From Thermoplasmata archaeon (GTDB lineage Archaea > Thermoplasmatota > Thermoplasmata > Thermoplasmatales > Thermoplasmataceae), in NCBI GenBank assembly GCA_021835025.1, contig JAKBQY010000020.1:15455-61890 (forward strand): a DNA stretch of 46,436 nucleotides, given 5' to 3'. Positions 1 to 46,436 of the stretch are shown here, piece after piece. How positions within the stretch are numbered: the stretch's first letter is position 1; every line of letters begins with the position of its first letter. The notes beneath the pieces were generated by a model. The model was not told where the DNA came from. It worked only from the letters and a program-made list of their open reading frames with translations, and searched no databases. A program made the translations under genes and the position numbers.

Positions 1-242
1 TAATTTTTAATGCCTGATATACTCAGGAAATTCAAGGTTGGGAATTTGGGTTATTTTCTCTTCCAGTTACTGTGAGATCCTATGCGGTGAAATTTTTGTG
101 GTTCGTAGTAACTGGGTAATACAACACCACTCTCTCTTCCACGCAGGAATTTACAACGTATGCAAGCAAAGTTTCTGCTACTTTTCTAACCATTGATGTC
201 CGCCAAAGTGTCCGATACCAACCCAATTTTTATAAATGTAAC
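1..242. other. Intergenic stretch, no recognisable gene
   Basis: I see no convincing gene. The reverse strand has a 38-codon open stretch at about 80-193 that I cannot match to any family. The GC content is slightly higher than in the AT-rich spacers around it, so it may be the worn edge of a mobile element, but no ends can be defined. Confidence 0.3.
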
Positions 243-428
243 ATTATAAAAATATATAAAAAAATGGTAAAATGAAAGCGAATCTATATCACATGAGAAC
301 ACGATTCCTGTCCACTGGTAGACGTAATTAAAAAAGGGTGGATCACATATAGCTCCATGTATGTCCGTGCCCGTAAAGTCGAATGGCTGAGCATGAAGCC
401 CACGAATTCATTCGTGGGAGGGGGTCAC
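243..428 (+). mobile_element. IS200/IS605-derived mini-element 1
   Basis: A roughly 185-bp non-coding element with the plan of a palindrome-associated transposable element. The left part (about 270-390) is nearly identical to the element at 13694-13907, including the shared block around CCCGTAAAGTCGAATGGCT (370-388). The right end is a perfect 8-bp hairpin, CCCACGAA-TTCA-TTCGTGGG (399-418), followed by GGGGTCAC (421-428). The complete tnpA/tnpB element ends the same way (CCCACG hairpin then GTCAC at 11503). The middle of the putative omega-RNA body is deleted here. The left boundary is inferred from TGTAAC just before 243 and is less certain than the right end. Confidence 0.7.
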
Positions 429-637
429 ATTGATTGGATATATTCCTGGTAATTGAAAAAATGTTTTAATTTTCCCGCGAATTGTGTTTATTTGAGTTTT
501 TCACCTCACATAAACTGAAATAATAATCTTCAATTTTAATGTGTTATTTTTAAAAATTTATTATTATTAAAAATTACAAAAAATATAAATATAATAGAAA
601 TTAAATAATTTATATATGAGAATTAGGCATTATAGAT

Positions 638-650
638 ATATTTAAATATA
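638..650 (+). promoter_or_regulatory. TATA element of the first MFS gene
   Basis: ATATTTAAATATA lies 21-33 bp before the ATG at 671, the spacing expected for an archaeal TATA box driving a leaderless or near-leaderless transcript. No Shine-Dalgarno sequence precedes the ATG. Confidence 0.5.
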
Positions 651-670
651 AGTATGTATTATATTTTTTC

Positions 671-2080
671 ATGATAAACAACAACCAGATGGTCGGTAGA
701 GTTGAAAAATTTGGAATAAATTCTGCAAAGGCCACAACATCACAATTTTTTGGTTTTATGCTGGATGCTTTTGATTTAACGATGATTTTAACAACTGCCC
801 CAGTTCTTGCAGTTGTTTTATTGCCTCCTTCAACAGCATTGTTAGGAGCTTTTACGATAATATTTGCATATTCCCTCACGATCATTTTTAGGCCAGTTGG
901 TTCCGCAATTTTTGGGCATTTTGGTGACAAAATTGGAAGGAAAAAGGATTTAATTATAACAATTATGGGTCTTGGAATATTCAGCACACTAACATCTGCA
1001 TTGCCCACATATGCAAGTGTAGGTGCAATATCATTTATATTATTTGTAATAGTAAGAATGGTTGTTGGCACATTTGCAGGTGGTGAATATGCTGCCGGGC
1101 ATCCGTTTGTAATGGAATGGACACCATTTAAGCATAGGGGTCTTGTAAGTGGTTTTGTTCAGGGTGGGTTCTCCTTTGGTGCCTTACTCGCTGCAGGTAT
1201 AGTTGCACTGTTTATCGGTTATTTTGGTGAGGCTGCAATAAAAGCATACGCCTGGAGATATTTATTTTTAACAACACTGATACCTGTTGTTATTGCATTA
1301 ATAGTAAGATTAACAATGGCAGATACTCCAGCCTTTAGAAATTTAAAAGCTGAGAAAAAGGTTAAAAAGAGTCCTTTTACTGATTTATTCAGAAAAAAAT
1401 ACAGAAAGGATTTCTTCCAGGTTATGATTTACATGACTGGTATGTTTTTCTTTGCATATTCATTATTTGCCTTTGTTCCAACGATACTTGAGCATACGCC
1501 AAGTGTATTTTCACTGGGTGAGGCAACAACAATATATACATATTCCCTGGGCTCTGCATTTTTAGGAGCATTATTGTTTGGTTTTGCGTCGCAGAAGATA
1601 GGGAGGAGAAAGCTTACTTTAATATGGGCAGTTTTAACATTGATATTGACTGTGCCAGTATTTTACGGCGCCTTTTATGGAGCAAAAACGGGCAATTTTG
1701 ATTTAACATTAATATCGGTTCTTTCAATTGGAGCTATCACTCAGGCACCATGGGGTATAATACCTGTATATTTATCCGAAAGGTTTAAAACCTCGATGAG
1801 GTCCTCAGGTGTTGGTTTTGGTTATTCTTCCGGAATATTCATAGGTGGCTGGTTTTCAATTTACGTTCCTTTAATGCATAACTATTTATTCAAAAGCATA
1901 GATACAGTTCAAAACATATGGTTTTCAACAGCTGTATTATTGATGGTAGGGGCGGTAATAATTGGGTTAGGCATGTATATGGGCCCGGAAACACTTGGAA
2001 CACGATTAACACCGGAACTGGATGATGTAAAATCTCAAACGAAAACTAAAATTGCTGAAAAAACTGAAAATAATGAGTAA
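671..2080 (+). CDS. MFS transporter (metabolite:H+ symporter type)
   Basis: A 469-residue polytopic membrane protein with about 12 hydrophobic helices. The N-terminal DAFDLT stretch and the loop motif [11 protein letters not shown] (between helices 2 and 3) are the marks of the sugar/organic-acid symporter branch of the major facilitator superfamily (ShiA/ProP-like). A second copy of the loop, ASQKIGRRK, begins the second half, as expected. The C-terminal tail is polar and Lys/Glu-rich. It is monocistronic: a T-run follows and the next gene has its own upstream AT-rich promoter. The substrate cannot be read from sequence; in an acidophile such carriers often import organic acids or sugars with protons. 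Start chosen because it sits about 26 bp after the TATA box centre. Confidence 0.85.
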
Positions 2081-2092
2081 TTTATACATTAA

Positions 2093-2101
2093 TTTTTTTT
2101 T
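2093..2101 (+). terminator. Oligo-T terminator after the MFS gene
   Basis: A run of nine T residues 12 bp after the MFS stop codon and before pyrG. Archaeal RNA polymerase terminates on such coding-strand T-runs without needing a hairpin. A TATA-like element for pyrG follows at about 2107-2116. Confidence 0.4.
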
Positions 2102-2139
2102 AATGAAAAAATTTATTAAACAATTTTTATTATGTTATA

Positions 2140-3750
2140 ATGCATTATATTGTTATAACTGGAGGGGTTATTTCTGGTTTAGGAAAAGGAACAATAACTT
2201 CAGGATTGTCATATCTTTTAAAAAATAGCGGTTTCAATGTTACAAATATTAAAATAGACCCGTATCTGAATTATGATGCAGGTACAATGAACCCGTATCA
2301 GCACGGTGAGGTTTTCGTTCTTGATGATGGTGGTGAAGTAGACCTTGATCTTGGAAATTATGAAAGATTCCTTGATACAAATTTAACATCGAATAATAAT
2401 ATTACAACTGGAAAAATATACAAGGAGGTCATAGAAAAGGAAAGAAGAGGAGATTATTTAGGAAGCACGGTTCAGATTATACCTCATATAACAAATGAAA
2501 TAAAAAATAGAATCAGGAAAGCATCAAACGGGTATGATATTGCCTTAATTGAAGTTGGCGGCACAGTTGGAGATATAGAATCCATGCCATTTTTGGAAGC
2601 ATTGAGGCAGATGAAATCTGAAAGAAATGATGACATAATATTTGGGCATGTAACATTGATACCCGAATCAGGAAATGAACAGAAGACAAAACCAACACAG
2701 CATAGTGTGAAGGAACTCAGGGCCATAGGAATACAACCAGATTTGCTGTTCTGCAGATCTGCGAATCCACTCAATAGTGAATCAAGAAAAAAAATATCGT
2801 TATTTACTGATGTGTTTGAATCTGGTATTATAAGTGTTTATAACGTTGAAAATGTTTATTTTGTACCAGATCTAATGGAGAAACAGCACATACTTGATCG
2901 TATTAAAGAATTGTATAACATGGGGAACCACAAATTTAATTATACTCTGGAAAATTTTGTGAAAAACATTAAAAATCCAAAGGAAAGTGTCAGAATAGGG
3001 ATTATTGGAAAGTATATTGACATGCAGGATGCTTATATAAGCCATAAGGAAGCTTTTTCGCACGTTACTGGCAATACAGGAATAGAAGTAAACATAAAAT
3101 GGATAGATTCAGATAATTTAATTAAATCTACGGATGATTTAAAAGGGCTTGATGGAATTCTCATACCGGGAGGATTTGGATATCGTGGAGTTGAGGGCAA
3201 AATCATGGCTGCAAAATATGCCAGGGAAAATAATATACCATATCTTGGAATATGCCTTGGATTTCAGGTATCCATAATAGAAATTTCCAGGAATCTTGTC
3301 GGTTTAAAAAATGCAAATAGTACAGAATTTGATCCGGGAACAGAATATCCCGTGATCGATATACTCCCGGAACAGAAAAACATCAAGGACCTGGGTGGAA
3401 CAATGCGCCTTGGGTCAAAGAAGGTCCTGATAGATGATAATACCATAGCAAAATCCCTGTATAATAAAAACATGATATATGAAAGGCACAGGCACAGATT
3501 TGAAGTAAATCCAGAGTATATAAAAAATATTGAAGATGCTGGCGTTGTTTTTTCCGGTACGGATGAGGAAAAAATTAGAATGGAAATAATGGAGTTGAAA
3601 GATAGGGATAATTACATTGCTACCCAATATCATGCTGAGTTTAAATCGAGGCCATTGAATCCATCTAAGGTACATTTATATTTTATAAAAAAATCACTGA
3701 AATACAAAAAAACCAATGGAGGTAAAATATATGAAAGAGACATTGAGTGA
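2140..3750 (+). CDS. pyrG: CTP synthase
   Basis: Makes CTP from UTP using ATP and glutamine. The 536-residue length and two-domain plan are normal. The N-terminal synthetase domain starts with [12 protein letters not shown] (residues 5-16), followed by [15 protein letters not shown] and the Mg/UTP-site region with [11 protein letters not shown]. The C-terminal glutaminase domain has the oxyanion strand PGGFGYRG, the nucleophile Cys in LGICLGFQ (about residue 372), and the His/Glu pair in QYHAEF (about 498-500). First gene of a same-strand block; its last codons overlap the start of the next gene by 20 bp, which suggests translational coupling. No oddity seen. Confidence 0.97.
3718..3723 (+). 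promoter_or_regulatory. Ribosome binding site fixing the SCP2-gene start
   Basis: GGAGGT lies inside the end of pyrG, 7 bp before the ATG at 3731. It argues for that ATG rather than the in-frame ATG at 3716, which would overlap the site itself. Confidence 0.6.
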
Positions 3751-4063
3751 ATTAATAGGGAAATCAAATAATAAGATAGCTACTGACCCAGCATATTCTA
3801 AAAAACTTGCTTCGGTGAATAAAACGATATGCATCACCTTTGATAATAAGGATTCATATTCTTTTAAAATTGAAAACAACCATATAAGTGAGCCAATAGA
3901 AAAAAAGGAAGATGCCGACATTTCCGTTGATGTAAGCTCTGATATATTCAATAAAATACTCTCAAAGGAAGTTAATGCTATGGATGCATACATGAAGGGA
4001 CAGTTGAAAATTAAGGCGTCATTGATGGATAAACTGCTGTTAAGTGAAATTTTAAAGTCATGA
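3731..4063 (+). CDS. SCP2-domain (sterol carrier protein-like) small protein
   Basis: A 110-residue protein made of one SCP2 fold. Recognisable elements are the strand [15 protein letters not shown], the strand [16 protein letters not shown], and the closing segment [20 protein letters not shown], which is the conserved (M-x-A-F-x-x-G-x-(L/I)-K-I-x-G) block of the family. SCP2 domains form a hydrophobic tunnel that binds lipids or acyl-CoA. Archaea have no sterols, so the ligand here is presumably an isoprenoid or acyl chain, which is inference. It overlaps pyrG by 20 bp and its stop is followed after one base by the DP2 start, so it is embedded in a nucleotide/replication operon. Confidence 0.8.
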
Positions 4064-4064
4064 A

Positions 4065-7000
4065 ATGATTGATAAAAAACTTGAAAATTATAACAATTCA
4101 ATACGGAAAAAGGTTGAAAGATGCTATGAAATAGCAAGAGAGGCAAGGTCTCTGGGAAAGGATATATCCACTAATGTTGAAATACCTCTTGCAAATGATA
4201 TGGCGGAACGTGTTGAGGAGCTCATCCATATAAAGGGGATAGCAAACGATATAAGAAAAATGTCAGAAACGATGTCAAGGGAAGAGATCTCACTTTATGT
4301 TTCGAAAAAGGTCACAGACATGATCAGTGATCCCAATGAGGCCCTTGAAAAAGCTGTAAGAGTTGGACTGGCGGTTCTCACTGAGGGGATTCTGGTGGCT
4401 CCTCTTGAAGGCATAAAAGAGGTAAGGATAGTAAAAAATGATGATGGAACTGATTATGCTGATATTGTCTATTCCGGCCCAATTAGAAGTGCTGGTGGTA
4501 CAGCCCAGGCACTGAGTGTTTTAATCACGGATATAGTTAGAAGGCAACTGGGCATAGGCTCATTTAAAGCCACAGATGAGGAGGTTGAAAGATACATTGA
4601 AGAGGTACAGGCATACAACAGGAGAAAACACCTACAATATTTACCTTCAAATGACGAGATAAGGCTGGTTATAAGAAATTCTCCAGTGATGATTGACGGT
4701 GAGGGGAGTGAGGAAGAGGAAATATCTGGCCACAGGGACATGAAAAGAATAAGGACAAACAACATCCGTGGTGGTATGTGCCTTGTCCTTTGCGAGGGAC
4801 TGATCCAGAAAGCGAAAAAAGTATTGAAATATACAAACATTATGAATCTCAGAGAATGGGACATACTTGAAAATATTGGCAAAAATAAAAAGGAAGAAAA
4901 AAATGATAAGGGCGAAAAATATTTGAGGGATATAATCGCAGGACGACCCGTTTTTGGTTATCCAAACAGGCCCGGTGGTTTCAGGCTAAGGTACGGTAGG
5001 TCCAGATTATCCGGTCTTGCGGCGGCATCCATACATCCAGTAACAATGAAAATTCTTGATGATTTCATAGCAATAGGATCACAAATTAAAATCGAATTGC
5101 CAGGCAAGGCTGCAGCAATAACTCCCTGCGATACAATTGACCCCCCTATGGTTCTTTTAAAAAATGGAGACCATATTAAGGTAAGATCAATAGAGCAGGC
5201 AGATAGAATAAGGGAGGATATTGAACAGATTACAGATCTTGGGGAGATACTGGTTGCCTATGGCGATTTTCTGGAAAACAACCATAAACTTGTGCGGTCT
5301 CCCTTTACCATAGAATGGTGGATGTATTATTTACCGGAAGAACTTGAAAAATACACAAAAACTATTCCAAATCAATTTGAGGCTGTTGAAATCTCAAGAA
5401 AATACATGATACCCCTGCATCCGGAATATGATTATTACTGGCATGATATAACCGTTGATGAATTAAAATTCCTTATCAACTATTTGAAAAAAGGTGAATT
5501 AATCGATAACAAACTTCACATAAGCAAAGATGTTAAACAGATTTTAATCAAGCTTGGTATAGAGTTTAAGGCATTTGAAAATGATCTGGAAATTTACAAT
5601 TACTATCCATTTATTGTTTCCCTGGGTTTTGACGTGGATCATAACCAGGTAAAGCAAATTAAAGAAGCATTAGATTTTTCGGATACAGTGATTGCAGTAA
5701 ATGAGCTTTCAGGCATAGAAATAAAGCCCAGAGCACCTATTAGAGTAGGCGCAAGACTCGGAAGACCTGAAAAAGCGGGGGACCGGAAAATGAAACCAAA
5801 GGTCCACTCACTATTCCCAATTTTAAATTATGGGGATAATAGAAGATCGATACTTTTAGCGGCAAAGAATAAAAGCGAATACAGGCTTGAACTAAACGCC
5901 AGGAAATGTAAAAACTGCGGAAATGAAACTCCATTTACAATATGTGATATGTGCGGTTCTGTAACATATGATGAAAAAACAATAAAAAAACTTGATATAA
6001 AACTTTTCAACGTTCTTGAAAAGGCAGAAAATAGGCTGGGTATTTATGATATCAAAGAACTGAAGGGCGTAAAAAAACTGATGTCGAATAATAGTGTTGT
6101 TGAACCACTGGAAAAGGGAATATTGAGATCAAAACACGGCATAAGCATAAATAAAGATGGTACGTGCAGATATGATATGTCAGATATACCCATTACACAT
6201 TTCAGGAAATCAGAAGTGCAGCTTGACAGTGAAAAGCTTATCAGGCTGGGATATCCTGATCTGGAAGTAAACGAGATTTACCCACAGGATATCATTATAC
6301 CTGAGGATTCTGCCAAATATATGTTGAATATTGCAAACTTTATAGATGAGCTGTTGGTTAAATATTACAATATGGAGCCTTATTACATGTGCAATACAAT
6401 AGATGATCTAATTGGCCATATAGTAATTGGGCTTGCTCCCCACACATCTGGTGGAATTGTAAGCCGTATTATCGGCTTTTCCAAGGTCAGTGGCTGCTAT
6501 GCGCATCCCTTTTACCATGCTGCCAAAAGGAGAAACTGTGATGGTGATGAAGACAGCATTATGTTGTTGCTTGACGGGCTTTTAAATTTTTCAAAAAGTT
6601 ATTTGCCATCAACCACCGGTGGATTGATGGATGCACCACTTGTTCTGACAATGGTTCTCGATCCGGCGGAGGTAGACAAGGAAGCATTGAACATTGATAC
6701 CTTATACCGGTATCCACTGGAATTCTATGAAGAAACGGAAAAGAACAATCCACCCTCTGTTGTGGAAAAAATCATGAAAACAATGAAAATAAAAATTGAA
6801 GATGATAATACCTATATGGATTCTGGTTTTTCCTTCGATACAGCTGATTTAAATGGAGGCACACTTGTATCTGCATATAAAACAATTGGTTCTATGGAAG
6901 AAAAAATAGAAAAGCAGCTTGGGCTTGCGAAAAAATTAATTTCTGTTGATGAAAATGATGTTGCTGCAAGGGTTATATCTTCACATTTCCTGCCAGATAT

Positions 7001-7307
7001 GTTTGGAAACATGAGAAGTTTTTTCACGCAGGAATTCAGATGCACAAAATGTAATTCCAAGTTCAGGAGAGTACCCCTATCAGGAAAATGCCTCAAATGC
7101 GGATCGGATAATATAATATTAACTATACATTATGGAAGCATAGTAAAATATCTGAAGGAAACAGAAAAAGTAATGGGCGAATTTAAGCTTCCGGAATATT
7201 TGCAATCCCAGATAAAAAGATTGGTAAATTCAATAAATGATACGTTTGAAAAAACTGGGGAGGAAGATATTCACGAGGACCCATTAACACTGGAATCGTT
7301 TAAATAA
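4065..7307 (+). CDS. polC: DNA polymerase D large subunit DP2
   Basis: Catalytic subunit of the archaeal family D replicative polymerase, which works with the exonuclease subunit DP1 (not in this window). 1080 residues, at the short end for the family. Features in order: N-terminal DP2 domain; NSPVMIDGEGSEEEE near residue 204; GGTAQALS near 143; a first zinc site CKNCG...CDMCG (about 615-631); the catalytic acidic motif N-C-DGDED (about 824-830) followed by LLLDGLLNFSKSYLP; and a C-terminal zinc site CTKC...CLKC (about 992-1011). No intein interrupts the DGDED region, a site where some Thermococcales carry one. It is followed 19 bp later by the GPN GTPase gene. Confidence 0.97.
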   Translation: MIDKKLENYNNSIRKKVERCYEIAREARSLGKDISTNVEIPLANDMAERVEELIHIKGIANDIRKMSETMSREEISLYVSKKVTDMISDPNEALEKAVRVGLAVLTEGILVAPLEGIKEVRIVKNDDGTDYADIVYSGPIRSAGGTAQALSVLITDIVRRQLGIGSFKATDEEVERYIEEVQAYNRRKHLQYLPSNDEIRLVIRNSPVMIDGEGSEEEEISGHRDMKRIRTNNIRGGMCLVLCEGLIQKAKKVLKYTNIMNLREWDILENIGKNKKEEKNDKGEKYLRDIIAGRPVFGYPNRPGGFRLRYGRSRLSGLAAASIHPVTMKILDDFIAIGSQIKIELPGKAAAITPCDTIDPPMVLLKNGDHIKVRSIEQADRIREDIEQITDLGEILVAYGDFLENNHKLVRSPFTIEWWMYYLPEELEKYTKTIPNQFEAVEISRKYMIPLHPEYDYYWHDITVDELKFLINYLKKGELIDNKLHISKDVKQILIKLGIEFKAFENDLEIYNYYPFIVSLGFDVDHNQVKQIKEALDFSDTVIAVNELSGIEIKPRAPIRVGARLGRPEKAGDRKMKPKVHSLFPILNYGDNRRSILLAAKNKSEYRLELNARKCKNCGNETPFTICDMCGSVTYDEKTIKKLDIKLFNVLEKAENRLGIYDIKELKGVKKLMSNNSVVEPLEKGILRSKHGISINKDGTCRYDMSDIPITHFRKSEVQLDSEKLIRLGYPDLEVNEIYPQDIIIPEDSAKYMLNIANFIDELLVKYYNMEPYYMCNTIDDLIGHIVIGLAPHTSGGIVSRIIGFSKVSGCYAHPFYHAAKRRNCDGDEDSIMLLLDGLLNFSKSYLPSTTGGLMDAPLVLTMVLDPAEVDKEALNIDTLYRYPLEFYEETEKNNPPSVVEKIMKTMKIKIEDDNTYMDSGFSFDTADLNGGTLVSAYKTIGSMEEKIEKQLGLAKKLISVDENDVAARVISSHFLPDMFGNMRSFFTQEFRCTKCNSKFRRVPLSGKCLKCGSDNIILTIHYGSIVKYLKETEKVMGEFKLPEYLQSQIKRLVNSINDTFEKTGEEDIHEDPLTLESFK

Positions 7308-7326
7308 AAATAAGAAATAACGATGT

Positions 7327-8106
7327 ATGATAGGATCTTTATTTGTTACCGGACCTGCGGGTACTGGAAAATCAACCTTTTGTGGAGCGTTCAAAGATTG
7401 GCTTATACAGAATGATTATGATGTAATTATAGTAAATCTTGACCCAGGGGCGGAATATTTGCCATACCAGCCGGATATAGATGTTAGGGAGATGATATCG
7501 CTAAACGATATAATGAACCAGTATTCACTTGGTCCAAATGGTGCACAGATAGTGGCTTCAGACCTCATAATAGATAATGCACAAAAAATAAAAGATAAAC
7601 TCGATTTATATGAGGATTATTATGTTATATTTGACACGCCAGGCCAGATAGAACTGTTTGCTTTCAGGCCAAGCAGTCCCCTGATTGTTGAGGCTCTTAC
7701 TGGAAAGAAGGGTATGCTGGCATTTATTTCAGATGCAATATTATCAAACATACCATCGGGTTTTATATCTCAGAAAATGTTATTTGGATCAGTTTTTTCA
7801 AGATTTTATGTTCCCATGATTTTTGTTCTGAATAAGATAGACCTTATAGGGAAAGAAGATGTGGAAAAAATTAAAAGTTGGGAGGAGTACCCTGACCTTT
7901 TATATGATGAATTTGAAAATGAAAGGGGAGAGATAATGAAGGATTATTTTCTAAATGTAATCAATGCTTTCAAGCAATCGGATATAATAAACAAGGTATC
8001 GCCAGTTTCATCAAAGGATATGTTTGGTTTTGATGATATTTATTCCGATATGGCCAATTACTTCCTGGGTGGAGAGGATACAGATACCGGGTATAAGGAT
8101 GAATAA
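7327..8106 (+). CDS. GPN-loop GTPase (archaeal Gpn1-like)
   Basis: Homodimeric GTPase of the SIMIBI class; eukaryotic relatives help assemble and import RNA polymerase II, and the archaeal role is not settled. 259 residues. Visible motifs: Walker A GPAGTGKST (8-16), NLDPGAEYLPYQPDIDVRE, the signature Gly-Pro-Asn in LGPNG (about 69-71), switch II DTPGQIE (about 107-113), and the guanine-specificity motif NKID (about 168-171). Last gene of the pyrG-SCP2-polC-GPN block; it ends head-on against the isochorismatase-fold gene with no gap. Confidence 0.93.
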   Translation: MIGSLFVTGPAGTGKSTFCGAFKDWLIQNDYDVIIVNLDPGAEYLPYQPDIDVREMISLNDIMNQYSLGPNGAQIVASDLIIDNAQKIKDKLDLYEDYYVIFDTPGQIELFAFRPSSPLIVEALTGKKGMLAFISDAILSNIPSGFISQKMLFGSVFSRFYVPMIFVLNKIDLIGKEDVEKIKSWEEYPDLLYDEFENERGEIMKDYFLNVINAFKQSDIINKVSPVSSKDMFGFDDIYSDMANYFLGGEDTDTGYKDE

Positions 8107-8676
8107 TCAAAAATATTTTTCCATATCCCTTGTATCAATCACGGGAAGAATCTGGGCAATCATTTCAAGCGATTGAAAATACAATCTTTCAGAATATGTT
8201 GAGGATGCATCGGAAACAACGTATGTATTGAATTCCCGCACATAGGATTCAAATGAGCTCACAAATATATCGGTATCTGTAAAGAAACCACACATCAATA
8301 ATGTATTTCTTTTATACCCCCTCAAGATATCTTCAATATTGGTATGGTAAAATATATCCTCCTTAAAGGTTTTTATAATATTTTCAGGTATAATTTTTTT
8401 GTTGAATTCATCAATAAATTTACCGTCCATATTGGATTCTGGTGCTCTGTTGTTCAGCCGCCTTTTATTCATGCTATTCCTGAAATTGTCCAATTTTTCA
8501 TTGGTTATATTATAATTAAGATCTCTCTGCGTGAATAAAAATGGCACATTAAATTTCTTGGAATAAGAATTCAGATAATCGATTCCCATTATAAATTCCA
8601 TTTTGCTAAATACATTTTTAAAAAACATATTGTCGTAATTTATCATAATTATTATGGAATCATCTGGATTGAACAT
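8107..8676 (-). CDS. Isochorismatase-fold protein with degenerate active site
   Basis: A 189-residue protein of the cysteine-hydrolase (isochorismatase/nicotinamidase) superfamily. The fold is recognisable from the first strand IIIMINYDNMFF, the FLFTQRDLN strand, and the GFFTDTDIFVSSFESYVREF-type segment followed by VVSDASST. In active members the first strand ends in a catalytic Asp (IDMQ-type) and the GxxTdxCV segment holds the nucleophile Cys. Here those positions appear to be Asn (INYDN) and Phe (TDTDIFV), so hydrolase activity is doubtful. It may be a binding protein or a pseudoenzyme. It is transcribed towards the GPN gene, with its own start near a TATA-rich stretch shared with tRNA-Leu. 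Confidence 0.7.
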   Translation of the reverse strand: MFNPDDSIIIMINYDNMFFKNVFSKMEFIMGIDYLNSYSKKFNVPFLFTQRDLNYNITNEKLDNFRNSMNKRRLNNRAPESNMDGKFIDEFNKKIIPENIIKTFKEDIFYHTNIEDILRGYKRNTLLMCGFFTDTDIFVSSFESYVREFNTYVVSDASSTYSERLYFQSLEMIAQILPVIDTRDMEKYF

Positions 8677-8720
8677 ATAACCTTATTATTCGATAGTATT
8701 TTTTATTTATGAAATGAAAA

Positions 8721-8731
8721 CTATTTATAAA
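8721..8731 (+). promoter_or_regulatory. Promoter of tRNA-Leu
   Basis: CTATTTATAAA ends 22 bp before the first base of the mature tRNA, correct for an archaeal TATA box with a short 5' leader. Confidence 0.5.
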
Positions 8732-8753
8732 TTCTAAATATAGACCATAATGG

Positions 8754-8837
8754 GCGGAGATTGCCGAGCTAGGAAAAGGTGATGGATTTAGGGTCCATTT
8801 TCGTAGGAATTCGGGGGTTCAAATCCCCCTCTCCGCA
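8754..8837 (+). tRNA. tRNA-Leu(TAG)
   Basis: Class II tRNA with a long variable arm. Acceptor stem GCGGAGA/TCTCCGC pairs perfectly with A as discriminator. The anticodon stem ATGGA/TCCAT encloses the loop TTTAGGG, giving anticodon TAG. The T arm is GGGGG-TTCAAAT-CCCCC. No intron is visible. The left end of the IS200/IS605 element begins 26 bp downstream. Confidence 0.95.
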
Positions 8838-8846
8838 TCCCCTAAT

Positions 8847-9794
8847 GTGTTTAATGCTTTAACAAAATTGAGCGAGAAATCCCCTTCTGAAACAGTAGAT
8901 CAAAAATTTAATCTTAGTTTGTTAGACAGCTATTTTAACTCTTCAGACAATAGTGGGGCCTGGATAAATGAGTATCTCATAGCAGCCTTGAGAGATACGG
9001 GCAGGCTTGCAAAACCCCTCATCATGGCCATGGACTGGCATGATGAGATGTACTACGGTTCCCTGGACGCAGAAGGCATAATAGGCACAAAGAACAGCAG
9101 GGGTACAAACTATGCCTATGAATACTGTTCGGCATCGGTGGTCATTAAGGGCATCAGGTTTGTCATTGCCGTAATTCCTGTGGAACAGAGAAACATACTG
9201 GAAATGGTCTCCTCCCTGCTGGACACAATCACGGCACATGGCATACGCATAAGACTGCTTCTTTTTGATGGTGGATTCTATTCCATAGACCTGATCAGGC
9301 ATCTTGTTGCAGGAAGGATGGAATTCATCATGCATTCCCCAAAGCTGAAGAGGCAGTGCGGTGACAATGAGACTGATAGAATACACACCACGGGTTCACA
9401 CAGCAGGAGAAAGGATCAGCAGGCAACGTTCCGTCTTGTGTCAGTGTATGGAAGAAACAGGAAGGGTAGGATCCTGTACACATTTGCCACCAACACAGAC
9501 CTGCAACCGAAGGATGTGCTGAGGATGTTCAAGAAGAGATGGGGAATAGAGACAGGATATAAAATGATCAGGAAGTTCCTTGCAAAGACAACGTCAAAGA
9601 GACGAAACATCAGGCTGCTCTACTTCTATCTTGCAGTACTTCTCTACAATCTATGGGTTCTCATGAATATAATAAGCAGGGTCAGGATAATAGCCGATGT
9701 AATGAAAGCGCTGGTATCGGCATCGCTCATAAGAACGAATCCAATTGTTACGGCACTAATCCCATCAAACAGTCAGTCTGGAGGCGATTTTTGA
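8847..9794 (+). CDS. DDE transposase of the nested IS (IS4/ISH3-like)
   Basis: A DDE-type transposase of up to 315 residues. Probable catalytic elements are the Asp in AMDWHDEMY, the Asp in LLFDGGFYS, and the Glu in W-GIETGYKMIR, with the Tyr/Lys/Arg that typically follow. The stop codon lies inside the right inverted repeat. The first 15 codons fall outside the left inverted repeat, so they are IS605 left-end sequence; an element-borne start would have to be a non-ATG codon such as TTG at 8919. The N-terminus may therefore be shortened compared with the family. The exact IS family is uncertain; base composition is more GC-rich than the neighbouring genes. Confidence 0.8.
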   Translation: MFNALTKLSEKSPSETVDQKFNLSLLDSYFNSSDNSGAWINEYLIAALRDTGRLAKPLIMAMDWHDEMYYGSLDAEGIIGTKNSRGTNYAYEYCSASVVIKGIRFVIAVIPVEQRNILEMVSSLLDTITAHGIRIRLLLFDGGFYSIDLIRHLVAGRMEFIMHSPKLKRQCGDNETDRIHTTGSHSRRKDQQATFRLVSVYGRNRKGRILYTFATNTDLQPKDVLRMFKKRWGIETGYKMIRKFLAKTTSKRRNIRLLYFYLAVLLYNLWVLMNIISRVRIIADVMKALVSASLIRTNPIVTALIPSNSQSGGDF

Positions 9795-9801
9795 TCTACT
9801 G
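8893..9801 (+). mobile_element. 909-bp DDE insertion sequence nested in the IS605 left end
   Basis: Bounded by perfect 15-bp inverted repeats CAGTAGATCAAAAAT (8893-8907) and ATTTTTGATCTACTG (9787-9801). GAAA occurs on both sides (8889-8892 and 9802-9805), consistent with a 4-bp target duplication. Removing the element rejoins a normal IS605 left end. The same 15-bp repeats bound the deleted copy at 19311-19473 and end the relic at 45494. Confidence 0.88.
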
Positions 9802-9856
9802 GAAAGGGATGGGATTAAAGCGAAATCCTTATACTGCAGGAGGAAATACTACAACT

Positions 9857-10279
9857 ATGTCATATGATCTCGATAAAGGGTATCATTCCGTTTACTCTCT
9901 CTATTATCATTTCATTCAGGTGGTGAAGTACCGCAGGAAGGTCTTCACAAGTGATGAACTGGTGGATTTCCTCAAAATAAAGGTAAGGGAAATAGCGGAG
10001 ACATTCGGCGTCGAGGTGGTTTCCATAGAATGTGACAAGGATCATTTTCACATGCTGTTCAAGGGGACCCCCACACTGAGGATTACTGTGTTTGTCAACG
10101 CCGTGAAGACCATTACATCCAGGGAAATACAGAGAAAATTTCCCGAAGTGAAGAAAGTTCTGTGTAAGGGCAAGATGTGGTCTTCATCCTACTTCCTTGC
10201 AACATCTGGGCAGGTTACATTACCTGTACTTATGAAGTATGTTGAATCGCAGGAGGTCAAAAGAATTGAAGGCATATAA
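9857..10279 (+). CDS. tnpA: IS200/IS605 transposase TnpA (HUH Y1)
   Basis: Single-strand DNA transposase that cuts and joins hairpin-tagged ends using one catalytic Tyr. 140 residues, a normal size. Key parts: the N-terminal block YHSVYSLYYHFIQVVKYRRK, the HUH metal motif as His-Phe-His in DKDHFHMLF (about 62-64), and the catalytic Tyr128 in LMKYVESQ. All are present, so the protein looks intact. Start chosen at 9857, because the longer frame upstream runs back into the nested IS. It overlaps tnpB by 41 bp. The nested IS now separates it from any promoter in the first 29 bp of the element, so its expression may depend on read-through from the DDE IS. Confidence 0.92.
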   Translation: MSYDLDKGYHSVYSLYYHFIQVVKYRRKVFTSDELVDFLKIKVREIAETFGVEVVSIECDKDHFHMLFKGTPTLRITVFVNAVKTITSREIQRKFPEVKKVLCKGKMWSSSYFLATSGQVTLPVLMKYVESQEVKRIEGI

Positions 10280-11486
10280 GTTCAGGCTGTACCCATCTTC
10301 GGAACAGGAAAAAAAGCTCAACAAGCAGATAGAACTCTGCAGACAGTTGTATAACTCATTCATTATTGAAAGAAGATATGCATACAGGGAACAGAAGAAA
10401 TCTCTTACATACAATTACCAGCAGAATGAGATACCTGAATTGAAGAACACTTTTGTAGAATATAAAGGGGTTCATTCACAAGTTTTGCAGGATGTTGCAC
10501 AGAGAGTAAACCGTGCATATAAGAACTTTTTCAGGAGGAACAATGAAAAAAAGGAGGGAAAAAGACAGAAAGCAGGATTCCCAAGACTGAAGGGAAAGGG
10601 ACAGTACAAATCACTGACCTATCCACAATCAGGATTCCTGATATTGGAAAACGGGCAATTGGAACTTTCAAAGATCGGCATAATAAGGATGTTTCAACAC
10701 CGTGAAATAAATGGTGATATCAAGACACTGAACATCTCAACTGATAAAACAGGAAAATGGTACGCTTCATTCTCCGTGGAGCAGGAAAACCTTCCTGTGG
10801 TTGTCCCACTTCCATTCATTAACGAGCCAACGGAAAACACTATTGGTGCAGATGTAGGCCTCCTGCATCTTATAACATTCAGCGATGGAACTGTTATTGA
10901 TCCTCCAAAATTCCTCAGGAAAGGGGAGAAGAGTATCGGGAAGGCACAGAAGAACCTTTCACAAAAGAAGAAAGGATCAAGCAACAGGAATAAATCGAAG
11001 ATCATTCTTTCGAAACGGCATAAGAAGGTGAAGAACCAGAGGGAAGATTTTGCACACAAACTATCAAAAAATATTGTTGATAATAATGATGTTATTGTTT
11101 TCGAGAACCTGAACGTGAAAGGGATGGTGAAGAACCATCGTTTAGCGAAGAGCATAGCTGATGCTTCTTGGAATACATTAGTACAATACACCACGTACAA
11201 GGCTGAAAGTGCTGGTAAGGAAGTGGTACTGGTGGATCCAAGAAATACATCCAAAACATGTTCCTGTTGTGGACACATCAAGGATGACCTGAAATTATCA
11301 CAACGCATCTTTGTATGTAACAACTGCGGATATAAGATCGATAGGGATCTCAATGCAGCGATCAATATCCATAACAAGGGACTGGAAAAAGTAGGGAGGG
11401 GCACTCCCGAATTCACGCCTGTGGAGATTGGGGCACTACCCGAAAGGGCAACTCCGGTCAGCGAAGCAGGAAGCCCACGGTTTTAA
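10239..11486 (+). CDS. tnpB: RNA-guided nuclease TnpB
   Basis: Transposon-encoded nuclease, ancestor of Cas12, guided by an omega-RNA made from the transposon right end. 415 residues. N-terminal KAYKFRLYPSSEQ is the usual start region; a TTG at 10266 is a possible alternative start. RuvC residues are all visible: Asp in GADVGLL (about 205), Glu in VFENLNVKG (about 289), and Asp in DRDLNAAINI (about 369). The zinc ribbon is CSCCG...CNNCG. The C-terminal 30 codons (GRGTPEFTPVEIGALPE...) overlap the predicted omega-RNA. No frameshift, so it is probably active. Overlaps tnpA by 41 bp in another frame. Confidence 0.93.
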   Translation: MLNRRRSKELKAYKFRLYPSSEQEKKLNKQIELCRQLYNSFIIERRYAYREQKKSLTYNYQQNEIPELKNTFVEYKGVHSQVLQDVAQRVNRAYKNFFRRNNEKKEGKRQKAGFPRLKGKGQYKSLTYPQSGFLILENGQLELSKIGIIRMFQHREINGDIKTLNISTDKTGKWYASFSVEQENLPVVVPLPFINEPTENTIGADVGLLHLITFSDGTVIDPPKFLRKGEKSIGKAQKNLSQKKKGSSNRNKSKIILSKRHKKVKNQREDFAHKLSKNIVDNNDVIVFENLNVKGMVKNHRLAKSIADASWNTLVQYTTYKAESAGKEVVLVDPRNTSKTCSCCGHIKDDLKLSQRIFVCNNCGYKIDRDLNAAINIHNKGLEKVGRGTPEFTPVEIGALPERATPVSEAGSPRF

Positions 11487-11503
11487 TCGTGGGAGGATGT
11501 CAC
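11388..11503 (+). ncRNA. Predicted omega-RNA scaffold at the tnpB 3' end
   Basis: Runs from the last part of tnpB to the right end. It contains the pseudoknot/stem region GGGGCACTCCC...CGCCTGTGGAG, a short CCCGAAAGGG hairpin (11438-11447), and the terminal hairpin 11474-11493 before GTCAC. By analogy with characterised TnpB systems, the bases after 11503 (ATAAATTGGGGACTCA...) would serve as guide. The 5' limit is a guess. The same scaffold recurs without tnpB in the mini-elements. Confidence 0.6.
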
Positions 11504-11649
11504 ATAAATTGGGGACTCACCAAGTAATGACACTGGGCAATTATCAATTTTTTGTGCTTTCATAATATGCGATGGAAAAGAGACATTATATATTTTCTGT
11601 ATTATCTAAAAAATAAAAAAAGTTATAATATTAATGTGTATTTTAAATT

Positions 11650-11970
11650 ATGTGGCAGGAAGCATTTGGTGAATCGGAATTAAAGGATAATGAAATAAAG
11701 GGGATTTCAATTAATGGCAGGCCATTATTATTTATCAAAAAAAATGGTAATATACACTCACTTGATTTATATTGTACACATGAGCAGACCTCACTTGCTG
11801 AAGGATTTATTGAAAAGTGCAATATTGTATGTTCAAATCATTTTGCTTCTTTTGATATAAAAACTGGAAATGTAACAGCAGGGCCAGATGGGGATGATAC
11901 CCACATGAAGAATTTGAATGCCTATAAAACAAAGGTTGAAAACGGCAAAATTCTGGTGGATATCCCATGA
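11650..11970 (+). CDS. Rieske-type [2Fe-2S] ferredoxin
   Basis: A 106-residue soluble Rieske-domain protein. Cluster ligands are visible as Cys-x-His in LYCTHEQ (about residues 44-46) and Cys-x2-His in VCSNHFASFD (about 64-67), the standard pattern for a 2Cys-2His cluster. There is no membrane segment and no oxygenase catalytic domain, so it is a free electron carrier like those paired with dioxygenases or other oxidoreductases. Its stop overlaps the EtfBA start by 4 bp (ATGA), so the two are translationally coupled and very likely exchange electrons. A TATA-like TTATAATATT lies at 11623-11632. Confidence 0.88.
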   Translation: MWQEAFGESELKDNEIKGISINGRPLLFIKKNGNIHSLDLYCTHEQTSLAEGFIEKCNIVCSNHFASFDIKTGNVTAGPDGDDTHMKNLNAYKTKVENGKILVDIP

Positions 11971-13640
11971 AAGTTCTTGTATTTATAAAACAGATACCGG
12001 ATATCAGTGATGTAAAATATGATCATGAAACAAAAAGAATTATAAGAACTAATGTTAAATTGATGATAAATTCCTTTGATAAAAAAGCTGTTGAGGCTGC
12101 CATTCAATTGAAGGAAAAATATGGCATGGAAACGTATGTAGCATCAATGGGGCCACCATCTGCAGAAGACATAATAACTGATTCATTAAAAATGGGTATA
12201 GACCATGGAATTTTAATAACGGATAAACAATTTGCGGGTGCGGATACGTATATCACGGCCAGAATACTATCCCACGTTGTTAAACTAATGGGCCCAGATA
12301 TCGTGCTAACCGGAAAATACTCTCTTGATGGTGAGACCTCACAGGTTCCTCCGGAAATTTCATATTTTTCAAATTATAATTTTATATCTTCAGTATCAAA
12401 CATAGAAATAAATGGTGCAAAATTGCTTCTAGAAAGGGATGAAGATTATGGAATAAGAAAAATAATGGCGGATTTGCCGGCTGTTATTTCTGTGAGTGAA
12501 AAAATAAACAGGGCAAGACCAGTCCCGGATATTGAAATAAACAATGATATAAAAATAATTGATTCAAAGAAGATAACCATCAATGGCAGAGATTCATTGA
12601 CCGTTGTTAAAAATACAAGCATGTTGAATAGTTCAAGAAATTGTAAATTCATAGATTTCAAGGATCTTTTACAAATTCTGGATGAAAATAAGGGTATCCA
12701 TGTAATAGATAAATACAAAAATCTGGATGACTATGGGAACGATTCCATTTTCCTTGGGCTTGCAATTGATGAACCAATAACTTCTATGGAAATAGCATCA
12801 AAAATTGCAGAGATATCAAACATGAAGATTGTCATCATCGGAAATATAAATCCAGAGAAAATTGATGGCATAGCCTGCCACGAGTATATCTATCTTAAAA
12901 ATCCAGATATATTTTATTTCTCCAAATACGTTTCAGAATATATAAAAAGTAATGATGTTAAACACGTGCTTGCACCATCAAACTTAAATGGAAGAGATAT
13001 AGCATCACTGGTGGCAGCTTCTCTAAATCTAGGTTTAACTGCAGATTGCATTGATATATCACTTGTGGATAATAAAATGATTCAATACAAACCCGCATTT
13101 GGTGGCGGAATCATAGCAGAAATTATTTCCAAAACCACTCCGGATATTGCAACTGCAAGACAGGGGATGTTTAGGATTAAATTCAAAAATTACAATGCAA
13201 GGGTAATTATGGAAAAAATTGAAAACGAGAGAAACAGGACACTTGGTTATGAGGAATCAAAATTTCCGGCATTGAATACCCGAATAATCATGGGTGCAGG
13301 CAGGGGAGTCAAAAGAGAGTATATAGAAAAATTAAGGGAAATATCAGGCATGATGCATGCATCCCTGGGTGGTACAAGGAAAATTGTGGATATGCATTTC
13401 ATGCCAAGACAGGTTCAAATAGGCTTAACGGGAATCTCAATTTCTCCGGATATCTACATAAATATAGGGGCCTCTGGTGCTGATAATCATATAGTTGGGA
13501 TAAGATATGCAAAAAAAATCATATCGATAAATAATGATAGGAATGCAAATATATTTAAATACTCAGATTATGGCATAATTATGGATTCTTCGGATTTTAT
13601 TGACAGGCTTTTTGATTATGTTAAATCAAACCACTCCTGA
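11967..13640 (+). CDS. etfBA: Electron transfer flavoprotein, fused beta-alpha subunits
   Basis: 557 residues carrying both ETF subunits in one chain. The N-terminal half is the beta subunit (KVLVFIKQIPD start, GADTYITARILSHVVK, LTGKYSLDGETSQVPPEI). The C-terminal half is the alpha subunit ending in the FAD domain: GAGRGVKREY, then ASLGGTRKIVD, then the FAD-binding IGLTGISISPDIYINIGASG. Beta-alpha fusions are known from thermoacidophilic archaea. It receives electrons from acyl-CoA dehydrogenases such as the one at 27460 and would pass them to a quinone reductase or, judging by context, to the overlapping Rieske protein. No membrane segment. Confidence 0.93.
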   Translation: MKVLVFIKQIPDISDVKYDHETKRIIRTNVKLMINSFDKKAVEAAIQLKEKYGMETYVASMGPPSAEDIITDSLKMGIDHGILITDKQFAGADTYITARILSHVVKLMGPDIVLTGKYSLDGETSQVPPEISYFSNYNFISSVSNIEINGAKLLLERDEDYGIRKIMADLPAVISVSEKINRARPVPDIEINNDIKIIDSKKITINGRDSLTVVKNTSMLNSSRNCKFIDFKDLLQILDENKGIHVIDKYKNLDDYGNDSIFLGLAIDEPITSMEIASKIAEISNMKIVIIGNINPEKIDGIACHEYIYLKNPDIFYFSKYVSEYIKSNDVKHVLAPSNLNGRDIASLVAASLNLGLTADCIDISLVDNKMIQYKPAFGGGIIAEIISKTTPDIATARQGMFRIKFKNYNARVIMEKIENERNRTLGYEESKFPALNTRIIMGAGRGVKREYIEKLREISGMMHASLGGTRKIVDMHFMPRQVQIGLTGISISPDIYINIGASGADNHIVGIRYAKKIISINNDRNANIFKYSDYGIIMDSSDFIDRLFDYVKSNHS

Positions 13641-13693
13641 TTCATAGGGGAGGTTATCTCTACCATATTTCAAAAAAATGCTTATTGTTTATC

Positions 13694-13907
13694 ACAGTGA
13701 GCGGAAAACCCACCTCATTTATGGATGGAATGAAAGCGAACCTTTTTATATCACAGGAGAACATGATTCTTGTCTTCTAGTAGACATAATTAAAAAAGGG
13801 TAGATCACACATAGCTTCATGTATGTCCGTGCCCGTAAAGTCGAATGGCTGAGCATGAAGAACAGAGTGCCCACGGGCCGAGGGGAATGCAAGCCTGTGG
13901 GGGTCAC
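13694..13907 (+). mobile_element. IS200/IS605-derived mini-element 2
   Basis: 214 bp between EtfBA and VAT. The left end follows TTTATC (13688-13693) and begins ACAGTGAGCGG, shared with element 5. The internal block with ACAGGAGAACATGATTCTTG forms a short stem, then come TATGTCCGTGCCCGTAAAG and the omega-RNA-like GGGGAATGCAAGCCTGTGG. It ends in GTCAC at 13907, but the usual terminal hairpin is missing, so a deletion has fused the scaffold to the end. The following sequence (TAGAAATGTTTTCCCA) differs from that after the other elements. Confidence 0.78.
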
Positions 13908-14001
13908 TAGAAATGTTTTCCCAGATGCGTCCTATATCGCCCGATCATTCATTTATTCGCGTTAGGGAACATGGCGATTTTTAATATTCATTATTTCAAT
14001 A

Positions 14002-14011
14002 TTTTAAAATA
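14002..14011 (+). promoter_or_regulatory. TATA element of the VAT gene
   Basis: TTTTAAAATA lies 22-31 bp before the ATG at 14033, fitting a leaderless archaeal transcript. It lies about 95 bp downstream of mini-element 2. Confidence 0.45.
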
Positions 14012-14032
14012 CTATTTTGTTAATATAGGTAT

Positions 14033-16267
14033 ATGAAATCTAATAATGGGATAGTTTTGAGAGTGGCTGAAGCCAACGCAACGGATCCCGGTATGGCGAG
14101 AGTCAGACTTGATGAAATTTCACGAATGGATCTTAATGTTGAAATAGGAGACGTTGTTTCCATTGAAAAGGTCAGAACCACTGTTGGAAGAGTTTTCAGG
14201 GCCAGACCGGAGGACGAAAATAAAGGAATAGCCAGAATAGATAGTGTTATGAGAAATAACTGTGGTGCCTCCATAGGGGATAAGGTAACAATAAGAAATG
14301 TAGAAGTCGAGGATGCCAAAAAAGTTGTTCTAGCACCAATAATAAGAAAGGACCAAAGGCTGAGATTTGGTGAAGGTATTGATGATTTCGTACAGAAAGC
14401 ATTGATAAGAAGACCTGTTATAGAACAGGATAGTATAAGTGTTCCCGGCTTAACACTTGCAGGCCATACTGGCCTCTTGTTCAAAGTTATAAAAACAATT
14501 CCCAGCAAAATACCTGTTGAAATAGGAGATACAACCCAGGTCGAGATCAGGGAAGAACCAGCATCGGAAGTACTGGAAGAAGTGACGAGGGTAAGCTATG
14601 AGGATATAGGCGGTTTATCTGATCAACTTGGAAAAATAAGAGAGATCATAGAATTGCCATTAAAACATCCTGAACTTTTCGATAGATTGGGCATAACTCC
14701 ACCTAAAGGTGTATTATTAAGCGGTCCCCCGGGAACTGGAAAAACCTTAATAGCGAAGGCTGTTGCCAACGAAAGTGGCGCAAATTTCTATTCCATAAAT
14801 GGCCCGGAAATCATGAGCAAGTATTATGGCCAGAGCGAGCAAAAGCTTAGAGAGATATTCCAGAAAGCCGAAGAATCAGAACCTTCCATTATATTCATTG
14901 ATGAAATAGATTCAATAGCACCAAAAAGGGAGGATGTCCAAGGGGAGGTAGAACGAAGGGTTGTCGCCCAGCTTCTAACCTTAATGGATGGCTTAAAGGA
15001 AAGGGGGCATGTTATAGTTATAGGTGCCACCAACAGGATAGATGCCGTTGATCCTGCACTCAGGAGGCCAGGGAGATTTGACCGCGAAATTACAATAGGT
15101 GTTCCAGATAAAAAAGGAAGGGAAGAGATATTAACAATCCATACAAGGGGAATGCCTCTTGGAATGACGGATGATGAGAAGGATCAATTCCTGAATGATA
15201 TCGCTGAACGTACATACGGTTTTGTTGGTGCTGATCTTGCTGCACTTACAAGGGAATCAGCAATGAATGCCCTGAGAAGGTATTTGCCCGAAATTGATCT
15301 TGACAAACCCATACCAACAGAGGTTCTGGAAAAAATGACGGTTACCGAGAGCGATTTCATGGAAGCACTCAAATCAATTGAACCAAGCAGTTTAAGGGAG
15401 GTAACGGTTGAAGTTCCAAATATAAAATGGACTGATATAGGTGGGCTTGAAAATGTGAAATCAGAACTCAGGGAAGCTGTAGAACTACCATTATTGAATC
15501 CTGATGTCTTTAAAAGGTTGGGTATAAGGGCTCCAAAGGGATTTTTGTTATATGGGCCACCAGGAACAGGAAAAACATTGCTGGCAAAAGCAGTTGCCAA
15601 TGAAAGCAACGCCAATTTTATCTCCGTAAAAGGTCCAGAGGTTTTAAGCAAATGGGTAGGAGAAAGCGAGAAAGCGGTAAGAGAAATATTCAAAAAGGCA
15701 AAACAGGTTTCCCCCTCAATAATATTCATGGATGAAATAGATTCAATAGCTCCAAGGAGGGGGGCATCAATGGATTCGGGTGTTACGGAAAGAATTGTAA
15801 ACCAGTTATTAACCTCAATGGATGGAATAGAAGTCCTAAATGGAGTTGTTGTAATAGCGGCAACAAATCGCCCGGATATCATAGATCCTGCATTAATGAG
15901 GGCGGGCAGATTTGATAAAATAATATACATACCACCACCTGATAACGATGGAAGATATAAGATACTTGGGGTTCATACAAAGAAAATGCCCCTTTCAAAG
16001 AATGTCGACCTTAAGGAAATTGCCAGAAGAACCGATGGGTATGTTGGAAGCGATATAGAAAATCTATGCAGGGAGGCGGGAATGATGGCCTATCGTTCAA
16101 ACCCCGATGCCACTGAAATAAACCAGGAGGATTTCATAAAAGCAATGAATACCATTAGACCGTCTGTGGATGAAAACGTTATAAAATTCTATGATGGCCT
16201 TGCATCGTCCATGGGCAAAGATATAAAGGAAAGAAAGAAAACCGCCGATCTTGGTTTATATCAGTGA
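14033..16267 (+). CDS. VAT/Cdc48-type AAA+ unfoldase
   Basis: Hexameric ATP-driven protein unfoldase, the archaeal counterpart of p97/Cdc48, feeding the proteasome. 744 residues. The N-terminal double-psi barrel substrate domain (about 1-185) starts [19 protein letters not shown]1 ring: Walker [14 protein letters not shown] (about 231) and Walker [14 protein letters not shown]2 ring: Walker [14 protein letters not shown] (about 508) and Walker [13 protein letters not shown], with GATNR/AATNR sensor-1 and arginine-finger segments (RRPGRFD, MRAGRFD). Length is that of Thermoplasma VAT. It converges with the potassium channel gene with a 7-bp overlap of the 3' ends. Confidence 0.96.
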
Positions 16268-17256
16268 TTTTCCTTTATATAAATAAAATAATCTTTATCC
16301 ATAATTTTATCTATATTTTCCCTTAAAAATATTTTATCCTTTTCCCTGAACCCAATAACAATTTTTCCATTTTTTTCCATTTCTGATATAAATTCGGCAT
16401 ATGTCCCATTTTTATATTTAATATCCACACGCTCTTCGGCTATATTTTTTGATGAAAATAATTCATTTATAAATTCGGGCATACCCGGAATCAATATTGA
16501 CGAAGATATCAATAGTGAGGACACCTCTCCTTTTATTATTATATCATCCATGACGGTTTCAGCATGAACCCTGCTTTCCGGATTCATTATTTCACCTATG
16601 ATGCGGACATTTCCATTCAGTTTTTTGATTACCATTGCCGATAGAATTGTTTCAGCATCAACTGCCATCGAATTCTTTTCTTCGTTTTTCGAGAATATTA
16701 ACACCATTGAAGCATTTTTTATACCTGCCCTTACCAAGTCATTTTCCTGTAAAAAACTCCCCTTGATAAATGAGTATTCATTTGTTCCCGGTATCTGTTC
16801 ATCATTTAATATTACAATTTCAAAGCCTTCCTTTATTATATCTCTTAAAACCTTTTTTGTTGTTTCATTATAATTGCACAAAATTATGTGTTTTCTTTCT
16901 ACAGCCATTTTATCACCTATTCTGGAAGCAAGTCTGGCATCTATCATTATTGTGGTTATTGCGGCAGTTAAATAACCAAGGGCTCCAATGCCTGTAACCA
17001 TTACAATTATTCCATTTATCCTGCCGAAGTATCCATAAACCGGGGTATCCCCGTAACCAACTGTTGTTACTGTCTGCATCGTCCACCATAAACTTTCAAA
17101 TAAATTATGTATCCCACTTGAAGTTATATTCTTTTCGAAATAAAATTCTGAAAAAACTGAGTAAATTATCACCGCCATGGCCAAAAATGATGCCTTGAAT
17201 ATATGCGTTCTTGTGTATTTTCTGAAGCGCTTTATATAAAAAAATAAAGGATACAT
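16261..17256 (-). CDS. MthK-type potassium channel with RCK domain
   Basis: 331 residues. Two hydrophobic segments (about 20-36 and 84-108) flank a pore helix and the selectivity filter TTVGYGD (64-70), the exact K+ signature. The cytoplasmic part from about residue 122 is an RCK/TrkA-N Rossmann domain ([11 protein letters not shown]) followed by a C-terminal TrkA-C-like region ([14 protein letters not shown]). This is the plan of the ligand-gated channel MthK. No internal RCK-only start is required but some homologues make one. In acidophiles K+ flux supports the reversed membrane potential; that role is inference here. Confidence 0.9.
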
Positions 17257-17335
17257 AACCTCAAATAATTAACGAATATTTATTTTTAATTAAAATAATT
17301 GTAATATAATAAAGCTCTGAACGTCAATACAGAAT

Positions 17336-18574
17336 TTAAAAACTTATCTGATTTTCCGGTATATACCTTAAAATGCCTGCAACACCGCCAAATGCCGTTT
17401 TCAATAATCTTCCCTCATCACTATCCTCGGAAACAAATTCCACCTTTGTTCCGGCAGCCTCAGCCATTTTATATAAATCCTCGATAAAATCATCTTCCCG
17501 TTCATAATTCATCGGTGCATTGTCATTATCGCACATTGGTTGATCCATTGGCTCCTCGGTAAATGTCCGTTCATCACCGCATGAAGGGCATTTATAAAAG
17601 TATTTGATTTTACGTATTGAATCGGATATGATGAGCAATTCAAGATTCTTCATTTTCAGAGAATTTGTTATTGCAGCCTCTCCATAAACACCTAGGCCAC
17701 CGTCGGATTTTTTAATCTCTCGTAAAAATCTATTGATTATATCCTTTTCCCTTGTTATTCGCATGTCCTTTATTGATTCTGATGCTTTATCTACCAGTTC
17801 TCTCAAACCCGACTCATCTGTATATCCTATATCAAACATATCCTTGATCTTGGCCTTTATCTCATTTCTCAGATAGTCCTTTTCAACGAAATATTCCTTT
17901 GTTGCCCCTGGACCGCCTACAAATATTGTGATGATGTCCTTTATCACTGGAATAAATGTGGTGTTGGCAATATCACCCATTTTCTTATAAAATTCATTTG
18001 CAGCTATCTCTATAAGCCGTTCAAACCTTCGGCTTGATTGCCCACCCTGTCTGTGTTTGCTTGGAACAAGAGAATATTCATAATCCACAACTTCAATTTT
18101 TGTTCCTTTTAAAAAGCCAATTGTGGCCTCCTTTCGATCTATTACTATTAATCCATATAGTTCCTTTTCTCTCAATTGATCATTCAACTGTTCCAGATGA
18201 AAGGAAGAATCGCATTTATATAAAAATGTCTGTATTGGTTCTGGAGGTTCAATGATTTTTGTATACATTTCTGTCTGGTCACCTCGTTTTGCAACATGTC
18301 CAACAAAGAAAACAAGCCCCGATTCTGGAGGTTGTTTGTAATATTTAAGCCTGGACATAATTGATTCTATTGCAGATAACACATTTTTTCTGGTGGTTTT
18401 TGATTTAATATTTGAAGATGTTGAAAATTCTTCCCTTAAATACTGGACGACATCCGATATCTGTTTATCTGGTGGAATGTAAAGTGAGATGAGCTCCGTT
18501 CCCCTGCCATGCAATTTTGAAAGTTCTTCCATGGCTTTTCTAAATTCGTATCTTTTATACTCCTCATTTTCCAT
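17336..18574 (-). CDS. prf1: Peptide chain release factor aRF1
   Basis: Recognises all three stop codons and triggers peptide release. 412 residues, normal. Domain 1 has the stop-decoding NIKS (55-58). Domain 2 has the catalytic GGQ in [15 protein letters not shown] (about 176-178). The C-terminal domain binds aRF3/aEF1A and holds a metal-site region [10 protein letters not shown]...MCDNDN. Divergent from the UMP kinase gene, with a 40-bp shared promoter region. Confidence 0.96.
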
Positions 18575-18583
18575 AAAAGAAAA

Positions 18584-18600
18584 TTTTATAATAATATTTA
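18584..18600. promoter_or_regulatory. Shared divergent promoter of prf1 and pyrH
   Basis: The 40 bp between the two divergent start codons contain TTTTATAATAATATTTA, which offers a TATA element on each strand at roughly 15-30 bp from either ATG. Overlapping polymerase sites would make the two genes compete or be coordinated; this is inference from spacing. Confidence 0.4.
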
Positions 18601-18614
18601 ACCTTAATGAAAGA

Positions 18615-19292
18615 ATGAGTAGTATGGTTATATCTATCGGTGGTTCAATTATCTCCGGAGAAAAATTGAATCTTGAGTTAATGGAAAAAATATCAAAGAC
18701 ACTTACAATGATTGATTCCTATGATAAATTTGGCATAGTGGTTGGTGGTGGAAAACTTGCCAGAACATATATTTCCGATTTGAGGGAATACAATATAAAT
18801 GATAATATTCTTGACGAAATTGGAATAAATGCTACAAGGATAAATGCCCTTGCAATGACGACCTTTTTTGATGATGTAAATTCTAAAATACCAACAAACA
18901 TCAATGATGCGGCGGAATTGATTCATAATTATAGGTATGTGATTATGGGTGGCACTGAACCGGGGCATACAACGGATACTGTTTCGGTATTATTTGCAGA
19001 AAGAATTGGTGCAAAACTACTCATAAATGCAACTTCCGTTGATGGCGTTTATTCATCAGATCCAAAGAAAGATAAGAATGCTGTTAAATACGATAAATTA
19101 ACCTATGACGATGCAATTGAACTTTCAATAAAAAATTCAACAGGTGCAGGTTCAAACGTATTCATGGATTTAACGTCATTGACAATTGCAAAAAGGTCAA
19201 AAATAAAGATATTTGTCATAAATGGCAGTTCTATGGATGAATATAAAAATATCATGTATCATGGAAAATGCAATGGCACGGTAATTTCGTAA
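18615..19292 (+). CDS. pyrH: UMP kinase, archaeal type
   Basis: Phosphorylates UMP to UDP, feeding the CTP synthase made by pyrG in this window. 225 residues of the amino-acid-kinase fold: [10 protein letters not shown] start, [51 protein letters not shown], and [11 protein letters not shown]. The GxTDGV-like SVDGVY segment and the short length fit archaeal PyrH rather than isopentenyl phosphate kinase. Start set at 18615 (or 18624) because upstream extension would read back through prf1. Its stop codon (19290-19292) lies inside the terminal five bases of a decayed IS605-derived element, so the element abuts the gene exactly. Confidence 0.9.
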
Positions 19293-19540
19293 CCTCCTCT
19301 CACTATTAAACAGTAGATCAAAAATCACCTCCAGACTGGCTATTTGACGGAATTAAACTTGTAACGGATGGGTTAACTCTTATGAGTGATGCTGATAATA
19401 TAGCTTTCATTTCATCTACCGGATTGTGTTTGTTGCAAATATGTACAAAATTGGCTAAATTTTTGATCTACTGAAAATCCGTTGGTTTCTTGCTTCATTG
19501 ACTAATTTTAATCTCCACAGGCATCTTCTAATACTTGTGA
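19289..19540 (-). mobile_element. Decayed IS200/IS605 right end, interrupted by a deleted DDE IS
   Basis: Read on the minus strand, 19540-19474 and 19310-19289 together match the right end of the complete element: CCTGTGGAGATT, then a TCAATGAAGCAAGAAACC block (compare TCAGCGAAGCAGGAAGCC), then TTTAATAGTGAGAGGAGGTTAC (compare TTTTAATCGTGGGAGGATGTCAC). A 163-bp DDE IS derivative sits in the hairpin loop. The match fades beyond about 19540. From there to the M13 gene at 19762 the sequence is AT-rich spacer with no recognisable gene; a TATA-like stretch near 19725-19745 may serve the peptidase gene. Confidence 0.65.
19311..19473 (-). mobile_element. 163-bp internally deleted DDE IS (MITE-like)
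   Basis: Has both 15-bp inverted repeats (CAGTAGATCAAAAAT at 19311-19325 and ATTTTTGATCTACTG at 19459-19473), identical to the 909-bp IS. On the minus strand it keeps about 100 bp of the transposase 3' end (ATGAAAGC..., CATCACTCATAAGAG..., CAGTCTGGAGGTGATTTTTGA), clearly related to 9700-9794 but diverged by many substitutions. The rest of the gene is gone. Flanked by A-rich bases (TAAA / AAAA). It could be moved only by a transposase supplied in trans. Confidence 0.85.
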
Positions 19541-19761
19541 ATGTATATCTTTATATTCTTTATAAGTATTTTTTAATTCAGTATTTCATTTTTCTGATAA
19601 TAATAATTAAGAAATTTTTTTGCATTAATATAAGCATATTTTTCTTCTTGATTTGAAGCGGTAAAGAAATATTAATAAGTGAATAATGTAAATTTATGCG
19701 GGGGTATTTTAATTAATGAGTGAGACAAATAACATTAAATAAAATACTTCAATTATAAACA

Positions 19762-21720
19762 ATGGAAAACAATACTGTGAATGAACCTTTAAATTTTTCA
19801 ATAGAGTATATGGATTTTAAAAATGACCCCGCGGAGAATTTTTATAAGTTTTCAAATGGTAAATGGCTTGAAAATGCAAAAATACCCGATGACAAAACAA
19901 GATACGAGTCATTTTCAATTCTTGCGGAAAAGAATCTCTATAAATTGAAATTAATTCTGGAAGAATTAATAGATAAAAAAAATCTCAATAAAATTGAGAA
20001 AATGGTAAGCGATTTCTATAAATCAGGTATGAACACGAAAATGATAGAAAAATTGAAGTTTGAACCACTGAAAGAGATGGTAAGTATTTTAGATGATTTA
20101 AAGAGTCATGCGGATTTGCCGTTGGTATTGTCAAAACTATCATTGAATGGAATAGACACCTTATTCGGTTTCGGGTCGGAAGCGGACGAAAAAAACAGTG
20201 AAATATATGCATTTTATTTGATGCAGTCTGGTTTGTCTTTACCTGATCGTGATTATTATTTAAATGACCAATTTAAAGATATATTGAAGGAATATGAAAA
20301 ACATATAAAGATCATGCTTGATTTATATGGGTATGAAAACCCCGAAAAATTTGAGGAAAAAATTGTAAATATAGAGAAAAAAATAGCGGAATTTTCAAGG
20401 TCAAGAGTTGATTTAAGAGATCCAGAGAAAAATTACAATAAACAATTTTTAAATGAATTGTCCGAGAATTATAAAAACTTTGACTTTACCCTATTTTTAA
20501 ATAGTATAAATTTTAAAAATTCGGATTATATTATCATAGGACAGCCAGAATTTTTGACAAATGTAATTGATTATTTCAATACATTGAATATAGACGATAT
20601 AAAGAATTATTTATTCTGGAAAATATTGAATTCAACCGCATCTCTTTTGCATAAAGAAGTCAGGGATGAGGATTTCAGGTTTTATAAAAAAATTCTTCTT
20701 GGTCAGGAAAAACAGGAGGAAAGATGGAAAACCATAATTAAGGTTATTGATGCTTCCATAGGAGAGGCTATGGGAGAATTATATGTTAAAAAATATTTTC
20801 CACCGGGGGCAAAGGAAAGAATGATGGCAATGGTTTCTGATCTAGAAGATGTTTTTAAAGAAAGGTTGAAAAATGTTGAATGGATGACTCCGAAAACAAA
20901 GGAAATGGCATTGAAAAAATTCTCAAAATTCAATGAAAAAATTGGATATCCTGAAAAATTCAGAGATTATTCATCAATAAAAATAGATGAAACTGATTAT
21001 TTTGGCAATGTCCTCAAATCAGGGTTATTTGAAATGAACCGCCAGATGAATAGAATAGGAAACAATGTTGACAAAACTGAATGGGAAATGACACCGCCCA
21101 CGGTGAATGCATACTTCAATCCATTAAAAAATGAAATTGTATTTCCGGCAGGAATATTGCAACCCCCTTTCTTTGATAATGAAATGGATGACGCAGTGAA
21201 TTACGGCGGTATAGGAGGGGTAATATCACATGAAATAACACATGGTTATGATGATCAAGGAAGGCATTTTGATGAAAATGGAAATCTTGTGGACTGGTGG
21301 TCAGAAGAGGATGCAAGAAAATTTGATGAATATGCAGAGAAGGTTGTTAAATTATACGGTTCACTGGAGATTCTTCCCGAAATACATGTCAATGGAAAAT
21401 TAACACTTGGAGAGGACATAGCGGACTTAGGAGGCGTATACATTGCATACAACGCACTTGAAAATCATCTGAAGAAACATCCTGAACTGAACAAAAAAAT
21501 AGATAATTTAACACCTGAGCAGAGATTTTTTATATCCTGGTCACAGGTATGGAGAGGAAAAATAAGAGAAAATGAAATAAAAAGATTGATAACCATTGAT
21601 CCACACGCACCCTCAAAATTCAGAGGTGAAATACCAGTATGGAATCATGAGAAATTTGAGGAAACATTCAAGGAATATATAAAAAATGATAAAAAGAAAG
21701 AGAAAATAAAAATATGGTAA
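19762..21720 (+). CDS. M13-family zinc metallopeptidase (PepO/neprilysin-like)
   Basis: 652 residues, the normal size of bacterial PepO-type endopeptidases. The N-terminal peptidase_M13_N region begins DPAENFYKFSNGKW. The C-terminal domain has VNAYFNPLKNEIVFPAGILQ, the zinc motif HEITH in SHEITHGYDDQG (about 490), and the second ligand motif GEDIADLGG (about 551), followed by the substrate-binding region FFISWSQVWR. No signal peptide or membrane anchor is visible, so it is probably cytoplasmic and degrades peptides. M13 enzymes are mainly bacterial and eukaryotic, so acquisition from bacteria is possible, though the AT-rich codon use is like that of its neighbours. Confidence 0.93.
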   Translation: MENNTVNEPLNFSIEYMDFKNDPAENFYKFSNGKWLENAKIPDDKTRYESFSILAEKNLYKLKLILEELIDKKNLNKIEKMVSDFYKSGMNTKMIEKLKFEPLKEMVSILDDLKSHADLPLVLSKLSLNGIDTLFGFGSEADEKNSEIYAFYLMQSGLSLPDRDYYLNDQFKDILKEYEKHIKIMLDLYGYENPEKFEEKIVNIEKKIAEFSRSRVDLRDPEKNYNKQFLNELSENYKNFDFTLFLNSINFKNSDYIIIGQPEFLTNVIDYFNTLNIDDIKNYLFWKILNSTASLLHKEVRDEDFRFYKKILLGQEKQEERWKTIIKVIDASIGEAMGELYVKKYFPPGAKERMMAMVSDLEDVFKERLKNVEWMTPKTKEMALKKFSKFNEKIGYPEKFRDYSSIKIDETDYFGNVLKSGLFEMNRQMNRIGNNVDKTEWEMTPPTVNAYFNPLKNEIVFPAGILQPPFFDNEMDDAVNYGGIGGVISHEITHGYDDQGRHFDENGNLVDWWSEEDARKFDEYAEKVVKLYGSLEILPEIHVNGKLTLGEDIADLGGVYIAYNALENHLKKHPELNKKIDNLTPEQRFFISWSQVWRGKIRENEIKRLITIDPHAPSKFRGEIPVWNHEKFEETFKEYIKNDKKKEKIKIW

Positions 21721-21790
21721 TTTTATTTATTTTTAATTATTTACTATTAATTGCTGAAAAATCTTACATATTATCTGATATTATTATATT

Positions 21791-21961
21791 ATGAAATACA
21801 AATATCTTGCTATTATAGCAATAGCAGTTATAACAATGTTCATAATAGTTTCATTTTCAGGAATAACATATAAAAAGGATCTAAATACAATAAGTGAGAA
21901 ACCTAAAACAAATAAAATAAATAATTATGTAAAAAATAGGAAATATTACATTCATGCATAA
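21791..21961 (+). CDS. Small secreted or membrane-anchored protein
   Basis: A 56-codon ORF. Residues 1-27 read as Lys start, long hydrophobic stretch (LAIIAIAVITMFIIVSFSG), then a basic, Asn/Lys-rich tail ending IHA. This is a signal peptide or single anchor. It is preceded by an AT-rich promoter-like stretch, ends 17 bp before the 179-residue ORF, and is in a different frame from it. It may be a separate leader protein or the broken-off signal region of the next gene. No family recognised. Confidence 0.5.
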   Translation: MKYKYLAIIAIAVITMFIIVSFSGITYKKDLNTISEKPKTNKINNYVKNRKYYIHA

Positions 21962-21978
21962 TTTTATTATAAAAAATA

Positions 21979-22518
21979 ATGGAGCAATATTATCTGGATA
22001 TAATAATAAATAAGGATAATAAGAATATATCAGAAATCTATGCAAACATAGTACCAAAGAATTCATCAAAGATATTATATGGAAATGAATTCACAATAAA
22101 CCATACATCATCATACAATAATCAGATGAAAACTTTAATAAATTCTCTTTATTTATTATCAATGTATTATATGAATTCAAACAATATTACAATGCACAAA
22201 TTCGGTATAGAGAATAATTACATCTCAATGGCAATGAATACAATGTTAGGTAAAACAAATAATAGTGTAAAATCTATGAATGTAAGTGATACAAATGCAA
22301 TGGTAATTGATAATAATTGGGGGTGTATACTTTATGCTATTGGTTTTATAATAAGTGTAGTGTTGGCTGTTGCCGCTGTATACGTTTTAAAAGATGGGTT
22401 TGCTGCCAAACCTGTAGCTATAGCAACAGGCAGCATATTTACCGGAATTCTTTCTTATTTTGGGATGGATTACTCATGTAATTGGCCACTCGGTTTTCCA
22501 TTTTTTAAAAGTAATTAA
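21979..22518 (+). CDS. Putative secreted peptide precursor A: conserved leader plus hydrophobic Cys-bounded core
   Basis: 179 residues, no recognised family. Residues 1-48 are polar; 49-110 form a segment (TLINSLYLLSMYYMNSNNI... to ...SVKSMNVSDTNAM) duplicated in the gene at 22804. From residue 114 comes W-x-Cys, a 50-residue very hydrophobic Gly/Ala-rich stretch (VVLAVAAVYV...AIATGSIFTGIL), then Cys in DYSCNWPLG and a short tail. Two cysteines bracket the hydrophobic core. This plan resembles precursors of membrane-active peptides, but that is only a resemblance. It is followed after 12 bp by a 67-residue two-helix membrane protein. An in-frame stop lies just upstream of the ATG. Confidence 0.6.
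   Translation: MEQYYLDIIINKDNKNISEIYANIVPKNSSKILYGNEFTINHTSSYNNQMKTLINSLYLLSMYYMNSNNITMHKFGIENNYISMAMNTMLGKTNNSVKSMNVSDTNAMVIDNNWGCILYAIGFIISVVLAVAAVYVLKDGFAAKPVAIATGSIFTGILSYFGMDYSCNWPLGFPFFKSN
22126..22326 (+). repeat. Direct repeat shared by precursor genes A and B (copy 1; copy 2 at 22804-23004)
   Basis: The 201 bp here align without gaps to 22804-23004 (offset 678). By my count there are about ten differences over the first 170 positions; differences then become frequent, and beyond the W-x-Cys codons similarity disappears. The repeat covers the leader region only. Such a sharp border points to gene conversion or cassette exchange, or strong constraint on the leader. Confidence 0.85.
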
Positions 22519-22530
22519 TGGTGATATAAA

Positions 22531-22734
22531 ATGAATAATAAAATATTTACTATATTTTTTTTAATTGGTACATATTATGTTGGTTTATTATTGATAGTAA
22601 GTCTTATTGATTTTTATGAATCATATAAACGTATGATCTATATATATTGTTTAACTGGGGTTATAATTTATTTGATATATATAATCATACTCACTATCCA
22701 GTTTATTAGAGGAAAATCCATATTTGGGAAATAA
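22531..22734 (+). CDS. Small two-helix membrane protein
   Basis: 67 residues with two hydrophobic helices (about 4-25 and 37-58) and a basic C-terminus (RGKSIFGK). A GGTGATAT-like ribosome site (22519-22526) precedes the ATG. Located 12 bp after precursor A, so probably co-transcribed. No family recognised. Size, topology and position would suit an immunity or accessory protein for the hydrophobic product of precursor A, but no sequence evidence proves this. Confidence 0.55.
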   Translation: MNNKIFTIFFLIGTYYVGLLLIVSLIDFYESYKRMIYIYCLTGVIIYLIYIIILTIQFIRGKSIFGK

Positions 22735-22803
22735 TGTTTTTTAAAAATTTACAATACTGAATATTATTTAATTATTTTAATATAAACATTCATATAGTGA
22801 TAA

Positions 22804-23169
22804 ATGGAAACTTTAATAAATTCCCTGTATTTATTATCAATGTATTATATGAATTCAAATAATATTACAATGCATAAATTCGGTATAGAGAATAATTACA
22901 TATCAATGGCAATGAATACAATGTTAGGTAAAACAAATAATACTGTAAAATCTATGAATATAAGTGAAACCAATGCAATGACATTGGATTATAGCTGGCA
23001 ATGCATCATTAATATAGTTCTAGTATCTGCCGATATATTGTTGATATCTCTTGATATAGCCTCAGTTATTTTATTTCCTGAAGCAGCAATAGGTGAAGTT
23101 TGGCTATTTTTCCTTGAAATAAATTTTTCAATTCCTGCAGATATATTGGGAATAGCCACTAGCTGTTAA
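22804..23169 (+). CDS. Putative peptide precursor B: same leader, different hydrophobic core
   Basis: 121 residues. The first 64 residues are nearly identical to residues 50-113 of precursor A. After the shared W-x-Cys (here SWQC) comes an unrelated hydrophobic stretch (IINIVLVSADILLISLDIASVILF... to ...ADILGIATSC) that ends in a C-terminal Cys. The Cys-to-Cys distance is similar to that in A (55 versus 52 residues). It lacks the 49-residue N-terminal part of A and any signal-like ORF upstream; a TAA sits directly before the ATG. It may be a truncated paralogue or a donor cassette. Followed by a 141-residue membrane protein. Confidence 0.58.
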   Translation: METLINSLYLLSMYYMNSNNITMHKFGIENNYISMAMNTMLGKTNNTVKSMNISETNAMTLDYSWQCIINIVLVSADILLISLDIASVILFPEAAIGEVWLFFLEINFSIPADILGIATSC

Positions 23170-23181
23170 AAGGTGTATTGT

Positions 23182-23604
23182 ATGACAGGAGATATGGATC
23201 CAGAAAAAAGAGAACGATTACAAAAAATTTTTATTAAAATACGTTTAATTTCATATATATTCATAGCTATAACCTCTTTTATTGTGGTTTTAATCCCGCT
23301 TTTGCAGGGAAAAATAAGTGGGCCACTTTTATTTAAATATGGTTTTATTTCACTTTTCATTATAATTATTATATTGAGTATATACGTTTATATTTTAAAT
23401 AGCAAAAGTCATAATAAAATAGGAAGATTTAAGATTCCAACTAAAGCCATATTTATCTCGATTATAATAGCAATATCTGAAATTACATTCATATTATTTT
23501 ATCATAAATTCATAATATTATTATTAGTTATCATGGTTGGAATTATAGTGTCAGGGGTATTCACACTCACATCTATACAAAAAAATAAACAAAATGTCCC
23601 GTAG
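23182..23604 (+). CDS. Four-helix membrane protein of unknown function
   Basis: 141 residues. A charged N-terminus (DMDPEKRERLQK) is followed by four hydrophobic helices, roughly 20-42, 48-75, 91-112 and 114-133. Start set at the ATG 23182, preceded by AAGGTG, rather than the GTG at 23173. It lies 12 bp after precursor B, copying the precursor/membrane-protein pairing at 21979-22734, although it is not visibly related to the 67-residue protein. No family recognised. Confidence 0.55.
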   Translation: MTGDMDPEKRERLQKIFIKIRLISYIFIAITSFIVVLIPLLQGKISGPLLFKYGFISLFIIIIILSIYVYILNSKSHNKIGRFKIPTKAIFISIIIAISEITFILFYHKFIILLLVIMVGIIVSGVFTLTSIQKNKQNVP

Positions 23605-23628
23605 ATATATCATCTTAATTCGGCACAT

Positions 23629-23837
23629 GTGACCTCCTCCCCTATCTTTCGAAAGGGGCTTCCTGTTTCGACGGTTACCAGCGGGACCTCCACAGGCTTG
23701 CATTCCCCACGACCCGTGGGTGCTCCATTTCCCGTGCTAAGCCATTCGACTTTACGGGCACAGGCATGCATGGAGCTATATGTGATTCGGCCTTCTTTCA
23801 TCCTATCCATAAATGGAGTAGAATTTGTGCTCAACGT
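23629..23837 (-). mobile_element. IS200/IS605-derived mini-element 3
   Basis: 209 bp, the most complete short copy. On the minus strand it starts after TTTAAC (complement of 23838-23843), has the TGAGC left end and a CCATTTATGGATAGGATGAAAG block, then the shared GTGCCCGTAAAGTCGAATGG. Next comes a perfect CCCACG-GGT-CGTGGG hairpin and AATGCAAGCCTGTGGAGGTC, then GGTAACCGTCGAAACAGGAAG, and the end hairpin before GGAGGAGGTCAC. The right half parallels the tnpB 3' end and its omega-RNA. The 78-codon reverse ORF across it is a fusion of tnpA-start and tnpB-end remnants, not a gene. Its end lies 24 bp after the stop of the gene at 23182-23604. Confidence 0.85.
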
Positions 23838-24034
23838 GTTAAACATTTACATCCTGCAGACTCTATTGTCTTTCATTTTTAAATATGTGCATAAACATAA
23901 ACAACATGCGTTCCATTTATAGAATTTTTCCAAGAAATTGTTGATGTTTCAACATCAGGATTTATGTTCAATCTTGATTCATATTCAGCAAATATCTTCA
24001 CCATTTCAAGAGGATTAATTTTGGAAATATGCAC

Positions 24035-24391
24035 CTAATATCGGATCTTGCTGATTCTCCTGAAAGGATCTATAAGCTATACAAACAGCGTGAATATGTT
24101 GAATACACCTTTAACGTATACAAGAATGACTTTGAGGTGGATAGGCTATACTTAAGCAGCAACCATATGTTGTTCTCATGGACGTTTCTCAACCTTTTAT
24201 AGCTGTACCTGCATTTCCAAATATTGAATATGATTACAGGAGTATACAGTGTAAGGGGTGTTTTACTTATACTGTCAAGAATAAAGGTCTACAGGATGGA
24301 CAGGGGTGAAATAATAAGTGAAATCCCTAAGAAAGCATTGGAATTGATAACAGACCTTAAAATCGATCTAAACCTATTACGTAAAAAATGA
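24035..24391 (+). pseudogene. Transposase pseudogene (IS1634-like), C-terminal part
   Basis: One frame reads LYKQREYVEYTFNVYKNDFE, then DRLYLSSNHMLFSWTFLNLL, a TAG (about 24200), then LYLHFQILNM...VLLILSRIKVYR...EIPKKALELI. This is the conserved C-terminal end of IS1634/IS4-type transposases, with the catalytic Glu region YVEYTF. The 5' half is missing and there is an in-frame stop, so it is dead. The stretch 23844-24034 is unassigned. The stretch 24392-24638 is an AT-rich spacer with nothing recognisable before the convergent CoA-transferase end. Confidence 0.75.
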
Positions 24392-24638
24392 AGAGTTAAG
24401 GGTTTAATGATTATATTCTTTCCATTTCCCCAGAGGGCAGATATACATCCTCATTTTTTCATCCTATTTTGCAATTTAGATCAATAATAAAAATTATTAA
24501 GTTTCACCCCCTGTAAAATAGGGGTTCATATATATCGATAATTTTATTGCTATTTATTGACAATTATATATGTTTTGCATAATCTCGGACATTTTAATTA
24601 TTTTCGTATATCTTTCAGCCATCACTTATTATGGTGTA

Positions 24639-25859
24639 TTATAATATAACTCCTGATTTTCTCAATTTATCAATTTCTTCTTCGAGATAACCTATTGAAC
24701 CAAGTAAATCATACGTATCTTCCCCAAGAGCCGGTGAACTTTTTTTTATTTTAATATAATCGCCATTAAATCGTAAAGGTACAGGTTGTATCTTTAATTT
24801 TTTTGAAAAATTTTCATTTAAGGTTTGAAAGGGATTAATGTATTCAGTATGTTCATTATAAATTACTTCCTCAACATTCTTTATTACCGCGCATGGTATT
24901 TTATTCTTTACCAAAACATTATACCAGTGCTCTTTGGTATTTTGTTTAATGATTTCCTGCATGATATTATTCAGTGTTTTCCTGTTTTTAACCCTCATAT
25001 TATTGCTGAGAAAAAATGGATCAGTGGCCAATTCAGGATGTCCTATTGAATTAGTAAGCCTGGAAAACAAATTATCATTTGATATGCCTATCATAATATA
25101 TCCGTTTTTTGTTTCAAACGCCCCGTATGGAGCAAAAGATGGGTGCTCACTTCCTATTTTTTCAGGTATTTTTTCCGTTATCTGGTATGCTGTATTATAA
25201 TAGTTCATCCAGTATATGCCAGTTTCATACAGAGATGTGGAAATATACGAACCTTCTCCAGTTCTTTCCTTTTTTAATGTAGCAAGTATTATTCCCATGG
25301 CAAGCCACATGCCTGAACCTGCGTCAAGAACCGAAATTCCCACCCTTGCAGGCAATTCATTTTTACTGCCATTTACGCTCATTATTCCCGTTTCCGCCTG
25401 TACAATTGCATCATATCCTGGTCTGTCACAATACGGCCCATTATCACCATAGGAACTTAATGAGGCATATATTATATCTTTCTTTATTCTTTTTACGCTC
25501 TCGTAATCAAAACCAAGTTTCTCCATGGTGCCTCTTCTTGAATTTTCAACTACTATCTGGCTATTTAATAACAGTTTTTTCACTATATTGGCACCCTCTG
25601 AGCTCTTGAGGTTAATTGCCATGGACTTTTTCCCACGATTTATGGCAACAAAATAAGCTGATTTATCCACAAATGCAGGTTCCATTGACCTTGAGTCATC
25701 CCCTTTCTGTAATTTTTCAATTTTTATAACATCAGCACCAAGATCCGCAAGAATAGCAGTTGCACTTGGGCCTGATATATTAGTCGTAAAATCTATAACC
25801 CTGTAACCAGTAAGTATTCCATCAAAAAGTTCATTATTGTTTAAAGTTTTTTGAGACAT
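24639..25859 (-). CDS. Class III CoA-transferase (CaiB/BaiF family)
   Basis: Moves CoA between carboxylic acids. 406 residues, the usual length. Visible: the N-terminal YRVIDFTTNISGPSATAILADLGADVIKIE block, the GYDAIVQAETGIMS segment, and the following Asp of VGISVLDAGSGMW, with the catalytic Asp expected in the YDAIVQAE/D region as in formyl-CoA transferase. Substrate is unknown. Relatives act on citramalate, mesaconate, methylsuccinate, glutarate and itaconate, which would fit the neighbouring acyl-CoA dehydrogenase, hydratase and lyase. Monocistronic and divergent from the MFS gene at 26033. Confidence 0.9.
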   Translation of the reverse strand: MSQKTLNNNELFDGILTGYRVIDFTTNISGPSATAILADLGADVIKIEKLQKGDDSRSMEPAFVDKSAYFVAINRGKKSMAINLKSSEGANIVKKLLLNSQIVVENSRRGTMEKLGFDYESVKRIKKDIIYASLSSYGDNGPYCDRPGYDAIVQAETGIMSVNGSKNELPARVGISVLDAGSGMWLAMGIILATLKKERTGEGSYISTSLYETGIYWMNYYNTAYQITEKIPEKIGSEHPSFAPYGAFETKNGYIMIGISNDNLFSRLTNSIGHPELATDPFFLSNNMRVKNRKTLNNIMQEIIKQNTKEHWYNVLVKNKIPCAVIKNVEEVIYNEHTEYINPFQTLNENFSKKLKIQPVPLRFNGDYIKIKKSSPALGEDTYDLLGSIGYLEEEIDKLRKSGVIL

Positions 25860-26000
25860 ACTTTATAAGTATTTTATCCTATATTTTAATTGCTACTCCC
25901 AGTTATCCAATATATAAAAAACCATTTATTTTATATAATTAATTTTACATTGTTAGTAGTCTGTTGCAAAAACTAAAATATCAAATTGGGTAATGATAGA

Positions 26001-26012
26001 TATAATTAAATA
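26001..26012 (+). promoter_or_regulatory. TATA element of the second MFS gene
   Basis: TATAATTAAATA lies 21-32 bp before the ATG at 26033, giving a leaderless transcript. Confidence 0.5.
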
Positions 26013-26032
26013 CTACAAAGTGTTATATTTTC

Positions 26033-27418
26033 ATGAACAGTGATAATACTGGCTCAAATTTTGAAAAAAAATCTATAATTGCAAGAATGCAACGAATAGA
26101 TGAATGGCCACTCCCAAAGTCTTTTTTGGCTATAATAGCGCTTGGGTATTTTTTTACCTTCTACGATGTTACCGATATAGGCTTTGCAATGCCCGCTATT
26201 GCCCCACAATTCAACTTAGTACATTCCGAGATTTTATTTCTGGCCTTATCAATAGGGCTCATAGGATATGTATTCGGTTCATTTATTATAGGGCATTTAT
26301 CGGACAGATATGGAAGGTATCCTATGCTAATAGTTACTATGGTATTAATGGCTCTAGGGTCATTTGGGGATGCTGCATCGGTGAACCTCAGTATGCTTGT
26401 TATATTCAGATTCATCACCGGTCTTGGATTGGGTGCGGATCTAAATCTTATTCCGGCTTATATAGGAGAATTCGCTCCTGCGGATAGAAGAGGCCACTTA
26501 GCACAGATAACATTCTTCTTGGGCATCCTTGGACAGGCCGTGACCCCATTTGTTGCCCTAGCACTTGTGCCACCTTTTTACTATGGGTGGAGAGTGCTGT
26601 TTTTCATAGGAGGGTTGATAGCTGTAATAGCGGTTATATTGAGAGCCGAACTTCCAAGATCACCAAGATGGCTCGTTTCGCATGGAAGGGTTAAGGAAGC
26701 CGACAGTGTGGTTTCCCATTTTGAAAAATATTTAAAAGATAAAGGCCTATCTTTACGCGAAATAAAGGATGATGATATAAATAAAATAAGCTTGGAAGAT
26801 GAAACCAGCAGGGTTCCCTTAAAATACCTATGGCAAAAACCATACAGATTTAGAATGCTCATATTCGGTCTATGGTGGGGATTATGGTACATCGGGAATT
26901 ATGCATTCCTTGGGGATGCAGCAACTATCCTTTCCTCATCTGGCGTTTCCGTAGCAAGTTCTATCCTTTACATAGCTATAGGTGCGATAGGATATCCAGT
27001 TGGAGCAATATCTTCATGGTTAATATCGGACAAAATAGAAAGAAAAATTATTATATTTGCAGGTTCCATAATGTGGCTTATTGGTATGCTTATATTTGGG
27101 AGCAAATACAATGATATAGCCTTGATGGTAGGAAGTTTCATTGCCTCTTATGCTCTTGCCTTCCTTATTGGAATTGCCTATCTGTATACTTCGGAAAGCT
27201 ATCCGACAAGAGCGAGAACATCTGGATTTGCAATGGGAGATGGTCTTGGCCATATAGGCGGAGCTATTGGGGCCCTTTTATTACCTGTATGGGTAACTGA
27301 AATTGGATTCTTCGGGGGATTTGCTTTCATTGGTTTTACCACACTGATAGCAGGAGTAATACTGATAGTAGGAGGAGATCTTGCAACTGGAAAACAACTG
27401 GAAACTATTTCAGCATAA
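26033..27418 (+). CDS. MFS transporter (sugar/organic-acid symporter type)
   Basis: 461 residues with about 12 hydrophobic helices. Loop 2-3 motif GHLSDRYGRYP and helix-4/5 RFITGLGLGADLNLIPAYIGEFAPADRRG are the classic sugar-transporter-branch signatures (R-x-G-x-G-x-G...P-x-Y-x-x-E-x-x-P). The mid-loop has ELPRSPRWLVSHGR, and helix 10-11 has YTSESYPTRARTSG. It precedes the acyl-CoA dehydrogenase by 41 bp on the same strand, and sits between two CoA-transferase genes, so an organic acid is a plausible cargo; this is inference. Confidence 0.87.
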   Translation: MNSDNTGSNFEKKSIIARMQRIDEWPLPKSFLAIIALGYFFTFYDVTDIGFAMPAIAPQFNLVHSEILFLALSIGLIGYVFGSFIIGHLSDRYGRYPMLIVTMVLMALGSFGDAASVNLSMLVIFRFITGLGLGADLNLIPAYIGEFAPADRRGHLAQITFFLGILGQAVTPFVALALVPPFYYGWRVLFFIGGLIAVIAVILRAELPRSPRWLVSHGRVKEADSVVSHFEKYLKDKGLSLREIKDDDINKISLEDETSRVPLKYLWQKPYRFRMLIFGLWWGLWYIGNYAFLGDAATILSSSGVSVASSILYIAIGAIGYPVGAISSWLISDKIERKIIIFAGSIMWLIGMLIFGSKYNDIALMVGSFIASYALAFLIGIAYLYTSESYPTRARTSGFAMGDGLGHIGGAIGALLLPVWVTEIGFFGGFAFIGFTTLIAGVILIVGGDLATGKQLETISA

Positions 27419-27459
27419 AAAATTAACAATATTTATATATTTTTATTATATATTTTTTT

Positions 27460-28638
27460 ATGACTTTAGAATATCCAAGGAGTATTGATGAAAATGATGA
27501 ACTTTTAATCAAAATGGTATTGGAAATTACAGGGAAATTTGGGGAAGACTATTGGAAAAAACTTGAACAAGAACATTTATATCCAGGTGATTTTGTCAGG
27601 GAATTCACAAAACAAGGTTTATTTAAAATTCCAATACCTGAAAAATATGGGGGGGCAGGTCTCGGCATAAGGGAAACTTCACTGATTCTTGAGGAAATAA
27701 ATGCATCCGGAGGAAATTCACAGCCTTTCCATGGCCAGTATTATATGACATGGTTGCTGTCAAAATTTGGAAATGAAAAACAAAAAAATGCTTTATTTCC
27801 AGACCTTGGAAATGGCAAAATAAGAATGCAGAGTATGGGTCTTACTGAGCCTGATGCCGGATCAAACACTACTATGATCAAAACATTTGCCACAAAATCC
27901 AACGATGAATATATATTGAACGGCCAAAAAATATTCACATCCAGAATTGAAGAATCAGATTGGATTCTGATTGTAGCCAGAACAAAAAAATACGGAGACG
28001 TTTCAAAGAAAACGGATGGAATCACTCTTTTTCTATTAGGTCCTGAGGAAAAGGAACAGATTGAGTTTACAAGAATTAAAACAATGTTCAACAGCCAGAC
28101 ATACCAAGTATTTTTAAGGGATGTTGCAGTTCCTGCGGAAAATATTATTGGCAATGAAAATGATGGATTTTCCTATTTAATGCATGTCCTCAATCCCGAA
28201 CGAATTTTGATAGCATCTGAAAGCATAGGAGATATGAGATGGTTTGTTGAGAAATCATCTGAATATGCTTCAAGCAGAATGGTATTTAACAGGCCAATAG
28301 GCCAGAACCAGGGAATTCAGTTCCCAATATCGGATATATATGCAAAAATGCTCTCAGTTGCATCATTGAGGTGGGATGCGGCCACAATGTATGATAATAA
28401 CGGGGATATAAAAAAAATCGGGGAACTGGCAAATTCAGCCAAATATCTGGCTTCAGAATATGCATGGCAGGCTGCCAATGTTGCCATGGATACATTTGGA
28501 GGGTATGGAACGGCAGTCGATACAGGAATAGAGAGAAAATTCAGGGAATCAAGGCTATACAAGGTTGCACCAATAGCAAATAATCTTGTATTATCATATA
28601 TAGGCCACAATGTTCTGAACATGCCAAAATCCTATTGA
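27460..28638 (+). CDS. Acyl-CoA dehydrogenase
   Basis: FAD enzyme that makes a trans-2 double bond in an acyl-CoA and gives electrons to ETF (EtfBA at 11967). 392 residues. Motifs: GLTEPDAGSNTTMIKT (FAD/substrate loop), NGQKIFTS, and the C-terminal DTFGGYGTAVDTGIERKFRE. The usual catalytic Glu near the C-terminus (YEGT in medium-chain enzymes) seems to be replaced (KVAPIANN). A Glu is present in VLNPERI at the position used by isovaleryl-CoA dehydrogenase, which hints at a branched substrate. Its 3' end overlaps the convergent CoA-transferase gene by 7 bp. Confidence 0.92.
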   Translation: MTLEYPRSIDENDELLIKMVLEITGKFGEDYWKKLEQEHLYPGDFVREFTKQGLFKIPIPEKYGGAGLGIRETSLILEEINASGGNSQPFHGQYYMTWLLSKFGNEKQKNALFPDLGNGKIRMQSMGLTEPDAGSNTTMIKTFATKSNDEYILNGQKIFTSRIEESDWILIVARTKKYGDVSKKTDGITLFLLGPEEKEQIEFTRIKTMFNSQTYQVFLRDVAVPAENIIGNENDGFSYLMHVLNPERILIASESIGDMRWFVEKSSEYASSRMVFNRPIGQNQGIQFPISDIYAKMLSVASLRWDAATMYDNNGDIKKIGELANSAKYLASEYAWQAANVAMDTFGGYGTAVDTGIERKFRESRLYKVAPIANNLVLSYIGHNVLNMPKSY

Positions 28639-30044
28639 TTCTCAAACCATTCGGCTGCCAGATGAATATCATACGGTATGTGTTTATTTTCACATCCGGT
28701 AAAATATTTCATCAGGGAATCCCGGTATACCGGACTGGCACAGTTATTTATGATTTCACTGGCTCTCTCCCGTGGATCCTTCCATCTGAGATCTGCTATG
28801 CCATTTTCAGTAACTATAAAGTCAACCATCTGTTTTGGTATATCCACATTTGAAAGTAGGGGCACTATCTTTGATGTCTTTGAATCTCTTGAAAGCGAAG
28901 TCAGGGCAACAATAACATACTTTCCCGAAGAGGCAAAATCCCCTGAGCCACCAACGCCGTTGTATATATTTCCGTTTATATGGGAAACATTAACAGATCC
29001 ATATATGTCTATTTCAAGTGCCTGCTGGATAACTATTGCATTCAATCTTCCTATAATTTCCTGGCTGTTTGTTATGTAATTTGGTCTCAAAACCAGTGAG
29101 TTAACGTAATCAGTAAATGAATTTAGAAATTTTGCAGTATATTTTTCATCACCTGGAAGTGTGTATAGAGCCGAGGCACTTATTTTATCTATTTTATCCC
29201 CTATCTTTTCGATCCATTTAGATGGAGCGATTTCGCACCATATCTTTAAATTATTATAGGGAGATACATCGATAAGTGATGTTGCAATGGACCCTGCACC
29301 TACCTGCAATGGTTCCACATTTTTAAACGCAATAAATTCTGTAAGAATTTTCCAGATTTTATCTGAAATTATATCAATATCCTTCGGAGGCCTTCCATAG
29401 GAACCGCCGGATTCTTCCTTTTTATCTGTAAAAATTATTCCCTTTATTTTGTTCTTTTTTATTTTTAAATACCTGTTACCTGGTCTGTCATAAACACTTT
29501 TTATATCCGCCGTTTTTCTACTGTTCAAGGGTATGATGTCATGAAGCCCATATAGATCAGGTTTGTTTGTATTTATTTCTATTAAAATATTTTTTGCTGC
29601 ATATTCAAGTGCTGGAACAGCATCAAGAGATAGTGACGGTACTATACCATTTTCACCTATGGCTGTAGCCTCAAAAATTAAAAAGTCAATTTTATTTTTC
29701 ATTTCATATCCCATGAGCCTTGAATATCTTGAAACAAAATAATCCATCATCATAGTTTTGCCACTGTTTACAGGCAATCTGCTTGTATTTCCACTTAAAT
29801 AATAGAACCTTCTTTTTATTTCAAGCCTGGACATTTTATTTTCAAACGTATTTGTTGTTCCACCACCAGTATATAAAATAATATTTTTACTCTTGGCATT
29901 CATTGCAAGCGCTGAGGGAATCTCCTTTGGAATGGATTGTCCACCCATACCACCAACGGCTATTGATCCCGCATTCATAAGCATTTTGGCTGCCTTGTCG
30001 GTGTCTATGATTTTTTCCTTCATGGCCCCAGTTATTCTTTCCAT
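28632..30044 (-). CDS. Class I CoA-transferase (acetyl-CoA hydrolase / 4-hydroxybutyrate CoA-transferase family)
   Basis: 470 residues. The N-terminal domain has AKMLMNAGSIAVGGMGGQSIPKEIP-type CoA-transferase start; the C-terminal domain has the signature ALEIDIYGSVNVSH...GVGGSGDFASSGK and VTENGIADLRWKDPRERA. A Glu suited to form the glutamyl-CoA intermediate is present in IWCEIAPS. Last gene of a three-gene operon behind a CitE-like lyase (18-bp gap) and a MaoC hydratase. The same three families (RipA, RipC, RipB) form the bacterial itaconate pathway, where this family is itaconate CoA-transferase. Propionate, acetate or citramalate CoA-transferase are alternatives. Confidence 0.88.
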   Translation of the reverse strand: MERITGAMKEKIIDTDKAAKMLMNAGSIAVGGMGGQSIPKEIPSALAMNAKSKNIILYTGGGTTNTFENKMSRLEIKRRFYYLSGNTSRLPVNSGKTMMMDYFVSRYSRLMGYEMKNKIDFLIFEATAIGENGIVPSLSLDAVPALEYAAKNILIEINTNKPDLYGLHDIIPLNSRKTADIKSVYDRPGNRYLKIKKNKIKGIIFTDKKEESGGSYGRPPKDIDIISDKIWKILTEFIAFKNVEPLQVGAGSIATSLIDVSPYNNLKIWCEIAPSKWIEKIGDKIDKISASALYTLPGDEKYTAKFLNSFTDYVNSLVLRPNYITNSQEIIGRLNAIVIQQALEIDIYGSVNVSHINGNIYNGVGGSGDFASSGKYVIVALTSLSRDSKTSKIVPLLSNVDIPKQMVDFIVTENGIADLRWKDPRERASEIINNCASPVYRDSLMKYFTGCENKHIPYDIHLAAEWFENQ

Positions 30045-30062
30045 TAATCCACTTCTCGCTGT

Positions 30063-30890
30063 TTACGGTTTTTCACCACTATTCTTAAGTATGCTTTCTG
30101 CCATGCGTATATGGACCGAGTCAACAAGCTGCCCATCAACGTTTATTGCACCCCTTCCGCTTGAGGATGATGCCCTGTATTCTTTTATTATTTTTTTCGC
30201 CCATTCAATTTCCTCCCTGGATGGTGAAAAAATCTGGTTGGCTATTGCAACTTGCGATGGATGTATGACCTGCTTTCCCTCATATCCAAGCGACCTTGAT
30301 TCCTTGCACTCATCAGCAAATCCATCCAAATTGTTGAGATCAAAGTAGACCTTATCCATGGCTTTGATGCCGTGGGCTCTTGCGGATATTATAATTTTGG
30401 TTTTCAGATATAAGTTTGATGAATACCCCTCAATATTTCCACCCGCCGAAAATGACAGATCGCCTGCAGCCCATGAAACCATTTCAACACCCTCCTGGGA
30501 TATTACATCATCCAACTTATTCATGCCCTCTGCTGTCTCAATAAGGGCGATTAATGGTATGCCAAGATGCCGGTAAATATGGCTTAATCCCAGTTCCGAT
30601 TTTGGCACCACAAGATAATCCGGTTTTTTCTCAGCACTATTAATTGCTATAATATCATGGTAGAAATATCCAGTATCCATATCATTTATCCTTATTGCTA
30701 TTTTTTTGTTTATTTTATTAGTTTGGATAAATTCCAGAATAAATTCACGTGCCCCATTCTTTTCAGTTTCAGGAACAGCGTCCTCAAGGTCAAATATAAT
30801 CATGTCTGTATCCAAGCTCTGGCTTTTCCCCACCATTTTTTTATTATTGGAAGGTACATATAGCTGAGATCTTATCATTACTTTCACCAT
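30063..30890 (-). CDS. CitE-like (HpcH/HpaI family) acyl-CoA lyase
   Basis: 275 residues of the malyl/citramalyl-CoA lyase group. Motifs: RSQLYVPSNN start, FDLEDAVPETEK, RIND, the PKSE strand, metal ligands Glu in LIETAEGM and Asp in WAAGDLSF, then GYEGKQVIHPSQ and the C-terminal GRGAINVDGQLVD lid. These are features of free-standing CitE-like enzymes that split 3-methylmalyl-CoA or citramalyl-CoA rather than the ACP-bound citrate lyase subunit; no citrate lyase alpha or gamma gene is nearby. It overlaps the MaoC gene by 7 bp and precedes the CoA-transferase. In the itaconate model it yields acetyl-CoA and pyruvate. Confidence 0.9.
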   Translation of the reverse strand: MVKVMIRSQLYVPSNNKKMVGKSQSLDTDMIIFDLEDAVPETEKNGAREFILEFIQTNKINKKIAIRINDMDTGYFYHDIIAINSAEKKPDYLVVPKSELGLSHIYRHLGIPLIALIETAEGMNKLDDVISQEGVEMVSWAAGDLSFSAGGNIEGYSSNLYLKTKIIISARAHGIKAMDKVYFDLNNLDGFADECKESRSLGYEGKQVIHPSQVAIANQIFSPSREEIEWAKKIIKEYRASSSSGRGAINVDGQLVDSVHIRMAESILKNSGEKP

Positions 30891-31351
30891 TTTTCATTTT
30901 TCATTGGAATCATAAAGGTCCTTATCATTTCCATAACTTCCTGGGATTTCTGATTTATTCCTGTAGTTTTTATTTTAACTATCCCAAATCCCTTATGTGA
31001 TTCTGATTCTCTTTTATCGACAATCTCAACTCTTGAATATAAAGTATCTCCTGAAAATACGGGAACCCTGAATTTTACATTTTCTATACCAAGCATGAAT
31101 CCATTTTTGCTGGTATATTCAACGGATAAACCAACAACTACTGCCATGGTGAACATGCCATTCACAACAAGTCTTCCATTGAAAGGATTGCCCGAATAAT
31201 TTTTCTGTGTGTAATCGCTGTTAAAATGAATTTGATTGCTATTGTTTGTTAAAAGGGTAAACCATATATTATCGTTGTCCGTTATGGTTCTACCTATCTC
31301 ACTTAAATACACATCTCCAATTTTTATATCCTCATAGAATCTATTATCCAT
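30884..31351 (-). CDS. MaoC-type hot-dog enoyl-CoA hydratase
   Basis: 155 residues, a single hot-dog fold. The N-terminus FYEDIKIGDVY is typical of MaoC proteins. The hydratase active-site segment is NSNQIHFNSDY, with the His, followed by RLVVNGMFTMAVVVGLS. Later strands are ENVKFRVPVFSGDTLYSRVEI. First gene of the operon with the CitE-like lyase and CoA-transferase. Family members hydrate mesaconyl-CoA or itaconyl-CoA in five-carbon dicarboxylate pathways, and also R-3-hydroxyacyl-CoAs in general, so the substrate is inferred from the operon. Confidence 0.85.
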   Translation of the reverse strand: MDNRFYEDIKIGDVYLSEIGRTITDNDNIWFTLLTNNSNQIHFNSDYTQKNYSGNPFNGRLVVNGMFTMAVVVGLSVEYTSKNGFMLGIENVKFRVPVFSGDTLYSRVEIVDKRESESHKGFGIVKIKTTGINQKSQEVMEMIRTFMIPMKNEKW

Positions 31352-31677
31352 GGGAATTGTAATTCCTGTATGTATTTAAATTTGCCTTTAATTTCAAAAC
31401 TTAAATATCCCTGAATTTTTCAAAATATAATGCCAATAAATTTTTTTATATATTTTCCTGAAAAATTCATATTATGAAAACTATAAAACACGGGATGGAA
31501 ATATAAATATATTTTAACATAAAAATAAGGCTGGATGAGAAGAAGATAATAATATATACAATACAAAATCAGCTATTTAAATAATAATTATTGGGAGAAC
31601 GATCTCATTTATATTCAAATTTCAGATTTTGTAAGCATTAATAAAATAATATTATGATATAAACATTTAAAACATTT
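31352..31677. other. AT-rich intergenic region between MaoC operon and MFS gene
   Basis: 326 bp, very AT-rich. The promoter of the MaoC operon should lie at 31360-31400 (minus strand): TTTAAATACATACAGG-type sequence with a TATA-like element about 20-28 bp upstream of the start. No ORF, RNA or mobile-element signature seen in the rest. Confidence 0.35.
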
Positions 31678-32991
31678 TTATTTTTTCTCGCTCTTAGTTG
31701 AAAGAATTTTTTCGGGTAATTTATTGCCCTTGGTTTCGGGAATTAAAAATATCAGGGGGATTACTATTATAAAGCCAATTATTGTGTATGCAACAGCATG
31801 TCCAAATCCAACCAGTAATGCTAAATATCCAATTATGAATATTAAAGCAGCGGCAAAATATCTGGCAAATGTTGTGATGGCAGCAAACCCCGAACTTCTA
31901 AATTCTGTTGGGTACAATTCTGGGCTCCACAATGTAAATACCGCAAAGTCAGCACCACCTATACCTAAAATGGGTAAAACTAAAAATAGATAATACAGGT
32001 TATCAAGATAAAATATGATATCATATATTAAAAATACACTTACAGTCATTAGCAGCAAAAAAAAGATCAATGTAAATCTTCTGCCTATCTTTTCCGCTAA
32101 AAATGGCATCAGAAGACACCCTATTATGGTGAATACTGCCGTTTCAGAACCACCAGCAGCAACAAAATCAACAATTGGTAATTTAAATACAAATGTTTTA
32201 ATTATATCTTCTATAACAGTAGGAACATAAACTGTTCCACTATAAAGACCAAGTATTACTGCAGACATTACAATAGATGCCACTATTGTTGTTTTTGAGT
32301 ATCCTCTTCTGAATATGGAGAAAAGAGACTCTTTTGCAGTTAACTTATCCCCAGCTATTTGTTTAACCTTTTCCCATTTTTCTGGTTCCTTTGTTTTATA
32401 TCTAATGTACACTATAAAGAAAACTGGCAACCCCCCTAAAATCAACATGCCTCTAAATCCTATAAAGGGCTCAAGCAATAATTCTGCCACTGCAGCCAGT
32501 AAGAATCCAAAATAAAATCCTGTATGGAATAAACCTGCACCCATAACACGCCTATCTTCAGGGAACACCTCAGATACCGATGTCCCACCAACAAACCACT
32601 CAGCACCTATACCAAGGCCTGTGATAAATCTAAAAACCATAAATTCATATGCATTCGTTGATAATCCACTTAAAATCGAACCTGCAGCAAATAGTATAAT
32701 GCTTAAGGTTAGCATCCTTATTCTGCCATATTTGTCACCAAGGGGACCGAAAATGAATGACGTCCCCCAACCAACCAGGAATATTGCAAAAAAGGCAAAA
32801 AGGAAAAATGATGTTAATTTCAGGCTTATACCTGTTGCAGGTAAAAGATAATCAGTTGCCGCAAGGTCTATAAAAGCATAAACAAATGTGGTAAAACCAT
32901 CCAATACCCAACCACCCCATGCTGCATAAAATACTGACCAATTAATATCTTTCCATGAAGTTTTATTAGCAATATTTTTATAATTATCCAT
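31678..32991 (-). CDS. MFS transporter (sugar/organic-acid symporter type)
   Basis: 437 residues with about 12 hydrophobic helices. Motifs: GPLGDKYGRIR loop, RFITGLGIGAEWFVGGTSVSEVFPEDRR, a second-half loop AEKIGRRFT, and SPELYPTEFRSSG near helix 10. The helix-4 E-W-x-x-G pattern is typical of the metabolite:H+ symporter branch. It is on the same strand as, and upstream of, the MaoC-lyase-CoA-transferase operon, separated by 326 bp, so it may supply that pathway with substrate. Own promoter expected in the spacer after 32991. Confidence 0.86.
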   Translation of the reverse strand: MDNYKNIANKTSWKDINWSVFYAAWGGWVLDGFTTFVYAFIDLAATDYLLPATGISLKLTSFFLFAFFAIFLVGWGTSFIFGPLGDKYGRIRMLTLSIILFAAGSILSGLSTNAYEFMVFRFITGLGIGAEWFVGGTSVSEVFPEDRRVMGAGLFHTGFYFGFLLAAVAELLLEPFIGFRGMLILGGLPVFFIVYIRYKTKEPEKWEKVKQIAGDKLTAKESLFSIFRRGYSKTTIVASIVMSAVILGLYSGTVYVPTVIEDIIKTFVFKLPIVDFVAAGGSETAVFTIIGCLLMPFLAEKIGRRFTLIFFLLLMTVSVFLIYDIIFYLDNLYYLFLVLPILGIGGADFAVFTLWSPELYPTEFRSSGFAAITTFARYFAAALIFIIGYLALLVGFGHAVAYTIIGFIIVIPLIFLIPETKGNKLPEKILSTKSEKK

Positions 32992-33311
32992 AAAAACGCA
33001 ATATGTTTATAAATTAAAATATTGTTAAATCTACATAACTACAAAAAATATCTAAATATTAGAAATAAAAATGATGAAGAAGATTATTAATCGAATTGAA
33101 TAGTTGATAAGCATAAGCCATCCTTAAAGCCTTTTCATTAAAAATTCCCGCATAGTCTTTAAGAATATTTTTTTCGTATTTCAGGCATTTGATCTATTTT
33201 TTACATTATCTACCTATATTTGGCATCATATTCACAGTAAAATTAAGTGGATACGGGATAAATATAAGAACATCAATCAATACTTTCCCAATTCCCGGTC
33301 ATTTAAATATA
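32992..33311. other. Intergenic region, no gene seen
   Basis: 320 bp. The first 60 bp (minus strand) should hold the MFS promoter (TTTAAT/TTATAAAC-like elements near 33010-33035). The remainder shows no ORF longer than noise and no element ends. Confidence 0.3.
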
Positions 33312-34298
33312 CTATGAACGTAGGTGGTTTCTGATCCATTCAATTCTATTGTAAATTGCACGCTTTGTGACACCTGCATCAGGTGCCTGTGAATGCCAGC
33401 TATGAAATGTGCCCGGATATACATGCAGTTCCACCGGTACATTATTTGCCATCATCTTCGAAGCATAATCTATGTCTTCGTCCCGGAATACTTCCATCCC
33501 TCCAACCTCTATATAAGATGGGGGCAAATTTCCAAGATAATTTGCACGTGAAGGGGCAGCATATTGTGAAACGTTTGAAGTTCCTACCATATCGCCAAGT
33601 AAAGCATACCATCCAAGCAAATTCATCTCTCTTGGCCATGAAGGCCACGCTCCTGAACATAATCGGCTGGAAGACGTAATGTTTCTGTCATCCAGCATTG
33701 GAGCTATAAGAGCCTGAAACAATATTTTTGGCCCGCCTGAATCCCTTGATTTTATTGCAATGGATGCAGCAAGTCCACCTCCTGCACTTTCCCCCATAAG
33801 TCCTATTCTGGATGTATCAATCTGGAGGCTCTTTCCATGGTCCCATATCCATTTCAGGCCATCATAGCAGTCTTCCATACCAGCAGGATATGGGTGTTCT
33901 GGTGCAAGTCTGTAATCTACATCCACAACTATGGCTTCCAACGTATTTGATAACTTTGATAGTTCTTCCATTTCACTATCTATATTCCCGGAGATCATTC
34001 CCCCACTATGGATATGATAAATGCATGGCAATAGATGGTGCTGTAACTGTGGTCTATAAATTAATAATCTTATGAAACCATTACCATTACTTTGTGGTAT
34101 CATTATCTGTTCATGCAATACTGTTTGTTTTATATTTTCATCAGGGCGGCCATATGCCAGAAGAGCATTCTTTAAGCAAAGTACCTTTGAATTCATATCT
34201 TTACAATTATCAATTAAATCAAGAATTCTTTTAGTATTTTTACGTCCATCTTCAACCGCCTTTCTCAGTTCTGGATCAAAATATTCATCGTTATACAT
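33312..34298 (-). CDS. Alpha/beta hydrolase, HSL-type esterase
   Basis: 328 residues of the hormone-sensitive-lipase (esterase family IV) group. Oxyanion-hole motif HSGGMISGN (the HGGG motif with Ser in second place), nucleophile in GESAGGGLAAS, Asp in the segment YIEVGGMEVFRDED, and His in PGTFHSWH. No signal peptide or membrane segment, so cytoplasmic. Thermophilic archaeal relatives hydrolyse short acyl esters. Isolated gene with no operon partner; the natural substrate is unknown. Confidence 0.9.
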   Translation of the reverse strand: MYNDEYFDPELRKAVEDGRKNTKRILDLIDNCKDMNSKVLCLKNALLAYGRPDENIKQTVLHEQIMIPQSNGNGFIRLLIYRPQLQHHLLPCIYHIHSGGMISGNIDSEMEELSKLSNTLEAIVVDVDYRLAPEHPYPAGMEDCYDGLKWIWDHGKSLQIDTSRIGLMGESAGGGLAASIAIKSRDSGGPKILFQALIAPMLDDRNITSSSRLCSGAWPSWPREMNLLGWYALLGDMVGTSNVSQYAAPSRANYLGNLPPSYIEVGGMEVFRDEDIDYASKMMANNVPVELHVYPGTFHSWHSQAPDAGVTKRAIYNRIEWIRNHLRS

Positions 34299-34480
34299 GT
34301 TTTATCCTCACTTACTGTCATTTAGGGAAATATGATTCTGTTTTCTGAAATATGCATATACCGTCTTACATCTGGTCAAAAAGACAAATATACCAACTAA
34401 AATCTATATTCACCTCATCTGGATATATACTGGAACAGTGATCTCTAACGGTCTTTCATGGTGATTTTATATAAAAATAT

Positions 34481-34962
34481 ATTCCTTTATCCGGACTTGA
34501 TCCATCGGATGGCCAGGGAATAGGGGAAATATCATATTTTCCAAAGATAATGCGAGATACACATAACATGTGCCCTGGAATGGAAACAATGCTTGGCAAT
34601 GCATTGTATCCAAACAGGGAGATATGTTACATAACAAAGATATATGGAATAAATGCATTCTTCATGCCAAAAACAAATGCAACATTCCGATCGAATGGCA
34701 TACCTTCATAGAAAAAAATGCTCTACAACTTTTATGGCAATACACAGGAATGGCTTGAAAACTATCACATGCGATCTATATCAGAATGCGTCAACTCCAT
34801 GTTGAAGAGGAAGAGGCCTACAAAGATAAGGGAGAAACTTCCACAAAGAAAAAGACAGAGGAATTCCTAAAAATCAATGTGCACAACATGAAGCGGTACA
34901 ATTATATAAGGCATACAAAACCTGAAATAGTTAGAAATTTCAGTGAACTATGCCAAAAATAA
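34481..34962 (+). pseudogene. Transposase pseudogene (DDE type), C-terminal part
   Basis: Reads GNALYPNREICYITKIYGIN, FFMPKTNATFRSNG, a TAG (34709), NFYGNTQEWLENYHMRSISE, then SMLKRKRPTKIREKLPQRK. After an apparent one-base loss in the A-run near 34849-34853 the frame continues FLKINVHNMKRYNYI to TAA. The YHMRSISECVNSMLKR block with its Glu is a transposase C-terminus. Dead: one nonsense, one frameshift, no 5' part. The rest of the 34299-35199 spacer is AT-rich with no recognisable gene. Confidence 0.72.
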
Positions 34963-35199
34963 TTTTGTCCCAAAGCCTGGCAATACTCAAGTTTTATATA
35001 TCATGTAATTCTATTTAATAAGATAATAAAAACATTGCAAACATTTAAAATAAAAACACATCTTAAACATACATAATTTGCCATCAATCATCTCATGTAA
35101 ATGTATGGTAAAACACTTTTTACCTCTAAAATTATAACAATCCTTGGTTTTATAGATATACTACACATACTATATTTTTAAGTATTATAATTTGGACAA

Positions 35200-35209
35200 T
35201 ATTTAAATA
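35200..35209 (+). promoter_or_regulatory. TATA element of the ABC transporter operon
   Basis: TATTTAAATA lies 22-31 bp before the ATG at 35231, fitting a strong leaderless archaeal promoter for the five-gene operon. Confidence 0.55.
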
Positions 35210-35230
35210 ATAGAAGATTATAAAAAAACC

Positions 35231-37063
35231 ATGAAAAAAGATCATTGGTTATTAAAAAAATCGTTAGTCGTTGCAGTTGTTATTATAATGGTTTCGCTAT
35301 CCATTGTAAGCTTGTATCAATCGAATATAAATAATTCTTTAAATAATAAGGCTGAAACATCGTCAAGCAGTGCATCCAATTCAAGCACAATCTATATCTC
35401 ACCAGGCCCAACACCCGCCTTTACGGATAATTTTAACCCCTTCAATGGTCCATGGAATTCACCAGCGGGCATAATGGGTTTAATGTATGAGCCTTTATTG
35501 CAGATTAACACATATAATGGCACCGTTATACCATGGCTTGCAACAAATTACACATGGAATTCAAACGCAACTGTGTTAACAATGCACTTAAGACAGAATG
35601 TTAGTTTCAGCAACGGAATGAAATTCAATGCAACGGACGTTGTATACACATTCAATGAACAGAAAAACCTAATGGGACAGTGGAGTGTTCTGAAAAGCGT
35701 TGTTGCAGTAAATCAATATGAAGTTAAATTTACATTTAAATCTTCAAACTCTCAGTATCTATTTTATATTGGTTCAAACTTTATTATACCAAAAGCTTTA
35801 TTCTCAAATATATCAAACCCATTAAAATATGTAGATAAAAAACCGGTAGGTACAGGACCATACATGCTTGAAAGTTTCTCACCACAGAAAATAGTTTTAA
35901 AGGCAAATCCAAATTACTGGCAGAAGGGTGAACCAAAAATAAAATATGTTGTATATAGAGATTATGTAAGTAGTAGTGCACTGACAGTGGCAATGCAAAG
36001 AGGGCAGGTAGATTGGACATCAGCTTTTGCACCAAACATAACATCAATGTTTGTTTCAAAGAATCCAAATTATAATCATTACTGGTTCCCTCAAGGCCAA
36101 CCTGTGACTTTATTGACAAATGATGCTTTGTATCCATTTAACATGTCATTTTTCAGGCAGGCAATTAGTGTTTCAATAAACAGGACACAATTACAAAGTA
36201 TAGGTGAATATGGGTATGAAAAACCAGCGAATGCAGCCGGATTATTATCTCAGCAATTAAACGAACTAAATTCAACAAATGCAGCATTGGCAAAAAAACT
36301 AGCAGAGTTTAATATAACATATGCAAAACAAATACTAGAAAAACATGGTTTTACAATAAATAGCAAAGGGCGTCTAGTTGAACCAAACGGCACAGTAATG
36401 CCTACAATTAATCTTATGACCATAGCAGGTTATCCCGATTGGGACACTGATATATCACTAATAGCACACGATCTCAATAAACTTGGAATAACTGTTTCAA
36501 TTAGTACACCTACCCAAGCAACGGTAGCAAGCGATGTTACAAGTGGGAATTATCAGATGGCTTTGGATGTTGCTACGGGCATAGGTCCAAATGCCTGGTA
36601 TGACTATAGTGGCCTTACAGGTCCAGTTATAAACAATGGATCAAATGTAGCCACAAACCAGGAAAGATGGAATAGTACAGGAACCGGTTTCATGACTTAT
36701 TACAACAACTACCAGAATGTAACAAATACAACAACGCAAGGAAAGTATATAAATCATATGGCATCAATAATGCTCAAACAAATGCCAGTTGATTATCTTG
36801 TATATTCAGCAGACTGGTTTGAATATATAAACTCTTCAATAGGAGGGTGGCCCACTGCGAAAAATCCTTATTGGATCCCCATGCCATGGTATCCTGGTCC
36901 AAATGAGGTTGTAATGCTGCATCTATACATTAAGCATGCTGGAACAAATAATGGACTCAGTGCTTATGAATACTATATTATAGGTGGGGTTATTGTTGCA
37001 GCTATGGTAGGAACTGGAGCAGCAATGTATTTAAGAAAGAAAAAAATAAGAGGGGAGGAATGA
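35231..37063 (+). CDS. ABC transporter solute-binding protein (oligopeptide/oligosaccharide family 5)
   Basis: 610 residues. N-terminal membrane segment (about 9-29, SLVVAVVIIMVSLSIVSLY), a Ser/Asn-rich linker with many N-x-S/T sites, then the SBP_bac_5 domain (NPFNGPWNSPAGIMGLMYEPLL, VPWLATNYTW-type block, KPVGTGPYMLESFSPQKIVLKANPNYW). A C-terminal helix (YYIIGGVIVAAMVGTGAAMYL) with a basic tail anchors it. This is the surface-anchored form common in archaea. Family members bind peptides, but several archaeal and Thermotoga ones bind cello-oligosaccharides; the GH1 and TrmB genes nearby favour a sugar. First gene of the operon. Confidence 0.9.
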   Translation: MKKDHWLLKKSLVVAVVIIMVSLSIVSLYQSNINNSLNNKAETSSSSASNSSTIYISPGPTPAFTDNFNPFNGPWNSPAGIMGLMYEPLLQINTYNGTVIPWLATNYTWNSNATVLTMHLRQNVSFSNGMKFNATDVVYTFNEQKNLMGQWSVLKSVVAVNQYEVKFTFKSSNSQYLFYIGSNFIIPKALFSNISNPLKYVDKKPVGTGPYMLESFSPQKIVLKANPNYWQKGEPKIKYVVYRDYVSSSALTVAMQRGQVDWTSAFAPNITSMFVSKNPNYNHYWFPQGQPVTLLTNDALYPFNMSFFRQAISVSINRTQLQSIGEYGYEKPANAAGLLSQQLNELNSTNAALAKKLAEFNITYAKQILEKHGFTINSKGRLVEPNGTVMPTINLMTIAGYPDWDTDISLIAHDLNKLGITVSISTPTQATVASDVTSGNYQMALDVATGIGPNAWYDYSGLTGPVINNGSNVATNQERWNSTGTGFMTYYNNYQNVTNTTTQGKYINHMASIMLKQMPVDYLVYSADWFEYINSSIGGWPTAKNPYWIPMPWYPGPNEVVMLHLYIKHAGTNNGLSAYEYYIIGGVIVAAMVGTGAAMYLRKKKIRGEE

Positions 37064-37087
37064 TTATCCGTATTAAGGTGCTAATAA

Positions 37088-38092
37088 ATGAAAATACCTA
37101 TAAAATATATAATTAAAAAAATTACTTTATTTTTTGCTGTTTTTATGGGAGCTATTACAATAAATTTTGTATTGCCAAGATTAATGCCTGGAAACCCCGC
37201 ACAAGTTGTTTATAGTGAGATATTAAAATCGGGCGGAAGTGGAATAAGTCCCGTATATTTGAATCAGTTAGAGGTTGAATACGGTATATCAAAAGCCCCT
37301 ATTTATATTCAATATTTTCAATATTTGGATAATTTATTTCATGGTAATTTGGGAATATCTATTGCCTTTTTCCCGGAACCGGTATCGACAATACTGGCTC
37401 AGGCGCTTCCGTGGACATTATTCCTTGTGATATCATCTATTACAATTTCGTTTTTTATAGGTAACAGACTTGGCAGATATGCTGGTATTAATAGAAATAC
37501 AGGAAAAGATCTTGCAATAGATTTATTTTCAATGTTTATGGCAGCATTTCCTGCATTTGTCCTTGCATTTATAATTCTTGATTTATTTTCTGTGTACGGC
37601 CGTTTATTTCCAATTGGCGGTGCCTACGCAATAAACGTTAATGAGGGATTAAATATACCATTTATTATAAGCGTACTATACCATGCATTTTTACCTGCAC
37701 TTACGATAATGCTCATTTCGCTTGGTGGATGGGTTCTAGGCATGAGGAATAACATAATTCCAAGTTTAAACAGTGACTTCATAAATTATAGTGAAAATCT
37801 TGGTTTCAAAAAATACCAGATAAAGAACATAGCATATAGAAATGCAATCCTACCAAATATGACTGGATTTGCCATGTCCATTGGTTTATCCACAAGTGGT
37901 GTTATCATAGAGGAATCAATATTTTCTTATCCGGGTGTTGGCATGTATATGATTACTGCAATTAATTCCCTCGATTACCCATTAATACAAGGTATATTTT
38001 TGATGGTTGTAATTGCGGTATTGGTTGGAAACCTTGCTGTTGACATATTGTACGGATTCATGGATCCTCGAATAAGGCAGGAGGGTGAGTGA
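37088..38092 (+). CDS. ABC permease (DppB/OppB-like)
   Basis: 334 residues with six hydrophobic helices. N-terminal helix VFMGAITINFVLPRLMPGNPAQ is the standard OppB start (the PRLMPGNP motif), and the EYGI...PIYIQYFQYLDNLFHGNLGIS segment follows. The EAA loop is visible as YSENLGFKKYQIKNIAYRNAILP. Pairs with the DppC-like permease, whose GTG start overlaps this stop by 8 bp. Confidence 0.92.
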   Translation: MKIPIKYIIKKITLFFAVFMGAITINFVLPRLMPGNPAQVVYSEILKSGGSGISPVYLNQLEVEYGISKAPIYIQYFQYLDNLFHGNLGISIAFFPEPVSTILAQALPWTLFLVISSITISFFIGNRLGRYAGINRNTGKDLAIDLFSMFMAAFPAFVLAFIILDLFSVYGRLFPIGGAYAINVNEGLNIPFIISVLYHAFLPALTIMLISLGGWVLGMRNNIIPSLNSDFINYSENLGFKKYQIKNIAYRNAILPNMTGFAMSIGLSTSGVIIEESIFSYPGVGMYMITAINSLDYPLIQGIFLMVVIAVLVGNLAVDILYGFMDPRIRQEGE

Positions 38093-39047
38093 TTTGGAAG
38101 AAAAGTCAAATTTAAATGGAAAAATTACATATAACAAATCGAAAAAATTAAATGGATATACGTCCATTATAAGATCATCGTTAGCCACGTTGCTTAAAAA
38201 TAATAAGTCAAAAGTCGGTTTTATTTTGCTTTTATCCATTGTAACATTCTCAATTATAGGTATTTTTTATACACCTTATAATCCAAATGCGTATCTGTTT
38301 AAATTTTCACAACCACCAAATTTCGTAAATTTACTTGGCACTACAGGATATGGGCAGGATGTATTCTCAGAATTGCTTGGAGGTGCAGCCCCAACATTAA
38401 TGATTGCGTTTTCCGTAGGATTGCTGGGAACCTTAATAGCTGTACTTGTTGGAATATTTGCAGGTTTCACATCAAAGACAACAAATGCAGTCATCAATGC
38501 ATTTATAAATATTTTTCTTGTTATACCCGGGGTATTGTTGATCATGCTTTTTGGCACATATTTTCTGGGAATACATCAGAATCTTGGCTATCTGCCAACA
38601 ATAATTATACTAGTTATTACAGGATGGGCATTTGGTGCAAGGACCTTCCGTTCTATAACATTATCTATTGTAAAACGTGATTTTATACTTTCATCAATAT
38701 TGATCGGAGAATCAAAAATGAGCATAATAATGAGGCAGATTATGAGGGCAATTATGCCAGTTATTGTTTCAAATTTTTTCTTTACATCAATGTACGGAGC
38801 AATGGGATTGACATTTATTGAATATCTTGGTGTGGGCAATGTCGAACAAGTAAACTGGGGAACGATGCTTTACTGGGCTATAAACTACGAAGCATATTTA
38901 ACCGGTGCATGGTGGTGGATACTACCCCCAAGCATAATGATTTCAATGTTAATGTTTTCATTAATACTTTTGAACTTTGGTCTTGATGAAATGGCAAACC
39001 CCTCATTGAGGGTATTTAAAAAGAAAAAGAGAGATAAAAATGAATGA
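38085..39047 (+). CDS. ABC permease (DppC/OppC-like)
   Basis: 320 residues. A polar N-terminal 40 residues, then six helices. OppC signatures are LLGTTGYGQDVFSELLGGA and the late EYLGVGNVEQVNWGTMLYWA. The EAA loop lies around SSILIGESKMSIIMRQIMRAIMP. GTG start inside the end of the upstream permease gene, with GGAGGGTGA context providing the ribosome site. Its stop overlaps the ATPase start by 8 bp. Confidence 0.92.
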   Translation: MSDLEEKSNLNGKITYNKSKKLNGYTSIIRSSLATLLKNNKSKVGFILLLSIVTFSIIGIFYTPYNPNAYLFKFSQPPNFVNLLGTTGYGQDVFSELLGGAAPTLMIAFSVGLLGTLIAVLVGIFAGFTSKTTNAVINAFINIFLVIPGVLLIMLFGTYFLGIHQNLGYLPTIIILVITGWAFGARTFRSITLSIVKRDFILSSILIGESKMSIIMRQIMRAIMPVIVSNFFFTSMYGAMGLTFIEYLGVGNVEQVNWGTMLYWAINYEAYLTGAWWWILPPSIMISMLMFSLILLNFGLDEMANPSLRVFKKKKRDKNE

Positions 39048-39831
39048 ATTAATCAGAACAGAAAATCTAACTAAGGAATTTGAAACGCGCACAGGATTTA
39101 CTGGGATTTCAAAGATAAAGGCACTGGATAATGTAAATATATCGCTTTTTCCAAATGAAATAGTGGGCATTGTGGGAGCCAGTGGTTCAGGAAAAAGCAC
39201 ACTGGCAAAAATACTTGTATTTCTATATAAATCAACATCCGGAAAAATATATTTTAAGGACGAGGATATTACAAAAATACATGGAAAATCTTTAAAGAAA
39301 TACAGAAAGGAAATACAGATGATTTTTCAGGATCCCTATGCATCACTTGATCCATATCATTCAATTGAATGGCATATAAAAAGACCATTATTGACTTCAC
39401 ATTATTCCGGAAATATTGATGATAGGATAGATGAATTGATGAATATGGTCAAACTCACACCCCCTGAATACTATAAAAATAAATTTCCACATCAAGTTTC
39501 AGGCGGACAGAGGCAGAGAGTTTACATTGCAAGGGTTCTTGCACTTAATCCACAAATTTTAATTGCAGACGAACCCGTATCAATGCTCGATGTTTCACTG
39601 AGAATAGATGTACTTGATTTATTATCGAAAATAAAAAATGAGCTTGGCATAGGAATAATTTATATTACCCATGACCTAAATACTGTAAGCATGGTTACCG
39701 ATAGAATATATGTTCTGCACAATGGTGAAGTTGTTGAGGACGGCTATACAAATACTATATTAACATCTCCACATGATGGATACACAAAAGCTCTCATCGA
39801 GGCCGCATCGGATCCATACAAAAGAATATAG
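39040..39831 (+). CDS. ABC transporter ATPase, short (DppF-like without C-terminal domain)
   Basis: 263 residues. Walker A GASGSGKSTLAK, Q-loop IFQDPYASLDP, signature VSGGQRQRVYIAR, Walker B ILIADEPVSMLD, H-loop ITHDL. The usual oligopeptide C-terminal Cys-containing extension is absent, and the protein stops soon after the nucleotide-binding domain. Forms a heterodimer with the next gene product. Confidence 0.92.
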   Translation: MNELIRTENLTKEFETRTGFTGISKIKALDNVNISLFPNEIVGIVGASGSGKSTLAKILVFLYKSTSGKIYFKDEDITKIHGKSLKKYRKEIQMIFQDPYASLDPYHSIEWHIKRPLLTSHYSGNIDDRIDELMNMVKLTPPEYYKNKFPHQVSGGQRQRVYIARVLALNPQILIADEPVSMLDVSLRIDVLDLLSKIKNELGIGIIYITHDLNTVSMVTDRIYVLHNGEVVEDGYTNTILTSPHDGYTKALIEAASDPYKRI

Positions 39832-39840
39832 GTGATAATC

Positions 39841-40815
39841 ATGGATAATAGTGCAATAGAAATAAAAAATTTAAATGTTGGTTATAACACCGAAAATAGT
39901 TTTTCATTGATAATCAAAAATTTCAATTTATCTATAAAAAAGGGAGAAATTTTTGGCATTGCCGGGGAATCTGGATCAGGAAAAAGCACACTGGCCCAAG
40001 CAATATACCGATCTGTTAAATACCCTGGAGAAATAGACAGTGGAGAGATAATATTCAAGGATAAAGATATACTGAAAATGGAGGCAAATGATCTCAGAAA
40101 AATAAGGGTAACTCTATTCTCATTTATCCCTCAGGCTGCCATGAATGCATTGAACCCTGTTAGAAAAATCAGGTACCAATTTTATGATCTTTTACTTGCA
40201 CATGGAATTTTGCCGGAAAAAAGCAACGATAAAATATTCTCTGTGCTGAAAATGGTAAGATTAAATGAAAGCGTTCTAGACAACTTTCCCCATGAACTCA
40301 GTGGTGGAATGAGGCAGCGAACGGTTATAGCAATGTCTCTTTTATTGAATCCCGAACTTGTAATACTTGATGAACCAACAACCGGCCTTGATGTTCTTGT
40401 TGAGCATGAAATACTCAAGGATCTTAAAAATATCCAAAGGAAATATGGGATAACAATGATATTTATAACTCATGATCTTGCAATACTTTACGAAATTTCA
40501 GATAGGATAGCAATGATTTATGCAGGGGAAATAGTTGAACTTGGGCCAAGGGACGATATGTTGGAACATTCTACACACCCATACAATTTTCTATTATTGA
40601 AAAATATTCCAAGAATAGGAGTGAAAATGAACAATCCTATAAAACTCAAGGGAAATCCGTCAAACTTTAATGAAAACTTCCCAGGATGCCAGTTCTACGA
40701 AAGATGCCCTTTTTCAAAGGCTGTATGCTCTGAAAAACATCCCGATCTTAAAGAATATTCAAATGAACATTACTACAGATGTATACTATTCCCCGAATGG
40801 AAACAAGGTGTGTAA
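39841..40815 (+). CDS. ABC transporter ATPase (DppD-like)
   Basis: 324 residues from the ATG at 39841, chosen over the GTG at 39832 because GGTGAT (39831-39836) then acts as the ribosome site. Walker A GESGSGKSTLAQ, Q-loop FIPQAAMNALNP, signature LSGGMRQRTVIAM, Walker B LVILDEPTTGLD, H-loop ITHDL. The C-terminal oligo_HPY region has the Cys motif GCQFYERCPFSKAVC...YRC, which in this transporter family can hold an iron-sulfur cluster. Last gene of the five-gene operon; mini-element 4 follows 59 bp downstream. Confidence 0.92.
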   Translation: MDNSAIEIKNLNVGYNTENSFSLIIKNFNLSIKKGEIFGIAGESGSGKSTLAQAIYRSVKYPGEIDSGEIIFKDKDILKMEANDLRKIRVTLFSFIPQAAMNALNPVRKIRYQFYDLLLAHGILPEKSNDKIFSVLKMVRLNESVLDNFPHELSGGMRQRTVIAMSLLLNPELVILDEPTTGLDVLVEHEILKDLKNIQRKYGITMIFITHDLAILYEISDRIAMIYAGEIVELGPRDDMLEHSTHPYNFLLLKNIPRIGVKMNNPIKLKGNPSNFNENFPGCQFYERCPFSKAVCSEKHPDLKEYSNEHYYRCILFPEWKQGV

Positions 40816-40874
40816 ATAATAATGAATTTTAATACAGTTTTATATATTTTAATTATTGAAAATAATTATTAAAT

Positions 40875-40982
40875 TGCCTGTGCCCGTAAAGTCGAATGGC
40901 TTAGCATGGGAGATGGAGCACCCACGAATCGTGGGGATTGCAAGCCTGTGGAAGACGCTGGTAACCGTCGAAGCATGAGACC
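40875..40982 (+). mobile_element. IS200/IS605-derived fragment 4 (omega-RNA-like core only)
   Basis: 108 bp matching the core of mini-element 3: GTGCCCGTAAAGTCGAATGG, TTAGCATGGGAGATGGAGCA, the perfect hairpin CCCACG-AAT-CGTGGG (40921-40935), GATTGCAAGCCTGTGGAAG, and GCTGGTAACCGTCGAAGCAT. Both transposon ends are missing: no TGAGC left end and no terminal hairpin with GTCAC. It sits in the 276-bp spacer between the ABC operon and the TrmB gene. The core is conserved although the ends are lost. Confidence 0.78.
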
Positions 40983-41053
40983 TCAAGATAAAAATATATG
41001 TAATCACGTTAAATCTCATAATTACTTTTGGCTCCGAAATGGATAATAAATAA

Positions 41054-41069
41054 TATATAAATTTATATA
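41054..41069. promoter_or_regulatory. Perfect 16-bp palindrome upstream of the TrmB gene
   Basis: TATATAAATTTATATA, 22 bp before the TrmB start. It doubles as a TATA element at a correct distance for a leaderless transcript and could be an autoregulatory operator. Caution: palindromes of A and T arise easily in such AT-rich DNA. Confidence 0.35.
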
Positions 41070-41091
41070 ATTTAAACCAATAAATATTTAA

Positions 41092-42096
41092 ATGGAAAAA
41101 GAAGATATTTTTAACGGTCTATCAAAATTGGGATTAACAGGGTATGAAATAAAAATATATGAAACCCTGATACTTGCGGGCAAAGCAATGACTTCAACCG
41201 AGGTTGTTAAGCTCACCGGAATACCACAACCCAGAATTTATGATTTATTCAGCACTCTGGTAAAAAAGGGATTTATAGAAGAAAGTATTGATAAGCATAA
41301 AAAATACAGGGCTGTCCCCATATCAAATATTTTTAAGCGCGAAAAAGAATGGCTGGAATCATACTCAATAAACATTCAACGATATGTGGAAAATAAGAAA
41401 ATATATGAAAATATACCAACAAATTTTTTATCCTTATTTGAAGGTGAAAAGGATATAATTAACAAAACATTATCAATGATAGAAAATGCAAATAAGGAAT
41501 TAATGATATCCATTGCAGGGGATAAATACGATATACTGAAAGGTTCAATTGAATCAGCATATAAGAGGGGAGTTACAGTCGCATTACTTGTTTTTAATAA
41601 ACACAAAATAGATTTTGATGGAAATATACTTTTGAGAAACATTGATGGCAAACCGACGGAATTGGTTGTGAGCGACAGGAGGTCCGGCCTGATAAACATT
41701 GAAAGCAAGTCAAGGAATAAGAAAAATTCCCTTTATTTTGAGGAGGATAATTTTATACATGTTATTTCATATTATTTCAACCAATCCCTATGGCAAAACG
41801 CAAAAATTCTAAAAGACTTTACCACTAAAAATGATAATAAATTTTGTAATATATGGTTGGCCTGTGATTTTATTGATTTCTTTTTATCAAAGAATTTTTC
41901 CATTTCCGGTGAAATAAGAGGATATTATCATGATGATTTAAGGATAATAAAGGGAAACATAATAAAAACTGAAAGGTTACCATTTGTAAGAAATACATTT
42001 TACATTGAGGCAAAGGATAGAATATATTCTGTTGGAGGTAAAACGAGCAATCTGGAGGATATAAAGATGCTTTTTGGGAATTTCAATCTACTATAA
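41092..42096 (+). CDS. TrmB-family sugar-responsive transcriptional regulator
   Basis: 334 residues. The N-terminal winged helix-turn-helix (about 1-80) reads LSKLGLTGYEIKIYETLI...MTSTEVVKLTGIPQPRIYDLFSTLVKKGFIE, the exact TrmB pattern. A coiled segment follows (about 95-115), then the effector-binding domain (PLD-like part MISIAGDKYDILKGSIESAYKRGV and a C-terminal sugar-binding region). Members bind di- or oligosaccharides and control sugar ABC transporters and glycosidases. Position between the ABC operon and the GH1 gene fits local control. It runs in the same direction as both. Confidence 0.9.
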   Translation: MEKEDIFNGLSKLGLTGYEIKIYETLILAGKAMTSTEVVKLTGIPQPRIYDLFSTLVKKGFIEESIDKHKKYRAVPISNIFKREKEWLESYSINIQRYVENKKIYENIPTNFLSLFEGEKDIINKTLSMIENANKELMISIAGDKYDILKGSIESAYKRGVTVALLVFNKHKIDFDGNILLRNIDGKPTELVVSDRRSGLINIESKSRNKKNSLYFEEDNFIHVISYYFNQSLWQNAKILKDFTTKNDNKFCNIWLACDFIDFFLSKNFSISGEIRGYYHDDLRIIKGNIIKTERLPFVRNTFYIEAKDRIYSVGGKTSNLEDIKMLFGNFNLL

Positions 42097-42120
42097 AATT
42101 AAGTAATAAATTTGTAAAAA

Positions 42121-42130
42121 ATTATAAATA
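42121..42130 (+). promoter_or_regulatory. TATA element of the GH1 gene
   Basis: ATTATAAATA lies 21-30 bp before the ATG at 42151. This supports 42151, not the in-frame ATG at 42130, as the start of the glycosidase. Confidence 0.45.
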
Positions 42131-42150
42131 TGGTTTCAAAATTTATTGCT

Positions 42151-43602
42151 ATGTTTCCAAAAAATTTTAAATTTGGCTTTTCAGAGGCCGGTTTTCAATT
42201 TGAGATGGGATTGAGTGATATTGATAAAAACACTGATTGGTATGTATGGTCCCATGATAAATACAATATTGAAAATAAATTTGTTTCCGGCGATTTTCCC
42301 GAAAATGGTCCAGCCTACTGGGATTTATACAAAGAAGATCACGATATAGCACAGAGTTTAGGAATGAACGCTGCTAGAATAGGAATTGAGTGGTCAAGAA
42401 TATTTCCCGAATCAACAGAATCAATCAAAACTGGAATAGAAATAGAAAATGGCGATATTTTAAATGTTGAAATAGACGATAAATTGATGGAAGATCTTGA
42501 CAAAATAGCAAATAAAAAGGCCTTAAACCATTACAGAGACATGTTTATGGATTTGAAAAATAGGGATTTTTATTTAATAATAAACCTTTACCACTGGTCA
42601 ACACCATTATGGATAAATGACCCTTCAAAAAGGAATATAAAGGAGGATAATGCCGTTGGAAATTGCTTCAGTTTAAACTCCATAGGAGAGTTTGCAAAAT
42701 ACGCTGCATACATTTCATATAAATTCAATGATATCGTAGATAGATGGGTAACGATGAATGAACCGAATATGTTATTTAATGGGCAGTCAAGTACAGATTT
42801 ATCGCGGTTATCAACGAGCATAAGAAAGAAATTATTTGTGGAGGCACATAGCAGGGCATATGATTCAATAAAAAAATATTCAAAAAAATCTGTTGGAATA
42901 GTATATGCAAATGGTGATATGCAGGCAATGACAAAAGATGATGTGGAAGCAAAAAACAAAGCTGAATATGAAATAAGATATTCATTTTTCGATGCAATAA
43001 CAAAGGGGAATGTTTCATGGTATACGAGTATAATGGACGAAAACAATAAAAAACATGGCAATTCTTCAAGAGGCGATTTAAAAAATCATCTTGACTGGGT
43101 TGGAGTAAATTATTACAGCAGGGATGTATTGAAAAAGGATAATGATTCATGGGCAACTGTTCCTGGATATGGTTATGACACTGGGAACTCAGAAAAATCT
43201 CTAGACAACAATCCTGTAAGTGACACAGGATGGGAGATATATCCCGAAGGAATCTACAATCTTGTAATGTCATACCAGGAGCATTTAAACCTACCGATGA
43301 TGATAACCGAAAACGGTCTTGCCGATGCATCCGATAAATACAGGTCATATTATATCGCCTCCCATTTAAAATATCTTGAAAAGGCGTATAATGATGGAGC
43401 AAAAATAGAAGGTTATCTACACTGGGCTTTGACGGATAATTATGAATGGGCTAATGGCTTTTCAAAAAAATTTGGCTTGGTATCATATGACGAAAAAACA
43501 AAGGAAAGAAAAATAAGAAATTCAGCGGGAGTTTTAAGGGAAATAATAAATGAAAATACAGTAAATGGAAAGGTCGAGGATTTAATTCAAAATAAATTAT
43601 AA
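42151..43602 (+). CDS. GH1 beta-glycosidase (LacS-like beta-glucosidase/galactosidase)
   Basis: 483 residues from the chosen start MFPKNFKFGFSEAGFQFEMG, which aligns with the start of Sulfolobus LacS. Acid/base Glu in the strand-4 motif VTMNEPNMLF (about 204) and nucleophile Glu in the strand-7 motif MITENGLAD (about 387). Other family features: NGPAYWDLYKEDHDIAQSLGMNAARIGIEWSRIFPE split across helices, LNLYHWSTPLW-like strand, GYLHWALTDNYEWANGF. Cleaves beta-glucosides or galactosides in the cytoplasm. With the ABC importer and TrmB it forms a likely beta-glycoside use locus. No signal peptide. Confidence 0.94.
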   Translation: MFPKNFKFGFSEAGFQFEMGLSDIDKNTDWYVWSHDKYNIENKFVSGDFPENGPAYWDLYKEDHDIAQSLGMNAARIGIEWSRIFPESTESIKTGIEIENGDILNVEIDDKLMEDLDKIANKKALNHYRDMFMDLKNRDFYLIINLYHWSTPLWINDPSKRNIKEDNAVGNCFSLNSIGEFAKYAAYISYKFNDIVDRWVTMNEPNMLFNGQSSTDLSRLSTSIRKKLFVEAHSRAYDSIKKYSKKSVGIVYANGDMQAMTKDDVEAKNKAEYEIRYSFFDAITKGNVSWYTSIMDENNKKHGNSSRGDLKNHLDWVGVNYYSRDVLKKDNDSWATVPGYGYDTGNSEKSLDNNPVSDTGWEIYPEGIYNLVMSYQEHLNLPMMITENGLADASDKYRSYYIASHLKYLEKAYNDGAKIEGYLHWALTDNYEWANGFSKKFGLVSYDEKTKERKIRNSAGVLREIINENTVNGKVEDLIQNKL

Positions 43603-43718
43603 ATCGAATTTTCCATATGAATTTTATTATTTTAAATACATTGTGTAGGTTGTTATATCGGCAATATTTTAAAATTTACTATAATACCATAACCATTGCA
43701 TTGTTTTACATTTTTAAC

Positions 43719-43924
43719 ACAGTGAGCGGGAAATCCCACACCATTTATGAATAGAATAAAATCGAACATTTTTACATCACAGGAGAACATGATTCCTGTC
43801 AACTGGTAGACATAATGAAAGAAGGCCGGATCACTCTTGCGTCTATGAGAATCAGATCTGTGGAGACTCCACCAATAGCCTTTGAATCAGGAAGCCTCCG
43901 AATTCATTCGTGGGAGGATGTCAC
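43719..43924 (+). mobile_element. IS200/IS605-derived mini-element 5
   Basis: 206 bp. The left end follows TTTAAC (43713-43718): ACAGTGAGCGGGAAATCCCA. The stem ACAGGA...TCCTGT (43780-43800 region) is the left-end hairpin. The central block is shortened and lacks the CCCGTAAAGTCGAATGG core, but GTGGAG and GAATCAGGAAGCC of the right part remain. End hairpin CCTCCGAA-TTCA-TTCGTGGG has one mismatch and one wobble, then GGAGGATGTCAC (43924). The convergent MFS stop codon starts 18 bp further on. The short ORF across it is remnant coding sequence. The stretch 43603-43718 is AT-rich spacer. Confidence 0.82.
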
Positions 43925-43939
43925 ATGGTATTTGTATAA

Positions 43940-45181
43940 CTATTCTGAACCCTTTTTTATCCTTATTTTGAAGATGACATTAAAAATCAAAATGAAAATT
44001 AACGCTATAAAAAAACTGATAAATCCCAAAATCAACCATGAAATATATGGCCTTGAAACCGTTGCGGCCAGCAAAATAGTTGCAACAAATGGCCTAAAAG
44101 GATTTATAAGGCTCTGTATAGAAGAATTAAATCCCATGTAGGTGCCCCTTGTTTCTTCAGGCGCCATTTTAGATATTAAGGCAATAGAAGCGGGTGCAGA
44201 TATATTTTCTCCAAACGTCAGAATTATAACCCCTATAACAACTGTTGAATAAAAGGCAAATTCGGCAAATATAATGTACCCAAGAGAAAATAAAATCAAT
44301 CCAAGAATTATTCTTACATGGTCTTTGGTATTAATAAAAATTTTATTAACAGTATTTTGAAAAACTATAACAATAAATGCGTTGATAGCGAACAATAGTG
44401 TAATTTTGAATAGGCTGAAATGATTTATTGATGACATATATAATGGCGTCAATGGCGATTCAAACATTCCTGTGAAAAACCATCCAAAGGCTATTATTGT
44501 GGAAACTATTACAAACGGTATATCATGCAATGGAATTTTTATGCCAGTATTTTTTAATTTTATATGTTCGAATTTCAAATTAATATTTTTTGCAGTTTCT
44601 GGTATATGAAAATAGTATATAATACCCTCAGCGGAAAATCCAATTATGGATAATATGAATATATATGAATAGTTGACGGTGGCCAATAAGCCACCTAATA
44701 CCAGGCCAATACCAATTCCTGCATTGGAAGCAATTCTCAGTTTACTGTATCCAGATATTCTTTCAATATCTTCTGTTACATCAGATACGATGGTATTCAT
44801 TGTTACCCACTGAAGTGCAAGTAGTGGCTCTTCAACAATAAAAAGACTTACAAGAATTAGCGTATAAATGTCAAAATATACAAGTATAAACATTACTATG
44901 GAAATTGAAAACAAAATCCAGGGCAATATTGTTTCAAATTTTCTCCTTCCAAACCTGTCCATTAAATTTCCACCCACACTGGAAATTGGAACACTCATAA
45001 GCCCTCCAATAAGAAAAATAAAACCTATATCTATATATGATAGCGATCTGGCCTGATTCAAATAAACACTCATTATTACCCAGATCATATATTGCCCCAA
45101 ATCGCGTATAAACGCACCAATAGAAAGGTTTTTTATTATTTTCCTTGAAAAAATATTATTGTTTTTAATTAAGTTTAACAC
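43940..45181 (-). CDS. MFS transporter (drug/metabolite exporter-like)
   Basis: 413 residues with about 12 hydrophobic helices. Loop 2-3 motif GGNLMDRFGRRKF, and N-terminal FIRDLGQYMIWVIMSVYLNQ. Helix 10-11 region ISKMAPEETRGTYMGFNSS matches efflux-type MFS proteins (the A-P-x-x-x-R-G-x-x-x-G pattern). It differs from the three symporter-type MFS genes in this window. Substrate unknown. A TTTTAAATTC stretch upstream (45190-45200) may be its TATA element. It is convergent with the glycosidase region and its 3' end abuts mini-element 5. Confidence 0.83.
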   Translation of the reverse strand: MLNLIKNNNIFSRKIIKNLSIGAFIRDLGQYMIWVIMSVYLNQARSLSYIDIGFIFLIGGLMSVPISSVGGNLMDRFGRRKFETILPWILFSISIVMFILVYFDIYTLILVSLFIVEEPLLALQWVTMNTIVSDVTEDIERISGYSKLRIASNAGIGIGLVLGGLLATVNYSYIFILSIIGFSAEGIIYYFHIPETAKNINLKFEHIKLKNTGIKIPLHDIPFVIVSTIIAFGWFFTGMFESPLTPLYMSSINHFSLFKITLLFAINAFIVIVFQNTVNKIFINTKDHVRIILGLILFSLGYIIFAEFAFYSTVVIGVIILTFGENISAPASIALISKMAPEETRGTYMGFNSSIQSLINPFRPFVATILLAATVSRPYISWLILGFISFFIALIFILIFNVIFKIRIKKGSE

Positions 45182-45339
45182 CTCTCAAAAAATTTTAAAT
45201 TCCAGTATTTACTTTTGTACATTTTTAATCAACCTTCCCTATTTATTTTTTCCCTATCCAATAGCCCCATATAACGCTTTTTGAAACTGTTATGATCCTT
45301 ACAGATGTATCCAAATATAACACATTTTAATAGTATATT

Positions 45340-45494
45340 GATAAATGTTCTTATGAAGTTGCAATAATAAACTTCTTTTTCTATTATTTCTTTAACATTA
45401 GGAAAACTTGCGGCATCACTGGTAATGGTTAATTCATTCGTTACAATTCTAATGCTTTTCAACAACCGATCTGGAAGTGATTTTTGATCTACTG
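45340..45494 (+). mobile_element. Decayed 3' end of the DDE insertion sequence
   Basis: The plus strand reads LAASLVMVNSFVTILMLFNN, then RSGSDF and stop. This aligns with the end of the intact transposase (VSASLIRTNPIVTALIPSNS, QSGGDF, stop). It ends with the exact inverted repeat ATTTTTGATCTACTG (45480-45494). Upstream of about 45395 it has stops and the match fades; no left repeat is found before the MFS gene. The 96-codon reverse ORF across it is not a gene. Confidence 0.7.
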
Positions 45495-45522
45495 TAAATG
45501 GAGTGGGATTTGTGCTCAAAGT
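45495..45522 (-). mobile_element. IS200/IS605 left-end fragment
   Basis: On the minus strand: TTTAAC, then ACTTTGAGCACAAATCCCAC, then TCCATTTA, the left end seen in mini-elements 3 and 5. It is cut after 28 bp by the DDE IS relic, almost the same point at which the intact DDE IS interrupts the left end at 8892. The stop codon of the HIT gene lies 10 bp from its outer edge. Confidence 0.68.
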
Positions 45523-45531
45523 GTTAAAATT

Positions 45532-45945
45532 TTATCCAGTTAATTTGTTTTTAACTTCGTTTAATTCTGAATCGGTTAATTTCATTATCTTCTTAACCCA
45601 CCATTCTCCGATGAAATTTAAATTATCCTTCTCTCTTCTTGGAATAACGTGCACATGAAAATGAAAAACACTTTGGTTTGCTATTTTTGTATTGGAATTT
45701 ATTAAATTTACTCCTTTTATTTCCATTTTTTCTTTAAGGATATTTGTAATTTTTTTCACAGTTTTAAAGACTTCCATTAATGTTTCTTCATCAATATCAT
45801 ATATATCTTCATAATGTTTTTTGGGAATTACCAGTATATGTCCTTTGGATATAGGAAATATATCACAAAATCCTAATGTTTTTTCATTTTCATATATTTT
45901 ATACGATTTTTCTTTTCCACTTACAATGTCACAGAAAATACACAT
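45532..45945 (-). CDS. HIT-family nucleotide hydrolase/transferase
   Basis: 137 residues, the size of HINT/Fhit-like proteins. Start MCIFCDIVSGKEKSYKIYENE with the Cys-x-x-Cys-like zinc site (CIFC), middle FPISKGHILVIPKKHYEDIYDI, and the histidine triad HFHVHVIPR (about 95-103), whose middle His is the nucleophile. Such enzymes hydrolyse AMP-lysine, AMP-NH2 or dinucleoside polyphosphates. Monogenic; TATA-like sequence about 25 bp upstream (near 45965-45975). Confidence 0.93.
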   Translation of the reverse strand: MCIFCDIVSGKEKSYKIYENEKTLGFCDIFPISKGHILVIPKKHYEDIYDIDEETLMEVFKTVKKITNILKEKMEIKGVNLINSNTKIANQSVFHFHVHVIPRREKDNLNFIGEWWVKKIMKLTDSELNEVKNKLTG

Positions 45946-46138
45946 AAAATTTAATTATATTATTCTATATAAAATATTTTATGTTGGGAATAGAATATCC
46001 TCCAGTGTAATTAACAATAATATACAATGTCGGAAATAGAAAACTAAATGATAAAATATTTATTTGATTTTGCATTAACTGATTTAGCAGAGCCATCACG
46101 AAAATATATCAAAATAAATAAATATAGGAAAGGAAAGT

Positions 46139-46148
46139 CTTAAAAATA
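46139..46148 (+). promoter_or_regulatory. Promoter of the tRNA-Asn/tRNA-Met pair
   Basis: CTTAAAAATA lies 25-34 bp before the tRNA-Asn 5' end. Only 3 bp separate the two tRNAs, so they are probably co-transcribed from here. The 45946-46138 spacer shows no gene. Confidence 0.4.
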
Positions 46149-46172
46149 AAGAGACAATATCCTGATTGCATT

Positions 46173-46245
46173 GCCGCCATAGCTCAGTTGGTAGAGCACT
46201 CGGCTGTTAACCGAGCGGTCGTCGGTTCAAGCCCGACTGACGGCG
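46173..46245 (+). tRNA. tRNA-Asn(GTT)
   Basis: Cloverleaf of 73 bases. Acceptor GCCGCCA/TGACGGC with one C-A mismatch at pair 5, anticodon stem CTCGG/CCGAG, loop CTGTTAA giving GTT, T loop TTCAAGC. No intron. Confidence 0.93.
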
Positions 46246-46248
46246 TCT

Positions 46249-46322
46249 GGGGTTGTAGCTCAGCTAGGTAGAGCGCCTGGCTCATAACCAGGTGGTCGTC
46301 GGTTCAAACCCGGCCAGCCCCA
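46249..46322 (+). tRNA. tRNA with CAT anticodon (elongator Met, or Ile2)
   Basis: Acceptor GGGGTTG/CAGCCCC, anticodon stem CCTGG/CCAGG, loop CTCATAA giving CAT, T loop TTCAAAC. The anticodon stem lacks the three G-C pairs (GGG/CCC next to the loop) of initiator tRNA, so it is elongator tRNA-Met or a tRNA-Ile whose C34 is modified. Sequence alone does not settle which. Confidence 0.9.
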
Positions 46323-46436
46323 TTCAAAATTTTGAAATGAACCTTTTTTCATTTTATTTCCTTTGACCACAGTTGAATCCATAACTGTAACATTATCCCC
46401 TATTGTTACATGGCCAATAATTACAGAACTATATGC
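46260..46436 (-). CDS. Partial hexapeptide-repeat protein (3' end), reading into tRNA-Met
   Basis: Entering from the right edge, the minus strand reads AYSSVIIGHVTIGDNVTV, then MDSTVVKGN. This is three to four turns of a left-handed beta-helix hexapeptide repeat ([LIV]-G-x-x-x-x). Such domains occur in nucleotidyltransferases, acyltransferases and gamma-carbonic anhydrases. No stop occurs before the tRNA; the frame runs 63 bp into tRNA-Met on the antisense strand and stops at 46260. The end may be real, or the gene may have been truncated here. The N-terminal part lies outside the window. Confidence 0.4.
   Translation of the reverse strand, partial: AYSSVIIGHVTIGDNVTVMDSTVVKGNKMKKGSFQNFEWGWPGLNRRPPGYEPGALPS

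Follow-up and report, generated by a model that had tools for sequence, protein, structure and literature searches.

The gene cluster at positions 24639–31351 of the window (the whole 46,436-nucleotide stretch of a Thermoplasmata archaeon genome analysed here) probably breaks down branched dicarboxylic acids of five carbons, chiefly (R)-methylsuccinate and/or itaconate or mesaconate, and a C5-dicarboxyl-CoA pathway with a citramalyl-CoA-type lyase at its end is the best-supported reading of its genes. A preliminary description had proposed an itaconate, mesaconate or citramalate degradation operon built from the same three protein families as the bacterial Rip/Ich–Ccl–Ict pathway; the C5-dicarboxyl-CoA route holds, but the equation of families is inexact. 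Judged from its protein sequences, the cluster is most likely a new archaeal variant of an already known pathway, in an acid-loving source related to Acidiplasma. The genes are as follows.

24639–25859, minus strand: class III (CaiB/BaiF) CoA-transferase, 406 aa, divergent from MFS1
26033–27418, plus strand: MFS1 carrier, sugar/aromatic-acid:H+ symporter type, 461 aa
27460–28638, plus strand: acyl-CoA dehydrogenase (ACD), 392 aa, convergent with the class I CoA-transferase
28632–30044, minus strand: class I CoA-transferase, Cat1/YgfH type, 470 aa, Pfam AcetylCoA_hyd_C
30063–30890, minus strand: CitE-like β-hydroxyacyl-CoA lyase, 275 aa, Pfam HpcH_HpaI
30884–31351, minus strand: MaoC-fold (R)-specific enoyl-CoA hydratase, RipB/Ich- and Mch-like, 155 aa, Pfam MaoC_dehydratas
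31678–32991, minus strand: MFS2 carrier, 437 aa, doubtful cluster member

The operon of hydratase, lyase and class I CoA-transferase genes was borne out in its coordinates, its 7 bp overlap (MaoC/CitE), its 18 bp gap (CitE/CoA-transferase) and its Pfam families, and its order is kept in relatives. The ACD and the class III CoA-transferase, which had been overlooked, are members of the neighbourhood; the ACD gene overlaps the convergent class I CoA-transferase gene by 7 bp, and MFS1 lies 41 bp upstream of it. Both of the MFS carriers described as flanking the operon are present, but they are not equivalent: MFS1 is separated from the operon by the ACD, together with which it is conserved, whereas MFS2, 326 bp upstream of the MaoC gene, lacks an orthologue in the surroundings of the operon in the three relatives and was rejected as a cluster member. 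By eye, about 60 bases before the MaoC gene are common to the source and one relative (L026) and not to two others; no promoter is claimed.

In G042, G065 and Acidiplasma aeolicum VT the MaoC, CitE and Cat1 genes follow one another as in the source, at 55–89% identity; this conservation across four genomes, the source included, far exceeds chance. MFS1 adjoins the ACD in L026, L027 and L028 as well, and the ACD and this one carrier are part of the conserved cluster. In the distant Thermoplasmata G170, G190 and G233, the same four genes are rearranged into a MaoC–ACD–CitE operon with a convergent adjoining Cat1 gene. In a set of 400 Thermoplasmata genomes, nine have MaoC and nine have Cat1, with seven carrying both (hypergeometric P of 4e-12, a value that ignores relatedness). 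The bacterial loci fetched for matches to the cluster proteins are mostly C5-type clusters, including a Thermus locus (fumarase–ACD–CaiB–MaoC), a Salinicoccus locus (CitE–CaiB–MaoC–ACD), the Pseudomonas aeruginosa locus (ich–mcd–mmgE–ict–ccl), and Deinococcus and Rhodococcus loci with MmgE.

No protein of the cluster attains its NCBIfam equivalog cutoff, and the ACD is the most specific functional clue, one that adds methylsuccinate as a likely substrate. It is 44% identical to P. aeruginosa Mcd (368 bits), while its scores against any ACD in the PDB or the other ACDs of the same genome are at most 156 bits, with 125 bits for the isovaleryl-CoA dehydrogenase 1ivh and 79 bits for 6es9, which we take to be the C1 enzyme of the ethylmalonyl pathway. 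In the tree, a clade with 100/100 support unites it with the dehydrogenases of the P. aeruginosa and C. metallidurans clusters. The N-x-E-R and A/V-P-[IV] active-site segments are common to its 26-row clade and are combined in none of 14 other sequences; in the ACD they read NPER, containing Glu247, and VAPI. By clade and motif it falls with the Pseudomonas-type (RS)-methylsuccinyl-C4-CoA dehydrogenase (Mcd), and the scores and the tree led us to dismiss an isovaleryl-, butyryl- or glutaryl-CoA dehydrogenase. In P. aeruginosa and C. necator, the cluster dehydrogenases have been assayed as methylsuccinyl-C4-CoA dehydrogenases (PMC12290011), and we propose this activity for the archaeal ACD.

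The best NCBIfam model for the hydratase is RipB_Ich (NF038241), at 130.5 bits with a cutoff of 340, which the RipB of Paraburkholderia caribensis L059 passes with 356; the protein is RipB/Mch-like, though well short of this cutoff. It scores 51 bits against the two-domain Mch model NF041625 (cutoff 560), and is 48% identical to the MaoC protein of the Thermus cluster. Asn37 and His42 replace the usual Asp/His pair, and this Asn–His site is common to RipB and Mch. A grouping with fatty-acid hydratases, named beforehand as counting against the pathway, was not found, and a fatty-acid (R)-hydratase (PhaJ/MaoC) was rejected, as Asn37 occupies the place of the catalytic Asp. The protein is proposed to be a mesaconyl-/itaconyl-CoA hydratase.

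The class I CoA-transferase is of the Cat1/YgfH type (305 bits against TIGR03458, cutoff 659), neither RipA-type nor class III like Ict. A RipA identity was ruled out by its 23% identity to the RipA-like protein of L059 and its matches to Cat1 models instead. Its Glu271 aligns with the catalytic Glu294 of AarC, and in a small tree (15 rows) its subfamily is separate from the canonical succinyl-CoA:acetate transferases. Grouping with acetyl-CoA hydrolases had likewise been held to weigh against the pathway; the protein does lie within the acetyl-CoA hydrolase/transferase family, yet in a separate subfamily of its own. It is proposed to activate the C5 acid. The class III enzyme, a possible second activator, has succinate–glutarate CoA-transferase as its best NCBIfam model (268 bits, compared with 237 for P. 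aeruginosa Ict on the same model); no clear subfamily was obtained for it, and a 62% identical orthologue is kept in L028.

Against the RipC_Ccl model (NF038242, cutoff 375) the lyase reaches 159 bits, level with the genuine P. aeruginosa Ccl (158), which is also below the cutoff, as is the RipC-like protein of L059 (290). Its AF2 model (pLDDT 93) has malyl-CoA lyase 5ugr, CLYBL 5vxc and Ccl 8khl as the nearest solved folds, and Arg67, Glu118, Asp144 and Asp257 are invariant. In the tree it groups with archaeal and CLYBL-like lyases, outside the RipC and Rv2498c clades. Citrate lyase was rejected, since the CitE model falls far under its cutoff and the cluster contains no further citrate lyase subunit genes. 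The specificity of PF03328 lyases is not readable from sequence (PMC6689899), and citramalyl-CoA lyase, giving acetyl-CoA and pyruvate, is the activity that we propose.

The top sequence and fold match of the lyase is the malyl-CoA/β-methylmalyl-CoA lyase 5ugr, its archaeal kin in Marsarchaeota shares an operon with an adjoining methylmalonyl-CoA mutase, and the source genome itself encodes this mutase and a PrpD–PrpB pair for propionyl-CoA, all of which would suit a β-methylmalyl-CoA-type lyase acting on C1 esters. We consider this unlikely, as the ACD groups with the C4-specific enzymes and not with 6es9, and the hydratase is of the short RipB type and not the two-domain Mch. Somewhat less probable still is that itaconate/mesaconate detoxification by the three-gene operon is the true function, with the ACD and MFS1 a separate unit for another acid that adjoins it by chance. 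In the closest relative, G042, the ACD gene carries a frameshift and has lost its final ~72 codons, and the class III CoA-transferase was not found, while MaoC–CitE–Cat1 is intact at 84–89%, and Y. pestis-type clusters comprise three genes only (PMC12290011); against this, the ACD is of the C5-cluster type by tree, shares an operon with MaoC and CitE in the f27 genomes and stands beside MaoC and Cat1 in the haloarchaeon DL31. The decayed ACD beside an intact operon also counts against the main reading, as it makes methylsuccinate oxidation dispensable in G042. Leucine-type catabolism, in which isovaleryl-CoA, methylglutaconyl-CoA and (R)-HMG-CoA would be the substrates of the ACD, the MaoC enzyme and the lyase, respectively, is improbable: the ACD Glu sits at the isovaleryl-CoA dehydrogenase position, and Rv2498c of M. 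tuberculosis is a precedent as a bifunctional citramalyl-CoA/(R)-HMG-CoA lyase (PMC6689899), but the cluster has no methylcrotonyl-CoA carboxylase, the lyase lies outside the Rv2498c clade and the ACD is far closer to Mcd than to 1ivh.

Reading the enzymatic steps of the C5-dicarboxyl-CoA pathway from gene content, conservation and protein relationships, MFS1 might be the carrier, and CoA would be placed on the C5 acid by the CoA-transferase of the Cat1 type or by the class III one close by. Its clade and active-site motifs suggest that the ACD converts methylsuccinyl-C4-CoA to mesaconyl-C4-CoA, with electrons probably passing to ETF. The MaoC enzyme, at which itaconyl-CoA would come in, would hydrate its substrate to (S)-citramalyl-CoA, which the lyase would cleave to acetyl-CoA and pyruvate. 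Several observations weigh against this pathway: the scores below the equivalog cutoffs, the 5ugr match and Marsarchaeal kin of the lyase, and the decayed ACD of G042. In addition, the genome lacks a class I fumarase (mesaconase), and no methylsuccinate isomerase was seen in it; its sole MmgE, which scores 60 bits against P. aeruginosa MmgE compared with 614 for that of C. metallidurans, adjoins a PrpB-like gene and was rejected as the isomerase.

Bacterial itaconate/methylsuccinate breakdown has two forms, described as convergently evolved, and to our knowledge the conversion of a C5 diacid to acetyl-CoA and pyruvate has so far been shown in bacteria only. A search confined to open-access literature turned up no account of this route in Thermoplasmata, in agreement with the earlier remark that no demonstration in an acidophilic archaeon was known, and an Acidiplasma YE-1 transcriptome paper contains nothing on the cluster genes. 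Tentatively, the cluster could represent a third form that was assembled independently and is native to Thermoplasmata that are acidophilic or live in soil; its C5 acid would be activated by a diverged Cat1-type CoA-transferase that perhaps uses acetyl-CoA as well as succinyl-CoA. If so, this archaeal form with another CoA-transferase would add one more independent assembly of the pathway and extend the set of organisms known to face itaconate, an antimicrobial acid. At the pH of Acidiplasma such diacids would mostly carry no charge and may be poisons as well as nutrients, which makes detoxification a plausible selective reason.

Among known systems, the succinyl-CoA:acetate CoA-transferases (AarC 4eu9 and 2g39) share the fold family and catalytic Glu of the archaeal enzyme, which is 30–32% identical to them and differs in its separate subfamily, a short LPGDE-containing insert and a DIPxQ segment replacing DHxxx. 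The mesaconate part of the haloarchaeal methylaspartate cycle (Mct, Mch and malyl-CoA lyase) likewise combines archaeal mesaconyl-CoA hydration with β-hydroxyacyl-CoA cleavage, but it uses C1 esters, a two-domain Mch of ~350 aa and a lyase of ~340 aa, and has no dehydrogenase. Y. pestis RipABC, represented here by L059 and PDB 3qll, has the same three-gene design of class I CoA-transferase, RipB-like hydratase and CitE-like lyase; the archaeal cluster is not a Yersinia Rip cluster, as its CoA-transferase belongs to another subfamily, its hydratase lies below the RipB cutoff and its lyase is outside the RipC clade, and it has an additional dehydrogenase and MFS carrier. Nor is it a Pseudomonas Ict/Ich/Ccl cluster: in P. 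aeruginosa and C. necator, Ich has 275 aa and no NCBIfam match, an MmgE isomerase is present and the carrier is of the TRAP type, whereas the archaeal cluster has a short RipB-type hydratase, no MmgE, an MFS carrier and a Cat1-type CoA-transferase in its operon. With this cluster, however, it shares the ACD clade and active-site motifs, a CitE-type lyase and a nearby class III CoA-transferase.

Three minus-strand genes lie in tight succession, with a 7 bp overlap and then an 18 bp gap, as the preliminary description had it; Pfam agrees with all three assignments, and the cluster extends past this operon.

27460–28638, acyl-CoA dehydrogenase, convergent to the CoA-transferase gene
28632–30044, minus strand, class I CoA-transferase (Cat1)
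30063–30890, minus strand, CitE-type lyase
30884–31351, minus strand, MaoC hydratase

The 3′ end of the CoA-transferase gene is located 7 bp within the dehydrogenase gene, and an MFS gene is found 41 bp upstream of the latter. The source genome (1.68 Mb) belongs to the same genus as Acidiplasma aeolicum VT, and the three-gene order is conserved in the relatives G042 (84–89% identity) and G065 (57–79%) and in A. aeolicum (55–72%). Of the two MFS carriers previously described as flanking the operon, the one adjacent to the dehydrogenase is retained, together with the dehydrogenase, in A. aeolicum and G065, whereas no conservation of the second (31678–32991) near the operon was found in the relatives. 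Elsewhere, the window contains an IS200/IS605-type element (9653–11486), in which a Y1 transposase precedes a TnpB-like protein bearing a Cas12f-like TNB domain, and an archaeal M13-family (neprilysin-like) peptidase (19762–21720).

The best reading of the cluster is a pathway in which CoA would be transferred to methylsuccinate or itaconate/mesaconate, methylsuccinyl-C4-CoA would be oxidized, hydration would give citramalyl-CoA and this would be cleaved to acetyl-CoA and pyruvate. Alternatively, a class III CoA-transferase encoded nearby may activate the acid, and Cat1 may transfer CoA from acetyl-CoA back to succinate. The gene for the class III enzyme is also retained in G065 but was not found in G042, whereas Cat1 persists there too, which makes Cat1 the stronger candidate for activating the acid. 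In G042 the dehydrogenase gene (L026, 10303–11260) has decayed, with frameshifts and loss of about 72 last codons, while MaoC–CitE–Cat1 is intact, which suggests that, within the proposed pathway, entry below methylsuccinate (as itaconate, mesaconate or citramalate) can suffice.

The most telling clue to cluster function comes from the dehydrogenase. It scores at most 156 bits against solved structures and 104–156 bits against other dehydrogenases of its own genome, compared with 368 bits (44% identity) against that of the P. aeruginosa itaconate/methylsuccinate cluster, which sits on a megaplasmid (L069). In a 40-row tree, it forms a 26-row clade (support 100/100) with its archaeal relatives and with the enzymes of P. 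aeruginosa and C. metallidurans. This clade shares an N/D-x-E-R segment, placing a glutamate (Glu247 in the window) on the earlier helix, and A/V-P-[IV] in place of the catalytic E-G of most other families; none of the 14 outgroup rows has both segments. (RS)-Methylsuccinyl-C4-CoA dehydrogenase activity has been shown for PA0879 of P. aeruginosa and for the C. necator enzyme (PMC12290011), and from its sequence we infer the same activity for the archaeal enzyme. Among 60 relatives, it was found only in genomes with this or a related cluster. A single 557-residue ORF (11967–13640) carrying the ETF domains of both subunits encodes a fused electron-transfer flavoprotein that may accept electrons from the dehydrogenase.

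The CoA-transferase belongs to the Cat1/YgfH type (305 bits) and has 32% identity to 2g39, 30% to AarC and 23% to a RipA-like protein; its Glu271 aligns with Glu294 of AarC. Two sequence features, an insert of the LPGD type and the segment DIP[RK]Q, are shared with homologues from f27, a distant Thermoplasmata family; in a small tree the two archaeal groups fall together with moderate support (81/81), and canonical succinyl-CoA:acetate transferases form their own clade (100/99). The top NCBIfam model for the hydratase is RipB_Ich (130 bits; cutoff 340). It retains His42, and the Asp of fatty-acid-type hydratases is replaced by Asn37, as in RipB, mesaconyl-CoA hydratase and a 48% identical Thermus protein, the cluster of which includes a class I fumarase, a dehydrogenase and a class III CoA-transferase.

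With the RipC_Ccl model the lyase reaches 159 bits, short of the cutoff of 375; this is no argument against it, since P. aeruginosa Ccl (structures 8khl and 9nzb) itself scores just 158. In the lyase tree, an archaeal clade of 11 rows (100/99), separate from RipC, Ccl and Rv2498c, adjoins two bacterial lyases (96/87), the clusters of which also carry MmgE and dehydrogenase genes, and then human CLYBL (90/56). There is little to choose between malyl-CoA lyase (5ugr), CLYBL and Ccl as matches to the confident model (pLDDT 93.1), and sequence and predicted fold would fit either citramalyl-CoA or β-methylmalyl-CoA as substrate; the literature cautions that bioinformatics alone does not reveal function in this family (PMC6689899). 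A homologue of CitE from Marsarchaeota (42%) appears to share an operon with a MeaB-like GTPase and the subunits of methylmalonyl-CoA mutase (L031, 4938–8813).

In f27 (L090, L091 and L093), MaoC, dehydrogenase and CitE form one operon, with a convergent Cat1 gene alongside. The plasmid of haloarchaeon DL31 (L064, 5694–14000) carries dehydrogenase–MaoC–Cat1–MFS with an MmgE gene nearby and no CitE near this set. MaoC and Cat1 each occur in nine of 400 Thermoplasmata genomes, seven of them shared (P = 4 × 10⁻¹², ignoring relatedness of the genomes), and the scattered distribution of the cluster suggests horizontal spread.

A MmgE/PrpD gene adjoining a PrpB-like gene in the source genome (G000:C57; L095, 4049–6179) is likely to represent the methylcitrate cycle. 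Compared with the Yersinia-type Rip cluster, the window cluster lacks the RipA feature and falls below the RipB cutoff; compared with the Pseudomonas cluster, it lacks the Ich and MmgE features but, as judged by sequence, appears to share the dehydrogenase. The cluster would work like the Rip and Pseudomonas pathways while being a member of neither, its novelty being judged on the open-access literature.
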